A model generated the notes under the pieces. The model was not told the origin of the DNA, did no database searches, and worked only from the letters and a program-made list of their open reading frames with translations. Positions 1-64,000 of a stretch of DNA of 64,000 nt are shown here, piece after piece; the first letter of the stretch is position 1; each line of letters begins with the position of its first letter. Both the position numbers and the translations under genes were made by a program. This DNA comes from Acetobacter sacchari. Its GTDB lineage: Bacteria > Pseudomonadota > Alphaproteobacteria > Acetobacterales > Acetobacteraceae. The DNA lies in contig NZ_JAFVMF010000005.1 of NCBI RefSeq assembly GCF_017377715.1, positions 186,001-250,000 on the forward strand, written 5' to 3'.

Positions 1-2625
1 AGCGGCGACGCCACGCAGAAGGACGCCGCGACGACGGTCGACGTCAAAGCTGCGCTGGCCCTGCCGGACCTTTCTGCGGCTGCGCCCAGTCTGCGCGGTT
101 CGGCCAAACTCGACCTTGCGGCGAGTGGCCCCACGGACGATCTTGCGGCCACGGCGCATCTGGCCACAGATTTTGGCACGGCGACGATGCCCAAAGGCCC
201 GCTGACGCTCGATGCGGCGCTTGCCCATTTGCCGGGTGCCCCGAGTGGCCACGTTACGGCCAAGGGAACGCTCGACAAGGCGCCTCTCGCGCTCGATCTG
301 GCTCTGGCGCAGGACCAGGCGGGCACGCGCCACGTGTCTCTGAACAAATTCGACTGGAACAGCGCGCATGGCGAAGGCGCTCTCGACCTGCCTGCCGGCC
401 GCAAGATTCCGCTGGGGACGATTGATCTGCGTGTGGCGCGTCTCGCCGATCTGCGCAACCTGATCGGACAGCCGATTGCGGGCGCGCTCTCGGCCTCTGT
501 CCACACGACGGAGGCCACGGCCAACGCACCGGTGCAGGCGGCGATCAAGATCGATGGTAATGCAGCGCTTGCGCCATACAGCGTGGGTAAACTGTTGCTT
601 TCGGGTGTCGTCACGGATCCAGAAAACGCGCCGTCCGCCAATTTGACGCTCGCGCTGGACAAGGTTGCGGCGCCGTCGGTGGCCGGGTCTTTGAACGCGA
701 CGGTCAAGGGCCCGCAGACAGCGCTCGCCACGACCGCGCAGGCGCGTTTCAGCGAGCTTTACGGTGCCCCCGGTCAGCTGGATCTCTCTGCGTTGGTCGA
801 TGTTCCGGGGAAACAGGTGCGGATCGACCGCCTTGCTGCGACGGCGAAAGGTGAGGCGTTGAAGCTTCTGGCGCCCGCAAAGGTCAGCTACGGCGAAAAG
901 ATGGGCGTCGATCATCTGCGCCTGACTCTCGCGCCGCCGGGCGTTGCGCCTGCGACGATCGACGTCGCCGGAACGATGAAACCCGCGCTCGCCGTGACGG
1001 CTTCCGTGCGTAATCTCACGCCCGCGCTTGCTCGTCCGTTCGCGCCGACGCTGCACGCGGCAGGAAGCATCTCGGCGGACGCAGCGCTCAGCGGCGCGCT
1101 CGCCGCGCCGCGCGGTAAGGTTACGGTGCAAGCGCGCGATTTGCGTATGCTGGACGGAGACGCGGCGTCGCTTCCGCCTGCCCGTATCGACGCATCGGCC
1201 AATCTTGCGGGCGCCAACGCCGCCATCGACGCGCGGATTGGGGCAGGGCCGAAGCTCGATCTGTCTGCGTCCGGCACTGTTCCGCTTTCGGCGACTGGTC
1301 CGCTCAACGTGCGAAGCACAGGCGCGCTCGATCTCTCGCTGGCGAACGCAGTGTTGGGGGCGAGTGGACGCCAGGCGCTCGGCGAATTGCGCTTCGCGTT
1401 GAACGTAGCCGGCACGGCGGCCAAACCTGACGCGAGTGGAACGGTCACGCTTCACGGCGGAGACGTGCAGGATTTCGCTCAGGGCGTGCATATCCAGAAC
1501 ATAGAGGCGTCGATCGCGGCCCAGCACGATACGATTGCGATCCAGTCCTTCACGGCGAAGGCGGGCGCCGGAACGATCGCGTTGGCCGGAACTGTCGGCG
1601 CGTTCGCGCCGGGCATGCCGGTGAACCTGCATTTCACGGCGAACAAGGCGCAGCCTGTCGCGAGCGATCTTCTGACGGCCATCATCAATTCGGACATCGT
1701 AGTGAAAGGGCAGGCAGATACGCGGATCGACGTCGCTGGATCGATCGATTTGCCTAACGTAGAGATCAATATCCCGAATTCGATGCCTGGCTCCGTCGCC
1801 ACGCTCAACGTCGTGCGGCCCGGAGATAAGCCGCCGGCGCCCGAAACAACGTCCACTGGCTCCCGGGTCATTGCTCTGGACATAGCGGTCAAATCGCCGG
1901 GATCGTTCTTCGTTCGCGGTCACGGTCTCGATGCGGAAATGGCGGGCAAGCTGCATGTGGGCGGCGTCGCTTCCGCACCACAGATCAGCGGCGGGTTCGA
2001 CATGCGTCGTGGCATATTCGATCTGGCTGGCATCTCTCTGAATTTCACGCGTGGTCAGGTGGCCTTCAACGGCAGTGGCGTTAACCATAAGCTCGATCCC
2101 ACCCTGGATTTTGAGGCGCAACGCAACGTCAACGGCGAGACGGCGATGCTCAAGGTGGGGGGATACGCCAGCAGCCCGAAGATCAGCTTCGACTCCATCC
2201 CGTCTCTGCCGCAGGATCAGGTGCTGGCCATGCTTCTTTTCGGCACCGACGCGCATTCGCTGTCGAGCACGCAGATGGCGGAAATTGGCGTCGCGCTGGC
2301 GACGTTGACCGGCGGGTCGGCGTTCGATCCTCTGGGCGCCGCGCGTAAATCGCTCGGGCTGGATCGTCTCGCGATTGGCGGTGGTTCAGGCGTGGGCAAT
2401 GGCGGAACCAGTATCGAAGCCGGAAAATACGTCATGAAGGGCGTTTATGTCGGCGCGAAACAGGCGACTTCTGGCTCTGGTTCGCAGGCTCAGGTTCAGG
2501 TCGATCTGACGAAGCAACTGAAGCTGAACACGACGGTTGGCACAGGGGGCACCGTAACGGGGTTCACGACGCCGGAGAACGATCCCGGGAGCAGCGTCGG
2601 ATTGCTCTGGCAATATCGCTATTGA
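1..2625 (+). CDS. tamB: Translocation and assembly module subunit TamB, 3' part (5' end outside window)
   Basis: The reading frame is open from the first base, so the start lies upstream of the window; about 875 codons are present. TamB is an inner-membrane-anchored periplasmic protein that works with the outer-membrane protein TamA in envelope protein or lipid transport. What is visible is a long low-complexity Ala/Gly/Thr-rich beta-type repeat region followed by the conserved C-terminal DUF490 region, including GGFDMRRGIFDLAGISLNF, FDSIPSLPQDQVLAMLLFG and a final aromatic ending WQYRY typical of a C-terminus that docks to an outer-membrane barrel. The family is normally well over 1000 residues, consistent with truncation by the window. 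TamA would be expected immediately upstream (inference). Confidence 0.9.
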   Translation, partial: SGDATQKDAATTVDVKAALALPDLSAAAPSLRGSAKLDLAASGPTDDLAATAHLATDFGTATMPKGPLTLDAALAHLPGAPSGHVTAKGTLDKAPLALDLALAQDQAGTRHVSLNKFDWNSAHGEGALDLPAGRKIPLGTIDLRVARLADLRNLIGQPIAGALSASVHTTEATANAPVQAAIKIDGNAALAPYSVGKLLLSGVVTDPENAPSANLTLALDKVAAPSVAGSLNATVKGPQTALATTAQARFSELYGAPGQLDLSALVDVPGKQVRIDRLAATAKGEALKLLAPAKVSYGEKMGVDHLRLTLAPPGVAPATIDVAGTMKPALAVTASVRNLTPALARPFAPTLHAAGSISADAALSGALAAPRGKVTVQARDLRMLDGDAASLPPARIDASANLAGANAAIDARIGAGPKLDLSASGTVPLSATGPLNVRSTGALDLSLANAVLGASGRQALGELRFALNVAGTAAKPDASGTVTLHGGDVQDFAQGVHIQNIEASIAAQHDTIAIQSFTAKAGAGTIALAGTVGAFAPGMPVNLHFTANKAQPVASDLLTAIINSDIVVKGQADTRIDVAGSIDLPNVEINIPNSMPGSVATLNVVRPGDKPPAPETTSTGSRVIALDIAVKSPGSFFVRGHGLDAEMAGKLHVGGVASAPQISGGFDMRRGIFDLAGISLNFTRGQVAFNGSGVNHKLDPTLDFEAQRNVNGETAMLKVGGYASSPKISFDSIPSLPQDQVLAMLLFGTDAHSLSSTQMAEIGVALATLTGGSAFDPLGAARKSLGLDRLAIGGGSGVGNGGTSIEAGKYVMKGVYVGAKQATSGSGSQAQVQVDLTKQLKLNTTVGTGGTVTGFTTPENDPGSSVGLLWQYRY

Positions 2626-2805
2626 AATCTGGTCGGTCTCGCTGACCGGCAGGTAAAAAGGGAAGACGAGCAGGCCGTAGAGTGGTCCGCCGTCTCCCTC
2701 GCTTAAGATATTCTGGTCGATCAGATGAGGTTCTCCGCTCGGGGTGGGGCTGATGCCGGAGCGGAAATTCTCTCGATCGATCGGTTTGGTGGGGGAGAGC
2801 GCCAT
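2386..2805 (-). CDS. Possible small convergent ORF overlapping the tamB 3' end; unrecognised
   Basis: A 139-codon frame starts at ATG 2805 and runs into the 3' end of tamB on the opposite strand. Outside tamB (2626-2805) it has G/C-rich third positions and a protein-like sequence (for example HLIDQNILSEGDGGPLYG and LLVFPFYLPVSETDQ). Inside tamB it is only antisense. I do not recognise the protein and see no good ribosome binding site (upstream is gacgcagttt). It could be a degraded gene end or chance. Low confidence. Confidence 0.2.
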   Translation of the reverse strand: MALSPTKPIDRENFRSGISPTPSGEPHLIDQNILSEGDGGPLYGLLVFPFYLPVSETDQISIAILPEQSDAAPGIVLRRREPRYGAPCANRRVQLQLLRQIDLNLSLRTRARSRLFRADINALHDVFSGFDTGSAIAHA

Positions 2806-2944
2806 AAACTGCGTCAGGGCATCAGGACGCCCACGCCGGTTTACGGACCACAATTAAGAAAACTATTTCTATCGCCTGTAAGAAACGTAGTTTATTGCTC
2901 GGGCGGATCACCGCGACGCGCCAGTTTTGGAGTGTTCGCTGCGG
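2626..2944. other. Intergenic space between convergent tamB and rppH
   Basis: Apart from the doubtful minus-strand frame, I see only a weak hairpin just after the tamB stop (gtcggt / accggc around 2632-2650, one wobble pair, no T tract). The part from about 2850 to 2945 is more AT-rich and holds no recognisable gene. Confidence 0.4.
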
Positions 2945-3469
2945 TTAGGCTGGCGTGGCGAAGCGGGCGAACTCAAGCACGAGGCGTTCGTAAACCGGTT
3001 TCTTAAAGCCGACGTTCAGCAGCGGTAGTGACGAAAATTCGACCCATTTCCAGGCGTCGAATTCGATATGCGCATCCAGATCGAGCCGAATCTCGCTTTC
3101 TGGGCCCGTGAAACGTAGTGCGAACCACTTTTGTGTCTGTCCCCGGTAACGGCCGCCGAGCGCCTTGCCGATCAATTTCGACGGCAGATCGTAACTGAGC
3201 CAGTCTTCGCAGACGCCAAGTATCTGAAGCGAAGACATGCCGGTCTCCTCGTGCATTTCGCGCAGGATCGCAGTCTCGGGCTCTTCGTGATCGTCAATGC
3301 CGCCTTGCGGGCACTGCCACACGCCATCGTCAGGCCCGCCACCAGCCCCCGGCATGTCCGTGCGACGAGCAATGAACGCCTGCCCGGCCGCGTTGAACAC
3401 GACCCCGCCGACATTTCGGCGGTAGGGGAGATCATCAGGCTTAGGCGCTGGCGGAAGATCGTGCGCCAT
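2945..3469 (-). CDS. rppH: RNA pyrophosphohydrolase (Nudix family)
   Basis: A 174-residue Nudix hydrolase that removes pyrophosphate from the 5' end of triphosphorylated mRNA and so starts decay; cytoplasmic. The N-terminal YRRNVGGVVFNAAGQ and the PQGG before the helix are typical of RppH/IalA. The Nudix box Gx5Ex7REUxEExGU is intact at residues 56-78 (EPETAILREMHEETG). The C-terminal VGFKKPVYERLVLEF matches the family. The ATG sits 5 bases after the stop of the polysaccharide deacetylase gene, and the ribosome binding site AGGAA overlaps that stop, so the two are almost certainly coupled. It is the last gene of the minus-strand gpmI-envC-ctpA cluster, an arrangement seen in many alphaproteobacteria. 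Confidence 0.93.
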   Translation of the reverse strand: MAHDLPPAPKPDDLPYRRNVGGVVFNAAGQAFIARRTDMPGAGGGPDDGVWQCPQGGIDDHEEPETAILREMHEETGMSSLQILGVCEDWLSYDLPSKLIGKALGGRYRGQTQKWFALRFTGPESEIRLDLDAHIEFDAWKWVEFSSLPLLNVGFKKPVYERLVLEFARFATPA

Positions 3470-3474
3470 CGTTC

Positions 3475-4794
3475 CTAGAATCCGGAGGTGGTGGTTGAGG
3501 GAGCATTTGCTGCCGGCTGAGGCGGTTTCGCGGGAGTCGCCAAGCCATCAGCTGCGGGAGAAGAAAGTGGTGTGGCGCTGACGCTGGGCGAAACCGGAAC
3601 AGATTGTGTGGATGCTGGCGGCAGCGGTGAAGCGTTGACAGTGGGTGACACCGCGACAGTTGGTGCGGGCGGCGACGCGAGCGAGGGATCTGTCGATGCA
3701 TCGCTTCTGTTCGCTGGAGAACTGGCGGCGGAGGCAGGTTTGTCCGACAGCGAACTAACCGGGACAAGCGTGACGCCTTTCGCGGCGAGTCCTTTCGCCC
3801 AGGCGGCTATGCGTTGCACCAGAACCGGCCGGATCGGTCCCGCGACGCCTGTGGCCTCGCCCTTTGCTTTTGCAATCTGGAGCAGCCACGCGAGTTGGCT
3901 GTCGACGCCGTCCGCATCAGCGGCCGTATCGAAGGTGAACGACGCGTCGCCGCCGATCACGGGTCCGTAACGCGGAGCGCCCGGCGTCGCGTTGAAATAG
4001 AGCAGCCCGCGTTCATCGAGCTGCTTCGCCACCATCCGGAAATCCGGCGACTGCGCGTATGCGCCTCCATCCTGGCCGGAAAAGGCGTTCGTCACACCGA
4101 CATAACCGTCGAACCGAGAGAGCGACCAATTCAGGTCGTTCTGGTCCGCCTGCACGGTGTGGTCGTATCCGAGACTATGTGGCCCTTCGTCGTCGAGCGG
4201 TGCGGCGGCGGGCTCCATGGGTAGCGCCAGAAACAGCTCGTGTCCGGTCTTGCGCGATTCGTCGAGCAAGGCGGGAGCCGCGGCCGCAGACGCGGGGACT
4301 GCGAACGAAACGCCCGAAGGCAAGTCGTCGAGGGCCGTCTCGCTCATGTCCTGTGACATGCCGAAACCGGAGAGAAGCAGGGCGACGCGAACATTGCCTT
4401 GCGGAACCATGGGCAAGGCGGCCGCATAGGCTTCACGCGGCGTTTCGCCGTTGGGGCCGCGTTGGGGAAGGTGGTGGTCCGGGTCCCCGGCCATTGGCGC
4501 CAACAACGCGGGGATCGGTTCGGTGATGGGTCTGACACCCGCCGTCTGGGCCGCTCCGGTGGCGTGGGGCGACGACGATGTCGCTTGTTCGACATGCTTC
4601 CGCGGCTTCGTCTCTTCAGGGAGATAGCTTGCGGGCATGAAGCGCAACGCGGCCGCCGCGATAAGCAGCAGCACGCCAACTCCGCCCCAGAACCTGACGA
4701 ACAGGCGCCCGGACGGAGGCAGGCGCCTCCAGAGGGAGGGAGGCGCCCGCTCGCCGCTCAGAATGGCGGAGAACTCGTCGTCGGGGGACGTCAT
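3475..4794 (-). CDS. Divergent polysaccharide deacetylase family protein (DUF610/YibQ-like)
   Basis: A 439-residue envelope protein. Residues 1-30 are cytoplasmic, followed by a single membrane segment (VGVLLLIAAAALRFM). The periplasmic domain has the divergent polysaccharide deacetylase signatures VALLLSGFGMSQ, SGVSFAVPASA, GHELFLALPMEP, GYVGVTNAFSG and LYFNATPGA. The last about 90 residues are Ala/Pro/Ser-rich low complexity and probably disordered. The enzymatic activity of this family is not well defined; a role in envelope or peptidoglycan is inferred from the constant neighbourhood with envC and ctpA genes. It starts 4 bases after the ctpA stop and is followed 5 bases later by rppH, so all three are probably one transcript. 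Confidence 0.85.
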   Translation of the reverse strand: MTSPDDEFSAILSGERAPPSLWRRLPPSGRLFVRFWGGVGVLLLIAAAALRFMPASYLPEETKPRKHVEQATSSSPHATGAAQTAGVRPITEPIPALLAPMAGDPDHHLPQRGPNGETPREAYAAALPMVPQGNVRVALLLSGFGMSQDMSETALDDLPSGVSFAVPASAAAAPALLDESRKTGHELFLALPMEPAAAPLDDEGPHSLGYDHTVQADQNDLNWSLSRFDGYVGVTNAFSGQDGGAYAQSPDFRMVAKQLDERGLLYFNATPGAPRYGPVIGGDASFTFDTAADADGVDSQLAWLLQIAKAKGEATGVAGPIRPVLVQRIAAWAKGLAAKGVTLVPVSSLSDKPASAASSPANRSDASTDPSLASPPAPTVAVSPTVNASPLPPASTQSVPVSPSVSATPLSSPAADGLATPAKPPQPAANAPSTTTSGF

Positions 4795-4798
4795 ACCG

Positions 4799-6262
4799 TC
4801 AGTGATGGGGAGCCTCGTTCTTTGCAGCGGTCGTCTGCTCGGGAGGCAGCGACGCGACAGGATCTGGAGCAGCTACGCCAGCCATGCTGCGTACGACACG
4901 GAGCCCTTCCTGCAACTGGAAATCCGTCGTGGGCTTTGTCACGTCGAATGTCGGCCAGTTCGCCGGAGGTTGGTTCGGTATCTGAGCGGCGATGGCCGGA
5001 ATGTCGTCGCGCGCAGGCGGCTTCGTCTGATTGCCTCCTTCGTTCTTGATGATATGCGCCAGATCGGCTTCGCGGATGCTGAATCCGGGGTCCTCGCGCG
5101 TTTCCTTGACGACGATGTCAGGAACGATGCCCAACCCCTGGATCGAGCGCCCGGACGGCGTGTAGTACCGCGCGGTCGTCAGGCGCACGGCGCCGTTGCC
5201 CGGTATCGGCATGACGGTCTGGACTGAGCCTTTGCCGAAGGTCTTGGTTCCAAGAAGGATAGCCCGACGGTGATCTTGCAGCGCCCCGGACACGATTTCG
5301 CTGGCCGATGCGGACCCACCGTTGGTCAACACGACAACGGGAAGTCCGCCCGTCATGTCAGAACCTTTCGCGTCCCAGCGCTGGCTGTCCTTGGGACGGC
5401 GGGCGCGGGTGGAGACGATTTCGCCGTTCTTGATAAATGAGGACGAAACGTCGATCGCCTGATTGAGCAGGCCGCCCGGATCGTTACGCAGATCAATCAC
5501 GAGACCGTTGAGTTTGCCGCCAGCCTGCTTCACCAGCTTGTCGTAAGCTTTGTGCAGTTCGTCCGTCGTTTCCTCGTCGAACTGTGCGATGCGGATATAG
5601 CCCGTTTTGTCGTACAGCGCCGACTTGACGACCTGAATATGGATGATCTCGCGCGTCAGCGTCAGCACGATCGGTTTCGGCGTCTTTTCGCGGATCAGCG
5701 TCAGCGTGATTTTGGTGTCCGGCTTGCCGCGCATCTTCTCGACGGCTTCATTCAGGGGACTGCCATCGATGTTGTGGCCGTCGATCGCCACAATGAAGTC
5801 GCCGGGCTTCACGCCCGCGCGCCACGCAGGCGTGCCGTCAATCGGGGAGACGACGCGGATGTGACCGTCCTCTCCCTGCACCTCCAGCCCGAGGCCTCCG
5901 AACTTGCCGGTGGTCTGCACCTGCATGTCGGCGTACTGCTTTTCGGTCATGTAGGAGCTGTGCGGGTCAAGGCCGCTCAGCATGCCGTTCAGCGAGTTCG
6001 TGATCAGGTCGCGATCGGACACAGGTTCCACGTAGTTGGCGCGAACCAGGTCGAAGATGCTGCCGAACAGAGTCAGGAGCTTGTAGGTCTCGGCGTGGTT
6101 GCCGGTCTTGTCGGCCCCGTCCTTGCCAACGGAGGCCTCCTGCGCGAAGGCGGCGCCAGTCAATGACGCTGCGCCCGAGTAGGCGAGGCGGGTAAGTTCC
6201 GGCCCCGCCGTAATGCCTGCGATAAAAGCGGCGCCGAACAGTAAGCCGGTGCGGAACGTCAT
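4799..6262 (-). CDS. ctpA: S41 family carboxy-terminal processing protease
   Basis: A 487-residue periplasmic serine protease of the tail-specific protease family. It has an N-terminal signal or membrane segment (residues 4-40, ending near AAFAQE), an S41 N-terminal region, a PDZ domain (about 115-205, GGLGLEVQGEDGHIRVVSP and GVKPGDFIVAIDG), and the catalytic core with Ser in GGSASASEIV (315-324) and Lys344 in TFGKGSVQT. Length is normal for the family. The ATG has AGGAGA nine bases upstream. The gene lies 224 bases downstream of the EnvC-like gene and 4 bases before the deacetylase gene. The EnvC-CtpA pairing points to turnover of cell-wall hydrolases or outer-membrane proteins at division (inference). 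Confidence 0.93.
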   Translation of the reverse strand: MTFRTGLLFGAAFIAGITAGPELTRLAYSGAASLTGAAFAQEASVGKDGADKTGNHAETYKLLTLFGSIFDLVRANYVEPVSDRDLITNSLNGMLSGLDPHSSYMTEKQYADMQVQTTGKFGGLGLEVQGEDGHIRVVSPIDGTPAWRAGVKPGDFIVAIDGHNIDGSPLNEAVEKMRGKPDTKITLTLIREKTPKPIVLTLTREIIHIQVVKSALYDKTGYIRIAQFDEETTDELHKAYDKLVKQAGGKLNGLVIDLRNDPGGLLNQAIDVSSSFIKNGEIVSTRARRPKDSQRWDAKGSDMTGGLPVVVLTNGGSASASEIVSGALQDHRRAILLGTKTFGKGSVQTVMPIPGNGAVRLTTARYYTPSGRSIQGLGIVPDIVVKETREDPGFSIREADLAHIIKNEGGNQTKPPARDDIPAIAAQIPNQPPANWPTFDVTKPTTDFQLQEGLRVVRSMAGVAAPDPVASLPPEQTTAAKNEAPHH

Positions 6263-6486
6263 ACGCTATCGTCTCCTGCGCCACCCGCTGGCCGGTGATG
6301 GCGACTCCCAGTAATCTTCGCGACGCGAATCGCCCGGACGCGCCGGATCATCCACGATAAGCCTTACCTATCGGCTAAACCCGGTTTTAGACGCTAAAAA
6401 GGCGCCGTCGCAAACCCTGAACCAATTCCTGTCCCCGGCAGGCGAGGGACGCGAACGTTCCTGCGTCGGGAGCATCACCGGACGCC

Positions 6487-7851
6487 CTAGAGAAATGGAG
6501 CAGGATCGACGGCCGACTGCCCTTTTCGAAGCTGCACAAGCAGGCTCGATCCTGATCCGGACATGGAGCCGATGGCGGCGCCTTTCACTAGAGTCTGGCC
6601 CGGTGCGGCGTCCAGTGTCCCAAGACCAGCCAGAACGAAACGATAGCCCCGTCCGCAGTTGAGAATCAGCATCTGCCCATAACTGCGGAATGGCGACGCG
6701 AATTCGACCGTTCCCGCACAAGGAGAGCGGACACTGGCGCCGGGGGATGTACGAAAGGTCATCCCTGAAGCCGGGCCTGATTCTGTTTGCTGTCCCCACG
6801 CCGTGACGAGAGTGCCCGCCACTACGCCGCCGCCGCCGCGTGCGTGGCTGGAAACTGGTCCTGCGCTGGAGGCTGTCGGGCCAGCCCCATCGCCATCCGC
6901 CAACCGCTTTGCGCGGTTGCGAGCCTCGGCCGCTGCGGCAAGGCGGTGGGCGCGTTCAGCGGCTTCGGCTTCACGTTGGAGTTGCGCCATCGCGGCGGCT
7001 TCGGCCGCGACGATATGGGCTATCGCGTCCTGTAATGAAGAGGCGCGGGCTGCTTCCGTCGCGACGCGCGCCGAGGACTGGCGCGCAGCCGCGTTGGAGC
7101 GGATCTGCGCGTCGCGCGCCGCGCGCGTCTGCGCCGCCAGCGCGCTCTGTTGCTGGCTCTGGCTGTGTTCCAGCGCGTTCGCCTCGGCCAGACGGGAGGA
7201 CAAGGTCTTGTCAAGCTCCACCAATTCCGCATTGCGTTTCCGCAGCGTCTCCGCGTGACTCTCCAGAGACGTCGAAAGGCCGCGGATGATCAGAAGGCCA
7301 GTCACTGCGTCGGACGGGGACAATGGGTTGGCCAGCAGCGTGTCGGCAGGGTAGAGGCGCAGCCTGTTGGCGAGCGGCAGCACGGGTGCTACGGCCTTAG
7401 CGTCTTCGGACAATGAGTCACGCAGATGCTGTTGCTCCTGCCGGAGGGCGGCGATCTGATCGCGGACGGACTGCACCTTCGCATCCGTTTCCTGAAGCCG
7501 TGCGGCTGCCGCGACGGTCGCGGCGGACAGGGCCGTGGCTTTGGCCTTGTCGTGCGCCGCCTGTTCGGCGGCGGCCGTGCTGGTCTGCCGCGCCGCAGCC
7601 AGACGTGTCGCCTGCTCGTCTCGTTGCTTTTTCAAAGCAGTTTCCTGAGCGCGTGCGGCGTCCAGCGCCGCGCGCGAGGAGTGTGCGCTGGAGGCTCGCG
7701 GGTTCGCGGGCGCGGTCTTGCTTGTGCCGGAGGTTCTATGTTGGGCGGCATGATGGTGCGCCGCAGCCGACGATGCGACGGGAGAGGCGGCCAGAGAGAC
7801 TGCCACTGCGGGCGCCAGCAGCCGAAGCACGGATGACCGGCTGGCGATCAT
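6487..7851 (-). CDS. EnvC-like murein hydrolase activator with degenerate LytM (M23) domain
   Basis: A 454-residue exported coiled-coil protein. I place the start at ATG 7851 because it gives a signal peptide (MIASRSSVLRLLAPAVAVSLAAS); the frame can be extended upstream to a GTG at 8052, but that stretch looks like noise. After the signal come long Ala/Gln/Arg-rich coiled coils (about 60-330) and a C-terminal LytM/M23 fold (about 340-454; GTLVTAWGQQ, VRSPCAGTVEFASPFRSYG, LVKGAAIGSMSG). The zinc-binding His/Asp residues of active M23 peptidases are not visible: the usual HPG/D and HxH motifs are replaced. This matches EnvC, which activates amidases rather than cutting peptidoglycan. It lies between gpmI and ctpA on the same strand. 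Confidence 0.85.
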   Translation of the reverse strand: MIASRSSVLRLLAPAVAVSLAASPVASSAAAHHHAAQHRTSGTSKTAPANPRASSAHSSRAALDAARAQETALKKQRDEQATRLAAARQTSTAAAEQAAHDKAKATALSAATVAAAARLQETDAKVQSVRDQIAALRQEQQHLRDSLSEDAKAVAPVLPLANRLRLYPADTLLANPLSPSDAVTGLLIIRGLSTSLESHAETLRKRNAELVELDKTLSSRLAEANALEHSQSQQQSALAAQTRAARDAQIRSNAAARQSSARVATEAARASSLQDAIAHIVAAEAAAMAQLQREAEAAERAHRLAAAAEARNRAKRLADGDGAGPTASSAGPVSSHARGGGGVVAGTLVTAWGQQTESGPASGMTFRTSPGASVRSPCAGTVEFASPFRSYGQMLILNCGRGYRFVLAGLGTLDAAPGQTLVKGAAIGSMSGSGSSLLVQLRKGQSAVDPAPFL

Positions 7852-8124
7852 CGGTAAGGAAGAGGCTCCCCGGCATGCCGGGGGCTGCATCGGCGCTGTG
7901 CTGAATCCGCTTGCTAAAGACATGATGAAAACAGGCCGCTGCATTTTCAAGGGCGCAGCCACGTCATCCGCCGCAGCTCGTCGGGGCGCTCGCCGTGGGC
8001 TGCTCCAACGAAAAATGCGATCAGGCAGGGGCGCGCTTTTATTGGCTGACACACTTGAAACGACGGCCAGATACGCGCCGCGTTGCTTTGTTTTTCCACC
8101 ACCCGCCAGTCCGGATCGTCAACC

Positions 8125-9678
8125 TCACGCTGAAGCGGTTTCGATCAATGACTGCCCCGTCATCGCTTCGGGCTGGGCGACCTTCATCAGCGCGAGCAGC
8201 GTCGGCGCGAGATCGGCGAGCCTGCCGGGTCGCAAGGTGACGCCGGGCACGCCCGCGAGCACGCAGGGCACCTGGTTGAGCGTATGCGCCGTATGCGGGC
8301 CGCCGGTCTCCGGGTCACGCATAAGTTCGCAGTTACCGTGATCCGCCGTCACCAACAGGGCGCCGCCCTGACGCGCAATTGCGTCGGCGATTTTGCCAAG
8401 GCCGGTGTCCACCGTCTCGACGGCCTTGATCGCGGCTTTCAGCACGCCGGTATGGCCGACCATGTCCGGGTTGGCGAAATTAAGCACGATCAGGTCGTAT
8501 TTTCCGCTGTCGATCGCCTCAACCGCGCGATCGGTCAACTCGGGCGCTGACATCTCCGGTTGTAGGTCGTAGGTCGCGACTTTCGGCGACGGCACCATAA
8601 TCCGGTCTTCGCCGTCGAACTGCGCTTCCCGACCGCCGTTCAGGAAGTAGGTGACGTGCGGATATTTCTCGGTCTCGGCCATGCGTAGCTGCGTCTTTCC
8701 TGCCGCTGACACGACTTCTCCGAGAAGCTGCGTCAGGCTCTGCGGCGGAAAGAGAACGGTCGTCAGCCTGGCCAGATCGTCGCTGTAACGCGTCATGGCG
8801 ACCGCCGCCGCGAAGCGCCGCACGGCCTTGCGCTCGAAGCCCGTGAAGTCCGGATCCAGCAGGGCGTTCAGCAGTTCGCGGATACGATCGGCGCGGAAGT
8901 TGAAGGAGAGAATTCCGTCGCCGTCCTTCATGCCTGCGTAATCGCCCAACACGGTTGGTTCGACGAATTCGTCGGTGACTTCCGCCTTGTAGGAAGCGTC
9001 CAGCACCGCCCCGGCGGACTCCGCTCTCGGACCGGAGGCTGACGTCAGAACGTCATAGACGCGCGATACCCGCTCCCAGCGATTGTCGCGATCCATGGCG
9101 TAGTAACGGCCGGAAATAGAGGCGACGGTGACGCCATCGGGCATATCAGCGAGCAGTTTCGCTACGTAATCCTTTCCCGATTGAGGAGCCGTGTCGCGCC
9201 CGTCGGTGAAGATATGGAACGCCACGGGCACGCCGGCGGCTGCGACGATGCGTGCGAGCCCGACTGCGTGATCCTGATGCGCGTGGACGCCGCCGGGGGA
9301 GACCAGCCCCAGCAAGTGGCAGGTTCCACCGTTCTTTCGAAGCGTATCGATGAATGCGGTCAGCACCGGGTTGGCGGCGAGGCTGCCGTCGCGGAGGGAG
9401 CGGCTGATTCGGGGGAGTTCCTGCATCACGACGCGACCGGCCCCGATGTTCAGGTGCCCGACCTCGGAGTTGCCCATCTGGCCATCAGGAAGGCCGACGT
9501 CTTCGCCGCTTGTGTCGAGGAAGGTGTGTGGGCCTTCCGCCCAGAGCCTGTCGAAAGTCGGCGTCGACGCCTGCCGCACGGCATTATCGGCGTCATCTTC
9601 GCGCCATCCGAAGCCGTCGAGGATGACCAGCATCGCCGGGCGGCGAGGGGAGGCGAGCGGTGTGCTTGAATCCGACAT
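8125..9678 (-). CDS. gpmI: 2,3-bisphosphoglycerate-independent phosphoglycerate mutase
   Basis: A 517-residue cytoplasmic glycolytic enzyme that interconverts 3- and 2-phosphoglycerate using two Mn2+ ions. Visible signatures are MLVILDGFGWRED near the N-terminus, the active-site serine in QMGNSEVGHLNIGAGRVV, HLLGLVSPGGVHAHQDH, GRDTAPQSG, SISGRYYAMDRDNRWER and the C-terminal metal site NFANPDMVGHTG plus LLVTADHGNCE. Start at ATG 9678 (MSDSSTPLAS) is preferred over an in-frame start 14 codons earlier because the family starts near there. First gene of the minus-strand envelope cluster. Confidence 0.95.
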   Translation of the reverse strand: MSDSSTPLASPRRPAMLVILDGFGWREDDADNAVRQASTPTFDRLWAEGPHTFLDTSGEDVGLPDGQMGNSEVGHLNIGAGRVVMQELPRISRSLRDGSLAANPVLTAFIDTLRKNGGTCHLLGLVSPGGVHAHQDHAVGLARIVAAAGVPVAFHIFTDGRDTAPQSGKDYVAKLLADMPDGVTVASISGRYYAMDRDNRWERVSRVYDVLTSASGPRAESAGAVLDASYKAEVTDEFVEPTVLGDYAGMKDGDGILSFNFRADRIRELLNALLDPDFTGFERKAVRRFAAAVAMTRYSDDLARLTTVLFPPQSLTQLLGEVVSAAGKTQLRMAETEKYPHVTYFLNGGREAQFDGEDRIMVPSPKVATYDLQPEMSAPELTDRAVEAIDSGKYDLIVLNFANPDMVGHTGVLKAAIKAVETVDTGLGKIADAIARQGGALLVTADHGNCELMRDPETGGPHTAHTLNQVPCVLAGVPGVTLRPGRLADLAPTLLALMKVAQPEAMTGQSLIETASA

Positions 9679-10011
9679 GGACGTCTCTGCATCGGCTGTT
9701 TGTTTACGCCATGATGGCACTCTGACGTCGCCCTTCCAAGGCGTTCACATCAGCGCAGGCAGTTTCGCGATAAAATGGCGGCCCGTTTTTCTCGGCAGTT
9801 TTACCGTTGATCCGAGGCAGTATGCGGTTAACGGGGGTTGAGACGTCTCGGCGGCAGTGGGCGGACCTCGTTCGTCATGACCGTTTTTTCATCTGCGGCA
9901 TCTTTGCCCGCGGTGCGTCGGGTGACCATTTCTTACCACGCAGGCGTGGCGGCTGTTTGACGGTCCCAACCTGTGCGAGCGGGTAAGCGCCGTGTCCATG
10001 CGAAAGCTTGT
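9679..10011. other. Intergenic region between divergent gpmI and msrB
   Basis: About 330 bases without a gene. It must contain the gpmI promoter on the minus strand. I see a weak inverted repeat (ccgttga / ttaacgg, about 9806-9836) and no RNA gene. Confidence 0.4.
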
Positions 10012-10042
10012 TTGACGCGGTAGCCCGCTCGCGGACTATAAG
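10012..10042 (+). promoter_or_regulatory. Candidate sigma-70 promoter of msrB
   Basis: TTGACG at 10012-10017 and TATAAG at 10037-10042 are separated by 19 bases, slightly longer than ideal (an ACTATA reading gives 17). It lies about 70 bases before the msrB ATG. Based on sequence only. Confidence 0.4.
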
Positions 10043-10113
10043 CCCCAACAAAGCCCCGAAATGCGCTATTGTCGTTGCGCTTCAGGAGCGAAACGACAGA
10101 AAGGTCCAGAACG

Positions 10114-10518
10114 ATGTCCGACGATCCTCAACCCGTGTCCCTCTGCGGCGTGCTGAGCGAAGAGCAACTGCGCATTCTTCGGCAGCACGGGACCGAGCGC
10201 CCTGGCTCCAGCGAACTCAATCATGAGAAGCGCGAAGGCGTTTATCGCTGCGCCGCATGCGGGACTCCGCTGTTTTCGTCTGAGACGAAATACGAGAGCG
10301 GCAGCGGTTGGCCGTCTTTCTTCGCGCCGGTCGCGGGCGCTGTGGAAACAGAGACCGACGAAAGTCTTGGCATGGTGCGAACCGAAGTTCATTGCGCGAA
10401 ATGCAAGGGACATCTTGGACACGTGTTCCCCGATGGACCACCGCCCAGTGGCCTGCGCTACTGCATGAACGGCATCGTTCTTGATTTCCAACCCGGTTCT
10501 TCGTCCGAGCCTGCCTGA
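10114..10518 (+). CDS. msrB: Peptide-methionine (R)-S-oxide reductase
   Basis: A 134-residue cytoplasmic enzyme that repairs oxidised methionine (R-sulfoxide). Start at ATG 10114 has AAAGG ten bases upstream; an in-frame upstream start at 10069 lacks this. Structural zinc is bound by two CxxC pairs (Cys46/49 in CAACG and Cys94/97 in CAKCKGH). The catalytic cysteine is Cys117 in LRYCMNG, and SGSGWPSFF is the conserved substrate region. The usual resolving cysteine just before GSGWPSF is absent (ETKYES), so reduction may go directly by thioredoxin or another thiol (inference). upp follows 51 bases downstream on the same strand. Confidence 0.95.
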
Positions 10519-10569
10519 ACGGCTCGGAACGCCAAGCCTTTCCACCCATCACGGAGCAAGCCCGTCGTA

Positions 10570-11217
10570 ATGTCAGAAGCCGCATACCCCGCAAACGTCG
10601 TGATCGTCGATCACCCGCTGGTCCAACACAAACTGTCACGCCTGCGCGACGCCGCGACGTCCACTGCGGGATTCCGGAGGCTGGCGCGCGAGATCAGTCT
10701 TCTGCTCGCCTACGAAGCGACCCGGGATCTGAAGCTTGAAGACGTCGAGATCGAAACGCCGCTTGAGAGAATCACCGGCAAGCATCTGTCCGGTAAAAAA
10801 CTCTGCTTCGTTTCGATCCTGCGGGCCGGAAACGGCATACTGGATGGGATGCTCGATCTCGTGCCGTCCGCGCGCGTCGGGCACATTGGTCTTTTCCGTG
10901 ATCCGGCGACGCTTCGACCGGTGGAATACTACTGTAAGTTGCCGGACGATATCGAGGCGCGTGATTGCATCGTCGTCGACCCGATGCTGGCCACCGGGCA
11001 TAGCGCCGTCGCCGCCATAGATAGCCTCAAGCGCGTAGGCGCAGGCACCATCATTTTCGTGTGCCTGCTCGCGGCGCCCGAAGGCGTCGCCTGTCTGGCG
11101 GCGGCGCATCCGGACGTGAAGATCATCACCTGCGCTGTCGATCGCGAGCTCGACGATCACGGTTATATCCGGCCCGGTCTCGGTGACGCGGGCGACAGGC
11201 TGTTCGGAACAAAATAA
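10570..11217 (+). CDS. upp: Uracil phosphoribosyltransferase
   Basis: A 215-residue pyrimidine salvage enzyme converting uracil and PRPP to UMP. The N-terminal [34 protein letters not shown] and the PRPP-binding motif [18 protein letters not shown] are diagnostic, as is the C-terminal uracil-binding [16 protein letters not shown]. Length is normal. It may be cotranscribed with msrB. It is the second pyrimidine-related locus in the window besides carAB. Confidence 0.96.
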
Positions 11218-11250
11218 TCGGTTAAATTAACTGATAAAATTGCGTTTTGG

Positions 11251-11661
11251 TCAGACGGAAAGGAGTTTTTTGCCCGTTTCGTCGCCAGAACGCACATCGG
11301 TTGATGCGGCTTCGCGCGCGGATGGGGAGCGGAGCCCCTCAAGGATATCTTCGTTGACATCGACAAGAGGTTTCAATGTCACGCCATGCATCATGGCGTT
11401 GATGCTGTAACGGGTCGCCCAAAGCGCCAGTTTGCTCAGGTTGGCGCGAAGCCCATGAGGAAAGCCGTTGTTATCGGCTCCGGTTTCGCGAAGAATTGCG
11501 GACCAGAGCTTTTGGTTCAGGTTCAGCGCATGTAGGCGCGATTTCTGATCGTGCGCCGCGCGCAGATGACGGATGGCTTGTTCGAAAGCCAGAATTTCAA
11601 TGTCTCGAGGAGACATTGTAGACGCTGTGTTCTGGTTGTAACGCCGTATACCGTAGTTCAT
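11251..11661 (-). CDS. flaF: Flagellar biosynthesis regulator FlaF
   Basis: A 136-residue protein of the FlaF family (RDIEILAFEQAIRHLRAA, LNQKLWSAILRETGADNNGFP, LRANLSKLALWATRYSINAM). In Caulobacter FlaF is needed for flagellin translation and secretion and opposes FlbT. The ATG has AAGGA nine bases upstream. It lies downstream of flagellin on the same strand, separated by a terminator-like hairpin, so partial read-through or a promoter in the AT-rich gap 11662-11850 would be needed. Confidence 0.88.
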   Translation of the reverse strand: MNYGIRRYNQNTASTMSPRDIEILAFEQAIRHLRAAHDQKSRLHALNLNQKLWSAILRETGADNNGFPHGLRANLSKLALWATRYSINAMMHGVTLKPLVDVNEDILEGLRSPSAREAASTDVRSGDETGKKLLSV

Positions 11662-11848
11662 CGGGCGGTCCTTGCTTCGTGATGACGACTGATGAAGTCA
11701 ACCGAAGTCTGTCAGGAATTCACTTAAGATCGGTGAATGATTTTCGATAATTGACTGACGGAGTAGTCTACCTTGCGTAATGACGCATCTATTCAAATTT
11801 TCAATATTTCTTGAATTATACTAAAATATTTACGATTCATGTGTGAGA

Positions 11849-11879
11849 AATTTCTGGGCGAAGTCGGAACTTCGCCCAG
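11849..11879 (-). terminator. Terminator-like hairpin after flagellin
   Basis: A perfect 11-bp stem (ctgggcgaagt 11854-11864 with acttcgcccag 11869-11879) and a 4-base loop start 11 bases after the flagellin stop. On the minus strand it is followed by aaatttctc, a weak T tract. It may also protect the flagellin mRNA 3' end while allowing some read-through into flaF (inference). Confidence 0.7.
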
Positions 11880-11889
11880 CGATGCTCTT

Positions 11890-12921
11890 TTAGCGGAACA
11901 GAGTCAGAATGTTCTGCGAGGAGGACTTCGCCAGCGATAGCGAGGAAATAGCCAGTTCCTGCTTGGTCTGGAGCGAGGTCAACTTGGCGCTTTCTGCAGC
12001 CATATCAGCGTCCGTCAGTGCGCCTACCGTGGACGTCAGAGAGTCGGACAGGTTCGACGAATAAGTCGTCATGCCTGTGATCGTCTGCGTGTTTGTGCCC
12101 AGCGTGGACGCAACGTTCGTCATTGCGGTGATAGCGTTCTGAACGACCGACACCATATCGGAGATCGCGTTAGCGCTATAAGCGGTTCCGGCGGAATCCG
12201 TGCTCTGTTCGGTCAAAACGCCCGCCGTCGTCACGAATACGTTCTTTCCGGCCGTCGTGACAGACGCGTCGCCAGCAGCCATTCCGGACGAGAGACCAAG
12301 CGCGTCGGTGAGGGTGTTTGTGTCGGCTGGTTTCGCGAAGTTGGTCCCAACGGCAACGACCGTTCCGGAGATATCCGTGGAGGTCAAGGCGTTTGTGATC
12401 GTTGACGTGGAGCCCTGCAGGCCAGTGACGTAGGTGAGGGTCCCTGCAGTGACGGCGCCAGTGGCTGTCGCGCCCTGGTTCGCAGTGTTCGCATCGGTCG
12501 CGCTGGTCAGCAGGTTGACGCCGTTGACCGTCGCGTTACGGGCGAGCGTGTTGATCTGGTCCAGATAGCCGTTGATTTCCTGAGCGGTCTGGGCCAGCGC
12601 CGTCGTATCGCCCTGATTCGAACCAAGCGACGTCACCGCAGTCTGCAGAAGTTGCAAAGTGCTGATGATCTGGCTGGTTGCGGATGAGGTCGTGCTGACA
12701 GTTTGCGCGGCAGTGGAGAGGCCGTCGTTAACTGCGGACAGACCGGAGATGTTCCCGCTGATCTGCTGCGAAATGGCGTAGGTGGCAGGGCCGTCGGACG
12801 CGGTCGAGACCTTCAGGCCGGTCGACACTTCGTTCTGGGCTTCGTTCAGGGCGTCGGTCGTGGCGTTGAGGGACTCAAGGGCCACCATGGCGCCGACATT
12901 GGTGTTGATTGAAAGCGACAT
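11890..12921 (-). CDS. Flagellin
   Basis: A 343-residue filament subunit exported by the flagellar type III system. The N-terminal D0/D1 region (SLSINTNVGAMVALESLNAT, STGLKVSTASDGPATYAISQ) and C-terminal D1/D0 region (AAESAKLTSLQTKQELAISS, ending SSSQNILTLFR) are conserved. The central part (about 140-260) is Thr/Ala/Gly-rich and variable, as expected for the exposed domain. Length is short to medium for alphaproteobacterial flagellins. The ATG has GGAG nine bases upstream, directly adjoining a leader hairpin. flbT and flaF flank it, so translation is probably controlled by those two post-transcriptional regulators. Confidence 0.95.
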   Translation of the reverse strand: MSLSINTNVGAMVALESLNATTDALNEAQNEVSTGLKVSTASDGPATYAISQQISGNISGLSAVNDGLSTAAQTVSTTSSATSQIISTLQLLQTAVTSLGSNQGDTTALAQTAQEINGYLDQINTLARNATVNGVNLLTSATDANTANQGATATGAVTAGTLTYVTGLQGSTSTITNALTSTDISGTVVAVGTNFAKPADTNTLTDALGLSSGMAAGDASVTTAGKNVFVTTAGVLTEQSTDSAGTAYSANAISDMVSVVQNAITAMTNVASTLGTNTQTITGMTTYSSNLSDSLTSTVGALTDADMAAESAKLTSLQTKQELAISSLSLAKSSSQNILTLFR

Positions 12922-12929
12922 CAGATTTT

Positions 12930-12975
12930 CTCCGTTGGAACTGCATTTTTTGCAGCAACGACATCTGACGTCAGA
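12930..12975 (-). promoter_or_regulatory. Structured flagellin leader next to the ribosome binding site; candidate FlbT target
   Basis: On the minus strand the leader holds a 12-bp perfect palindrome (tctgacgtcaga, 12964-12975) and then a hairpin: gttg + ctgca, loop aaaaa, tgcag, a 3-base bulge, caac (12934-12959). The Shine-Dalgarno GGAG (12930-12933) follows directly. In Caulobacter, FlbT acts on the fljK 5' leader to promote decay. That this hairpin is its target here is inference. Confidence 0.5.
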
Positions 12976-13006
12976 AAACCTAAGGTGGAGTTAACAGGAT
13001 GAATAA

Positions 13007-13420
13007 TTAGACGCCTAAATCTTTTTTGGTCGCCCCCAATACTGCGTCCTCATGCCTGATAATCCGTCGCGCCAGTTTCAAGGCCGTATACAGATCTTCC
13101 TGCTCTGCTGACGCCAAGGCGGACGAAAGCAGTTCCCGCGCCGTTTCCGACGTCGTCTCTTTCGAAAAAATTTCTATATAATAACGGGCTTCCGAAAATG
13201 CCGACGTGCGCTCCTCCGGCGTTCCGACATAGGCGGTCTGAAGCGCGTAGTAGATTCTGCGCGCGGGCGTGTTGGCCTGCTCTGGAGGAAGAAGCTGGCG
13301 GCCGAAGAGAAACCGCGCCTGATTGGTCAGTCGAATCTGCGCGGAGGTCAGAAAATGTATGCCGGCGCCGTTGATGATCATCCGATCATTCGCATCCAGC
13401 CTTATCCCAAGCCCCGCCAC
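13007..13420 (-). CDS. flbT: Flagellar biosynthesis repressor FlbT
   Basis: A 137-residue FlbT-family protein, which represses flagellin expression by binding its mRNA leader when the hook is incomplete. Visible family features: GLGIRLDANDRMIINGAGIHF at the N-terminus, ARFLFGRQLLPPEQANTPARRIYYALQTAYVG, and a helical C-terminal half with ALKLARRIIRHE. The start is GTG at 13420 with GGAG eight bases upstream. It precedes flagellin by 85 bases on the same strand. Confidence 0.9.
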   Translation of the reverse strand: MAGLGIRLDANDRMIINGAGIHFLTSAQIRLTNQARFLFGRQLLPPEQANTPARRIYYALQTAYVGTPEERTSAFSEARYYIEIFSKETTSETARELLSSALASAEQEDLYTALKLARRIIRHEDAVLGATKKDLGV

Positions 13421-13591
13421 CCGTCGTCTCCGTTATGCGTGTTTCGCATTCATAGGCGTAGTCGAGAGATATGTAATTTCGGTTAATTTCTATCTGCTTA
13501 TGTGATTTCGGAAAGTTTGCGGTGATCCTTTTCCCGGCGGGCGCGTTATTCGCATCAAGGGCCTGATCAATGCATCACAGGAGAAGTCAGG

Positions 13592-13804
13592 ATGTCAGAT
13601 CACGTTTACCGCGTCGTAGAGGTCGTCGGATCGTCCGGGAAGTCGGTCGAAGCAGCGATTGAGAACGCCGTTTCGACGCTGGCCAAGGACGAAAAACACC
13701 TTCGCTGGTTCGAGGTGACCAGCACGCGGGGCCACATCGAGCATGGAAAGGTCAGCCATTATCAGGTCACCCTGAAAATCGGGCTCACGTTGGACGACAA
13801 ATAA
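13592..13804 (+). CDS. Dodecin family flavin-binding protein
   Basis: A 70-residue protein of the dodecin family: small proteins that assemble into hollow dodecamers storing or buffering flavin (or CoA). The family pattern is clear: VYRVVEVVGSSGKSVEAAIENAV, LRWFEVTSTRGHIEHGKVSHYQVTLKIG. The Trp in LRWFEV stacks on flavin in known dodecins, and Gln in HYQVTLKIG is the usual flavin contact. The ATG has AGGAG upstream. Divergent from flbT and convergent with the threonine ammonia-lyase gene. Confidence 0.93.
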   Translation: MSDHVYRVVEVVGSSGKSVEAAIENAVSTLAKDEKHLRWFEVTSTRGHIEHGKVSHYQVTLKIGLTLDDK

Positions 13805-13820
13805 GCGTCGCCCAACCGGG

Positions 13821-13842
13821 CAGGCGGGATCAGACCCGCCTG
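13821..13842. terminator. Hairpin between convergent dodecin and ilvA
   Basis: A perfect 8-bp stem (caggcggg / cccgcctg) with a 6-base loop. It overlaps the last codons of the threonine ammonia-lyase gene and lacks a clear T tract on either side. Position suggests a bidirectional termination role. Confidence 0.45.
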
Positions 13843-15026
13843 ACGATATAGGATGCGGCGAGTGCGGTAGTGATATCCTGCGCGTGCTGCGGGTCGCGCG
13901 CCTCGATCATGACTTCCAGTTCGGCGGCCTGCACAGACGGCGCCGCGAAGAGGCGCTGGTGCGAGACCTCGAGGATATTGCCGCCAGCTTCCCCAATCGT
14001 CCTGGAAATGTCGGCGAGCACGCCCGGCCGATCCGGGATTTCCATAGCCAGACGAAGCAGCCGTCCGTCGCGCAGCATCGCCCGAAGCAGGGTGTTGGCG
14101 AGGATGCGGCTGTCGATGTTGCCGCCGGTTATGGGAATGGCGACGCGTTTTCCGGCAAACAGATCGGGCCGTTTTATGACGGCGGCGAGCGCCGCTGCGC
14201 CTGCGCCCTCGCTCACCTGTTTCGTGGCTTCGGCGAGCATGGTGATCGCGTCTTCCACATCGCGTTCGCTGACGACGACGATGTCGGAGACGTATTCCTT
14301 GATCACGTCATATGGGCGCCTGCCGATCTTCAGCACGGCGATGCCCTCGGCGATCGTGGCGCCACCCGGCGGCGTGATCTCGGCTCCGGGAAATGCGGAG
14401 AGGGAGGAGTAGCTCTCAACCTGCACGCCGACCATTTTCATATTCGGACGCAACGCGCGGGCCGCGACGGCCGATCCGGAAAGCAGCCCGCCGCCGCCGA
14501 TCGGCATGACCAGCGCGTCGAGTTCGCCTGCGTCCTGACAAAGTTCGAGGGCGAAGGTGCCTTGCCCGGCCATGACGGCGTCATCGTCGTAGGGATGCAC
14601 GAAGACGCGACCTTCGCGCTCCTGCAGATCGTTCGCGAACAGTGTCGCTTCCGCGAAATTGTCGCCCTCAAGAATGACCCGCGCGCCCCAGCTTGTGGTG
14701 CGCGTGACTTTTCCGGCAGGGGTGAAGCGGGGCATCACGATGACGGCGTCGATACCCAGCAGGCTCGCGTGACGCGCGACGCCCTGCGCGTGGTTGCCCG
14801 CCGACACGGTGATTACGCCGCGCGCGCGCTCCTCGGGCGTCAGCAGGGCCAGTTTGTTGGCCGCGCCGCGCTCCTTGAACGATCCTACTGCCTGCAGGTT
14901 GTCCAGCTTCAACGTAATCTCGGCCCCGGCCGCGCGGGACAGGGTATGGGAGGGCACGGTCGGCGTGCGAAGCACGCGCCCTTCTATCCGCGCGGCGGCG
15001 GCCAGAACGTCGTTGAAGGTGATCAC
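13830..15026 (-). CDS. ilvA: Threonine ammonia-lyase (PLP-dependent, with C-terminal ACT-like domain)
   Basis: A 398-residue enzyme that deaminates threonine to 2-oxobutanoate, the first step to isoleucine. I chose GTG 15026 (MITFNDVLAAAARIEGRVLRTP) because it begins 13 bases after the greA stop; an ATG at 15113 would add 29 unlikely residues inside greA. The PLP lysine is Lys51 in VGSFKERGAANKL. TVSAGNHAQGVA and the phosphate loop PIGGGGLLSG are intact. The C-terminal about 75 residues (RLAMEIPDRPGVLADISRTI) form an ACT-like regulatory domain, as in the 400-residue threonine dehydratases of alphaproteobacteria, shorter than E. coli IlvA. Confidence 0.92.
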   Translation of the reverse strand: MITFNDVLAAAARIEGRVLRTPTVPSHTLSRAAGAEITLKLDNLQAVGSFKERGAANKLALLTPEERARGVITVSAGNHAQGVARHASLLGIDAVIVMPRFTPAGKVTRTTSWGARVILEGDNFAEATLFANDLQEREGRVFVHPYDDDAVMAGQGTFALELCQDAGELDALVMPIGGGGLLSGSAVAARALRPNMKMVGVQVESYSSLSAFPGAEITPPGGATIAEGIAVLKIGRRPYDVIKEYVSDIVVVSERDVEDAITMLAEATKQVSEGAGAAALAAVIKRPDLFAGKRVAIPITGGNIDSRILANTLLRAMLRDGRLLRLAMEIPDRPGVLADISRTIGEAGGNILEVSHQRLFAAPSVQAAELEVMIEARDPQHAQDITTALAASYIVRRV

Positions 15027-15039
15027 GGGTCGGGTACCG

Positions 15040-15513
15040 TTAAGCGTAGATGACGGAGAGGATTTCGTAAGTCCGGTCGCCGCCAGGGGCGGGAACCGAT
15101 ACGGTGTCTCCAATCGACTTGCCGATCAGGGATTTCGCGAGTGGGGAAGACACGGACAGCAGGCCCTGTTTGATGTCGGCCTCGTGGACGCCGACGATCT
15201 GGTACGACGCTTCCTTGTCGGTCTCTTCGTCGACAAGCTTCACGCGTGCGCCGAATTTCACCTGATCGCCCGACAGGGTGGACGGGTCTATGACCTCAGC
15301 CGTCGAGATGATTTCTTCAAGCTCGAGCACCCGGCCTTCGACGAAGGACTGGCGTTCGCGCGCGGCGTGATATTCAGCGTTTTCGGACAGATCGCCATGT
15401 TCGCGCGCTTCGGCGATGGCGCGGATGATCGCCGGACGCTCTTCGGATTTGAGACGACGCAACTCGTCTTCAAGTCGTTGCAGACCGGTTGCGGTCATCG
15501 GAACTTTCTGCAA
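15040..15513 (-). CDS. greA: Transcription elongation factor GreA
   Basis: A 157-residue factor that rescues backtracked RNA polymerase by stimulating transcript cleavage. The N-terminal coiled coil with the acidic tip ([26 protein letters not shown]) and the C-terminal FKBP-like domain ([39 protein letters not shown]) are complete. It lies downstream of carB on the same strand, separated by a strong terminator, so it probably has its own promoter in 15514-15540 or within the carB end. Confidence 0.96.
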
Positions 15514-15540
15514 GGCGCCTAATCCTCAGGTAACGGAACG

Positions 15541-15575
15541 AAAAAGCGCCGGAAGGCTCACTGGAAGCCCTCCGG
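15541..15575 (-). terminator. Rho-independent terminator of the carA-ATPase-carB operon
   Basis: Read on the minus strand, a 10-bp stem (right arm 15566-15575, left arm 15549-15558, one G-U pair) with a 7-base loop is followed by cgctttttcg. It lies 60 bases after the carB stop. Confidence 0.85.
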
Positions 15576-15636
15576 TGGTCGGAACTCGTCTGGAAAATCC
15601 GGGCTGCAATCGCGCGCGACGCAGCCCGCTGTAAAA

Positions 15637-18600
15637 TCAGAACGATCCACGAAAATAGGACTGAAGCGGCGCGACTTCAAGCGGCCCTTCCAGCATTGCG
15701 CTGATTGCATAGGTCGCGGCCCGTGCGCCCGCCATCGTGGTGTAGTGCGGAATGCCCATGGTCAGGGCCGAACGGCGTATGTCGTAGCTGTCCTTAACTG
15801 CCTGCGCGCCCTGTGCGGTGTTGATCACCATCTGGACCTCGCCGGAGCGGATGGCGTCCACGCAGTGCGGGCGGCCTTCCAGCACCTTGCTCACGATCGC
15901 CACCTCGATTCCGGCCTCGCGCAGCCTCGCAGCTGTGCCGCGGGTGGCGAGGATCGAGAAACCCATCTGGATCAGACGGCGACCCAGAGGCGCAAGTTGC
16001 GCCTTGTCGCCGTCGCGCACCGACAGGAACACCGTCCCGGACAGGGGCAGCTTCACGCCGGCGCCGAGCTGGGATTTCGCGAAAGCGCGTTCGAAGGACG
16101 TGTCGAGGCCAATGACCTCACCGGTCGAGCGCATCTCCGGGCCGAGGATTGTGTCCACTCCCTGAAAGCGGTGGAACGGGAACACGGCCTCCTTGACGGC
16201 GACGTGTGGCACGACGGCCAGATCGTCCAGCTTGAACTCGCTCAGTTTCGAACCAGCCATGACCCGCGCGCCGATCTTCGCCACCGGCACGCCGGTCGCC
16301 TTCGCGACGAACGGCGCGGTGCGGGAGGCGCGGGGATTCACCTCCAGAACGAAGATCTCCTGATCCTTTATGGCGTACTGGACGTTCATCAGACCAACGA
16401 TGCCAAGTTCGCGGGCCATTGCCTCAGTCTGCGCCTTCAGTTCGGTGACGATGGCGGGAGAGAGTGTGTACGGCGGCAGGGCGCAGGCGCTGTCGCCAGA
16501 ATGGATGCCCGCTTCCTCGATATGCTCCATGACGCCTGCGACATAGACGTCCGAACCATCGGCGATGCAGTCCACGTCCGCCTCGATCGCGTCGTTCAGA
16601 TAGTGATCGATCAGCACCGGGCCGGACGACACTTCCGGTCCGGCCAGCAGCAGCACCGTCTTCATGTAGCGTTGCAGACCGGCGCGGTCGTAGACGATCT
16701 CCATCGCGCGGCCGCCAAGCACGTAGGACGGGCGCACCACCACCGGGTAGCCGACGCGCTCGGCCACGTCTTCCGCTTCGGCGGGGTTGCGGGCGATGCC
16801 GTTTTCCGGCTGGCGCAGGCCGAGCTTGCGCAGCATGGCCTGGAACCGTTCGCGGTCCTCGGCGCGGTCGATGGCGTCGGCGGGGGTGCCGAGCAGCGGA
16901 ATGCCCGCCTGTTCCAGAGCGTGCGACAGCTTCAGCGGCGTCTGGCCGCCATACTGCACGATGCAGCCCAGAACCTCGCCGCGCTCCTGCTCCTTGCGGA
17001 TCAGGGCGATTACGTCTTCGGCGGTCAGCGGCTCGAAATACAGACGATCAGAGGTGTCGTAATCGGTCGAAACCGTCTCGGGGTTGCAGTTGACCATGAC
17101 GGTCTCAAGCCCGGCCTCGCGCAGGGCGTAGGCGGCATGGACGCAGCAGTAGTCGAACTCGATGCCCTGACCAATCCGGTTTGGGCCGCCGCCGAGGATG
17201 ATGACCTTCTTGCGGTCCGTCGGATGCGATTCACAGACCGGCGCGCCGAAGCCGCCTTCGTAGGTCGAATACATATAGGGCGTCGCGGAAGCGAACTCGC
17301 CCGCGCATGTGTCGATGCGCTTGTAGACCGGCAGGACGCCTGCGGCCTGACGCAGCGTCGTGATTTCGGACGCCTTCGCGCCGGACAGACGCGCCAGTTG
17401 CACGTCGGAGAAGCCCATCGCCTTGAGCGTGCGCAGACCGCGCGCGTCTTTCGGCAGGCCATGATCGAGCACGCGCTTTTCTGCCTGCACGATCTTTTCC
17501 AGTTCGCGCAGGAACCATGGCTCGAAGCGGCAGGATTCGGCGATTTCCTCGACGGAAAGACCTGCGCGCAGCGCCTGCGCCGCCATCAGGATGCGCTCCG
17601 GGCGCGGCTGGGACAGTTCGGCGCGGAAGGCGTCCACGCCGCCGTCGCCGGGCGCCTCGACGGGGTCGAGCCCGGTCAGGCCGGTCTCCATCGAGCGCAG
17701 TCCCTTCTGCAGGGCTTCGGGGAACGAGCGGCCGATGGCCATCGCCTCGCCGACCGACTTCATGGACGTCGAGAGCAGTGCAGGGGTGCCGGGGAATTTT
17801 TCGAAGGTGAAGCGGGGGATCTTCACGACGACGTAGTCGATGGTCGGCTCGAACGAGGCGGGAGTCGTGCCGGTGATGTCGTTGGTGAGTTCGTCGAGCG
17901 TGTAGCCGACCGCGAGTTTCGCCGCGATCTTGGCGATCGGGAAGCCGGTCGCCTTGGACGCCAGAGCGGAAGAGCGCGAGACACGGGGGTTCATCTCGAT
18001 CACCACCATGCGCCCGTCGACCGGGTTGATGCCGAACTGCACGTTCGATCCGCCAGTCTCGACGCCGATGGCGCGCAGGCACGCGATCGAGGCGTCGCGC
18101 ATCCGCTGGTATTCCTTGTCGGTCAGCGTCAGCGCAGGCGCCACCGTGATGGAATCGCCGGTGTGGACGCCCATCGGGTCGATGTTCTCGATCGAGCAGA
18201 CGATGATGCAGTTATCGGCCTTGTCGCGCACGACCTCCATCTCGAACTCTTTCCAGCCGAGTACGGACTCCTCGACCAGAATTTCGGTCGTGGGCGAGGC
18301 GTCAAGGCCGGAGGTTACGATCTGGTCGAACTCTTCCTTGTTGTAGGCGATGCCGCCGCCCGACCCGCCCATGGTGAAGGAGGGGCGGATGACGGTGGGA
18401 AGGCCTATTTCCTTCAGGGCTTCGCGCGCTTCTTCAAGCGTATGGGCGATCAGGCTCTTCGGGCTTTCGATGCCGATGGCGTCCATCGCCTCGCGGAACT
18501 TCTGACGGTCTTCGGCGCGGTCGATCACGTCCGCCTTCGCGCCGATCAGTTCCACGCCGTGCTTGACCAGAAACCCGGAGGCGTCGAGCGCCATGGCGGC

Positions 18601-18891
18601 GTTCAGCGCGGTCTGTCCGCCCATGGTCGGCAGAATCGCGTCCGGCTTTTCCTTCAGGATGATCCGCTCGAGGAACTCCGGCGTGATGGGCTCGACATAG
18701 GTCGCGTCCGCAAGGCCGGGATCGGTCATGATCGTGGCCGGGTTGGAGTTCAGCAGGATGACGCGATAGCCCTCTTCCTTCAGCGCCTTGCAGGCCTGCG
18801 CGCCGGAGTAGTCAAACTCGCACGCCTGGCCGATGACGATAGGGCCTGCGCCGATGATGAGGATGGAGCGGAGGTCGGTCCGTTTGGGCAT
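15637..18891 (-). CDS. carB: Carbamoyl-phosphate synthase large subunit
   Basis: A 1084-residue subunit that makes carbamoyl phosphate from bicarbonate, ATP and ammonia delivered by CarA. It feeds pyrimidine and arginine synthesis. Both duplicated ATP-grasp halves are complete: first [58 protein letters not shown]; second [55 protein letters not shown]. The C-terminal MGS-like allosteric domain begins around 940 ([20 protein letters not shown]). The ATG lies 5 bases after the stop of the AAA ATPase gene and its ribosome binding site overlaps that stop, so the two are translationally linked. Confidence 0.98.
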
Positions 18892-18896
18892 GGGCG

Positions 18897-20102
18897 TCAG
18901 TCCTCTGAATAGGCCGGGTCGGAACCCATGGCGCGGATGCGAAGGAGGTAGTTCTCAAAGAGGGGAACAGTGAAGGCGACCTCGCCATGAGCGGGGCTGT
19001 AGATCATGCCCTTGCCGATCAGCGCGGTGCGCAGAGGGGCGAGGGCGGCGGTCCGGGCGTTCATCCGTTCGGCGATTTCGCCCGAGCGGTGGGCTCCGGG
19101 GCCGAGTTCGGCCATCGCCTGACAATACTCCCGCTCGCGCGGGGTCAGGCGCTCGTAACGCATGCGGAAAAATCCTGCGTCAAGCGAGGTCAGCGACACC
19201 TCCGTCGCCACGGCGATGTCGCCGGGCAGGATCATGTCGCCATGCGCCACGTTCCAGGCGTGGTAGGCCCATTCCTGGATGAAATAGGGGTAGCCTTGGG
19301 TGATGCGGATCACCTCGTCTACGGCGGCCTGCGTGAAATCCACACCCTCTCGCTCGGCGGGTGGACGCAGGGCCTCGGCGGTCTCGTCCGGGGACAGGGG
19401 GCCGAGAACGGGAAATTCGAACAACCGCTCGGCATAGGAGCGGGAGCGGCCGGTCATCGCCACGACGTGCGGCAGTCCCGCGCCGAGCAATACGACAGGC
19501 AGTCCCTCGCGCATCACGCGGTGCATAGCCATGATCAGCGCGCCCATGTCGAGCTCGCTGAGGCCCTGTATCTCGTCCACGAACAGGGCGACTCCTGTCT
19601 GGCGCGACCGCGCGGCGAGACCCAGCGCGGAGATCATGTCCGGAAGATCGGTCTCCAGATCGCCGCTGTCGGCGGTGCCGCGTTCGGGCTCAACGTCCAG
19701 CTCGATGGAGAAGCCCATCGGATGGTGAATCCGCAGGCCCGCCGCGAAGCTTTTGAGAACGCGAAGGCCCCGTTTCACCTGTTCGGTGACTGCGCCGAGC
19801 CGGTCTAGTTCCAGCATCATGCGGCGGACATGCGGGGCCAGAAGCTGGCCCAGCGGCTTGTCCTCGCTCGCTTCGATGAAGCAGGTCAGATACCCGGCGC
19901 TTTCGGCGAGTTGCTGCGCACGGCCAAGAACGACGGTTTTGCCCACGCCGCGCAACCCGGTGGCGATGAAGCCGCGAGCGCTCTTCCCGGCAAGGGCGCG
20001 CTGCAACGCGATCCCGGCCTGCGTGAATAGCTCGTGCCGTCCAGCAAGTTCAGGCGGAGACGCGCCGGCGCCCGGCACGTAAGGGTTGCGGACTGGGTCC
20101 AT
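18897..20102 (-). CDS. AAA-type ATPase (archaeal-ATPase/Orc-like fold) between carA and carB
   Basis: A 401-residue cytoplasmic P-loop ATPase. Walker A is GLRGVGKT (residues 49-56) and Walker B VALFVDEI (171-178). A sensor-like stretch LLGAGLP follows (205-211) and an Orc/archaeal-ATPase-type [12 protein letters not shown] (267-278). The C-terminal about 80 residues ([49 protein letters not shown]) look like a winged helix ending in a beta-hairpin wing. This organisation is common in STAND/Orc-like ATPases that act on DNA or partner proteins. Its true function is unknown to me. It begins 21 bases after carA and ends 5 bases before carB, so it must be cotranscribed with both. Base composition matches the neighbours, so no recent transfer is evident. 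Confidence 0.85.
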
Positions 20103-20123
20103 AGCCGTTGTGGCGGGGCCTGC

Positions 20124-21551
20124 TTACGCCGCGTTCTTCGCGGCGTGCGCGTCGATCATCGCGACGAAACGCTCGAACAGGTAGAAGCTGTCCGACGGGC
20201 CGGGCGAGGCTTCCGGGTGGTATTGCACCGAGAACGCCGGCAGCGTCTCGGAGGCGATGCCTTCGTTGGAGCGGTCGAACAGGCTGACATGCGTCACGCG
20301 CACGTCGTTCGGCAGGGATTTTTCATCCACCGCGAAGCCATGATTCTGGCTGGTGATCTCCACGCGCCCGGTGGACAAATCCTTCACCGGCTGGTTTGCG
20401 CCGCGATGCCCCTGCGCCAGTTTGTAGGTCTTCGCGCCGAGTGACAGCGCCAGAAGCTGGTGACCAAGGCAGATGCCGAACACCGGCACGCCCGCATCCA
20501 GTACGCCGCGTATCGCAGGGACTGCGTATTCCGCCGTAGCCGCCGGGTCTCCGGGGCCATTGGACAGGAAGACGCCTTCGGGCTTGAGCGCCAGAATTTC
20601 TTCGGCGGAGGTCGTCGCGGGCACGACGGTCACGTCGCACCCGACGGTCGCGAGGCAACGCAGGATGTTGCGTTTGGCGCCGTAATCGACGGCGACGACG
20701 CGGCGCAGGCGCTCCGGCAGGGGCTTCGTTGCGGCGGGCCATTCCCACACGCCCTGATCCCAGGCGTAGGGCTTGTCGCAGGTGACGGCCTTCGCGAGGT
20801 CCATCCCTTCCAGCCCCGGCCATGCGGCGGCTTCGCGCTGGAGCGCGTCGATGTCGAGTCTGCCGTCGATGGCGTGCATCAGCACGGCGGTCTGCGGGCC
20901 GCCATCGCGGATGCGCAGTGTGATCGCGCGGGTGTCGATGTTGCAGATGCCAGGAACACCGCGCGCCTTGAGCCACGCGTCGAGATCCTCGGTCGCGCGC
21001 CAGCTCGCAGGTTCGGTGAGGTCCTGCTTCACCACCAGTCCGCGCGCCGAAACCTTCGCGGCCTCGTCATCCAGCGCGTTGGCACCCACATTGCCGATAT
21101 GAGGGAAGGTGAAGGTGATGATCTGCCCGGCGAAGGACGGATCCGTCAGGGTTTCCTGATAGCCGGTCATGCCGGTCGAGAAGCACAGTTCGCCCACGGC
21201 GGCGGCGGGCGTCGGCGCGCCGAAGGCGACGCCCCAGAACACCGACCCGTCGGCGAGGATGAGGGCGGCGGTTGCGCCTTCAGGCGCGGTGACGGCGGCG
21301 GTGCTGGCGGAAGGCTGCATGTCGGAGGTGCGTCCCTGGGCGTGAGTGACGGAGGAAGGCGTGTCGGCGACGTCGGGTTGCAGGTCTTCGAGCGCGACGC
21401 CTGCGGCCCGCGCTACGGTTGGCCAGTGCTTCGGCGGAATGGCGCGCGCCTGCCGCCATTTGCGCACGGCTTCCGTGCCTACGCCCGTCAATTCGGCCGT
21501 TTTTTCCGGTCCGCCCAGGCGTTCGATGATGCTATCTACTGAAAGCCGCAT
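20124..21551 (-). CDS. carA: Carbamoyl-phosphate synthase small subunit with N-terminal helix-turn-helix extension
   Basis: A 475-residue glutamine amidotransferase that supplies ammonia to CarB. Residues 92-475 are a complete CarA: CPSase small-chain domain (ALILADGSVFWGVAFG, GELCFSTGMTGYQETLTDPS) and class I glutaminase with nucleophile Cys361 in FGICLGHQLLAL and His445/Glu447 in VQYHPE. Residues 1-60 are an extra domain with a Cro/YdaS-like helix-turn-helix pattern (SIIERLGGPEKTAELTG, VRKWRQARAIPPKHW, VARAAGVALEDL), joined by a Ser/Thr/Ala-rich linker (61-91). The first ATG has GGGAG ten bases upstream. An internal ATG (Met78, 21320) would give a normal-length CarA but has only a weak Shine-Dalgarno. 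The extension may bind DNA or a partner (inference). Confidence 0.95.
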   Translation of the reverse strand: MRLSVDSIIERLGGPEKTAELTGVGTEAVRKWRQARAIPPKHWPTVARAAGVALEDLQPDVADTPSSVTHAQGRTSDMQPSASTAAVTAPEGATAALILADGSVFWGVAFGAPTPAAAVGELCFSTGMTGYQETLTDPSFAGQIITFTFPHIGNVGANALDDEAAKVSARGLVVKQDLTEPASWRATEDLDAWLKARGVPGICNIDTRAITLRIRDGGPQTAVLMHAIDGRLDIDALQREAAAWPGLEGMDLAKAVTCDKPYAWDQGVWEWPAATKPLPERLRRVVAVDYGAKRNILRCLATVGCDVTVVPATTSAEEILALKPEGVFLSNGPGDPAATAEYAVPAIRGVLDAGVPVFGICLGHQLLALSLGAKTYKLAQGHRGANQPVKDLSTGRVEITSQNHGFAVDEKSLPNDVRVTHVSLFDRSNEGIASETLPAFSVQYHPEASPGPSDSFYLFERFVAMIDAHAAKNAA

Positions 21552-21602
21552 GTTCGCGTGTCTCCCTGCCGCTCTGGTCTCCTATCAGGCCGGAATGGTG
21601 TT

Positions 21603-21653
21603 GGGAAGAAAATTCCCGCAGGTGCGTGACTTTGCTTTGTGGGAAAAAAATTC
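21603..21653. repeat. Two near-identical 13-bp repeats upstream of carA
   Basis: gggaagaaaattc (21603-21615) and gggaaaaaaattc (21641-21653) differ by one base and start 38 bp apart. The first is also part of an inverted repeat (gggaa-5-ttccc). They lie 52-102 bases upstream of the carA ATG, where operators are expected, and could bind a regulator of carA or of the divergent yqeY gene. Confidence 0.5.
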
Positions 21654-21820
21654 TTTCCGGCTGACGCCTCATGCGTGAGCCAGCGGCCGGTGTCGGCCGA
21701 ATTGTCGGCGCGAACCATGTCGGTGGAACGGCTCCGCAGGACATTCTTCTGTGGCCCGGAGGCGTCCTGTCGGGCATGACGTGCGGATTGTGAGTAATTT
21801 GCCGATCTGGAGTTGACCCG

Positions 21821-22291
21821 ATGACTGAAACCCTACCGTTTCGCGCCCGGCTGACCGCCGATATCAAGGAAGCGATGAAGGCCGGGGAGAAGGAGCGTCT
21901 CGCGACCCTCCGTCTGATCGGCGCCCGCCTGAAAGACGCCGACATCGCGGCGCGTCCCGAAGGTAATGGCGACATCAGCGACGACAAGATCGTCGCCCTG
22001 CTGCGTGGCATGGTGAAGTCGCGTGATGAATCGGCGGCGATGTATCGCGACGGCGGACGTCCGGAGCTGGCCGCCAAGGAAGAGGGGGAGATCGCGGTGA
22101 TTCGCGGTTATCTCCCGCCGGAAATGGACGACGCAGCGCTGGCGGCCGCAATCGCAGACGCAGTTAATGCGACCGGGGCTTCGACCATGAAGGATATGGG
22201 CAAGGTCATGGGTGCGCTGAAGGCGAAATTCGGCGCCAATCTCGACCTGGGTCGGGCCAATGCCGTGGTCAAGTCGACGCTCGGCGGCTGA
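21821..22291 (+). CDS. GatB/YqeY domain-containing protein
   Basis: A 156-residue YqeY-family protein related to the tail domain of the GatB amidotransferase subunit. Typical features: LTADIKEAMKAGEKERLATLRLI, RGMVKSRDESAAMYRDGGRPELAAKEEGEIAVIRGYLP, MKDMGKVMGALKAKFGANLDLGRA. A role in tRNA-dependent amidation is suggested by the fold but is not firmly known. The ATG has GGAG nine bases upstream. It precedes dnaG and rpoD on the same strand, a common alphaproteobacterial order. Confidence 0.92.
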   Translation: MTETLPFRARLTADIKEAMKAGEKERLATLRLIGARLKDADIAARPEGNGDISDDKIVALLRGMVKSRDESAAMYRDGGRPELAAKEEGEIAVIRGYLPPEMDDAALAAAIADAVNATGASTMKDMGKVMGALKAKFGANLDLGRANAVVKSTLGG

Positions 22292-22394
22292 AGGGGCGCA
22301 TGTCGGAGCCAGCGATCACGGGCGAGCGTTCTGTAGACCTCTTCGGGGGCTGCCGCGCTTTGCGCGTGATCGTCGATGACGGATCGCCTCGGGT

Positions 22395-24308
22395 ATGTGG
22401 CGTGGCGCCGTGAGTCTCGATCCCGCCTTTCTTGACGAACTGCGTGCTCGCACGCCCATAGCAGCCCTGATCGGGCGGCGGGTGAAGCTCGCGCGGTCTG
22501 GTCGCAACTGGAAGGGGTGCTGCCCTTTCCACGGCGAAAAGACGCCGTCCTTCTACGTTTATGACGATCATTTCCACTGCTTCGGGTGCGGCGCGCATGG
22601 CGACGCCATTTCGTTCGTCATGCAGATGGAGGGAAAATCTTTCCCGGAAGCGGTCGAGAGTCTGGCGGGCGAGGCGGCGCTGGAAGTGCCGAAGGCCAGC
22701 CCTCGCGCCCGTGAGGAAGCTGCGCGCGCACGTTCATTGGGCGATGTGCTTGAAGCGACGCAGCGGATCTGGTGCCGCGATCTTTACGAACCGACCGGGC
22801 GGGCCGGGCTCGACTATCTGCGTGGCCGTGGCCTGACTGCCGAGACCATCGCCGCTTTCGGACTGGGCTGGGCGACGGATCGGCGCGGGGCATTGGTCGA
22901 CGCCCTGCGGCCGCTAGGGATCGCCCCGGACGCGATGGCCGAGGCCGGATTGATGCGTCTGGACGAGGACGGACGCCCGAAGGGTGAACTGTTCTGGGGA
23001 CGCGTCACGTTTCCGATCCGCGACCGGCGGGGAGACCTTGTCTCTTTCGGGGGGCGGATACTCGGCGACGGTCAGCCGAAATACCTCAACGGCCCGGAGA
23101 CGGCGCTATTCTCCAAGCGCCGCCTGCTCTTCGGTCTCGATCGCGCCCGCGCAGCGATCCGCGCGCCGCGTCCGAAAGGCGCTGCGGCGGTCGAAGCGGT
23201 AGTCGTCGAGGGCTACATGGACGTGATCGCCTTGCATCAGGCGGGTTTTACCGGCGCGGTGGCCCCGCTGGGCACGGCGCTGACGTCGGAGCAGCTTGAA
23301 GTGCTCTGGCAGGTCGCTCCTGCGCCTATTCTATGCTTCGACGGCGACGCCGCAGGGCGACGGGCGGCCATCCGCGCGGCCGAAACGGCGATGCCCCTGC
23401 TGAGCGCCGAGCGCGGACTGCGCTTCTGCGTCCTTCCGGACGGGGAGGATCCGGACAGCCTGATCCGCAATCGCGGCAGGGAGGCTGTCGTGGCGATGTT
23501 CGCCGGGGCCAGTCCGCTGTCGGAGATGCTGTTCGAGCTTCTGGCCGAAGGCACGCCCGCCAACGCCACGCCGGAGCAGCGTGCTGCGTTGCGCGCGCGT
23601 CTGATCGAGACCGCGGCGAAGATTCCGGACAAGGGGCTGGCGTCGGAATACCGGGCCACGTTGCTGGATCGGTTTTTCGCGACGTATCGGGGACGGCGCG
23701 GAGGCGCGGGACTTCCTGGCAATCGGCGCACGGGAGGTCGCAGCGGCTCATGGAATGGCCGTGACGCCCGCGTCGTCGATATTCCTCCGCCGCCAGCTGG
23801 GGCGAGCGGCCCGAGTGGCGTTGACGCGCGGTTGGGGATGCTTGCGGTCATAGCGATGCGTCATCCCGAATTGATCTCCGGCGTGGAGGACGCGTGGTGC
23901 AGGCTGGATTTGCCGCCGGATCAGGCTGAGTTGCGTGAGGCGCTGCTCGACTATGCGTCGTCCGGCGATCTCTCCGGGCAGGGAGGGGGGGGCGATGGCG
24001 CGCTGGAGGAACGGGTTTTGAGCGCTCTGGCGTCGCGTGGTCTGCGTGAGCGGGCGGAAGCGTTGATTCGTAATTCCTGTCTGCCGCGTCCCGGCGCCAC
24101 CTTTGGGGACGGGTTGACCGATGTGGCGCCGGAGGTGCGCTGGTGGCACTTTTACGCCAGCGTCAATCGTCAGCGCTTCGAGGCGGAGATCGCACAGGAT
24201 ACGCAAAGCTGGATCGACGGCGGCCTCGACCCGATCGTTTGGGACAGGCTCAAGTCGAGGCTGGAGGCTCAGGCCTCCCTTCGCGTGCTGGAAGACGGAT
24301 CGTTCTGA
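22395..24308 (+). CDS. dnaG: DNA primase
   Basis: A 637-residue primase that makes RNA primers at the replication fork. The CHC2 zinc-binding domain is at the N-terminus (Cys43, His46, Cys62, Cys65 in CCPFHGEKTPSF and HCFGCGAHGD). The catalytic core follows (FGLGWATDRRGALVDAL, RVTFPIRDRRGDLVSFGGRI, PKYLNGPETALFSKRRLLFG) with TOPRIM motifs VVVEGYMDVIALHQAG and ILCFDGDAAGRRA. The C-terminal about 170 residues form the helicase-interacting region. ATG 22395 is used, though GTG 22410 (MSLDPAFLDELR) is an equally plausible start. It is the middle gene of a yqeY-dnaG-rpoD group. Confidence 0.96.
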   Translation: MWRGAVSLDPAFLDELRARTPIAALIGRRVKLARSGRNWKGCCPFHGEKTPSFYVYDDHFHCFGCGAHGDAISFVMQMEGKSFPEAVESLAGEAALEVPKASPRAREEAARARSLGDVLEATQRIWCRDLYEPTGRAGLDYLRGRGLTAETIAAFGLGWATDRRGALVDALRPLGIAPDAMAEAGLMRLDEDGRPKGELFWGRVTFPIRDRRGDLVSFGGRILGDGQPKYLNGPETALFSKRRLLFGLDRARAAIRAPRPKGAAAVEAVVVEGYMDVIALHQAGFTGAVAPLGTALTSEQLEVLWQVAPAPILCFDGDAAGRRAAIRAAETAMPLLSAERGLRFCVLPDGEDPDSLIRNRGREAVVAMFAGASPLSEMLFELLAEGTPANATPEQRAALRARLIETAAKIPDKGLASEYRATLLDRFFATYRGRRGGAGLPGNRRTGGRSGSWNGRDARVVDIPPPPAGASGPSGVDARLGMLAVIAMRHPELISGVEDAWCRLDLPPDQAELREALLDYASSGDLSGQGGGGDGALEERVLSALASRGLRERAEALIRNSCLPRPGATFGDGLTDVAPEVRWWHFYASVNRQRFEAEIAQDTQSWIDGGLDPIVWDRLKSRLEAQASLRVLEDGSF

Positions 24309-24497
24309 AGCGCTGGTGCCAAGTGAACTGAACGTTTCGGCCTGTGGTGCGTAATTGTCTGACAGCGGTGATCCGCGCGCCGGAGGCCTTGACTTCCGCC
24401 CGTGGATCGACCACCTCCACGCTGCCTCTTTATTATTGATTGTTCAGCCATCCTGCTCCGGAGCGCGACCGGGGCGGATGAAGGAGAGAACTCAGGA

Positions 24498-26468
24498 ATG
24501 GCCACGAAGACTGCGTCCGCCGCCACTACGACATCCGGGGAGCAGGATGGCGACAATTCGCTTCTCGACACGCAGTCCGGCGCCGTCAAGAGACTGATCG
24601 CGAAGGGCCGCGAGCGCGGTTACATCACTTTTGACGAATTGAACGCCGTTCTGCCGCAGGATCAGATGTCTTCCGAGCAGATCGAGGACGTCATGGCCGT
24701 GCTGTCGGAAATGGGCATCCAGGTCGTCGAGAACGAGGACAACGAGGAAGCCGAACAATCGGACGAGGCCAAGGAAGAGGCGGAGTCCGAAGCTGAGGCG
24801 GAGTCCGAGAGCGAGGAAAGCCCCACCGGCAACGTAAACGCGGAGAACCTCGGGCGCACGGACGATCCGGTGCGTATGTATCTGCGCGAGATGGGCTCCG
24901 TGGAGCTGCTTTCGCGTGAGGGCGAAATCGCCATCGCGAAGCGTATCGAGGCCGGTCGCGACGAGATGATCGGCGGGCTGTGCGAGAGCCCGCTAACGTT
25001 CCGCGCCATCATCTCCTGGCATGAGCGCCTCAAGGTCGGCGACATGCTTCTGCGCGATATCGTCGATCTGGAAGCGATGCAGGCCGGGGCCAATGGTCCG
25101 GAGGGCGTGCCGGGTGAAGATGGGCCGGGCGAAGAGGAAGAGGTCGAGGAGGCTGAAGAGGCTGAAGACGCCGACAACGCCGAAGGCGAGGGAAGTGGTC
25201 TGTCGCTCTCCGCGCTCGAAGAGAAGCTGAAGCCGGAGATCCTCCAGCAGTTCGACGAGATCGAACCGCTCTACCTCAAGTTGCAGAAGCTGCAGGACAA
25301 GCGACTGGAAGCTCTGGTTACGGGTGAGGAAAGCTCCGAGAAGTCCGAGCAGGCTTATCAGGACCTGCGCTCTGAACTGGTGGCGAAGGTTGAGCAGGTC
25401 CACCTGCACAACAACCGTATTGAGGAGCTGGTTCTCCAGCTTAAGGAGTTGTTCCGTAACCTGAACGTTCTTGAAGGGCGCATGCTGCGTCTGGCCGAGA
25501 GCTGCAAGGTGTCGCGCGACGACTTCCTGTTGAAATACCGCTCGCATGAGATCGATCCGAACTGGATGGACATGATCTCCACGTTGCCTGCGAAGAGCTG
25601 GAAAAACCTTGTCCTGAAACACAGCGAGACGCTCGGCGGTCTTCGTGCGCAGGTCGCGGAACTGGCTCAGGACACGGGTCTGCCCGTTACGGAGTTTCGG
25701 CGCGTTTATGCGACCGTCGCTCGTGGCGAGCGTGATTCCGCCCGCGCCAAGAAGGAGATGATCGAGGCCAACCTGCGCCTCGTGATCTCGATTGCGAAGA
25801 AATACACCAACCGTGGCCTGCAGTTCCTCGACCTGATTCAGGAAGGCAACATCGGCCTGATGAAGGCGGTGGACAAATTCGAATATCGCCGCGGCTATAA
25901 GTTCTCCACCTATGCGACCTGGTGGATCAGGCAGGCGATCACCCGCTCTATCGCCGATCAGGCCCGCACGATTCGTATTCCTGTGCACATGATCGAAACG
26001 ATCAACAAGCTGGTGCGTACGTCTCGCCAGATGCTGCATGAGATCGGGCGCGAACCAGCTCCGGAAGAGCTTGCCGAGAAGTTGGGCATGCCTCTGGAGA
26101 AGGTTCGCAAGGTTCTGAAGATCGCCAAGGAGCCGATCTCTCTCGAAACGCCGATTGGCGACGAGGAAGACAGCCACCTCGGCGATTTCATCGAGGACAA
26201 GACGGCGGTCATCCCGCTCGACGCCGCGATCCAGACCAACCTGCGTGAGGCGACGACTCGTGTTCTGGCGTCGCTTACGCCGCGCGAAGAACGTGTTCTG
26301 CGCATGCGTTTCGGTATCGGCATGAACACCGATCATACGCTTGAGGAAGTCGGACAACAGTTCAACGTCACCCGCGAACGTATCCGTCAGATCGAGGCGA
26401 AGGCGCTTCGCAAGCTCAAGCACCCGAGCCGCAGCCGCAAGCTGCGGTCGTTCCTCGACGACAACTGA
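24498..26468 (+). CDS. rpoD: RNA polymerase primary sigma factor RpoD
   Basis: A 656-residue housekeeping sigma factor. Start at ATG 24498 ([11 protein letters not shown]) has AAGGAG about 11 bases upstream; the in-frame upstream stretch looks like noise. Region 1.1 is present ([25 protein letters not shown]), followed by an acidic Glu-rich linker, region 1.2 ([23 protein letters not shown]), a non-conserved region with a second acidic stretch, regions 2.1-2.4 ([37 protein letters not shown]), region 3 ([13 protein letters not shown]) and region 4.2 ([21 protein letters not shown]). The next gene, a GNAT acetyltransferase, follows after only 5 bases. Confidence 0.98.
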
Positions 26469-26473
26469 TCGCG

Positions 26474-27031
26474 ATGGAGCCCACCACGCGGGCGGTCGTT
26501 GACGTCACCTTCATGGAGATGTCTCGGCCGCCGGAAGGGCCAGCGCGGCCGCTGCCTCCGGGGTGGTCGATTGATCGCGACATACGGCCGTCGGTCGCGT
26601 TCTACCGTGAACTCTATGACCGCGTCGGCCGGGATTATTGCTGGTGGATGCGGCAGGTCATGCCAGATACGGAACTTGCGGATGTTCTGGCCGAGCCGGG
26701 GCGCAGCGTTTCAGTTCTGCTGGAAAACGGTCGCGTGCGTGGCTTCTTCGAGCTAGAATTGCCGCAGGAAGACCTCGTCAATCTCGGTTATTTCGGTCTC
26801 TATCCCGAAGCCGTGGGGAAGGGAGTGGGGAGCGCCTTTTTACGCGCAGCGCTTGACGCCGCGTGGGAGTCCGCGCCGCGTGCGGTGCGCGTAAACACCT
26901 GCTCCGCAGATCATCCACGTGCTCTGCCTGCGTATAAGAAAGCAGGATTTCGCATACAGTGCGTGGTTCGAGAGGCGTGGGATATTCCTGATCGACTTGG
27001 GTTGCAGGTGCCAGAGCGATTGCGGGGATGA
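26474..27031 (+). CDS. GNAT family N-acetyltransferase
   Basis: A 185-residue GNAT-fold acetyltransferase. The central strand and acetyl-CoA loop are recognisable (VRGFFELELPQEDLVNLGYFGLYPEAVGKGVGSAFLRAAL, where GKGVGS is the R/Q-x-x-G-x-G/A-type loop), followed by RVNTCSADHPRALPAYKKAGFR. The N-terminal SVAFYRELYDRVGRDYCWWMRQ is shared with a family of alphaproteobacterial GNATs. The substrate cannot be inferred. It starts 5 bases after the rpoD stop and is very likely cotranscribed with rpoD. Confidence 0.88.
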   Translation: MEPTTRAVVDVTFMEMSRPPEGPARPLPPGWSIDRDIRPSVAFYRELYDRVGRDYCWWMRQVMPDTELADVLAEPGRSVSVLLENGRVRGFFELELPQEDLVNLGYFGLYPEAVGKGVGSAFLRAALDAAWESAPRAVRVNTCSADHPRALPAYKKAGFRIQCVVREAWDIPDRLGLQVPERLRG

Positions 27032-27233
27032 TTTCAGGTTGGGTGCGCAAGGCAAGGTCCACGTATTGCGGCCTGATTTCCCGTGCATTGTAGCGCCAAT
27101 CTTGCGCTCAGGCCTCGGACTGGATTGCGCTCGTAACGAGCGCCGTTGACGCTGTTCGTGCGATCGGGTGTGTTTCTTTCGGTCGAGTTCCGTCCGGCAC
27201 TGGGCCGAGACGACGAAAGAAGGTGGCTGGCGA

Positions 27234-28652
27234 ATGGCGGTTCACGCTGTCGCGACAAGAATGCAGGCTCAACTTTCCCGGCCTATATTTCTTGCGCTGA
27301 TATTTTTTCCATTTTCAGCCTTGGCCGTTCTGATCGGCGTCTTTCTTATCCCTCCCTTTCAGACGCCGGACGAGGCGGCGCATTTTCTCCGCGCCGTACA
27401 GGTATCGGAAGGAACTGTGTTCGGTGAAAAAGAGGGGGGGCAGTCCGGCGGGCGTTTGCCTGACCATTTACGGTCGGTTATTTTTGTCACTGATGATCTC
27501 ATAGGACATCCTGAACGGCGCGCTTCGCTCAGCCGTATCGACGACGCATCTTCGGTAACGTGGGGTAATACCTCTGTTTTTATGGGATTTCCCAACACTG
27601 TCACCTACGGCCCCTTGGCGTATGCGCCGCAAGCAGCCGGGGTGGTGACTGGGCGTCTCTTCAGGATGCCTGTTCTACAAACTTTCTATTTGTCCCGTCT
27701 GTTCAACGGTGCTGCGTTCGTTGCGCTTGCGACGGCGGCGATAGCTTTGTGCCAACGCGGCAGACTGTTTCTTCTTATCGTGCTCTTTTTACCGATGACG
27801 ATCCATCTTGCAGCCTCGGTCTCGCAGGATGGTTCTCTGATCGGATTGAGCGCTGTCCTTGCCGCGTTGTTGACACGGCACGAGCGCCGTCACCCGTGGC
27901 CATGGACAGCCTGGGCTGCAGTGGGACTGGGTTTTGGCGTTATAGGCATGGCGAAGCCGCCGGACGTGGCGTTGGCGTTAATCCCGTGTCTCCTGGTCGG
28001 TCGACAAGAATTGCGCAACGCTATGCTTTGCCTTGTCGTTGCGTCCGTTCTGACGGTGGCATGGCTAATCTGGGGAGTCGCGCCGGTCAAAGTTCAACTC
28101 CAATCTGGAGCGGGCTTTTCCGATTTCCTGCAGGCGCACTATGTCCTGTCGCATCCAGTAGGCATGCTGCGCCTGATTTTGCACACGCTTTACGAGAACT
28201 GGCAATTTTACACTGCCGAATTTATCGGTGTGCTCGGATGGCTCGATACGCCGTTTCAATCGTGGTTTTATCGCGTCGCCAAGCAAGTCCTGGTCGTGAC
28301 GTTTCTTCTTGGGTTTTTCGTGCCGCCGGGGGGAGCGACGTCGCGCGACGTCGTTTGGGAAACGTTACGGCGCATCGGAGTCGCCTCTGTGGTCGCGCTG
28401 TCTTGTGTCGGGATTTTTGTCTCTCTTTTTATTATCTGGACGAAGGTCGGAGCGCCGATCATTGATGGTCTTCAGGGGCGGTATTTTCTTCCAGGCGCAT
28501 GTTTCTTGGTGTTAATTCTTCCGCGGTGGCGTCCTATGCGAAGGGCGGCGTACAATATTATTGCACACGATATGTCGCTGATCGGCGCAGTCGTCTGGAT
28601 GACGACGGTGTTGGGTGTATATGCGCGTCTGCTCGCAGTGCGTTTTTGGTGA
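27234..28652 (+). CDS. DUF2142 family polytopic membrane protein (GT-C-like)
   Basis: A 472-residue inner-membrane protein with about ten hydrophobic segments. Start at ATG 27234 (MAVHAVATRM) has AAGGTGG nine bases upstream. Features of DUF2142: first membrane segment ending in LIPPFQTPDEAAHFLRAVQV (the acidic DE pair is reminiscent of GT-C glycosyltransferase catalytic loops), GPLAYAPQAAG, SVSQDGSLI and, near the end, GLQGRYFLPGACFLVLIL. Members often sit in surface polysaccharide loci, so a sugar transfer role is likely but unproven. GC is lower than in rpoD or rpsF. Confidence 0.85.
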   Translation: MAVHAVATRMQAQLSRPIFLALIFFPFSALAVLIGVFLIPPFQTPDEAAHFLRAVQVSEGTVFGEKEGGQSGGRLPDHLRSVIFVTDDLIGHPERRASLSRIDDASSVTWGNTSVFMGFPNTVTYGPLAYAPQAAGVVTGRLFRMPVLQTFYLSRLFNGAAFVALATAAIALCQRGRLFLLIVLFLPMTIHLAASVSQDGSLIGLSAVLAALLTRHERRHPWPWTAWAAVGLGFGVIGMAKPPDVALALIPCLLVGRQELRNAMLCLVVASVLTVAWLIWGVAPVKVQLQSGAGFSDFLQAHYVLSHPVGMLRLILHTLYENWQFYTAEFIGVLGWLDTPFQSWFYRVAKQVLVVTFLLGFFVPPGGATSRDVVWETLRRIGVASVVALSCVGIFVSLFIIWTKVGAPIIDGLQGRYFLPGACFLVLILPRWRPMRRAAYNIIAHDMSLIGAVVWMTTVLGVYARLLAVRFW

Positions 28653-28744
28653 GATGATGCTCTCGTCAGTCGATGGCGCTTTGATTGTCTGCAGGTTGAC
28701 GGGGCGCCGGGTTGCGGTTGTCCTCATATAACGCGAGGGTATTT

Positions 28745-30412
28745 GTGAATAAGACAGAAAAAAAAATAAATAGTCTGCAATTTGATAAAGGAGCAATTTT
28801 TTTTAAATCTGTAATTTCGGGGCGAAGCACCAAGTTCCTGGTGATGTTTTTGTGCCTGACGGCGTTTCTCCTCCCTGTTCTGCGAAAGGGAGGCTGGCAC
28901 GGCGACGATACGGAATATCATATCGATCGCATTCTTTCGACAATTTCAATGTTTCGTGCGGGACAGTTTCCGCAAGTATTTGATTACACGGACAATTTTT
29001 ATTACGGCAATACGTGGAACCTGCTTTATCCGCCGCTGAGTCTGTTGCCTCTAATTATTCCATATTTTGTTTTTGGAGGCGATCTTAACGCTACGGTCAA
29101 ATGTAGCGCCGTTATAATTACGCTCGTTACTTTGGCTGTTTCATTCTATGCGGCGCGTTCGTTCAGGCTGAGAGGGGACGCGCGATGGGTGGCGCCGTGC
29201 CTTTTTTCGTTTTGTCCGTATCTGGCGACGGACCTCTACGGAAGGTTCGAGGTGCCTGAAGCAACGGGTATGTGCTTCATTCCTCTCTTCTTCGCGGGCC
29301 TCATTGACCTGAAGGAATGTGGGAGCGCGGTTAAACTTGGCTGCTCCATGGGACTGTTGTTCCTGTCGAACGTGCCGATCTGCGCATGCGCGGCGTTCGT
29401 AATTGTTGTTTATTCGATATTTTCAGGTGACACTCTGCGGTTTTTGAAAGGGGTGGCGTTCCGCGCAGCGCCTGTCGCCATAGGGCTGTCCGGTTTTTTC
29501 CTGTTCCCGTTCCTGTATGCCTATCTTACGTCAGTGACGCATATGACGATCAGATCATACGTTTTCTTCGATCTGATGTCTCTCAGTTCGGTGTCGATCG
29601 GAAATATTGTTTTTTTGGATAATACGAAAGATGGCGTGCAAAGAGGGCTTGGCGCGCCGCTCGCCCTGCTTCTGATAATATATGTCGCGCGCTGCCTGAT
29701 GAGTCGAAAGCAGATCGACCCCCTGGTTTTGTGTGGACTGGTGCTGGTCTGCATGATCGGGGGCATGGTTCCGTTTCAGGATATCCCGAAATTTCTCTCG
29801 CCCCTGTCGTTGCCGCAATTTCCGTGGCGCTATCTGGCGTATCTCTCGTTCATCGCCTCTTTCGTGGTTCTTTCGAACATGCGGCTAAGATCGTCGCACC
29901 TTGTGGGAATTTTGCTGTTCTCGGTTCTTTGCGCCGTTTCGATCGAAGGCAAACCCGTGCATGACAGAGTCAATCTGAACGCCTACGCCGCTACAGGATA
30001 CCAAGACTACAAGCGCTGGATGACTGATTACGTTCCGGAGGCTGCTTATTCTCGCTCGATGCGCAGCGACGAAATTCGTTCGACGCATTGTCGACTACTG
30101 GGGGTGCGCCTGAACGCCCACGGTTTTCCGGTCTTCCGCCTCTTCTGCGATCAGGAGGAGTGGGTGGGACTGCCAATTCTCGCCTACGACGCGATCAGGA
30201 TGACGACGCCGAACGTCGCGCAGTCGCGGACGGATGGGCGTTTTTCCGTCTTTGCGCCTAAAGGGGAGACCGTCGTGACCTTTGCTTACTCTAGGAGGTT
30301 TCTGGCTCTCTTCGCTGGCGGTCTGCTCGTCTCGGCCGGGACGCTCTTTCTCCTGCTGCGGGCGTGGAGGAATGCCCGGCGAAGTGGCGCGTGCGCCTTG
30401 GTTTCAGCCTGA
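28745..30412 (+). CDS. Polytopic membrane protein, GT-C/YfhO-like; function unknown
   Basis: A 555-residue membrane protein with about ten to twelve hydrophobic segments. GTG 28745 is preferred (AGGG five bases upstream, MNKTEKKINSL) over a TTG eleven codons earlier. The first extracytoplasmic loop after segment one carries WHGDDTEYHIDRIL, an acidic/His motif at the position where GT-C glycosyltransferases keep catalytic Asp. Other features are NLLYPPLSLLPLIIPYF, ATDLYGRFEVPEATG and SLPQFPWRYLAYLSF, which resemble the membrane domain found in proteins labelled 6-pyruvoyl-tetrahydropterin synthase-related or YfhO. AT-rich codons at the 5' end contrast with flanking core genes and suggest transfer. 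Probably works with the DUF2142 protein in glycan transfer (inference). Confidence 0.65.
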   Translation: MNKTEKKINSLQFDKGAIFFKSVISGRSTKFLVMFLCLTAFLLPVLRKGGWHGDDTEYHIDRILSTISMFRAGQFPQVFDYTDNFYYGNTWNLLYPPLSLLPLIIPYFVFGGDLNATVKCSAVIITLVTLAVSFYAARSFRLRGDARWVAPCLFSFCPYLATDLYGRFEVPEATGMCFIPLFFAGLIDLKECGSAVKLGCSMGLLFLSNVPICACAAFVIVVYSIFSGDTLRFLKGVAFRAAPVAIGLSGFFLFPFLYAYLTSVTHMTIRSYVFFDLMSLSSVSIGNIVFLDNTKDGVQRGLGAPLALLLIIYVARCLMSRKQIDPLVLCGLVLVCMIGGMVPFQDIPKFLSPLSLPQFPWRYLAYLSFIASFVVLSNMRLRSSHLVGILLFSVLCAVSIEGKPVHDRVNLNAYAATGYQDYKRWMTDYVPEAAYSRSMRSDEIRSTHCRLLGVRLNAHGFPVFRLFCDQEEWVGLPILAYDAIRMTTPNVAQSRTDGRFSVFAPKGETVVTFAYSRRFLALFAGGLLVSAGTLFLLLRAWRNARRSGACALVSA

Positions 30413-30577
30413 CTCCACGGAAAGTCTTGCTTTCGCTTCCCATCCGTGCTTGATGCGCCATCTTCCCTGCCGGGCGCGTGGCGTCGCCCCGGCTATACCC
30501 GTTGCGCGAGTGCGTCTCGCGCGCCATTGGCGGAACGGTCCGTTGATGTCGGGTTGAAGCAATCCGGAGGGACGTTC

Positions 30578-31057
30578 ATGCCATTGTATGAGACCGTGCT
30601 TATCGCACGTAACGATATCAACCAGCAGCAGGTCGAAGCGGTTGCGGAAGGGATCAAGGCGATCCTCGAAGCCGACGGCGGTTCGATCAAGAAGCAAGAA
30701 TACTGGGGCCTGCGTTCGCTGGCTTACCGCATCAAGAAGAACCGCAAGGGGCATTACATGCTTCTCGGTCTTGACGCGAAGCCGGACGTTCTGCGCGAAG
30801 TCGAGCGTCAGCTCAGCCTCAACGAAGACATCCTGCGCGTGCTGACCCTGCGCGTCGAAGAAATCGACGAAGCGCCGTCCCCCGTTCTGTCCCGCAAGGG
30901 CGAAGAGCGCGGCGAGCGTGGCGGCGGCGGTTTCCGCGGTCCGAAGCCTTCGGGCCGGTTCGAGAGCGGCCGTACGCGTCGTTCCTTCGATGACCGCGAA
31001 GAATACCGCGCCCGTGACGAGCGCGCCGAATCTTCCACCGACAGCGCAGCGGAGTAA
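30578..31057 (+). CDS. rpsF: 30S ribosomal protein S6
   Basis: A 159-residue S6. Start at ATG 30578 has GGAGGG upstream. The ferredoxin-like core occupies residues 1-100 ([44 protein letters not shown]). A Gly/Arg/Glu-rich tail of about 55 residues follows, longer than in E. coli but common in alphaproteobacteria. First gene of the rpsF-rpsR-rplI operon; rpsR begins 5 bases later. Confidence 0.97.
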
Positions 31058-31062
31058 TTCGG

Positions 31063-31338
31063 ATGTCCGAAACCAGCGAAGTCAATCCCGCCGGCCGCCG
31101 CACCGCCGTAGGCGCGCGTCGTCCGTTCCACCGTCGCCGCAAGGCATGCCCGTTCTCCGGCGCCAACGCGCCGAAGATCGACTACAAGGACGTTCGTCTG
31201 CTCAGCCGCTTCCTCTCGGAGCGCGGCAAGATCGTCCCGAGCCGCATCACGGCGGTGTCCGCGAAGAAGCAGCGTGAACTGGCCCAGGCCATCAAGCGCG
31301 CCCGCTTCCTCGCCCTGCTGCCCTACATTGTGGGCTGA
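31063..31338 (+). CDS. rpsR: 30S ribosomal protein S18
   Basis: A 91-residue S18, partner of S6 on the 30S platform. The core is clear: [63 protein letters not shown]. An extra N-terminal 20 residues ([19 protein letters not shown]) precede it, as in related acetic acid bacteria. Lies between rpsF and rplI with spacings of 5 and 11 bases. Confidence 0.97.
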
Positions 31339-31349
31339 GGAGACGGAAC

Positions 31350-31925
31350 ATGGCTGCAACTGAAGTCATCCTGCTCCAGCGGGTCGAGCACCTCGGCCAG
31401 ATGGGCGAACTTGTGAAGGTGAAGCCGGGCTATGCTCGTAACTTCCTCCTTCCGCAGGGCAAGGCGATCCGTGCGAACGCCGCCAACAAGGAGCGTTTCG
31501 AGCGTGAGCGCGCTCAGCTCGAAGCGCAGAACATCAAGCGCCGCGAAGAGGCCGAGCGTCTCTCCGAGCGTATGGAAGGTCTGACGGTCGTTCTGATCCG
31601 TCAGGCTGGCGATGGCGGCAACCTCTACGGTTCCGTGTCGACGCGCGACATCGCGCTCGCCACTACCGAAGCAGGCCTGACCATCAACCGTAACCAGGTG
31701 CACTTGCCGCACCCGATCAAGACTCTGGGTCTGTATGACGTTCGCGTCGCGCTGCACCCGGAAGTCGCGATCCACGTCCGCGTCAACGTCGCCCGCTCCG
31801 TTGAGGAAGCCGAGCGTCAGGCGCGTGGCGAGGTCATCGGTACGGAAGACGACGACGAAATCGAGCAGGACGTTTCTGAGGAAACCGCTGTTGAAGCGAC
31901 GACCGAGGAAGAGACCGCCGCCTGA
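31350..31925 (+). CDS. rplI: 50S ribosomal protein L9
   Basis: A 191-residue L9. The N-terminal rRNA-binding domain ([34 protein letters not shown]), connecting helix ([22 protein letters not shown]) and C-terminal domain ([30 protein letters not shown]) are all present, with an acidic tail of about 35 residues. GAGGAG lies upstream of the ATG. Last gene of the operon, followed by a strong terminator. Confidence 0.97.
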
Positions 31926-31951
31926 TTTTTCAGACGATCGAGTTTTCTGGA

Positions 31952-31985
31952 AAAGCCCGGATGAGCAATCGTCCGGGCTTTTTTT
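31952..31985 (+). terminator. Rho-independent terminator of rpsF-rpsR-rplI
   Basis: A 10-bp perfect stem (aaagcccgga 31952-31961 with tccgggcttt 31972-31981), a 10-base loop and a run of seven T. It lies 27 bases after the rplI stop. Confidence 0.93.
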
Positions 31986-32321
31986 GGCGGACGCATAGTC
32001 CGCACAAGCGGAGCGCCAAGCGTTTTTTTGTCCGCTGAAAGCGCAGCTAGTTCTTGTCCTGTTCGCCAGCTAACGCAGTGAATGCAGGCCTTTGTGCGGA
32101 GGCGAGGAGTTCGACAAGGACCTCGCGCCGTGGAGTGATGTTGCTGCGAATTGCGTCGATTGCGGTTCGGCGTAACCGCCGTCGGTTATTATTCACGCAC
32201 GGGTTCCGGCGGCGGCGTGACGACCAATAAGAGCGCGGACGTGCCGTATAACGGAAGCGCGGGCTGTCGAGACGGTTTGTCTTGACGCACGACCGTGAAG
32301 ACTGCAGCCGTAGCTGTCATG
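31986..32321. other. Intergenic region upstream of the antiporter gene
   Basis: No convincing gene. A 43-codon minus-strand frame (32189-32320) has protein-like composition near its end (PLYGTSALLLVVTPPPEP), but no ribosome binding site or recognisable family. The antiporter promoter is presumably here. Confidence 0.4.
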
Positions 32322-33566
32322 GATATGATCAGTATGATCGCCTTGCTGCTGGCGCTCGCCGCGGCCTTCAGCATCGCGAACCACCACACGTTGCGCGTTC
32401 CCGTCACGATCGGCGTCCTGATATTCTCCCTGCTGACGTCGCTGATCGTCATGGCGTTGAATCCGCTGATCCCGGCCTATGACCTGCAGGCGCTGCCCCG
32501 GTCGGTGCTGGGCGCGATAGATTTGCCCGAAACTTTTCTGAACGGCGTCCTTTCGCTCCTGCTTTTCGCCGGCGCCATGCAGGTGAATCTTACGCATCTT
32601 CGGGCGCGTCTGGCCTCGGTGACGGCGCTTTCCATCCTGGCGACCGTTTTGGCGGTCGCGTTTCTGGCGGGGGCCTCTTGGCTGGTGTTTCGTCTGCTTG
32701 GACATGCGCCGCCCTTCATATGGTGCGTCGTGCTTGGGGCCATCATCGCGCCGACAGACCCGGTGTCGGTCGTGGGAATGCTCAAGCGTCTGGGGCTGCC
32801 TGATACCGTGCAGGCGCTTTTCGCGGGTGAGAGTCTGTTCAACGACGGCGTCGGCGTTGTGATCTTCGGTTTGACGATCGAAGTGGCGACTGGCGGTCGT
32901 CAGGATGTTTCGGCGTTCGAGTTTTTGTCGAGTTTTTGCAGGGAGGCTTTGGGGGGCGGAGCTCTGGGAGCTCTGACCGGATGGATCGCGCTTCGTATCC
33001 TGCGCGGGCAGCGTGATCCGCATATCGATCTTCTGACCTCGCTGGCGCTCGCCATGGGAACGTTCAGCATCGCCAGCAAACTTGGCGTTTCGGGAGCGAT
33101 CGCTGTCGTGGTCGCCGGGTTGTGCTTCGGCACGAGCTACAGTCGTTCGGTGTTCGACGAACTGTCGCGTAAGGAACTCGACAGTGCATGGACTCTGCTC
33201 GATGAAGTACTGAACGTGCTGCTGTTCATGCTGATCGGGTTCGAAATACTGGAAATTACGCCGCGCTACTTTTCGCTGGCCGCGACGCTTCTCATCATTC
33301 CCCTGTCGCTCGGGGCGCGTGCGTTAAGTGTTCTGCTGTCGACCTTGCCTGCCCATCTGCGCCACTGGGATCACGGCCGTACGTTCGGTGTGCTCACATG
33401 GGGCGGCATTCGGGGAGGAATATCGGTGTCGCTGGCGTTGGGGCTGCCACCGGGAGAGATGCGGGATCTGCTACTTCCCGTTTGCTATGGCGTCGTCGTG
33501 TTCAGCATCGTGGTTCAGGGGCTGACGATGGAACGAGTGGTAAACAGGCTTTACAGGCAACATTAG
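32322..33566 (+). CDS. Sodium/proton antiporter, CPA1 family
   Basis: An inner-membrane antiporter of about 414 residues with around twelve membrane segments. The start could be ATG 32322 or 32328, or GTG 32295; none has a strong Shine-Dalgarno. CPA1 hallmarks are visible: LLLFAGAMQVNLTHL, the TDPVSVVGMLKRLGLP segment with the conserved Asp, the ion-binding GESLFNDGVGVVIFG and WGGIRGGISVSLALGLP near the C-terminus. There is no long cytoplasmic C-terminal domain, so it resembles bacterial NhaP-type proteins without a regulatory tail. It probably exports Na+ or K+ against protons for pH homeostasis. Confidence 0.9.
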   Translation, partial: DMISMIALLLALAAAFSIANHHTLRVPVTIGVLIFSLLTSLIVMALNPLIPAYDLQALPRSVLGAIDLPETFLNGVLSLLLFAGAMQVNLTHLRARLASVTALSILATVLAVAFLAGASWLVFRLLGHAPPFIWCVVLGAIIAPTDPVSVVGMLKRLGLPDTVQALFAGESLFNDGVGVVIFGLTIEVATGGRQDVSAFEFLSSFCREALGGGALGALTGWIALRILRGQRDPHIDLLTSLALAMGTFSIASKLGVSGAIAVVVAGLCFGTSYSRSVFDELSRKELDSAWTLLDEVLNVLLFMLIGFEILEITPRYFSLAATLLIIPLSLGARALSVLLSTLPAHLRHWDHGRTFGVLTWGGIRGGISVSLALGLPPGEMRDLLLPVCYGVVVFSIVVQGLTMERVVNRLYRQH

Positions 33567-34155
33567 CAATCGGTTTCGTACACTTCGAAGCAAAGCCCAA
33601 CTCCTTGGGTCCAGACGCCGAGTTTCTTTATCTAGTTGCAGCATCCACGCGTTCAGGTGATCTGCCACAGCGCCTGCCGACCGGCCCGTTTCGCGGAACA
33701 CGCCCCACGTGCTTGATCTGGCGTAGGGAGTGGAGAAAGCCGTGGTTTTCTGCTGAATGCTCGTCGGCTTGTGCGACGCTCAAAAATCAGTCGCAGTATT
33801 CGCAATGAGCCTGAATGCAGAGGAGCCCCTTGTCGGGGTATTTGGGGAATTGGTCACGGTTTCGCGTGATCCCGTCTGCGTCGGGTCTATTGCAGGCCTA
33901 CTGCGTGTCGCCAGACGAGTTTGAGACGAAACGGTGGCAGTCGCGGAGAAGCTGGCGTCCGGATTTTTCATTCCATTTCTATGAATCTACGGCTGTGCGT
34001 GGCTGCAGTATTATGGGGAGCCGAAGTGAATCCCGGTGAATTCCCTCATGCGCTTAGCAAACTGCGCCTCTTTACGTCATTTCGCTTCGTCGTAACGATG
34101 GATTAGGGTCCTTCGTCTGGACAGAAGCCAGCGATTCTCAAGGAGACTGGGTGAG
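33567..34155. other. Gene-poor region with short protein-like fragments
   Basis: Nearly 590 bases hold only short frames. One minus-strand frame continuing past the antiporter end has GVFRETGRSAGAVADHL in it. A plus-strand frame starting at ATG 33807 has about 39 codons (LVGVFGELVTVSRDP) and one at ATG 33981 encodes about 41 residues (LWGAEVNPGEFPHALSKL). None is recognised. They may be remnants of decayed genes, or chance. Confidence 0.35.
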
Positions 34156-35379
34156 ATGCGAATCCTCGATCTGATGCTGAGACGATTTATTGATGTCGGA
34201 TCGCTGGAAGTCACCTACCCGGACGGGCTGCGCAAGACGTATGGGAGTATCGGTTCGGGGCCGCACGCGGCCATGACGATTCACACCTCGGACGCCGAGC
34301 GGCGTCTTGTGTTGAATCCGGGATTGGCGTTCGGCGAAGCCTATATGGACGGTGCGATTAGCCCGGATGGATGCGACATATACGCGCTGCTGCATGTTCT
34401 CATGGAGAACGCCATGGCCCCGTCGTCTGGCGGATCTCTGGTCGGGGAACGGGTGGCGTCGTCCGTGCGCTATCTGCGGCGGAGCTGGATACAGTTCAAT
34501 CCAGAAAAGCGATCACGCAGCAACGTCGCTCATCATTATGATCTCGATGGACGGCTGTACCAATTGTTCCTCGACAAGGACCGACAATATTCCTGTGCGT
34601 ATTTTCAGACCGGGCACGAGACCCTCGATGAGGCGCAGGAGGCGAAGAAACGCCATATTGCCGCCAAGCTGAAGCTGGACCGCCCCGGTTTGACGGTGCT
34701 GGACATCGGATGCGGGTGGGGAGGCATGGCGCTCACCCTCGCTCGCGACTACGGAGCGCATGTCGTCGGGATCACGCTGTCTACGGAGCAGTTGCAAACC
34801 GCGCGCGCGCGGGCCGCAGAGGCTGGGTTGTCCGACAGGGTTCGTTTCGAGCTGCTGGATTACCGCCTCTTGCGCACGTGTTATGACCGCATCGTGTCAG
34901 TCGGGATGTTCGAGCATGTTGGCGTTGGCCATTATCGCACGTTTTTCGAGAAGGTCAGGGATAGCCTCAAGGACGATGGCGTCGCCGTGATCCACTCGAT
35001 TGGCCGAAACGACAGTCCTGGCACGACCAATCCCTGGATCGACAAATACATATTTCCGGGTGGGTATTCCCCGGCGCTCAGCGAGACTCTCGCCGCGATC
35101 GAGACGACTGGCCTGTGGGTCACGGATTGCGAGATTCTGAGGCTACACTACGCAAAAACCTTGGAAATCTGGAGGGAGCGTTTCAATGCGCGCCGCGCTG
35201 ACGCAGCCGCCCTCTATGACGAACGCTTCTGTCGGATGTTCGAATTCTATCTGGCCGGAGCGGAGCTCTCGTTCCGCGTACAGGGGCATATGAATTTTCA
35301 GCTTCAGCTTACGCGCGCTATCGATGCGACGCCACTTACCCGCGATTACATGTTCGAGGCTGAAAAACGCTCTTCCTGA
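34156..35379 (+). CDS. cfa: Cyclopropane-fatty-acyl-phospholipid synthase family methyltransferase
   Basis: A 407-residue SAM-dependent enzyme that adds a methylene group across double bonds of membrane phospholipid acyl chains, a change linked to acid and ethanol tolerance. AAGGAG precedes the ATG. The N-terminal lipid-binding part includes LNPGLAFGEAYMDGAI. NVAHHYDLDGRLYQLFLD and QYSCAYFQTG are CFA signatures. The SAM site is VLDIGCGWGGMALTLARDYG, followed by GITLSTEQLQTARAR and the catalytic region SVGMFEHVG, DKYIFPGGY. Length and motif order are those of true CFA synthases. Confidence 0.93.
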   Translation: MRILDLMLRRFIDVGSLEVTYPDGLRKTYGSIGSGPHAAMTIHTSDAERRLVLNPGLAFGEAYMDGAISPDGCDIYALLHVLMENAMAPSSGGSLVGERVASSVRYLRRSWIQFNPEKRSRSNVAHHYDLDGRLYQLFLDKDRQYSCAYFQTGHETLDEAQEAKKRHIAAKLKLDRPGLTVLDIGCGWGGMALTLARDYGAHVVGITLSTEQLQTARARAAEAGLSDRVRFELLDYRLLRTCYDRIVSVGMFEHVGVGHYRTFFEKVRDSLKDDGVAVIHSIGRNDSPGTTNPWIDKYIFPGGYSPALSETLAAIETTGLWVTDCEILRLHYAKTLEIWRERFNARRADAAALYDERFCRMFEFYLAGAELSFRVQGHMNFQLQLTRAIDATPLTRDYMFEAEKRSS

Positions 35380-35445
35380 AGACGCCGTCGTCTGACGCGC
35401 ATCTGGTTCGGGCGACGTCAGAGCGACGCCGCCCGTGTGTAACGT

Positions 35446-36132
35446 TTATTTCGGCGTTTTAGCGCTGGCCTTCGGAGCAGGCAGCGCAGTCGCAGCGAAG
35501 TCTTCGGTAACGAAAACCAGGCCGTTCAGGGCGTCGTCCAGCGCGGCGAGGGCGTCTTTCGCCTGACGTCCCTCGGTGAAGACTGTCGCGCGGTTCACGG
35601 CGCCCTGCGTCGCTGCCAGCGGAGCGAGTGCGACGATGAACGTGGCGTCCTCGCCAACGACTTGCATCGTCTGGGCGGCCTGCTCCGTTTCGCCAGCCTT
35701 CAACTGAGCGTTGGCGCTGGCGACGCTGGCTTTCTTCTCGGGAGCCAGCGTGTCGCTCACGATGAATTCTCCGCCGACCGGCACCCAGTCAGCCGGAGTA
35801 GCGGACGGCGTGTGGCTTGCGGTGGGCGCATGCTGCGGCGCGGTGTGCAGGGCGCTTTCAGCCGCGTTGAATTTTACGCCCGCCTTGTCTGCGGCCTCCA
35901 GACGCTTGCTGGCGTCGTACAGTGCGGGAATTGCAGCGTCCGTGTTGCCGGCGGCGAGCAGATCGTGGGCTTTGAAAATATCGCCGAGGGCTTTCTGCCC
36001 GTCCATCGAGAGGTGACGGAACGCGCGTCCGGCCTTGTACTGCTCCCAATGCGTGCGGATGGAGTCTGCATGAGCGAAGACAGGGGTGAGCGCGAGGCCC
36101 GTGGCGAGCGCCAGTGAAGGAACAAATCGCAT
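35446..36132 (-). CDS. YfdX family protein, exported
   Basis: A 228-residue periplasmic protein. Start at ATG 36132 has AAGGAAG nine bases upstream and gives a signal peptide (MRFVPSLALATGLALTPVFAHA). The YfdX domain follows: helical GRAFRHLSMDGQKALGDIFKAHDLLAAGNTDAAIPALYDASKRLEAA, then WVPVGGEFIVSDT and ALDDALNGLVFVTED. In E. coli yfdX belongs to the EvgA acid-response regulon, and the protein has been described as chaperone-like; exact function remains uncertain. Convergent with cfa. Confidence 0.85.
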   Translation of the reverse strand: MRFVPSLALATGLALTPVFAHADSIRTHWEQYKAGRAFRHLSMDGQKALGDIFKAHDLLAAGNTDAAIPALYDASKRLEAADKAGVKFNAAESALHTAPQHAPTASHTPSATPADWVPVGGEFIVSDTLAPEKKASVASANAQLKAGETEQAAQTMQVVGEDATFIVALAPLAATQGAVNRATVFTEGRQAKDALAALDDALNGLVFVTEDFAATALPAPKASAKTPK

Positions 36133-36548
36133 GTCTGTATCTTCCTTTTTCGTATTCAAAGGCTGCGAGCGCACCGGTCCGGGTACATGATTTCCGACTC
36201 GCAGGGGTGCGCGTAATGACGACGCGGACAATAAATTTAACGATTACGATCGGATCGAAAGACGAACCATCGAAGCGTTCGAATCGATAAATTCGTATTC
36301 GGGGTAGTAATATTGCGGTGCAGCGTCAATGAGCGCCGTCATATATAAATTTGTTTGTAATTATTGATTTTTTCTGTGGATACTATGTCGTAATAAATAT
36401 TGAAATTTCGAAAATTATCGGATGGGAATTGTTTTCGACCAACAGAGGCGATGTTTCCAGATTGTGCGAAGCATCAGGTGAAAGTCGCCGAACGGGCCCG
36501 AAAGGAAAGCGCGCCCGTACGTCGTCTGTTCCCATGCCGGGAGGCTGA
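36133..36548. other. AT-rich intergenic region between yfdX and purK
   Basis: About 415 bases, clearly AT-rich between 36230 and 36440, with no gene seen. It includes the yfdX promoter region on the minus strand and the purK 3' flank. A short inverted repeat (acgggc / gcccgt, about 36493-36520) lies after purK without a T tract. Confidence 0.4.
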
Positions 36549-37727
36549 TCAGTCTGCGCCGCCATCCTGCGTGGCAAGGAAATCCAGCCGTGCCTGAACG
36601 CCAAATTCTCCCGGCATGCCGCCTCGCGGGAAGAGCATGTTGACATGCCCCATCTTCCGTCCCTCCCGCGCCTCGTCCTTGCCGTACAGATGGGGGATGA
36701 AACCCGGCGTCTCCACGATGCGGGGCCACAGAGCCATATCGGCGGGGCCAATAAGGTTTTTCATCACGGCGTCCGAATGACGTGAGGGCTCAAGGAGCGG
36801 TAAACCGGTCACGGCGCGCACGTGCATTCCGAACTGGTCGATCACGCAGGCGTCCATGGTCCAGTGGCCAGAGTTATGCGGTCGCGGCGCGATTTCGTTG
36901 ACCAGCAGGCCGCCATCCGCTGCTACGAACATCTCGACGCCCATGATCCCGACCAGATCGAGCGCCACGGCGATCCGCGCGGCGATGTCGCGCGCTTTCG
37001 CCGCTGTTTCGTCAGTAATTCGCGCGGGCGCGAGGCTGATGTCGAGGATGCCGTTGCAATGCCGGTTTTCCGTCGGCTCGAAGCACCTGACGGTCCCGTC
37101 CAGGCCTCGGGCGGCCATGACGCTGATCTCCATCGCGAAATCGATCATGCCTTCGGCGACGAGGGGCTTGGGCTCAAGCGCGTCGAACGCGGCCTGAAGT
37201 TCGTCGCCGCTGGCGATGCGCTTCTGCCCCTTGCCGTCGTAACCGAGCCGGGTAGTCTTGAGAATGAACGGGTAGCCAAGTTCCTCTGCCGCCGCCTGCA
37301 GGCTTTCGCTGTCGGTGACAAGCCGCCACGGCGCAACGGCCACGCCAGCGTCGCCAAGGAACGTCTTCTCCTGTTCGCGGTCCTGACTGACGCGCAGGAT
37401 AGACCCGGACGGTCGCACTGGCCTGATGGCTGAGAGCAGGTCCAGTCCATCGGCGCTGACGTTTTCAAATTCGAAGGTGATGACGTCCACGGCTTCGGCG
37501 AACTGGCGCAGGGCCGCCGGATCGTCATAAGCGCCGATGGTGGCGTCGTGGGCGACTTGCACCGCCGGGTCGTCGGGATCACTGGCCAGCACACGGGTCC
37601 GAAAACCCAGACGCGCGGCGGCCATCGCCGACATGCGGCCAAGTTGGCCGCCGCCTACGATGCCGATGACGGAGTTGGGGGCGAGGGGAGACGTGGTCAT
37701 GGCGTCGTGCACAGAGTCGTTCGTCAC
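36549..37727 (-). CDS. purK: 5-(carboxyamino)imidazole ribonucleotide synthase
   Basis: A 392-residue ATP-grasp enzyme of purine synthesis that carboxylates AIR to N5-CAIR. Motifs: [91 protein letters not shown]. The start GTG 37727 overlaps the purE stop (GTGA), a classical coupling; an in-frame ATG nine codons later (37700) is the alternative. Cotranscribed with purE. Confidence 0.96.
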
Positions 37728-38275
37728 CGCTCGGGCTCGTCGCGGACGGATGCGGTCTGCAAGGCGCGCCAGGTGTCGAGCCGGGCGGCAAGAGTTTCAT
37801 CCCCGATGGCGAGGATCGATGAGGCCAGAAGGGCGGCGTTGATTGCCCCCGCCTTGCCGATGGCCAGCGTCCCGACTGGCACGCCGCCAGGCATCTGTAC
37901 GATGGATAGCAGGCTGTCCATGCCTTTCAGCGCGTGAGATTCCACGGGTACGCCGAGCACGGGCAGGCGGGTCCAGGCGGCGCACATGCCTGGCAGATGT
38001 GCGGCTCCGCCAGCGCCGGCGATGATCACTGAAAGACCGCGTTCGACCGCCGTGCGCGCGTAATCGGCCAGACGGTCCGGCGTGCGATGCGCCGACACGA
38101 TCTTCGTTTCATAAGCCACGCCGAGCGCTTCCAGAGTCTCGATGGCGTGGCGCATGGTCTCCCAGTCGGACTGGCTCCCCATGATGACGCCAACCTGCGT
38201 CGCGCCGGTTACGGCCGTGTCGGAAGGAGTATTCTCGGCGCTTATGACGTCGGGCAGGTTGGGTTCGTCAGTCAT
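37724..38275 (-). CDS. purE: 5-(carboxyamino)imidazole ribonucleotide mutase
   Basis: A 183-residue class I PurE that converts N5-CAIR to CAIR. The core has [87 protein letters not shown]. An N-terminal extension of about 25 residues ([18 protein letters not shown]) precedes the fold and looks unstructured. First gene of the purE-purK operon. Confidence 0.96.
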
Positions 38276-38328
38276 GGTCGTCTCTGTGAAAGCCCGGCCG
38301 GGTTACGAGCGCAGGCTCGTCGTTCGGC

Positions 38329-38529
38329 TCAGGCGATGTTGTCTGGGATGAGCCTGCTCTCGATCCACGAGATTTCGTCCTTGAGCAGGAGTTTGCGTTT
38401 CTTCAAGCGCTGGAGATGAAGCTGGTCGGTCGGTTCGGAGACGAGGCGATCGATGACAGTGTCCAGATCACGATGTTCGCTGCGTAATTCGTGAAGTTTT
38501 CGCAGCATGCTGTCCCGGTCACGCAGCAT
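38329..38529 (-). CDS. DUF465 (YdcH-like) small helical protein
   Basis: A 66-residue protein that is nearly all alpha-helical: RKLHELRSEHRDLDTVIDRL, followed by the family hallmark LQRLKKRKLLLKDEISWIES. DUF465 proteins are widespread in proteobacteria; function is not established. A second start (Met8, 38508) is possible. It is divergent from another DUF465 gene at 38800, and upstream of purE on the same strand with a 53-base gap. Confidence 0.85.
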   Translation of the reverse strand: MLRDRDSMLRKLHELRSEHRDLDTVIDRLVSEPTDQLHLQRLKKRKLLLKDEISWIESRLIPDNIA

Positions 38530-38799
38530 GGTTCCACCGGACGTCAGAAGATGTTTCCGTCAAGATCATCGTCCCCCCTCCGTCGGCGGCGGCGGCCTTC
38601 CGCCGCCCTGACGGCGAAAAGCAGGTTAGGGCGCCGTCCGCCGCCACGCCAGTCCGCACATCGCGCTTGCGTCCAGACGCCGTCGACGAAGATCTGACGA
38701 TCGAGTCGGGGCAGGGCGTATATGACGAAGTTTTCATGAAAGAAATGACTAACGCAGCGCTAGCGTAGCCTTTCGGCAACAATCTTCAGGAGGATGACC

Positions 38800-38970
38800 A
38801 TGAGCAATCAATCGCGTATCGAAAGTCTGCGTCGCCGTCACTCCAGCCTTGACGAGAAAATCACCGACGAAGTTCATCGCCCGCTTCCCGACCAGCGTAT
38901 TCTGATGTGCCTGAAGCTTCAGAAGTTGCGCGTAAAAGAGGAAATGGACCGTCTTCGGACGCACGCCTGA
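38800..38970 (+). CDS. Second DUF465 (YdcH-like) small protein
   Basis: A 56-residue protein easily missed for its size. The ATG at 38800 has a near-perfect AGGAGG seven bases upstream and the stop is followed by a strong terminator, so this is a single-gene transcript. The sequence (RIESLRRRHSSLDEKITDEV, LKLQKLRVKEEMDRLR) has the same two-helix pattern as the divergent neighbour. Role unknown. Confidence 0.85.
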   Translation: MSNQSRIESLRRRHSSLDEKITDEVHRPLPDQRILMCLKLQKLRVKEEMDRLRTHA

Positions 38971-38986
38971 AGCCAACCTTCCCCAG

Positions 38987-39024
38987 CCGGGCGCTCGCTG
39001 ACTGCGACGCGCCCGGTTTTTTTT
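38987..39024 (+). terminator. Rho-independent terminator after the second DUF465 gene
   Basis: An 8-bp perfect stem (ccgggcgc 38987-38994 with gcgcccgg 39009-39016), a 14-base loop and eight T. Its 3' end lies just before the stop of the convergent trcR gene. Confidence 0.93.
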
Positions 39025-39027
39025 CTC

Positions 39028-39603
39028 TTATTCGTCGTCGCCGATCAGCATTGGCGGCGGTGCCGTACGGCCCTCCCGCTCCAGACGCTCGTTGCTGGCG
39101 GCGACGGCGGCATTGAGATCCGTCTGGCTGCACAGGCCCAGCGTCACCGGATCGCGCGGCTTGATGTTCTGGCTGTTCCAGTGCTGGCGATCACGCACCT
39201 TGGCGATGGTGTCTTTGGTGGTGCCCAGCAACTTGACGATCTGGACGTCCTGCAATTGCGGAAAATTGCGCAGGATGAAGGCGATGCCGTCCGGGCGGTC
39301 GTTCCGCTTGGCGACGGGCGTGTAACGCGCGCCTTTGGAGCGCCGCTTAACCTGATTGCCGGTTGTCAGAATTTTCAGGCGAGCGTTCGGGTCGGCCTCG
39401 CACCGCGCGATTTCTTCTTTTGTGACCTGATGGTTGGCTACCGGGTCGTAACCGACGATGCCCTGCGCGACTTCGCCATCGGCGATAGCCTGCACCTCAA
39501 GAGGGTGCATGCCGCAGAATTCAGCGACCTGAGTGAAGGTCAAAGCGGTCTTCTCGATCAGCCAGACGGCTGTCGCTTTGGGCATCAAGGGAAGCGTCGT
39601 CAT
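39028..39603 (-). CDS. trcR: Cell cycle transcriptional regulator TrcR (DUF1013)
   Basis: A 191-residue alphaproteobacterial protein. Start at ATG 39603 (MTTLPLMPKATAVWLIEKTA) has AGGA eight bases upstream; the open frame before it is noise. Family motifs are TFTQVAEFCGMHPLEVQAIADGEV (helix-turn-helix-like), GIVGYDPVANHQVTKEEI, AKRNDRPDGIAFILRNFPQL and IVKLLGTTKDTIAKVRDRQHWN (second helix-turn-helix-like). The DUF1013 family is named TrcR for a role in cell-cycle transcription in alphaproteobacteria. It is consistent with the presence of ccrM in the same window. Confidence 0.88.
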   Translation of the reverse strand: MTTLPLMPKATAVWLIEKTALTFTQVAEFCGMHPLEVQAIADGEVAQGIVGYDPVANHQVTKEEIARCEADPNARLKILTTGNQVKRRSKGARYTPVAKRNDRPDGIAFILRNFPQLQDVQIVKLLGTTKDTIAKVRDRQHWNSQNIKPRDPVTLGLCSQTDLNAAVAASNERLEREGRTAPPPMLIGDDE

Positions 39604-39802
39604 CGATCGATCCTGCTGCTGCGTGGTCTTTCGGCGCTCACGCAGGCACCGGTATCGGTCATTAGGGATGGGGCTTGAGGCCCCGGCCCTGCGTGCCTGC
39701 CGGCGCGCGTATCCGGACAGGGTAATGGCCGCGACGGGCCGTCGGGTCAAGCTGGAATTGACGTGTTCTCGATCGGCGCGAGCATGCGTGGCGTGCGTGG
39801 CC

Positions 39803-40825
39803 TCAGTTGAAGACGCTGTCTTCGAACGCTTCTTCCCAGGTGCCGCTGGTGGAGGCGCGGCTGTATTCGGTAGAGCGGTTCTCGAAGAAATTGGCGTGTT
39901 CGACGGCGTTGAGCATGTCGTCGACCCAGGGCAGGGGATTGCGCTGCACGTCGCCATAAAGCGGATCAAGCCCTATCTGTCCGAGGCGGCGGTCGGCGAT
40001 GAAGCGGATGTAGGCTTTCACCTGATCAGCGTCGAGGCCCTCAACCGGGCCAGCCTCGAACGCCAGGTCAATGAATGCGTCTTCATGCTCGACGATCGTC
40101 TGGCAAATTTCGCTGATTTCGGTTTTGAGCTGATCCGTCCAGATTTCGGGATTTTCGTGCACGAAGGTGCGGAAGAGCCGCGCCATGGACAGGCAGTGCA
40201 GGGTCTCGTCGCGTACGGACCACGACACGATCTGGCCCATGCCCTTCAGCTTGTTGAAGCGCGGGAAGTTCAGCAGAATCGCGAAGGACGCGAACAGTTG
40301 CAGACCTTCGGTGAATGCGCCGAAAGCGGCGAGGGTCTTGGCGATCTCATGCTTGCTCTCGACGGTGAACGTCTGCATGTAATCGTATTTGTCCTTCATC
40401 TCCTTGTACTTAAGGAACATGGAATACTCGCTCTCGGGCATTCCGATGGTGTCCAGGAGATGGCTGTAGGCGGCGATGTGAATCGTCTCGATGTTCGAGA
40501 ACGCCGAGAGCATCATCAGCACTTCAGTCGGTTTGAAGACCTGACTGTACTGCTTCATGTAGCAGTTGTTCACCTCGACGTCCGACTGGGTGAAAAAACG
40601 GAAAATCTGGGTCACCAGATGCCGTTCGCCGTCGTTGAGCACCTTGTGCCAGTCCTTGACGTCGTCGGCCAAAGGCACTTCTTCCGGCAGCCAGTGAACG
40701 CGCTGCTGCGTCAGCCATGCGTCATATGCCCAAGGATAGCGGAACGGCTTGTAGACAGGGTTTGCGGTAAGCAGGTCCAGACGCTGTTCTGCCGCGCCCG
40801 TCGTTGTGGTCGTGGTAGTGCTCAT
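39803..40825 (-). CDS. nrdB: Ribonucleoside-diphosphate reductase beta subunit (class Ia)
   Basis: A 340-residue radical-carrying subunit. Start at ATG 40825 (MSTTTTTTTGAAEQRLD) has AGGAG eight bases upstream. Diiron ligands and the radical Tyr are visible: FSNIETIHIAAYSHLL (Glu-x2-His-x3-Tyr), AFTEGLQLFASFAIL (Glu) and SVRDETLHCLSM (Glu, His). The tail ends in EEAFEDSVFN, the NrdA-binding peptide. No ATP cone is fused. nrdA lies 208 bases upstream on the same strand; both are probably under the NrdR-controlled promoter upstream of nrdA. Confidence 0.95.
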   Translation of the reverse strand: MSTTTTTTTGAAEQRLDLLTANPVYKPFRYPWAYDAWLTQQRVHWLPEEVPLADDVKDWHKVLNDGERHLVTQIFRFFTQSDVEVNNCYMKQYSQVFKPTEVLMMLSAFSNIETIHIAAYSHLLDTIGMPESEYSMFLKYKEMKDKYDYMQTFTVESKHEIAKTLAAFGAFTEGLQLFASFAILLNFPRFNKLKGMGQIVSWSVRDETLHCLSMARLFRTFVHENPEIWTDQLKTEISEICQTIVEHEDAFIDLAFEAGPVEGLDADQVKAYIRFIADRRLGQIGLDPLYGDVQRNPLPWVDDMLNAVEHANFFENRSTEYSRASTSGTWEEAFEDSVFN

Positions 40826-41033
40826 CGTTGACGCTCCTGTAGCGGACACGGGCGTCCGCGATGCATGGGGCCGCAGGCTGCGCGGCGTCGAAATACGTCC
40901 CGACGGCGAAGGCGTCGGGGGGCTGCAGAGGCCGGACTCGGTAAGGCGCGCCCGCGTTGTCGCTTGCGGCGGCGTGCTGCGATGCACGCCTGACGCGGGG
41001 CCGCGCCGTAATCGTCCTGTGTGGGTCGTCGCC

Positions 41034-42956
41034 TTACTGGCAGGCGAGGCATTCCTCGTATTTGGTCGCTTCCGCCGGAGCCGCCTGCGCGGCGGCGGAG
41101 CCGGGCATTTCTGATTTTTCCAGCACGTTGCTGACGGTGTCGGCGCGCTGGATCGACAGCGAACGGCAGTAATAGAGGGATTTCACGCCCTTCTTCCACG
41201 CCATGAAATGGATCTGGTGCAGGTCGCGCTTGTGGACGTCGGCTGGCAGGAACAGATTGATCGACTGCGCCTGACAAATATACGCCGTACGGTCGGCGGC
41301 GTGCTCCACGATCCAGCGCTGATCCAGTTCGAAGGCGGTCTTGTATACGGCCTTTTCCTGCTCGGACAGGAAGTCGAGGTGCTGGACGCTGCCTTTGGAC
41401 AGGGTGATCGACGACCAGACGTCGTCCGTGTCCTGTCCTTTCTCGATCAGCAACTGGCGCAGATGCCGGTTACGGACCGTGAACGAGCCGGAGAGCGTCT
41501 TTTGCAGGAAGACGTTGGCGGAGATCGGCTCGATGCCGGGGCTGGCGTTGCCCGCGATGATCGAGATCGACGCGGTCGGGGCGATGGCGATCTTGTTGGA
41601 GAAGCGCTCCATCATCCCGTATTCGGCGGCGTCCGGGCAGGCGCCGCGTGTTTCGGCCAGCGTTCGGGAGGCTTTATCAGCCTGCTCCTTAATATGCTTG
41701 AAAATCCGCTTGTTCCAGACCTTCGCTATGACGCTTTCGAAGGGAATGTTGTTCGCCTGCAGGAAGGAATGGAAGCCCATGACGCCCAGACCGACCGACC
41801 GCTCCTGCGACGCCGCATAGACGGCGCGGGCCATCTCGGGCGGGGCGCGGTCAATGAAGTCCTGCAACACGTTGTCGAGGAACAGCATGACGTCCGTGAT
41901 GAACTCAGGGTTGTCGCGCCATTCCTCCCAGGTTTCCAGATTCAGGGATGAGAGACAGCACACCGCCGTCCGCTCTTTCCCGTGCTGGTCAATGCCTGTG
42001 GGCAGCGTGATCTCGGAGCAGAGATTGGACGTCTTCACTTCCAGTCCGGCGAGCTTGTGATGCTCCGGGCGGGCGTTGTTTACGTGGTCGGAATAGACGA
42101 TGTACGGCTCGCCCTGCTCCATGCGGGCGGTCAGGATGCGGATCCACAGCGAACGCGCGGACACCTTGCGGATCACCGAGTGATCTTTCGGCGACAACAG
42201 CGCCCATTCTGCGTCGGCCTCTACGGCGCGCATGAACTCGTCAGGCACCAGCACGCCGTGATGCAGGTTCAGCGCCTTGCGGTTTGGGTCGCCGCCGGTC
42301 GGGCGCCGCATCTCGACGAATTCCTCGATCTCGGGATGCCAGACCGGGAGGTAAACGGCAGCGGAGCCGCGACGCAGCGAACCCTGGCTGATGGCCAGCG
42401 TCAGGCTGTCCATCACGCGAATGAAGGGGATGACGCCAGACGTCTTGCCGTTGCGCCCCACGTTTTCACCGATGGAACGAAGATTACCCCAGTAGGAGCC
42501 GATGCCGCCGCCCTTGGACGCGAGCCAGACGTTCTCGTTCCAGAGTCCCACGATGCCTTCGAGGCTGTCGTTCGCTTCGTTCAGGAAGCAGGAAATCGGA
42601 AGGCCGCGCGTCGTGCCGCCGTTGGACAGCACGGGCGTCGCGGGCATGAACCAGTGGCGGGAGATGTAGTCATAGATGCGCTGCGCGTGTCCCGCGTCGG
42701 CCCCGTAGTAGGAGGCCACGCGGCCGAACAGGTCCTGATACCCTTCGCTGGGGAGGAGGTAGCGGTTATCCAGCGTCGCCTTGCCGAAATCCGTCAGCAG
42801 CGAATCGCGAGAGCGGTCGACAACGACACGGTGGTGGCCCGGAAGCTGCACGACATCTTCGAGCATGTTGGGCTCGAACAGGCTCGCAGCGGCTTCGTCG
42901 CCGCCATGCGCGCTCACCGATTCGACCATGCGTTCAGATATCTCCGTCAGACTCAT
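41034..42956 (-). CDS. nrdA: Ribonucleoside-diphosphate reductase alpha subunit (class Ia, no ATP cone)
   Basis: A 640-residue catalytic subunit that reduces NDPs to dNDPs. Start at ATG 42956 has GGAG eight bases upstream (a GTG three codons earlier lacks it). Motifs: FMPATPVLSNGGT, PISCFLNEANDSLEGI, SKGGGIGSYWGNLRSIG, the active-site SNLCSEI with the radical Cys, RSVGLGVMGFHSFLQ and IAPTASISIIAGNASPGIEP. The C-terminal CLACQ is the mobile redox CxxC. The N-terminal about 90-residue ATP cone of E. coli NrdA is missing, so dATP inhibition at that site is not expected. Confidence 0.95.
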   Translation of the reverse strand: MSLTEISERMVESVSAHGGDEAAASLFEPNMLEDVVQLPGHHRVVVDRSRDSLLTDFGKATLDNRYLLPSEGYQDLFGRVASYYGADAGHAQRIYDYISRHWFMPATPVLSNGGTTRGLPISCFLNEANDSLEGIVGLWNENVWLASKGGGIGSYWGNLRSIGENVGRNGKTSGVIPFIRVMDSLTLAISQGSLRRGSAAVYLPVWHPEIEEFVEMRRPTGGDPNRKALNLHHGVLVPDEFMRAVEADAEWALLSPKDHSVIRKVSARSLWIRILTARMEQGEPYIVYSDHVNNARPEHHKLAGLEVKTSNLCSEITLPTGIDQHGKERTAVCCLSSLNLETWEEWRDNPEFITDVMLFLDNVLQDFIDRAPPEMARAVYAASQERSVGLGVMGFHSFLQANNIPFESVIAKVWNKRIFKHIKEQADKASRTLAETRGACPDAAEYGMMERFSNKIAIAPTASISIIAGNASPGIEPISANVFLQKTLSGSFTVRNRHLRQLLIEKGQDTDDVWSSITLSKGSVQHLDFLSEQEKAVYKTAFELDQRWIVEHAADRTAYICQAQSINLFLPADVHKRDLHQIHFMAWKKGVKSLYYCRSLSIQRADTVSNVLEKSEMPGSAAAQAAPAEATKYEECLACQ

Positions 42957-43028
42957 CCCGGCCACTCCACACCATTGAATTTCTGGACTGCGCGGGATGA
43001 TGAGAGCGTCACCGGCCCGAAAGCTCGA

Positions 43029-43075
43029 ACACTATATGCGGGAGCCTCCCGCTCAGCCAACACAAGATATAGGGT
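43029..43075 (-). promoter_or_regulatory. Pair of NrdR boxes upstream of nrdA
   Basis: Two sites match the NrdR consensus acaCwAtATaTwgtgt: acacaagatatagggt (43060-43075, 14 of 16) and acactatatgcgggag (43029-43044, weaker, 10 of 16). Their centres are 31 bp apart, three helical turns, the known arrangement of paired NrdR boxes. They lie 73-119 bases before the nrdA ATG. Confidence 0.8.
43031..43060 (-). promoter_or_regulatory. Candidate nrdA promoter overlapping the NrdR boxes
   Basis: On the minus strand TTGGCT (43055-43060) and TATAGT (43031-43036) are 18 bases apart. The -10 hexamer lies inside the proximal NrdR box, which would allow repression by occlusion. Confidence 0.5.
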
Positions 43076-43408
43076 CGCAATCGCAAAAAATTCCTTGACG
43101 ACAGGCGTCCGGGATTCTCGGGCTAAAAAAATGAAAATCTTTATTTTTCAGGGTTTTGGGGAGTTTTCGTGATGTGCGGCGCGAGTCTGCTGATCGAATC
43201 GGCTGTTAACGCTCTCGGCTCATCCTGATCGTCCCGGCGCCGGCGCCAGATCCTATGTCGTTGACTTCGCGCCGATCTTTGGCGCCCTGGGGACGTATCC
43301 GCTCATATTTGTCACACAGGCGAGATATTCGTTTTTCGTTCTGATTACGGTTTTATCCGTCCAGCCGATTCCACCTGTTTCGGACCAAAGACGCGCCAGA
43401 ACGTACGA
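43076..43408. other. Intergenic region between nrdA and the Gfo/Idh gene
   Basis: About 330 bases with an AT-rich stretch near 43120-43160. No gene or RNA recognised. Confidence 0.4.
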
Positions 43409-44419
43409 TCAACCGCCGGGGCGACCGATCAGGCCGGACATTTCCATGCGACGCCGCGACTCGGAAATTCCGTCTGTGACTGCGAGCGCTGCTTCAAGCG
43501 CTCGTCGCCCGGCCTGTGCATCCACGCGAACAGGCGCGCCATCCAGGCAGGAGGCGACGAACGCGGCGTGTTCCGCTTCCAGAGAATCGTGATCGCGCCA
43601 TGAGGCTGAATCGCGGCGGAAGCCTCCTGTGCCCGGAAGCGGGAAGCCGCGCTCCCGCCCGATCATCGTGAGCTCGCGTTTTCCGAAATCGACCGAAAGA
43701 TATCCCTCTTCAGAGAACAGTCGCATCTTGCGCTCTGTTTTCAGGGATATGCGGCTGGCCGTAATCGTCGCGACGCACCCGTTGGCGAAGCGCACCCGGG
43801 CGTTGGCGATGTCCTCGAGGTCCGAGCTGACGGCGGCGCCGAGCGCTTCGACCTGTGCGATCGGACTGTCTACGATAGCCAGCACCAGATCGAGGTCGTG
43901 GATCATCAGATCCAGGATGACCGAGACGTCGGTGCCGCGTGGCTTGAACGGCGCAATGCGCGTGGCTTCGATATAAAGCGGTCGGGTGATTCGCTGCACG
44001 ATTGCGTCGTGTTCAGCCGAGTAGCGGAGCAGGTGTCCGACCTGAAGGACGCGCCCGGTCGTCTGCGCCAACGTCGCGAGCTCATCGGCTTCCAGCAGCG
44101 TCGCCGCGATGGGTTTTTCGACCAGAACGTGTTTGCCCGCTCGCAGGGCCTGGGCGGTCAGGGCGAAGTGCATCTCCGCGGGCGCGGCCACGATGACGGC
44201 GTCGACGTCCTGTAAAAGAGCGTCGAGATCGTCGTAGGCCCGTGTCCGGCCTTCCGTGGCGACAACGCTGGCGCGCTCCTGATCCGGGTCGAACACGCCA
44301 ACAAGCGTTTCACGCGGCGCCGCGTGGGATTTCAGGACATGGAAGCGTCCGAAATGACCGCAGCCGACGACGCCAACACGCAACGTTCCGGCGCTCTGTC
44401 CGGTCGTTCCACCCGCCAT
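43409..44419 (-). CDS. Gfo/Idh/MocA family NAD(P)-dependent oxidoreductase
   Basis: A 336-residue sugar oxidoreductase. I chose ATG 44419 (MAGGTTGQSAGTLRVG) because GGAG lies nine bases upstream and the Rossmann fold starts soon after; the open frame extends further but looks like noise. NAD binding is GVVGCGHFGRFHVLK, and the family signature is KHVLVEKPIAAT with catalytic Lys. SVILDLMIHDLDLVLAIVD carries the His-Asp pair of the substrate domain. The GCGHFGRFH form recalls UDP-GlcNAc 3-dehydrogenases of lipid A synthesis, but no lpx gene is adjacent, so the substrate stays open. Confidence 0.88.
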   Translation of the reverse strand: MAGGTTGQSAGTLRVGVVGCGHFGRFHVLKSHAAPRETLVGVFDPDQERASVVATEGRTRAYDDLDALLQDVDAVIVAAPAEMHFALTAQALRAGKHVLVEKPIAATLLEADELATLAQTTGRVLQVGHLLRYSAEHDAIVQRITRPLYIEATRIAPFKPRGTDVSVILDLMIHDLDLVLAIVDSPIAQVEALGAAVSSDLEDIANARVRFANGCVATITASRISLKTERKMRLFSEEGYLSVDFGKRELTMIGRERGFPLPGTGGFRRDSASWRDHDSLEAEHAAFVASCLDGAPVRVDAQAGRRALEAALAVTDGISESRRRMEMSGLIGRPGG

Positions 44420-44675
44420 ATCGCCCATCTCCGCGTACCGATCATCGTCGCGCTCTGCGCTGTCGATGACGTTGTTTGTCTCCGTCCGTCCGGGCTTTCC
44501 CGGAGCAGCGCACGACCGGGCGGCCATGCCTGGCGGCGACATCCGTCATCGCCGACATCCGGTTAGCAGCGGAGGCGCGCGCGCGCCAGAGCGTCCTTGC
44601 AAGCGCGAATGTTCATGATATGTTCCTTTCTTCAAAGGTCGCTGCCTCGGCCTTGTCGGGAGGGCGGGATATCGC

Positions 44676-45830
44676 ATGAACGGACCGAGAAGCCAGCCGA
44701 TCGGCGCAGGGCGGCGCGCAGAGGACAATGCGCTCGCGCTGCAGGAAGATTCAACGCGCGTCGAAGAGGTCGTGAAGGGGCGCGGCGCGACGCTTAGTCC
44801 AGCGCCGCGCTACGACGCGCTGAGCGCGAATCCGATTGATGACGGCTGGGACAGCCCCGACGATGCGCCGTCTCCGGTTACGGAACTGACCGTCGAGCAT
44901 CCGCGCAAGATCATCACCTATAATGAAAGCCCGGACGTGCCGTTTGACCGTTCGATCAACCCTTATCGCGGGTGCGAGCACGGTTGCGTCTATTGTTTCG
45001 CGCGTCCAACTCACGCGTGGCTGGGACTTTCACCGGGGCTGGATTTTGAAACCCGCCTGCACTTCAAGCCATCCGCTGCGGATCTTCTTCGTCGGGAGTT
45101 GTCAGCACCGGGGTATGCGCCGAAACCGATAGGCTTGGGGACCAACACCGATCCGTGGCAGCCGGTGGAGCGCCGCCTTTCGATCAGCAGCGCCATTCTG
45201 GCGGTGTTGTCCGCGTGTGGGCATCCAGCCACCATTGTCACGAAATCTGCCGGAATTTTAAGGGATTTGCCCGTTCTGACCGATATGGCGCAGCGTAATC
45301 TCGTGCGCGTGCACATCTCGCTCACGACGCTGAATGTTGAACTGTCCCGCCGTATGGAGCCGCGGGCCAGCTCTCCGGCGAAGAGGTTGGCCGCCATAGA
45401 GGCTTTGTCGAAAGCAGGTGTTCCGGTCGCAACGTTAATCGCCCCCATGATTCCCGGACTCAATGATGCCGAGCTTGAGGCGCTGATGCATGCAGCGGCT
45501 TCCGCAGGCGCGCGTGACGCTGGGTTTGTGCTGCTGCGGCTGCCTCTGGAGGTCGCGCCGATCTTCGAAAGCTGGCTCAGACGGCATTATCCCGACCGTG
45601 CGGAGAAGGTGCTGAAACTGGTGCGGGAGACGCGCGGCGGCAGATTGTATGATTCTCGTTACGGAAAGCGCATGGCGGGGGAGGGCGTTTACGCAAGCCT
45701 TCTCGCGCGCCGGTATGCTCTGGCGCGAAGGCGTCTGGGGTTCGGGCGGATGCCGCCGCTGGATTGCTCCGCTTTCGCCCCGCCTGCCAGATCGACTGTT
45801 CGGGAAACGGGACAGATGTCACTGTTCTGA
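44676..45830 (+). CDS. PA0069 family radical SAM protein
   Basis: A 384-residue radical SAM enzyme. The iron-sulfur cluster motif CxxxCxxC is at Cys100, Cys104 and Cys107 (YRGCEHGCVYCFARP). Family features: ITYNESPDVPFDRSINPYRG before the cluster, GLGTNTDPWQPVERRL and TKSAGILRDLPVLTDMA in the barrel, and RLYDSRYGKRMAGEG near the C-terminus. Related to spore photoproduct lyase-like and Rv2578c proteins; the reaction is unknown. About 95 N-terminal residues precede the cluster. Transcribed divergently from the Gfo/Idh gene. Confidence 0.92.
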   Translation: MNGPRSQPIGAGRRAEDNALALQEDSTRVEEVVKGRGATLSPAPRYDALSANPIDDGWDSPDDAPSPVTELTVEHPRKIITYNESPDVPFDRSINPYRGCEHGCVYCFARPTHAWLGLSPGLDFETRLHFKPSAADLLRRELSAPGYAPKPIGLGTNTDPWQPVERRLSISSAILAVLSACGHPATIVTKSAGILRDLPVLTDMAQRNLVRVHISLTTLNVELSRRMEPRASSPAKRLAAIEALSKAGVPVATLIAPMIPGLNDAELEALMHAAASAGARDAGFVLLRLPLEVAPIFESWLRRHYPDRAEKVLKLVRETRGGRLYDSRYGKRMAGEGVYASLLARRYALARRRLGFGRMPPLDCSAFAPPARSTVRETGQMSLF

Positions 45831-45982
45831 TACGCTATGACGCAGATCGTCCTGTCCCCGGTTGCATCGCGCGCGTTTGACCGGCATCTTCCCGCCGCCG
45901 CTGGAGCGGCCCCGCAGGGGGCGCTTCGGGATCAGGGCCCGCGACTGTTCGCATCGGCCCGACGGAGAACGGTTCTGCAGGT

Positions 45983-47542
45983 ATGATGTATTACAGTCGG
46001 CTCAGGATGCTTTCGGTTGTCGGGGTCTGCCTCCTCGGCCTCGTGCTCTGCGCCCCCAATTTCATGCAACGTCCGCTTCCGTCGATGCCGTGGCGCCAGA
46101 TTCATCTCGGGCTGGATCTGCGCGGCGGGTCATACCTGCTGATGCAGGTCGATCTGAAGTCTCTCGCCAAAGACCGGCTGCAGTCGCTTTCCGACGGCGT
46201 GCGTCAGGCGCTTCTGGCCGATGGGCTGGGTTATCGCGACATCCGGGTGGAGGTGCAGAAGCAGCAGGTCACCTTCACCCCGCGCGATCCCTCCGAGCGC
46301 GACCGCGACGTAAAAACGCTCGACGCGATGCCGCGCGTGGTTCCGAATGAGTTCAGCGTCGCCAGCCAGCCGGACGGGTCCATAGCGCTTACTCTGTCGC
46401 CCGATGCGATGAAACTGCGCGCGCAGGACGCCGTGACGCAGTCCATCGAGATTGTTCGCCGTCGTATCGACGCGACGGGCGCAATCGATCCGGAGATCAC
46501 GCGCCAGGGCGATGACCGTATTGTTGTAGAGCTTCCCGGCGTCAGTGATCCCGAGCGCGTCAAGGCGCTGCTGGGGACCACGGCGCGCATGACCTTCCGA
46601 TTGGTGGATGAGAGCGCTGGCGCCGGTCAGATCGCGCCGGCGGGTGCGACCATGTTGCCGGATATGGACGCAGGCGGGCAGATGCTGGCCGTTCGCGATC
46701 ATATCGAGGTCGACGGCGCGGACCTGACCAACGCCGGCGCGACGACGGATCAGCAGACCGGTGGCTGGGCCGTCAGCTTCTCGCTGGACTCTGTCGGGAC
46801 CCGCGCGTTCGCGAACGTGACGCAGGCCAATGTTGGTCGCCGTTTCGCGATTGTGCTCGACGACAAGGTGATCGAGGCGCCGGTCATTCACACGGCGATC
46901 ACAGGCGGCAATGGCCTGATCACTGGCAATTTCGACGCCGCCAAGGCGACAGATCTGGCGCTTTTGCTGAAAGCGGGCGCGCTGCCGGTTCCTTTGACGG
47001 TGATGGAGGAGCGTTCGATCGGTCCTTCGCTCGGCGCTGATTCGATCCGCGCTGGCGCGATCAGTCTGGGCGTCGGGTTCTTCTTCGTGATCGCCTTCAT
47101 GGCGCTGTTCTATGGGCGGTTCGGTTGGTACGCGAATGTCGCGTTGCTGGCCAACCTCGTGCTGATGGCCGCTATCCTGTCGCTGTTCGAGGCGACGCTG
47201 ACGCTGCCGGGTATGGCGGGAATGCTGCTCACGCTCGGTATGGCGGTCGACGCCAATATCCTGATCATCGAACGCATCCGCGAAGAAATCGGTCGTGGTC
47301 GCTCGGCCCTGGCTGCGATGCAGGCGGGGTTCGAGCGCGCGACCTCCACCATTGTCGACAGTAACGCCACGGCGCTGCTGGCCCACGTCATGCTGTTCGT
47401 GTTCGGAACGGGGCCGGTGCGCGGTTTCGCGCTGACGATCACGATCGGCATCGTGACCACATTGTTCACGACACTCATGCTGTCGCGGCTCCTGATGGTG
47501 CGCTGGTACGCGCTCCGCCGTCCCACCACCCTGCCGGTCTGA
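45983..47542 (+). CDS. secD: Protein translocase subunit SecD
   Basis: A 519-residue inner-membrane protein that uses the proton motive force to complete export through SecYEG. N-terminal membrane segment LSVVGVCLLGLVLCAPN, then the large periplasmic P1 domain starting with HLGLDLRGGSYLLMQVD, and DPERVKALLGTTARMTFRLV. The C-terminal half has five membrane segments with the conserved SLGADSIRAGAISLGVGFFF and GMAVDANILIIERIREEIGRG. secF follows after 14 bases. Confidence 0.97.
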   Translation: MMYYSRLRMLSVVGVCLLGLVLCAPNFMQRPLPSMPWRQIHLGLDLRGGSYLLMQVDLKSLAKDRLQSLSDGVRQALLADGLGYRDIRVEVQKQQVTFTPRDPSERDRDVKTLDAMPRVVPNEFSVASQPDGSIALTLSPDAMKLRAQDAVTQSIEIVRRRIDATGAIDPEITRQGDDRIVVELPGVSDPERVKALLGTTARMTFRLVDESAGAGQIAPAGATMLPDMDAGGQMLAVRDHIEVDGADLTNAGATTDQQTGGWAVSFSLDSVGTRAFANVTQANVGRRFAIVLDDKVIEAPVIHTAITGGNGLITGNFDAAKATDLALLLKAGALPVPLTVMEERSIGPSLGADSIRAGAISLGVGFFFVIAFMALFYGRFGWYANVALLANLVLMAAILSLFEATLTLPGMAGMLLTLGMAVDANILIIERIREEIGRGRSALAAMQAGFERATSTIVDSNATALLAHVMLFVFGTGPVRGFALTITIGIVTTLFTTLMLSRLLMVRWYALRRPTTLPV

Positions 47543-47556
47543 GCGGAAAGCGCGCC

Positions 47557-48489
47557 ATGTTCGAACGTCCCCTGCTGCGTTTCGTCCGCAGCGACACCAA
47601 GATCAACTTCATGCGCGGCCGCTTCGCCGGATTGGCGACGTCGGCGGTATTGTCGCTGATCTCGCTCGCGCTGTTTTTCCATCCCGGCCTTACCCTCGGG
47701 CTCGATTTCAAAGGCGGGATCGTGGTCGAGGCAAAGACCAACGGTCCGGCCGACTTCGCGAAGATAAGGGCGGCTCTGGCGGCCCATAACGTGTCGACCG
47801 GCGGCGTGCAGGCGTTCGGTGGTCCGGACGATGTGCTGATCCGTCTGGAAGCGGACAAGAACACCGATACGAACGCCGTCGTGGATCAGGTGCGTCACGC
47901 CGTGGCTGAGGCGCAGCCGGGTGCTACGGTCGTGCGCGCGGACGCCGTGGGCGCGTCCGTGTCGGCGGAGCTGTTCCGCAACGGCATGCTGGCTCTGGGG
48001 CTCAGTCTGTTGATGATCCTGGGCTATATCTGGTTCCGCTTCGAGTGGGAGTTCGCGTTGAGCGCCGTCGTCACGCTGGTGCTCGACCTGACGAAGACGG
48101 TCGGGTTCCTCGTGCTGACGCATTTCGAGTTCGATCTCGTCATGGTCGCGGCGATCCTGACGATCCTCGGCTACTCCACCAACGACAAGGTGGTGGTCTA
48201 TGACCGGGTGCGTGAAAATCTTCGTAAATATCGAACCATGCCGCTGCGCGAACTGATCGATCTGTCGATCAACGAGACGTTGAACCGCACGTTGGGAACG
48301 TCTTCGACCGTGTTCCTCGCGGCGCTTCCGCTGGCGCTGTTCGGCGGCGCGACGTTGTCCGGCTTTGCCTGGGTCATGTTGTTCGGAATCGTGGTCGGAA
48401 CCTCATCCTCGATCTTTATCGCTGCGCCGTTGCTGCTTCTGTTGGGTGAGAAGCGTCTGCGCAAAGACGTTCGTCCGCCGTCTGCATAA
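47557..48489 (+). CDS. secF: Protein translocase subunit SecF
   Basis: A 310-residue partner of SecD with six membrane segments. Motifs: FAGLATSAVLSLISLAL, LTLGLDFKGGIVVEAKT, DAVGASVSAELFRNGMLALG and TILGYSTNDKVVVYDRVRENLRK, and the last segments around TSSTVFLAALPLALFGG. Same-strand operon with secD. Confidence 0.97.
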   Translation: MFERPLLRFVRSDTKINFMRGRFAGLATSAVLSLISLALFFHPGLTLGLDFKGGIVVEAKTNGPADFAKIRAALAAHNVSTGGVQAFGGPDDVLIRLEADKNTDTNAVVDQVRHAVAEAQPGATVVRADAVGASVSAELFRNGMLALGLSLLMILGYIWFRFEWEFALSAVVTLVLDLTKTVGFLVLTHFEFDLVMVAAILTILGYSTNDKVVVYDRVRENLRKYRTMPLRELIDLSINETLNRTLGTSSTVFLAALPLALFGGATLSGFAWVMLFGIVVGTSSSIFIAAPLLLLLGEKRLRKDVRPPSA

Positions 48490-48914
48490 CGACCACAGGG
48501 CGGATTTTTCGGTCAGCTGCTTCGTTAGCCGGTGAGTGAGAGGCGATCTCGCCCTTCATCAGGAGGAGGCAGGTGGAGAAGCCCGTCAGGACAAAGAAAA
48601 GCGCCTGAGATATGCGCGGATGAGGGGGCGAGTCTGTCCCCCGTCATACGTCCACTGCTTCAGAAGAAAATGGCGCGTGTTTCCGGCTCGCAAGCATGCA
48701 GCATTCGACGCGCAAGCGGTTCTTCAGCCAGCCACAGATTTATGTGATCGCGTGCCGACGAGAGCACCTCGCTACCTTTTAGAGAAGGGGGGTATAGCTC
48801 GGAGGGACGCGTCTCGGCACGGTGCTGCACACTGTTCAGTATTGCTGCACCGAAGAGCGCAAGCGTCCTCTCAAGACCATTCTCGCTCGCGGATCGATGT
48901 GACCCGGAGCGATT
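48490..48914. other. Region after secF without an intact gene
   Basis: About 425 bases. On the minus strand, the frame of the lipoprotein gene continues for 84 sense codons after its TAG (48917-48915) to a TGA at 48660. That stretch is protein-like (TLALFGAAILNSVQ, HINLWLAEEPLARRM) but has no ATG or ribosome binding site of its own. It could be a decayed 3' end of the lipoprotein gene. Confidence 0.35.
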
Positions 48915-49253
48915 CTAGTGCGAAGCGGGGAGATCTTTAGGTTCAACGCGAGCGAGAAGCACCTGAATATCTTCTCTCGCTGTCTTAAGATGAGATGCGT
49001 CCGGTCGCCCTGTCGCCGCGACGACGGCGAGCAGGGCTGACCGATCTTCCATCACGACAGCAGGCAACTGATCGGCTGGTATCGCGCCAGACATCACGCC
49101 GCCGCGGACCATGCCGTGAACGATCAGGTACGTGTAGATCAGGTTGTGGGGATTAGGCGCAAGAGAGAGCGTCGGTTGCGCTGCCTGACATCCGCCGAGA
49201 GAAGCAAGGCTTGCGGCGGCGAAGGAAACCCGGAGGAAGCGAGAGAACGTCAT
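48915..49253 (-). CDS. Small predicted lipoprotein, function unknown
   Basis: A 112-residue protein. From ATG 49253 it has a lipoprotein signal (FLRVSFAAASLASLGGC, lipobox LGGC with Cys at about residue 22). The mature part is helical (NLIYTYLIVHGMVRGGVM, MEDRSALLAVVAATG) and ends with the amber codon TAG. The frame can be extended upstream to ATG 49310. No ribosome binding site is obvious for either. I do not recognise the family. It lies downstream of mscL on the same strand. Confidence 0.6.
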   Translation of the reverse strand: MTFSRFLRVSFAAASLASLGGCQAAQPTLSLAPNPHNLIYTYLIVHGMVRGGVMSGAIPADQLPAVVMEDRSALLAVVAATGRPDASHLKTAREDIQVLLARVEPKDLPASH

Positions 49254-49390
49254 AAGGTGACGATACGCGATCCATCGCTCATGAGCGAGACGGCGCTTTA
49301 ATAGAAACATGCCGCAGGCTGAGCGAACCGTCTGTGGATGTGTGACGGGAGCGGCGCCTGGCCGCTCCCTTCCATAGACGTTTCGGCGTT

Positions 49391-49852
49391 TCAGGAGCGC
49401 GGCTGTTTCGCGAGCAGATCGCGGATGTCTTCAAGCAGGACTTCGCTCTTGCTCGGGGCAGGAGGCGCAGCAGGGGCTTCTTCCTCCCGAACGTGCATCT
49501 TGGTCAGGATGCGCACGAGCCAGAAAATAACCAGCGCGACGATCAGGAACTGGATGACCGCGTTGGCGAACAGGCCGTAGTTGAGGGTGACGGCGCCTGC
49601 TTTCTGGGCCTCCGCCAGGGTCGGCTCGACTGGTCCCTTGATGGTCCAGAAGAGGTTGCTGAAATCGATACCGCCGATAGCCAGACCGATGACCGGGTTG
49701 AAGATATCTTTGACGAGGCTGTTGACGATCGCGGTGAACGCGGCGCCGATGATCACACCGACCGCCAGATCGACGACATTGCCGCGCATGATGAAGGCCT
49801 TGAATTCGCCTAACCAGCCGGGGGTGTGCACTCGCAGTTTCGATTCAGCCAT
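49391..49852 (-). CDS. mscL: Large-conductance mechanosensitive channel protein
   Basis: A 153-residue inner-membrane channel that opens under high membrane tension during osmotic downshift. The N-terminal EFKAFIMRGNVVDLAVGVIIGAAFTAIVNSLV is the pore helix; the second membrane helix is FANAVIQFLIVALVIFWLV, with a periplasmic loop between. The C-terminal helix (SEVLLEDIRDLLAK) completes it. GAGG lies seven bases before the ATG. Confidence 0.96.
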   Translation of the reverse strand: MAESKLRVHTPGWLGEFKAFIMRGNVVDLAVGVIIGAAFTAIVNSLVKDIFNPVIGLAIGGIDFSNLFWTIKGPVEPTLAEAQKAGAVTLNYGLFANAVIQFLIVALVIFWLVRILTKMHVREEEAPAAPPAPSKSEVLLEDIRDLLAKQPRS

Positions 49853-50139
49853 AATATCCTCGGGTTATGTTCAGCGCGGGGGGCTATCGATTACTGGTTT
49901 GTGATCCCGCCTTGCGCCACGTCTACAAGACAAGGCCCGTCTGTGGAAGAACAAGTTGCGCTCATCCACGTCTGTAACAGCATTGAAATTACAGGATTAA
50001 AGGGCGGTTCTGGCATTGCGGACAGATACCGGAGCATAACGTGACGACGAAGGTTTCGTTTCATGGGCGGTCACTCTTTTTATCGACCGTGAGCAGGCGT
50101 TGCCCGTCAGGGCGGGATGGTTTATAGCGCTTGCTCTTC
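49853..50139. other. Intergenic region between divergent mscL and rpmE
   Basis: About 290 bases without a gene. It holds the mscL promoter on the minus strand and the rpmE leader or an upstream short transcript on the plus strand. Confidence 0.4.
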
Positions 50140-50166
50140 GCCCCGGTCGGCATCGGGGCATTTTTT
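50140..50166 (+). terminator. Terminator-like hairpin in the rpmE leader
   Basis: A 6-bp GC-only stem (gccccg 50140-50145 with cggggc 50154-50159), an 8-base loop and TTTTTT (50161-50166). The rpmE ribosome binding site begins at once (cagga) and the ATG is at 50180. It may be an attenuator for rpmE or the end of a short upstream transcript. Confidence 0.65.
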
Positions 50167-50179
50167 CAGGAATGAAACG

Positions 50180-50407
50180 ATGAAGCCCGGAATTCACCCC
50201 GACTACCACGAAATCAACATCATCATGACCGATGGCACGGAGTACAAGACGCACTCCTGCATGGGCAAGGCTGGCGACACGCTCCGCCTCGACATCGACC
50301 CGAAGTCCCACCCGGCGTGGACCGGCGTGCAGCGTATGATGGACACGGGTGGTCAGGTCGCGAAGTTCAACAAGCGCTTTGCTGGCATCGGCACGCGCTC
50401 CAAGTAA
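50180..50407 (+). CDS. rpmE: 50S ribosomal protein L31 (zinc-free type)
   Basis: A 75-residue L31. Start at ATG 50180 ([14 protein letters not shown]) with CAGGA upstream. The conserved [20 protein letters not shown] match L31. The two CxxC pairs of the zinc-binding form are missing (one Cys only), so this is the zinc-independent version common in alphaproteobacteria. Single-gene transcript ending in a strong terminator. Confidence 0.95.
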
Positions 50408-50713
50408 GCGCAACAGCCAGTCTGCTCCATGCCTTCCGGGCGTGGTTTGGAACCCGCCTCTACAGAGGCGGGTTTTTTATTTCTCTTTACTAACGATCGT
50501 TGGCCACGTCGTTTCGCATGTTTATGCAAAAAATCGCCAAATGAGCCCGATGTTTTTTTATAAAGTATTTTAAAAGGCAGAGATGGTTGGCTGGTTGACG
50601 GCCAACGCCGGGCTGGACCCATATCCGTTCATACTGGTTCACGGATGTGAATCTAATTCATTGTTTACAGGCGCATTGCTCCACGAGACGATTCCGTCTG
50701 ACGGGGTAATGCC
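50408..50713. other. Intergenic region between convergent rpmE and the efflux operon
   Basis: Contains the rpmE terminator, then about 230 bases of AT-rich sequence (TTTTTTTATAAAGTATTTT around 50560) with no gene seen. Confidence 0.4.
50451..50478 (+). terminator. Rho-independent terminator of rpmE
   Basis: Perfect inverted repeat aacccgcctct / agaggcgggtt (50451-50461 with 50464-50474) followed by six T, 43 bases after the rpmE stop. Confidence 0.93.
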
Positions 50714-52264
50714 CTAGTTTTTGTCCTTCTGTATGAAAGACGGCAGGAGGGGGTTATCGGTCTGCATCGAGCCCTTGCTCGGCAGCGAAGCCGCGTCCCA
50801 ACCGCCGCCCAGATCCCCGATCAGATTGACCGAATCGACGATACGGCTTTGCTGGATGGAAAGAGCCGTTTCAGCGTTGGAGAGCGCGGTAACTTCCGAG
50901 GTCACCACGGTCGTGTAGATTTCCGTTCCCGCCAGATACTGGTTCATCGAGACGGTGACGGCCTTGTTCGCAGCGTCCAGCGCGATCTGCTGCTGTTTCG
51001 CCTGATCGGCCAGAATGCGCAGGTTCGACAACTGGTCTTCCACGCCTTGCAGCGCGGTCAGGACGGTCTGACGGTATGTCGCCGTATACAAGTCGTAATT
51101 GGCGTTGGCTTCGTGGACGGCGGCTGTGCGCGAGCCGCCCTCGAACAGGGTTTCCGAGGCGGATGCGCCAAGCGCCCAGATCCGGTTGGCGACCTGCACC
51201 AGAGCGCCCACCGGATCGCCGCTGTAGGAGTAGGACGCGCTCAGTGTGATGGTCGGGAAGAACGCGGCGATCGCGGCGCCGATCTGTGCGTTGTATTCCT
51301 CCATCCGTCGTTCCGCCGCCGCCACATCAGGGCGGCGTTGCAGCAGAACGGCAGGAACGCTGACCGGAACGGCGGGAATATCGCGAGGCAGCGCGCCGGC
51401 AGGGATGCTGAGGTTGGCGGGCGCTTCTCCGGCGTAGACCGCAATGGCGTGTTCATACTGGGCGCGCGTGACGCCCGTCTGAATCTCGTTGGCCCGCGTT
51501 TGCTCGAGCTGGGTTTTGGCCTGAAGTAGAGAGGTCGGATCGACCGTGCCCGCGTCGAACTGATTCTGCGTAATCTGAAGAGAGCGTTCGTAAAACAGCA
51601 CGTTTCGGTGCAGTAGGTCACGCAGACTGTCCTGATAACGCAGGTTGAAATAAGCGACGGCGAGATCGATCTGGTATTCGAGCTTTGCGTTCGCCAGATC
51701 CGCGGCCGAGGCCTGCGCCTCCGTCACCTGAGCCTGAATTTGCCGTCTGATCTTTCCCCATACGTCCAAATCCCAACTGGCCGTTGGTCCAAAAGCATAG
51801 GTGTTTCTCGTCGAGCCGGAGCTGTATTGCGTGCCGGTGCTGGATGTGGCTGTGCCGCCCTGGCTATTTCGGTTGAAGCTGACCGATGTGCTGAGCGTCG
51901 GATAAAGCTGCGCGCGTATGGCGTTGATTGCCGCCCGGGCTTCCCGGTAGCGCGCTTCGTATTCGGCGACGTTCTGGTTGTTGATGGAGACACGCTCTTC
52001 GAGGCTGTTCAGAAGAGGATCGCGGTAAACCTCCCACCATTTGCCCTTGGGCGCGCTGGCCAGAGACGGCGTGGCGTATGTCCATCCGGAAGCGGGACGA
52101 AGCTCCTTGAACTGGGGAGAGATGATTGCCGCCGGACGCTTGTAGTTTGGTCCCACCATGCAGCCGCCCAACGTCAGCGGGGCCAGCAGAACGGCCGGAA
52201 GGCCTCGCTTGCCGTAGTGGCGGAGCAGGGCGGCGGGGCGGGGAGATGGGCGTGGAGTCTTCAT
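50714..52264 (-). CDS. Efflux outer-membrane factor lipoprotein (NodT/OprM family)
   Basis: A 516-residue outer-membrane channel of a tripartite efflux pump. A lipoprotein signal ends in LTLGGC (Cys35), followed by the family start MVGPNYKRP. Two repeats of the OEP domain follow: one with SINNQNVAEYEARYREARAAI and LYPTLSTSVSFNRN, one with RRPDVAAAERRMEEYNAQIGAA and FFPTITLSASYSYSGD. It starts 5 bases after the mdtC-like permease gene, so it is the fourth gene of the operon. No terminator is obvious after it. Confidence 0.92.
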   Translation of the reverse strand: MKTPRPSPRPAALLRHYGKRGLPAVLLAPLTLGGCMVGPNYKRPAAIISPQFKELRPASGWTYATPSLASAPKGKWWEVYRDPLLNSLEERVSINNQNVAEYEARYREARAAINAIRAQLYPTLSTSVSFNRNSQGGTATSSTGTQYSSGSTRNTYAFGPTASWDLDVWGKIRRQIQAQVTEAQASAADLANAKLEYQIDLAVAYFNLRYQDSLRDLLHRNVLFYERSLQITQNQFDAGTVDPTSLLQAKTQLEQTRANEIQTGVTRAQYEHAIAVYAGEAPANLSIPAGALPRDIPAVPVSVPAVLLQRRPDVAAAERRMEEYNAQIGAAIAAFFPTITLSASYSYSGDPVGALVQVANRIWALGASASETLFEGGSRTAAVHEANANYDLYTATYRQTVLTALQGVEDQLSNLRILADQAKQQQIALDAANKAVTVSMNQYLAGTEIYTTVVTSEVTALSNAETALSIQQSRIVDSVNLIGDLGGGWDAASLPSKGSMQTDNPLLPSFIQKDKN

Positions 52265-52269
52265 CCGCG

Positions 52270-55200
52270 TCAGGCGTCCTGAGGCTTGGTGTGGAATGGG
52301 GGAATCTTGCGGGGCTGACGCCTGAAACGCAGCGCCAGCCGATCCAGCGTCAGATAGATGACCGGCGTCGTGTAGAGCGTCAGCGCCTGACTGACCAGCA
52401 GCCCGCCGACAATGGCGATACCGAGCGGACGACGCATTTCCGAGCCGTAGCCGTTACCGAACACAAGAGGCAACGCGCCGAGCGCGGCGGCGAGTGACGT
52501 CATCATGATCGGTCGGAAACGAAGGATGCAGGCCGTGTGAATCGCCTCGTACGGGGAGCAGCCGGTTTCGCGCTCGGCGTTGATGGCGAAATCGACCAGC
52601 ATGATTGCGTTTTTCTTCACGATGCCGATCAGCAGAATTACGCCGATCATGGCGATCAGAGAAAAATCCTCGCCGAAAACCTGCAAGGCGAGCAGGGCGC
52701 CGACGCCTGCCGACGGCAGGGTGGACAGGATCGTGATCGGATGGATGTAGCTCTCATACAGCACGCCGAGCACGACATAGACGGCGGCCAGAGATGCGGC
52801 GATCAGGATCGGTTCGTTGTTGACCGATTTCTGAAACTGCGCCGCGTTTCCAGCGAAACTGCCGTGAACTGAGGACGGGGCGTGCAGGGAGACCATTTCG
52901 CTGTCGATGATCTGCACGGCCTTGCTGAGAGCTACGCCTTTGGCGAGGTTGAAGGAAATGGTGGTGGCGACGGACTGCCCGTCATGATTGACTGACAGGG
53001 CGGTGGTCGCCGGATAGATATTCGTGATGAAGGTCAGCGGAATCATGGATTCCGAACTGGTGGAGACGGCGGACCCGGTTGACGTGCCGCTGCCGCCGGA
53101 AATGCTGTTCTGGATCTGGTTCGCGAAATTCTTGGCGCTCACGCTTGCCGCAGTGCTGGTGGAAGTGCTCGAGGAACTTGTCGAGGTGCGCACGCGGATC
53201 GTATTCGACGCCGTGCCTCCGCCTGCAGTGCCGCCGGAGGCGCTGACCCACATCTGGTGGATCGTGTTCGGATCCTGCCAGAACGATGGCGCAGCTTCCA
53301 TTACGACGCGATACTGGTTGAGCCGGTTGTAGATGATCGACGCCGCGCGCTGTCCGAACGCGTCGTAGAGCGTGTTAGAGATCAATTGAGGCGTGATCTG
53401 CATACGTGACGATGTGTCACGGTCGATTTGCGTGACGACCGCCGATCCGCCCTGCTGGATATCGGATGAGAGATCGAGAATTTCCGGGTGGCGGCGCAGA
53501 CGCGCGATCAGCTTGGGCGTTATGGAGTAGAGTTCCGTCGCGGAATCCCCTTCAAGGGTGTACTGATAGGCGGCGTTGCTCTGACGCGCGCCCATCCGGA
53601 TTCCTCCCGGCTCCATCAGGAAGAAACGTGCGCCGACAAGGTTGCTCACCCTGTCGTCGATCCGCTGGATCAGGCTTTCGACGGGCCCACGCTGGCTCTT
53701 GTCGGTCAGTTGCAAAAAGAGATTTGCTTGATTGGATGAACCCCGTCCACCGAGAAATCCGGCGATGCTTTGGACATCTTTTTCCTTCATCGCCGCAGTT
53801 TCCGCGATGTCGATTTTTTCCTTCATGGCGGAGAAGGAGATGGACTGATCGCCCATCAGATGCCCCATGAGCATCCCGGTGTCTTCAGTCGGGAAGAAAC
53901 CTTTCGGCATGCTGACGAACAGTGCGCCCATGAGCACGATGGTGAGGGGCAGAGAGAGCATCACAAGGCGCGTGTGTCGCAACGCCACTTCCAGCGTCCG
54001 GGCGTAGCCCGACGCCATCGCCGTTACGCCTCTCTCGGAGAAATCGCCCAGCCATCGCCCGATGCGGCTTATCGTCGAAACATTGCGGGGCGCAGTATGG
54101 ACGGAAGCATCAGCCGGGACCGTGCCGTGCGCATGTGGCTTGAGCAGGCGGGAGGCCATCATCGGCGTAAGGGAGAGAGACAGCAGCATTGAGACGACGA
54201 TCGTGATCGAGATCGTCATCGCCAGTTCGTGGAACAGGCGCCCCGCGACCCCACCCAACATCAGGATCGGCAGGAATACGGCGATCAGAGAGACGGATAT
54301 GGAGATCACCGTGAATGCGACTTCCTCAGCTCCCTGCTGCGCGGCTGCGCGCGGGGACATGCCGCTTTCGATATGCCGAGCGATATTCTCCAGAACGACG
54401 ATGGCGTCGTCCACCACGAAACCGGTCGAAACGGTCAGCGCCATCAACGACATATTGTCGAGCGAAAAACCCAGCAACCGCATGACGGCGAATGTCGCGA
54501 TAATCGACGTCGGGACGACGATGGCCGGGATAAGGGTCATGCGCACCGAGCGCAGGAAGACGAACGTCACGAGGATGACCAGCACGACGCCGATAACCAG
54601 CGTCATCTGCGTGTCAGCCAACGCCGCGCGAATGGTCAACGACCGGTCAAGACCGATATGCAACGCGACATCAGGAGGGAGAGCTTCCTGCAGCATAGGA
54701 AGCATGGTCTTGATCTGATCGATCGTGTGAATGACGTTGGCGCCGGCCTGCGGGAAGACCACGCCGATCACGGCCGGTTGGCGGTTGAAGAAGCCGGCGT
54801 TACGCAGATCTTCCACGCCGTCATGCACGTCGGCGACGTCGGACAGGCGAACAGCCCGACCATTGCGGTAGGCGACGACAAGATCACGATAGGCCTGAGC
54901 GTCCCGAGCCTGATCGTTGGTGTCCAGAGTGAAGCGCAGGCCGTTCTGGTCGATGATTCCCTTGGGACTGTGAGCGTTGGCGGAGGCAAGCGCAGCGCGG
55001 ACGTCCTCGAAACCGATGCCGTATTGGAAGAGCGCCAGGGGGTTCATCTCCACCCGCACGGCAGGCAGTGCGCTGCCGCCGATCTCGACTTCTCCGACTC
55101 CCTTCACTTGCGACAGATGCTGTTGCAACACATTGCTGGCGATGTCGTACAGCACCGCCTGCGTGCGCGTCGGCGATGTCAGGGCCAGAATCAGGATCGG

Positions 55201-55611
55201 CGCGCCGTTGGGATTCGCCTTGAAATAACTTGGGTTTTGCCTGAGTGACGTTGGGAGATCCGCGTGCGCCGCTTGCAGCGCAGCCTCGACGTCTCGCGCC
55301 GCGCCGTCGATGTCGCGGGAAAGCGCGAACTGCAATGTGATTCTGACCTGATTTTGCGTCGATTGCGACGTCATTTCGGTCAGGTCGGCGATCTGCCCTA
55401 GATGCCGCTCAAGAGGCGCGGCGACACTGCTGGCGACTTCTTCAGGCGAACCGCCCGGCTGGCGCGCCTGAACCTGAATAACGGGAAAATCGACGTTCGG
55501 CAGGTCCGAAACGGGCAGGGCGAGATAGCCGATCACGCCAGCGATGATCAGCGCCACGGTCATCAGCGTCGTAGCGACAGGTCGTTCGATGAAGATGCGA
55601 CAGGGACTCAT
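52270..55611 (-). CDS. mdtC: RND efflux permease, MdtC-like, with Ser/Thr-rich insertion
   Basis: A 1113-residue proton-driven inner-membrane exporter with twelve membrane segments in two halves. Start at ATG 55611 ([20 protein letters not shown]) overlaps the stop of the mini-ORF (ATGA); an ATG four codons earlier is also possible. Motifs: [44 protein letters not shown] (motif with the proton-relay Asp pair), FPTEDTGMLMGH, and [20 protein letters not shown]. Homologues are near 1030 residues; most of the excess is a low-complexity Ser/Thr/Gly stretch at 53035-53255 in the second periplasmic loop. Third efflux gene in the operon. Confidence 0.93.
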   Translation of the reverse strand: MSPCRIFIERPVATTLMTVALIIAGVIGYLALPVSDLPNVDFPVIQVQARQPGGSPEEVASSVAAPLERHLGQIADLTEMTSQSTQNQVRITLQFALSRDIDGAARDVEAALQAAHADLPTSLRQNPSYFKANPNGAPILILALTSPTRTQAVLYDIASNVLQQHLSQVKGVGEVEIGGSALPAVRVEMNPLALFQYGIGFEDVRAALASANAHSPKGIIDQNGLRFTLDTNDQARDAQAYRDLVVAYRNGRAVRLSDVADVHDGVEDLRNAGFFNRQPAVIGVVFPQAGANVIHTIDQIKTMLPMLQEALPPDVALHIGLDRSLTIRAALADTQMTLVIGVVLVILVTFVFLRSVRMTLIPAIVVPTSIIATFAVMRLLGFSLDNMSLMALTVSTGFVVDDAIVVLENIARHIESGMSPRAAAQQGAEEVAFTVISISVSLIAVFLPILMLGGVAGRLFHELAMTISITIVVSMLLSLSLTPMMASRLLKPHAHGTVPADASVHTAPRNVSTISRIGRWLGDFSERGVTAMASGYARTLEVALRHTRLVMLSLPLTIVLMGALFVSMPKGFFPTEDTGMLMGHLMGDQSISFSAMKEKIDIAETAAMKEKDVQSIAGFLGGRGSSNQANLFLQLTDKSQRGPVESLIQRIDDRVSNLVGARFFLMEPGGIRMGARQSNAAYQYTLEGDSATELYSITPKLIARLRRHPEILDLSSDIQQGGSAVVTQIDRDTSSRMQITPQLISNTLYDAFGQRAASIIYNRLNQYRVVMEAAPSFWQDPNTIHQMWVSASGGTAGGGTASNTIRVRTSTSSSSTSTSTAASVSAKNFANQIQNSISGGSGTSTGSAVSTSSESMIPLTFITNIYPATTALSVNHDGQSVATTISFNLAKGVALSKAVQIIDSEMVSLHAPSSVHGSFAGNAAQFQKSVNNEPILIAASLAAVYVVLGVLYESYIHPITILSTLPSAGVGALLALQVFGEDFSLIAMIGVILLIGIVKKNAIMLVDFAINAERETGCSPYEAIHTACILRFRPIMMTSLAAALGALPLVFGNGYGSEMRRPLGIAIVGGLLVSQALTLYTTPVIYLTLDRLALRFRRQPRKIPPFHTKPQDA

Positions 55612-55694
55612 GCCTGAGGGCATTCCGATTGCGCGGACAGAGCGAACTCAAGACGCGCGATCATGAGCAGGCGTGGAGCCGTGTCGACGTTCAT
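55608..55694 (-). CDS. 28-residue mini-ORF bridging mdtB and mdtC
   Basis: ATG 55694 follows the mdtB stop by 7 bases, with GAGG five bases upstream. The 28-codon frame (MNVDTAPRLLMIARLEF...) ends with TGA overlapping the mdtC ATG (ATGA). The peptide has a hydrophobic helix-like middle but no recognised family. It probably passes ribosomes from mdtB to mdtC; whether the peptide itself matters is unknown. Confidence 0.5.
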   Translation of the reverse strand: MNVDTAPRLLMIARLEFALSAQSECPQA

Positions 55695-55701
55695 GACGGC
55701 C

Positions 55702-58700
55702 TCAGCCCCTGCCTGGGTTGGGCGTCGGTTCGTGCGGCGGCGTGATTCCGCCGGACGCGCCACGCTCACGCCAGTTGCGCCAACGCAGCGCCAGATTATC
55801 CAGAGCCAGATAGATGACGGGCGTGGTGAATAGCGTCAGCAACTGCGACAGCGCGAGACCGCCGATGATCGCAAGACCGAGCGGCCGTCGCAATTCGGAG
55901 CCTGTGCCTGTGGAGACAACCATTGGCAGCGCGCCGAGCATGGCGGCGAGCGTCGTCATCAGGATCGGTCGGAAACGCAGCGTCGCGGCCTGACGGATCG
56001 ATTGCAGCGGCGGAAGACCTTCGACGCGCTCAGCTTCCAGAGCGAAGTCGATCATCATGATCGCGTTTTTCTTTACGATGCCAATCAGCAGCACGATGCC
56101 GATGATGCCCATCACGTCGAGGCCGGCTCCGGCGACATCGAGCGTCAGGAGCGCCCCGATTGCGGCGGAGGGCAGCGTCGAGAGGATGGTGACCGGGTGA
56201 ACGAAGCTCTCGTACAGGATGCCGAGCACGATGTAGACCGCCACCAGCGCCGCGGCGACAAGGAACATCTCGTTGCCGAGCGATCCCTGGAAAGCGGCTG
56301 CGGTGCCCTGGAAGGATGTCTGGAAGGACGCGGGCAGCGCGAGTTGATGCTCGACGCGTTCGATGGCTGCGGTCGCCTGACCAAGCGCGTAACCGGGAGC
56401 GACGTTGAAGGAGACGGTGGTCGCCGGAAACTGGCCAAAATGGGTGATCAGCAACGGCGCCGTATCGTGTGTGACCTTGGTGACAGCGGCCAGCGGCACC
56501 AGACCTGACGTAGGGGAGCGGGTCGGGCCAGAGGTGCTTTCGCCGGAATTGCTGGAAATTCCGGGCAGGTAGATCTGATTCAGTGAGTTCAGATCTTTCT
56601 GAAACTTCGGGTCCGCCTCAAGGATCACGCGGTACTGGTTCGATTGCGTGTAGATCGTCGAAATTTGACGTTGCCCAAAGGAATCGTAGAGCACGTTGTC
56701 GACGGTCTGCGGCGTGATCGAGAAGCGTGCGCCGGTCGCGCGGTCAAGCGTTACACGAGCGACAAGGCCCTCCGCCTGCAGATCGGACGTCACGTCGGAG
56801 AGAGAGGGTTCTTTCTGCAGCGCGGCTACCAGCTTAGGCACCCAGGTCTTGAACTCATCGTAATCCGGGTTTTCAAGCAGGAACTGGTATTGCGTCGCCG
56901 CGACGGTGGTGTCGAGCGACAGGTCCTGCACCGGCTGCAGGTAGAGCTTGATGCCTGCGATTGACGCGGTTTCCTGCGAGAGTCGCGCCGCGATCTCCTG
57001 CGCATTCGCGCTGCGGTCGTCGTGCGGGCGCAGGTTGATCAGGAAACGTCCCTGATTCAACGTCGAGTTCTGTCCGTCTACGCCGACGAAGGAGGAAAGA
57101 GAGACGACATCCTCGTCCTTCAGTATGGCGCGCGCCAGTTCCTGCTGGTGGTCTTTCATCGCATCGAATGACGTCGATTGCGCGGCGACCGAGATACCCT
57201 GAATGACGCCGGTATCCTGAACGGGGAAGAACCCCTTCGGAATCTCCCATGCAAGAAAGCCAGTTAGCAGAAGCGTGAAACCGAACACGACGAGCGTCGC
57301 TGCCTGATGGGCCAGAACGAAGTCGAGACCGCGGTCGTATGTTGCGATCAGCCGGTTGGTCGCTATCTCGACGCGGGCGGACCAGCGCTGGAAGCGCGTA
57401 TGCGCTTCCGCTTCGCTGTGCGGGCGTTCGCTGAGCATACGCGCGCACATCATTGGCACGAGCGTCAGCGACACCACGGCGGAGAGCACGATAGTGATGG
57501 CAAGCGTCAGCGCGAATTCGTGGAACAGGCGACCGACGACGTCGCCCATGAAGAGCAGCGGAATCAACACTGCGATCAGCGAGATCGTCAGCGAGATGAT
57601 GGTGAAGCCGATTTCGCCCGCGCCCTTGAGGGAGGCGGTCATGCGATCTTCGCCCATCTCGATGTATCGGGCGATGTTCTCGATCATGACGATCGCGTCG
57701 TCGACTACGAAGCCGGTCGCGATGGTCAGAGACATCAGCGAGAGATTGTCGAGCGAGAAGCCTAACAGGTCCATCACCGCGAAGGTGCCGACGATCGAGA
57801 GAGGGACGGACAGGCTCGGGATGATCGTCGCGGGAATATTGCGCAGGAAGACGAAGATCACCGCCACGACGAGAAACAGCGCCATGAACAGTTCGAACTC
57901 GACGTCGGCGACGGAGGCGCGGATGGTCGTCGTCCGGTCAGTCAGAAGCACGATGTCGATGCCGGGCGGCAGAGACTGCCGCAGGCGGGGCAGTTCCGCC
58001 TTGATGTTGTCGACGACGGAAATGACGTTCGCGCCGGGTTGACGCTGCACGTTGAGCACAAGACCGGGCGTTGTGTTCGCCCATGCCGCGAGCTGCGTGT
58101 TTTCCGCGCCGATGACGACCGTGGCGACGTCCTTCATCCGGATCGGGCCGTTGTTTTGATACGCGATGACCTGATTCATCAGCTGGTCGATGCTGGCGAT
58201 CTGGCCATCGACGCGCAGCGTCGAAGCCCGCTGTGCCCCGTCGAAGGTGCCAGTCGGCGAGTTGACGTTCACGTTGCCGATGGTCGTGCGCAGGGTGTCC
58301 AGATCGACGCCAAAGGAAGTCAGTTTGGGAATGTTGACCCTGACGCGATAGGCTTTGCGATTTCCACCCGACAGCGTGACGAGGCCAACGCCGGAAATCT
58401 GGCTGATTTTCTGCTCAAGACGCGTATCGACGTAGTTCTCGACCTCCGGCAGGGGAATCGTTTTCGAAGTGATCCCTAGCGTGATGACAGGCGTGTCAGC
58501 GGGATTGACCTTCGCATAGATCGGCGGCGCCGGAAGATCGGTGGGAAGCAGGGAGTTGGCCTGATTGATGCCGGCCTGCACTTCCTGTTCGGCTACGTCC
58601 ATCGACATGGTGAGCCCGAAGCGAAGCGTGATCACGGAAGCCCCGCCGGATGAACGCGACGTCATCTGGTCGAGGCCGGGCATCTGCCCGAACTGCGTTT

Positions 58701-58902
58701 CCAGAGGGGCCGTCACTGAGGTCGCCATCACGTCCGGCCCGGCGCCCGGATAGAAGGTCTGCACGGTGATGGTCGGGTATTCGACCTGCGGCAGCGCAGA
58801 CACTGGCAGGAAGTGATAGCCCAGCAACCCCGCCATCAGGATGGCGAGCATCAGCAGCGTCGTCGCGACCGGCCGCTCGATGAAGATACGTGAAGGGTTC
58901 AC
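55702..58902 (-). CDS. mdtB: RND efflux permease, MdtB-like
   Basis: A 1066-residue RND transporter, second subunit of an MdtABC-type pump in which MdtB and MdtC form a heterotrimer. Start is GTG 58902. Motifs: [103 protein letters not shown] small Ser/Thr/Pro insertion ([18 protein letters not shown]) sits at the place where MdtC has its larger one. The adaptor gene ends 9 bases upstream. Confidence 0.93.
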
Positions 58903-58911
58903 GGGCGACCG

Positions 58912-60165
58912 TCAGTTAGAGTGGTGTCTGTGGTGGGTCGTGGCGGGCGCGTTGTCGTTCGCCCCGGATGGATGATCCGCGGGAATGGTCACTTTCGCGC
59001 CTGACCGCAGGTGATCGGTGCCGTCCGTCACAACCCTGTCTCCGGCGTTCAGTCCGGAGGCGACGACGGTGCGCGAACCATCGGAGATGCCCGGCTTGAC
59101 GTTTCTGACCTCGACCGTGTCATCGGCTTTCACGACATAGACGAACTGCCCGTTCGGACCGGTCTGCAGAGCGTTGGTCGGGACGATGATTGCGTCCTGA
59201 AGCGTGTTGACCAGCAGGCGGGCGTTCACGAACTGATTGGGGAACAGGTGCTCGTCGTCATTCGTGAAGATGGCGCGCAGACGCACTGTGCCTGTGGATG
59301 TGTCGATTTCACTGTCCAGCGCGCTGACAGTGCCGGACGCGATTTTCTCGGTGTTCGAGCTGTTCCAGGCGTCGACTGGCAGAGATCCGATTGCGTGCAG
59401 GCGATCCATGACCTGCGGCAGCTGGTCCTGCGGCAGCGTGAAGATCACGGAGATCGGCTGCATCTGTGTGAGCACGACAAGGCCGCCGGACTGTCCTGCA
59501 GTGACATAGTTGCCTTTGTCGACCACGCGAATGCCGACGCGACCGTCAACGGGCGCGATGATGTGGCAATAGACGAGTTGCAGTTTCTCGTTATCGACCA
59601 GAGCCTGATCCGTTTTTACGGTGCCTTCGTACTGTTCGACCGTGAATTCCTGGTCCCGCGCGGTCATCGCCGCGACGCTGTCCTGCTTGATCAGCTTCTG
59701 ATAGCGGGCGTTGTCTACGCGCGCCTTGTCGAGCAGCGCCTGATCCTGAGCGAGCTGCCCTTCGTACTGCGCGAGCAGAACTTCATACGGGCGGGTGTCG
59801 ATCACTTCGAGAAGGTCGCCTTTTTTGACGTGCTGTCCCTCGGTGAATTTCACGTCCATCAGATAGCCTTCGACACGCGGCATGACGGTGACGTTGGTGA
59901 TGGGCACCACGGTCCCCAGTTCCGTCAGAACCACAGGCATGGACCCGGTCGTGACCGTCTCCACCGCCACTGGTTGCGATTCGTCAGAGGCAGCGCCCGG
60001 TGGCCCGCCGCCTGAGCGACCGTTCTTGTGGCGCAGGAGAGCAAAGGCGACCACCGCGACAAGTGCGATCCCTATGAGAATGCCTATCCATCGCCGACGT
60101 GGGCGAGGGGCTGTCGCTGCGGGCGAGGTGGAAGTTGGGCGGCCGCCCGAAATGTGTTGATCCAT
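58912..60165 (-). CDS. mdtA: RND efflux periplasmic adaptor, MdtA-like
   Basis: A 417-residue membrane fusion protein. One N-terminal membrane anchor (WIGILIGIALVAVVAFALL), then barrel-sandwich and coiled-coil parts (VKFTEGQHVKKGDLLEVIDTRPYEVLLAQYEGQLAQDQALLDKA), the lipoyl half YCHIIAPVDGRVGIRVVDKGNYV, and a beta-barrel/MP domain (LFPNQFVNARLLVNTLQDAI, GPNGQFVYVV). It links the MdtBC permease to the outer-membrane factor. First gene of the four-gene efflux operon; regulation would lie in the 60166-60710 region. Confidence 0.93.
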   Translation of the reverse strand: MDQHISGGRPTSTSPAATAPRPRRRWIGILIGIALVAVVAFALLRHKNGRSGGGPPGAASDESQPVAVETVTTGSMPVVLTELGTVVPITNVTVMPRVEGYLMDVKFTEGQHVKKGDLLEVIDTRPYEVLLAQYEGQLAQDQALLDKARVDNARYQKLIKQDSVAAMTARDQEFTVEQYEGTVKTDQALVDNEKLQLVYCHIIAPVDGRVGIRVVDKGNYVTAGQSGGLVVLTQMQPISVIFTLPQDQLPQVMDRLHAIGSLPVDAWNSSNTEKIASGTVSALDSEIDTSTGTVRLRAIFTNDDEHLFPNQFVNARLLVNTLQDAIIVPTNALQTGPNGQFVYVVKADDTVEVRNVKPGISDGSRTVVASGLNAGDRVVTDGTDHLRSGAKVTIPADHPSGANDNAPATTHHRHHSN

Positions 60166-60800
60166 GTATTACGCCGTTTTCCGTCCACCAAAGTCTGCCA
60201 TGCGACGACCCAGAACCGGATGCTCCGCAGGATGTCCGGCGGGAGATCGGTGACCACACGCCCTCCCACAGGTGGGGCGTTGGGGGCATGTGCATTTCGG
60301 TGTTCGTAATAGCAGCAAATTGGGACGTCTGCATCGTCGCCGCTGACGAGCTTCTGAGGCATGAAAATACGGGATCAGAACGATTTTGTCGTCGAGGGGG
60401 TGTTTTTAGTTCATTGATAATAAAGTGTTTTTTTTCAGATTTTTCGGCCATTTTCCAAAATTGGCCGAACTTAATGAAATAATGTTTATATTTCGAAACG
60501 GCACGGTGGGTAACGCAGCTGTTCGGCTTGTCGTGAACGGCGTCCGCACGAAACATCGAGGTTAATTTTCCCGTGCAGCGATACGCCTTGGGCAAGGAGT
60601 CCGCAAGACATCTTTTGTCACACTCTCGTGCCTGCCATGGACCAGAGCTAGGGTGACGATACTGCGCCAGCGTCATCGGGTCGTCCTCGTCTGAATGACC
60701 TGATGGCGGGTTGCTATTTTTCAGTTGCAAAGAGGACGGAAAACGCCGGAAAAGATGCGGCCCGGTCCATGACAGGACCTCTTTTTCGTCAGGTGTTCCT
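60166..60800. other. Divergent intergenic region between mdtA and the ankyrin gene
   Basis: About 635 bases with a strongly AT-rich core (60390-60500). No gene is convincing. No local regulator gene of TetR, MarR or two-component type is present next to the pump. Confidence 0.45.
60443..60469. promoter_or_regulatory. Palindrome upstream of mdtA; candidate operator
   Basis: An 8-bp inverted repeat ttcggcca / tggccgaa (60443-60450, 60462-60469) with an 11-base AT-rich spacer, about 280 bases upstream of the mdtA ATG. No T tract follows on either strand, so it is not a terminator. Confidence 0.4.
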
Positions 60801-61463
60801 ATGCGTGTTTTGAGCGGCGTCAACCAGAGCGAGGCGGCTAGCAGGCAGCGCTCTTCGGCGCGCGTTTTCGGAGCGCTTCTGATCGTTGGGCTCGGCGTTC
60901 TCGCAGCGCCTTTGCACAGCGCTCACGCGCAGGACGCAGATCAGGCTGAGGCTGAAGCCGATGCTGAAGATGCGGCCAAGCGTGCGGAGTCAAAGCGGGC
61001 AGCCAAGATGGCGGCGCCGCCAGCGGCCCTGCCGGGCGCTGAATCGAACGAGGGCGAAGCCGGGCATTCGAATATGGATATCGAGCCGACGGCCGCGCTC
61101 TTTGAGTCCATCGATCGTGGCAGCCTCAGCGCCGCCAAAGAGGCGTTGGGGCGTGGCGCCGACATGAACGGAAAGAACGTGTTGGGTCAGACCCCGCTCG
61201 ACATGGCGATCGATCTGAACCGCAACGACATCATGTTTTTCCTGCTGTCCATGCGCGGTCTTGATACGTCTCAGCCGACTACGACGACGACCGTCGATAG
61301 TGGCTCGGTCAAGATTGCTGGTGGTTCGGGCAGTCTGACAATCGGCGGCAAGGCTTCGCGCGGAAATAAAGCCGGGGCGATGGCCGTGGTGGACCGACGT
61401 TATGACGCGTCCGGCGGCGCGGCTCGTCCCGCTGAGGGCTTCCTCGGCTTCGGCGGGAGCTGA
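60801..61463 (+). CDS. Exported ankyrin-repeat-type protein
   Basis: A 220-residue protein. Start at ATG 60801 (MRVLSGVNQSEAASRQ) with CAGGTG upstream; the signal peptide is RVFGALLIVGLGVLAAPLHSAHAQD. Then an Ala/Glu/Lys-rich helix (about 46-75), an ankyrin-like pair of helices (LFESIDRGSLSAAKEALGRGADMNGKNVLGQTPLDMAIDLNR, about 95-140), and a Thr/Gly/Ser-rich C-terminus ending LGFGGS. It is probably periplasmic and protein-binding; the partner is unknown. Convergent with ccrM. Confidence 0.75.
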   Translation: MRVLSGVNQSEAASRQRSSARVFGALLIVGLGVLAAPLHSAHAQDADQAEAEADAEDAAKRAESKRAAKMAAPPAALPGAESNEGEAGHSNMDIEPTAALFESIDRGSLSAAKEALGRGADMNGKNVLGQTPLDMAIDLNRNDIMFFLLSMRGLDTSQPTTTTTVDSGSVKIAGGSGSLTIGGKASRGNKAGAMAVVDRRYDASGGAARPAEGFLGFGGS

Positions 61464-61548
61464 TCAGCCTCGCTTCCGCGAAGGGCTGAAGAGCCGGGCA
61501 GTCGGTTCTGATCCGTATTTTTTGTAGTGCATGAGGCTTCGAGGGACG

Positions 61549-61577
61549 CCCGACGGTCTCAGAAGCGGACCGTCGGG
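61549..61577. terminator. Hairpin between convergent ankyrin gene and ccrM
   Basis: A perfect 10-bp stem (cccgacggtc 61549-61558 with gaccgtcggg 61568-61577) with a 9-base loop. It begins 10 bases after the ccrM stop on the minus strand. T tracts are weak on both sides; probable bidirectional terminator. Confidence 0.6.
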
Positions 61578-61586
61578 TGACTTTGT

Positions 61587-62765
61587 TCAGCCTGCAATGG
61601 CCGAGCGCTCGTTCGGCAGGTCGGCGATGTCATTCATTTCGTGACCTTCAAGCGGTGCGGTTGCCGTGCTCTCCGTCGACTCCTGCGCCTGACTCTCGGC
61701 GCGAAGAGCGTCGAGCGGGACAAGTTCGCCATCCCGGTCAATGTGCCAGAAAGTCCAGCCATTGCATGACGGAGCATTGGTCAGCATCGCGCCGAGTTTG
61801 TGGATTGAGCCGCGCTTGGCGCCGCAGATCAGTGTGCCGTCGGGCGATACCGTTGCGAACAGGCGGCGGCTCTTGTCGCAGACGATCGAGCCCGGGGCGA
61901 TGAAGTTTCTTTCGACGAGGCTGCCGAACGGGACGCGTGGCGCTTCGCGCTTCATCGGCGTTGTCGCCACCGCGTCGTGCGGCAGGGGGGTTTCGCGTCG
62001 AACACGCCCGATCGCAGCTTCAGCGTAATCAGGGTGGCGTTCGATGCCGATGAAACGGCGTCTCAGGCGCTTGGCCATCGCTGCGGTGGTGCCTGTCCCG
62101 GCGAAGGGGTCCAGCACGACATCGTCGGCCGCAGTCGAAGACACCAGAACGCGGTGCAGCAGGCTTTCCGGCTTTTGGGTCGGATGCAGCTTCAGGCCGT
62201 GCTCGTTGCGCAGGCGCTCGCCGCCGGTGCAGAGGGGCAGGTACCAATCGGACCGCATCTGCACGTCGTCGTTCAGGGCCTTCATCGCCTGATAGTTGAA
62301 GCGGTAGCGGCTGTCCTGTCCGCGCGCCGCCCAGATCATCGTCTCGTGCGCGTTGGTGAAGCGACGACCGCGAAAATTCGGCATTGGATTGGATTTTCTC
62401 CAAACGATGTCGTTGAGAATCCAGAATCCGAGATCCTGCAGGATCGCGCCGATGCGGAAGATGTTGTGATAGGATCCGATGACCCAGATCGTGCCGTCCT
62501 TGCGGAGCAGGCGACGGGCCTCGCTCAGCCAATCGCGTGTGAAGTGGTCATAGGCGGCAAGGTCCGAGAATTTGTCCCAGTCGTCGTCCACGCCGTCGAC
62601 GACTGTGTCGTCCGGGCGACGCAGTTCTCCGCGAAGCTGCAGATTATACGGAGGGTCGGCGAAGATGCAGTCAACGCTGCCGCTCGGCAGCATGCGCATG
62701 ACTTCCACGCATTCGCCCCGAAGAATCTGATCCAGAGGCAGTTCCATAGCTGTAGCGCCGCTCAT
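61587..62765 (-). CDS. ccrM: Cell-cycle DNA adenine methyltransferase CcrM (GANTC)
   Basis: A 392-residue orphan methyltransferase that methylates adenine in GANTC. It is a beta-class enzyme: DPPYNLQL (37-44) comes before the SAM motif [40 protein letters not shown] and [11 protein letters not shown] are typical CcrM. The C-terminal extension ([38 protein letters not shown]) is the CcrM-specific DNA-recognition part. Its last about 40 residues are acidic and unconserved. The ATG overlaps the rnhB stop (ATGA) with AAGGAGAGG upstream, so it is coupled to rnhB. In Caulobacter ccrM is an essential cell-cycle gene controlled by CtrA and GANTC methylation. Confidence 0.96.
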
Positions 62766-63436
62766 CGGGCCTCTCCTTCGGCGAACGCCGCGTGATATGT
62801 CTGTCCATTGCGGCTTGCCGCCGCGCCAAATAGTTCGAGTTGTCGTCTTACTGTGCCGAAACTGCGCCGGTGATGCGGCGTGCAGCCCTGCGCGCCGATG
62901 GCGGCCCGGTGCTCTGCGGTGCCGTATCCCGCGTTGCGCGCCCAGCCATATCCGGGCCAGCGATCATCCAGGCGCGCCATGATGCGGTCGCGCGTGACTT
63001 TCGCGACGATGGAGGCTGCGGCGATCGAGAGGGACACGCGGTCTCCTCCAACGATCGTGCGGGCTGGCACGCCAAGATCGGGAAGGCGGTTGCCGTCGAC
63101 CAGCGCCATGTCGGGAGGGGAGGGAAGGCGCTCAACTGCGCGCTTCATGGCGAGTTGCGCCGCACGCAGGATGTTGAGCGTCCCGATTTCGCCGACTGAC
63201 GCCGCGCCCACTCCGATCTCGACGCCGGGAGCCTCGTGGATGCGGTGCGCAAGATGCTCGCGTTTGCGGGTGTCGAGGGCTTTTGAGTCGTCGATGGCGT
63301 CCAGAAGGTCCTCGGGTACGCCGGATGCGAACACCACAGCAGCTGCGACAACCGGGCCAGCGAGGGGGCCGCAACCCACTTCGTCAATACCGGCCACACG
63401 TCCCCGATGCTCCGATTCGTACGCGAAATCCGGCAT
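62762..63436 (-). CDS. rnhB: Ribonuclease HII
   Basis: A 224-residue enzyme that cuts the RNA strand of RNA-DNA hybrids and single ribonucleotides in DNA. The active-site Asp-Glu pair is in [20 protein letters not shown] (residues 17-18), with further acids in [12 protein letters not shown] and [28 protein letters not shown] and [11 protein letters not shown] complete the signature. AAGGA lies upstream of the ATG. It is the first gene of the rnhB-ccrM pair. Confidence 0.96.
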
Positions 63437-63458
63437 GAGGATCCTTCCTTGGAAATCG

Positions 63459-63485
63459 ACGACTCGGTTGTTTTTACCGAGTCGT
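63459..63485 (-). promoter_or_regulatory. Perfect 10-bp hairpin upstream of rnhB with a GANTC site in each arm
   Basis: acgactcggt (63459-63468) pairs with accgagtcgt (63476-63485) around the loop tgttttt. Each arm contains a GANTC site. It lies 23-49 bases before the rnhB ATG, either within the leader or at the promoter, and could be a methylation-sensitive operator. Confidence 0.65.
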
Positions 63486-63661
63486 TCGAATCATGACTCA
63501 GATGAAAGGAAAACCATTTTTATGGGGGGGGGCGCAAGAGTCGGTGCGAGAAAAATCTCGAATCGGGTTTCGGCGGAAGTTTCACGCGGCGGAAACCGTC
63601 GGTTTTGGAGCCGACGTAGGCAGACGATTCGCCGAGGTCAAAAAAAGGGAGACAAGGATTC
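63461..63661. repeat. Cluster of seven GANTC (CcrM) sites upstream of rnhB-ccrM
   Basis: GANTC occurs at 63461, 63479, 63488, 63495, 63560, 63626 and 63657: four in 39 bases and seven in about 200, where roughly one is expected by chance. CcrM methylates exactly this site, so the cluster is likely a sensor of methylation state. Confidence 0.75.
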
Positions 63662-63690
63662 GAGCACTCGAAGGGCATCGGGTGCAGAAA

Positions 63691-63727
63691 GAAAAAGGGC
63701 GCCGGACGTTTCCGTCGGGCGCCCTTT
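63691..63727 (-). terminator. Rho-independent terminator of the CsbD-like gene
   Basis: A 10-bp perfect stem (aaagggcgcc 63694-63703 with ggcgcccttt 63718-63727) that on the minus strand is followed by tttttc. It begins 5 bases after the stop of the CsbD-like gene. Confidence 0.85.
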
Positions 63728-63732
63728 CAGGA

Positions 63733-64000
63733 TCAGGCTTTCTTTTTGCCCCGTGGCAGAAGTATCCAGCCCAGAAGCAGACCTGAGACCCAGGCGATGC
63801 CAATCGAGAGCAGTGGCTTGTCGCGGACAAAGGTCACGGCCTTTTCGACAGCGCCTTCCCCGCCGTCGTAGAGATCGGCGAATTCTTCGCGCGCCAAACC
63901 CGCGAGCTGATCGACCTTGCCTTCGGCCTGCAGCCCAAGGTCGCCAGTCAAGCCGCCAACAGCGTCTTTGACGTGCCCTTTGGCGTTGTCGATCTTGCCA
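63733..64000 (-). CDS. CsbD-like protein with C-terminal membrane helix (5' end outside window)
   Basis: The frame is open to the window edge, so the true start lies beyond base 64000 (the only in-window start is an unlikely TTG). The visible part has two CsbD-type repeats (GKIDNAKGHVKDAVGGLTGD and LQAEGKVDQLAGLAREEF), a linker, and a terminal membrane segment (LLSIGIAWVSGLLLGWILL) ending RGKKKA, as in DUF883/ElaB-type inner-membrane proteins that bind ribosomes or act in stress. Function here is not known. Confidence 0.75.
   Translation of the reverse strand, partial: GKIDNAKGHVKDAVGGLTGDLGLQAEGKVDQLAGLAREEFADLYDGGEGAVEKAVTFVRDKPLLSIGIAWVSGLLLGWILLPRGKKKA

What the first reader, a model, noticed from the sequence alone, without database searches (positions are those of the whole stretch)
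21318..21551. CarA carries an N-terminal helix-turn-helix domain
The carA frame begins with about 60 residues of a Cro/YdaS-like helix-turn-helix (VRKWRQARAIPPKHW), a Ser/Thr/Ala linker, and then a complete glutaminase subunit. A DNA-binding module on an amino-acid and pyrimidine enzyme suggests a self-regulating enzyme, or an ancestral small regulator gene fused to carA. The first ATG has a good Shine-Dalgarno, while the internal Met78 start has a weak one, so the full fusion is probably made.
Basis: partly seen in the sequence, partly recalled or inferred. Interest (0 to 1): 0.7.

Follow-up and report, generated by a model that had tools for sequence, protein, structure and literature searches.

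The report
Metabolic enzyme carrying its own repressor
In acetic-acid bacteria and their relatives, the small subunit of carbamoyl-phosphate synthase carries a phage-type DNA-binding domain, and a matching DNA site lies in front of its own gene, so the enzyme probably controls its own production; other enzymes in related bacteria seem to have evolved the same trick.

Summary
CarA (20124..21551, -) starts with a four-helix Cro/YdaS-like HTH (residues 4-58), then a disordered linker and a complete glutaminase subunit. NCBI already models the domain (NF046037, "carph-isopro"). It was found in 248 of 250 genomes of the order.

New here: upstream of HTH-carA lies a palindrome, GGGAA-N5-TTCCC, often twice, about 38 bp apart. 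Its inner part GGAA-N5-TTCC occurs in 130 of 134 distinct upstream regions (shuffled mean 1.0). GGGAA-N5-TTCCC within one mismatch occurs upstream of 0 of 29 carA genes without the HTH, two of them from this family, although 26 of 30 controls share the divergent neighbour yqeY.

Relatives of the HTH head unrelated enzymes in other alphaproteobacteria (HisZ, CoaBC, PyrB, ArgB, NnrE, Ccr, SerA, PdhA) and a mitofilin-like protein. Sampled HisZ, CoaBC and PyrB fusions have their own, different upstream palindromes; no pattern occurred in another group.

Best reading: HTH-CarA is an autogenous regulator, probably a repressor, of its own operon, and one case of a wider class of HTH-tagged enzymes. 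DNA binding, direction and signal are untested.

The parts
20124..21551 (-). HTH-CarA fusion gene, 475 aa
   Evidence: NF046037 and TIGR01368 matches
21378..21542 (-). Cro/YdaS-like helix-turn-helix domain (carph-isopro, NF046037), residues 4-58
   Evidence: four-helix AlphaFold2 models; Cro structures among the nearest solved relatives
21447..21476 (-). recognition helix, residues 26-35 (TEAVRKWRQA)
   Evidence: helix 26-35; E27 A28 R30 K31 W32 R33 invariant in the 28 rows
21276..21377 (-). Pro/Ala/Ser/Thr-rich linker, residues 59-92, contains Met78
   Evidence: 17% identity over 57-92; pLDDT under 50 for 61-85
20124..21275 (-). CarA glutaminase subunit
   Evidence: TIGR01368 E 8e-134; C361, H445 and E447 invariant in 28 rows
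21603..21617 (.). proximal operator GGGAATTTTCTTCCC (carA strand), -66 to -52 from the ATG
21641..21658 (.). distal operator-like site GGAAAGAATTTTTTTCCC; its intact TTCCC half lies 38 bp upstream of that of the proximal site, the other half is degenerate in this species
   Evidence: intact in many relatives
21581..21586 (-). possible -10 element (GATAGG), 16 nt downstream of the proximal operator
   Evidence: by eye; the sigma-70 scan found no promoter
21562..21567 (-). Shine-Dalgarno-like AGGGAG before the first ATG
   Evidence: by eye
15637..18891 (-). carB, downstream in the presumed operon
   Evidence: NF003671

Best explanation
HTH-CarA is a catalytically complete CarA that also works as a sequence-specific DNA-binding protein. 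Enzyme oligomers (CarA with CarB) bring HTH domains together; the HTH pair binds GGGAA-N5-TTCCC palindromes at the carA promoter, most likely with two sites about 38 bp apart occupied together, and lowers transcription of carA and the genes behind it. Shown here: the fusion, the fold prediction, the conserved operator-like site, its absence where the HTH is absent, and distinct palindromes for other HTH-enzyme fusions. Inferred: that the HTH binds these sites, repression as direction, oligomer-driven pairing, and a signal (enzyme level, assembly state, or UMP/ornithine state of the complex).
For: 130 of 134 distinct upstream regions hold GGAA-N5-TTCC exactly, against a mean of 1.02 (maximum 5) in 100 dinucleotide shuffles; spacers of 2-4 and 6-9 occur in 0-8. 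Of the 80 named relatives, 66 have two or more sites, 13 one, 1 none. Controls: 0 of 29 HTH-less carA within one mismatch in 500 nt, 2 of 29 within two mismatches, although 26 of 30 have yqeY on the opposite strand nearby. Two of these controls (G535, same genus as the window; G029) and also G116 belong to the family and lack both the HTH and the site. The own genome has only 3 exact GGGAA-N5-TTCCC sites in 4.55 Mb. Of the 20 genomes whose hits were listed in full, 18 have a site just upstream of carA as placed. The helix with S after RKWR goes with CGGAA-N5-TTCCG at all sites in 7 of 7; with Q, 2 of 123. Cross-table: the patterns for CarA, HisZ, CoaBC, PyrB, ArgB and NnrE occur only in their own group. 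The first Foldseek hit is N15 Cro bound to operator DNA (6on0), at E 0.02 and prob 1.00.
Against: No binding or expression data. The S-helix rows probably descend from one change: the four that are in the tree form one clade (97/69), and two Q-helix and one H-helix rows also have CGG at all sites. NnrE (3 of 8) and ArgB (2 of 4) patterns are only partly shared, and CoaBC covers 26 of 30. HisZ fusions of another family (L139, L262, L263) do not show the HisZ palindrome. The patterns for the non-CarA groups were chosen after looking at the same sequences. The mitofilin group shows no clear operator at the gene start. The reversed control pattern is of the same order of frequency genome-wide as the operator pattern, so position and not abundance carries the argument. 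The promoter was not found by the consensus scan.
Confidence: 0.82

Rival explanations
1. The HTH binds the palindromes but activates carA, as a class II activator touching the -35 region, instead of repressing it.
For: In the window and other Acetobacter-like loci the proximal site would overlap the -35 position with a -10-like CTG.TAG about 16 nt downstream (by eye).
Against: In other genera the site lies closer to the start codon, between TTGATC and CATA (L081, L027, L032, by eye), where a bound dimer would be expected to block polymerase; small Cro proteins are mainly repressors (recalled).
Confidence: 0.13
2. Another transcription factor binds the palindromes and the HTH on CarA has lost DNA binding (protein contact or relic).
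For: No experiment shows the HTH binding; a site stands at -24 to -28 in many genomes, which any promoter regulator could use.
Against: Operator and HTH are absent together; residues 21-45 are more conserved than the enzyme core; different HTH-enzyme fusions have their own palindromes; helix variant and operator variant go together, though probably through one change.
Confidence: 0.06
3. Translation starts mainly at Met78 or an equivalent linker Met, so most CarA lacks the HTH and the domain is a minor product or a separate regulator.
For: 74 of 80 named relatives have an in-frame ATG in the linker, 58 with a Shine-Dalgarno-like stretch. In one genome the HTH frame ends after 187 residues, short of a whole CarA (L268), and in another an open frame of 189 aa is reported (G033); neither was resolved.
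Against: In the wider set only 82 of 125 distinct linkers hold a Met, and 134 of 135 loci have no stop in the HTH frame before residue 350 or the end of the locus (many of these loci are short and end near codon 110). Both products could be made, which is compatible with autoregulation.
Confidence: 0.12
4. The palindromes act as RNA hairpins (attenuation) or structural DNA, not as protein sites.
For: They are inverted repeats close to the start codon in many genomes.
Against: Stem of only five pairs, spacer fixed at 5, in some genera placed between putative -35 and -10 elements (by eye), and often present as a pair of preferred spacing.
Confidence: 0.03

Closest known systems
NCBIfam NF046037 carph-isopro domain
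   Same: This very domain; window scores 73 bits against a cut-off of 38.
   Different: The model names the domain; no paper in the held library contains the name, and the tools show no stated function.
BirA (group II biotin protein ligase) and PutA
   Same: Enzyme that also represses its pathway operon (PMC6978683 passages); [quoted passage not shown]
   Different: Different DNA-binding folds (recalled: winged HTH and ribbon-helix-helix) and enzymes; there the repression is demonstrated, here it is inferred.
PepA and PyrH control of E. coli carAB (trigger enzymes)
   Same: Enzymes regulate carAB transcription (PMC6245113 passages).
   Different: There other enzymes bind or assist at the promoter; the passages that I read give CarA itself no such role.
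BzdR (HTH plus shikimate-kinase-like domain)
   Same: DNA-binding domain joined by a linker to an enzyme fold (PMC3602430 abstract).
   Different: BzdR lost enzyme activity and controls benzoate degradation genes; CarA keeps its catalytic residues.
P22/N15/Xfaso1 Cro proteins
   Same: Sequence profile and fold of the HTH (XPH1 5w8y 4.5e-4, 3bd1 8.7e-4, 2hin 2.2e-3; 6on0 rank 1, prob 1.00).
   Different: Free phage repressors, not fused to enzymes; Foldseek E only 0.02, and some dioxygenase chains score nearly as well.

Membership tests
carph-isopro domain (NF046037) | score at or above the curated cut-off of 38 bits | tested here: met
   73.0 bits isolated, 68.9 in the whole protein
YdaS family (PF15943) | score at or above the gathering score of 30 bits | tested here: inconclusive
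   28.7 for the whole protein, 32.8 for the isolated domain
P22 Cro family (PF14549) | score at or above the gathering score of 30.2 bits | tested here: not met
   24.4 bits; remote relation only
CarA, glutaminase subunit of CPSase | full CPSase and GATase domains with catalytic residues | tested here: met
   TIGR01368 446 bits; Pfam CPSase_sm_chain and GATase; C361, H445, E447 invariant in 28 rows, (their equivalence to the E. coli catalytic residues is recalled)
DNA-binding trigger enzyme / autogenous regulator | enzyme with a DNA-binding domain | tested here: met
   (by sequence and predicted fold)
DNA-binding trigger enzyme / autogenous regulator | conserved operator-like site at its own gene | tested here: met
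   controls
DNA-binding trigger enzyme / autogenous regulator | direct binding and changed transcription | not testable with these tools
   needs gel shift, footprinting, reporter
DNA-binding trigger enzyme / autogenous regulator | regulation responds to metabolite or enzyme state | not testable with these tools
   no data

The most novel reading that the evidence does not exclude
A phage-type Cro domain has been fused, apparently several times, to the N-terminus of unrelated biosynthetic enzymes in Alphaproteobacteria. Each fusion kept or evolved its own promoter palindrome, in CarA and HisZ often as a pair about 38-39 bp apart, so each enzyme senses its own amount or assembly state and sets its own expression without a separate regulator.
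Probability: 0.6. Interest if true: 0.87.

Novelty: new variant of a known kind. Interest (0 to 1): 0.78.

Why it matters
Enzymes known to repress their own operon through an attached DNA-binding domain are, as I recall, a handful of separate cases (BirA, PutA). Here one small module appears to have been attached to enzymes of arginine, pyrimidine, histidine, coenzyme A, serine, NAD-repair and central carbon metabolism, with recognisable operators for several. If true, it offers a series of natural experiments on how regulators arise by fusion, lets targets be predicted from sequence, gives a mechanism for carAB control in acetic-acid bacteria, and suggests a minimal design for self-limiting enzymes.

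Tried and rejected
HTH as a separate upstream ORF: stops reported inside matches suggested split genes. In one search, 62 of 66 loci show no stop in the first 115 codons (the other four: L159 and L160 without the HTH; L163, which runs into a repeat at a contig end; L164, the HTH of that same genome on another contig). In the five flagged loci that I hold (L020, L021, L023, L027, L036) the first stop comes 450-474 codons on, at the C-terminus. One exception remains: L268, whose HTH frame ends at 187 residues; G033 may be another.

Neighbour effect: the palindromes might belong to the divergent yqeY; rejected, because 26 of 30 controls have yqeY while 0 of 29 have the site, and five named loci without a yqeY match keep the site.

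Helix/operator co-variation as independent evidence: weakened, the four S-helix rows in the tree form one clade. Mitofilin operator: CGTACG is enriched (39 of 52 within 700 nt, shuffled mean 8.5) but scattered; left open. read '-' strand matches of the family searches in the wrong orientation; L048-L076 were redone, and the carA loci by tblastn. The four loci without an exact GGAA-N5-TTCC (L017, L213, L225, L269) show near sites by eye; all 134 have GGGAA-N5-TTCCC within two mismatches, but there shuffles also give a mean of 23.5.

Paper searches (all 10 allowed): the name carph-isopro occurs in no held paper, and none of the papers listed has a title or abstract start on an HTH-CarA fusion. 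Several of these lists were capped, and the library holds only open-licence PMC papers.

Full report
What is there. The carA gene (20124..21551, minus strand) encodes 475 residues. Residues 5-58 match NF046037, 'carph-isopro domain', at 73 bits (cut-off 38), and residues 95-467 match the CarA model TIGR01368 at E 8e-134. Pfam gives YdaS_toxin near its cut-off and P22_Cro below it. A profile of 47 sequences finds Cro proteins of known structure (5w8y, 3bd1, 2hin, 1rzs), and Foldseek of the modelled domain puts N15 Cro with its operator (6on0) first, though at E 0.02. The AlphaFold2 model has four helices within residues 5-50, a low-confidence linker and the CarA core. In the own genome only carA passes the domain cut-off; at E <= 1 ten weaker places appear, and the same loose search rings in 12 of 14 control genomes, over the cut-off in none.

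Conservation. In the family, 149 of 150 genomes gave some match to the protein. Most matches begin at residues 1-5; a minority of genomes have their best listed match beginning at residue 50 or later, and a few show only weak matches. Of the late ones I followed up twelve: ten have the HTH (L161, L162, L164, L267-L273; found), L164 on a separate contig and L268 in a frame that stops early; two lack it (L159, L160). In the order, 248 of 250 genomes, all of the same family, have the domain at E <= 1e-5; the two without it are G535 (1.7 Mb, same genus as the window) and G029 (1.9 Mb). Named relatives include Acetobacter nitrogenifigens (97% in the domain), Gluconacetobacter, Komagataeibacter and Novacetimonas, so the window is an Acetobacter-like genome. 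Over 29 full-length relatives, residues 21-45 keep 81% identity to the window, the core 75%, the whole domain 63%, the linker 17%.

The operator. Reading upstream of HTH-carA in 59 loci showed repeated GGGAA-N5-TTCCC palindromes. GGAA-N5-TTCC occurs exactly in 130 of 134 within 260 nt, against a shuffled mean of 1.02 and maximum of 5; other spacers from 2 to 9 occur in 0-8. With the full GGGAA-N5-TTCCC, 111 of 134 have an exact site and 123 one within one mismatch (shuffled mean 2.3); two or more sites within one mismatch occur in 101 (shuffled mean 0.0). Neighbouring GGAA-N5-TTCC sites lie 37-40 bp apart in 50 of 74 pairs and 43-44 in 12. In the window the proximal site is 21603..21617 and the distal one, at 21641..21658, has one degenerate half. 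The proximal site would overlap the -35 region, with a -10-like element 16 nt downstream; this is by eye, and the consensus scan found no promoter. Gluconobacter promoters are lax, with -35 ttGnnn and a spacing of 16-23 (PMC5756330 passages).

Controls. Of 30 genomes sent (28 from other families of the class, plus G535 and G029), 29 gave a usable carA start; none has the palindrome within one mismatch in 500 nt, and 2 of 29 have it within two (G535 and L176). G116, looked at apart, has none within two mismatches in 700 nt. 26 of 30 have yqeY on the opposite strand nearby, so the palindrome follows the HTH and not the neighbourhood. In the own genome GGGAA-N5-TTCCC occurs three times in 4.55 Mb, the reversed control pattern twice; one of the other two places lies in the window at 22631..22645, inside the frame 22395..24308 that looks like dnaG (by position and eye). 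In 60 family genomes the exact pattern occurs 0-13 times per genome, the reversed control 0-15. Of the 20 genomes whose places were listed in full, 18 have one just upstream of carA by comparison (the others: G019, whose carA is only weakly matched, and G047).

Helix and operator. Rows with S after RKWR have CGGAA-N5-TTCCG at all sites in 7 of 7; rows with Q do so in 2 of 123 and have at least one GGGAA..TTCCC in 110. The four S rows with full genes form one clade, so this is probably one evolutionary change and counts as weak support.

Beyond CarA. In 385 genomes of the class, 91 have a domain match at E <= 1e-5 and 73 one over the cut-off. I read 82 match places from outside the family (some further listed places were not read, and three of the 82 lie in one genome); the CarA core matched none of them, so within this sample HTH-CarA is confined to the family. 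The largest group, 51 loci, holds a mitofilin-like protein; its one tested member matches Pfam Mitofilin (L061), and among six loci looked at by eye HemD-like frames end upstream. Others were confirmed by NCBIfam or Pfam in representatives: HisZ, crotonyl-CoA carboxylase/reductase, a TorD-like chaperone, NAD(P)H-hydrate epimerase/dehydratase, ArgB, SerA, PyrB, PdhA, CoaBC and a GlmU-like protein. Several score below the domain cut-off (HisZ L143 35.0, ArgB L144 34.8, PdhA 31.9, TorD-like 31.5 bits; CoaBC L148 28.6 and GlmU-like L149 28.5), so their HTHs are relatives and not strict members. The SerA, NnrE, PyrB and Ccr representatives are over the cut-off.

Operators of other fusions. I then took more loci for the HisZ, NnrE/PyrB, CoaBC and ArgB lineages. 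HTH-HisZ: TTCAT-N5-ATGAA in 15 of 15, and TTCA-N7-TGAA at least twice, 39 bp apart, in 15 of 15. HTH-CoaBC: TGAA-N4-TTCA in 26 of 30. HTH-PyrB: TTGCG-N5-CGCAA in 3 of 3. ArgB 2 of 4 and NnrE 3 of 8 are partial. Each of the six patterns (CarA 129 of 134 in 150 nt) was found only in its own group; all off-diagonal cells are zero. HisZ fusions of a different family (L139, L262, L263) lack the HisZ palindrome, while L147 from a third has one exact copy. The non-CarA patterns were picked after looking at the same sequences, and loci within a group are related, so the counts show conservation and not independent events. Palindromes at the Ccr and TorD-like genes were seen only by eye.

Mechanism. 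The enzymes joined to the domain are mostly oligomers (recalled), which would supply the pairing a Cro-type HTH needs. For CarA, two palindromes could be filled by the four HTHs of one (CarAB)4 assembly; that is inference. Repression is the likelier direction because in several genera the site lies between putative -35 and -10 elements (L081, L027, L032, by eye). carB lies downstream on the same strand in the window, here behind an AAA ATPase gene, so the whole set would be controlled together.

Status. The domain name is not new. The name occurs in no paper of the held library, and the titles and abstract starts listed show none on an HTH-CarA fusion. New, as far as these searches go, are the operator, its absence together with the HTH, and the pattern over unrelated enzymes. 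Binding and regulation remain to be shown.

Noticed in passing
window 18897..20102 (-): A 401-aa AAA_16 ATPase gene sits between carA and carB; a homologue lies in the fetched flank in 13 of 80 named relatives, while the start of carB is seen there in 67 of 80.
   Followed up: partly
L048-L075, L108-L135 and others: The HTH also heads a mitofilin-like protein, behind a HemD-like frame in loci looked at, in many alphaproteobacteria; CGTACG is enriched upstream but scattered. A DNA-binding domain on such a protein is odd.
   Followed up: partly
L145, L122, L076, L149: HTH fused to PdhA, SerA, crotonyl-CoA carboxylase/reductase and a GlmU-like enzyme; operators not established.
   Followed up: partly
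L140 and L072; L391 and L395; L392 and L397: Three genomes (G261, G716, G717) carry two different HTH fusions each, PyrB and NnrE.
   Followed up: partly
L136, L137, L153: Short stand-alone proteins with the same kind of HTH, possible donors of the fused domain.
   Followed up: no
window 21318..21320: Met78 in the linker: 74 of 80 named relatives have an in-frame linker ATG, so two CarA forms may be made.
   Followed up: partly
L169 (G535), L194 (G029) and L160 (G116): Three small-genome members of the family lack the HTH and have no operator within one mismatch upstream of carA.
   Followed up: partly
L268 (G088) and G033: HTH frame ends after 187 residues (L268) or is reported as 189 aa (G033): a frame break, an assembly error or a truly separate HTH.
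   Followed up: no
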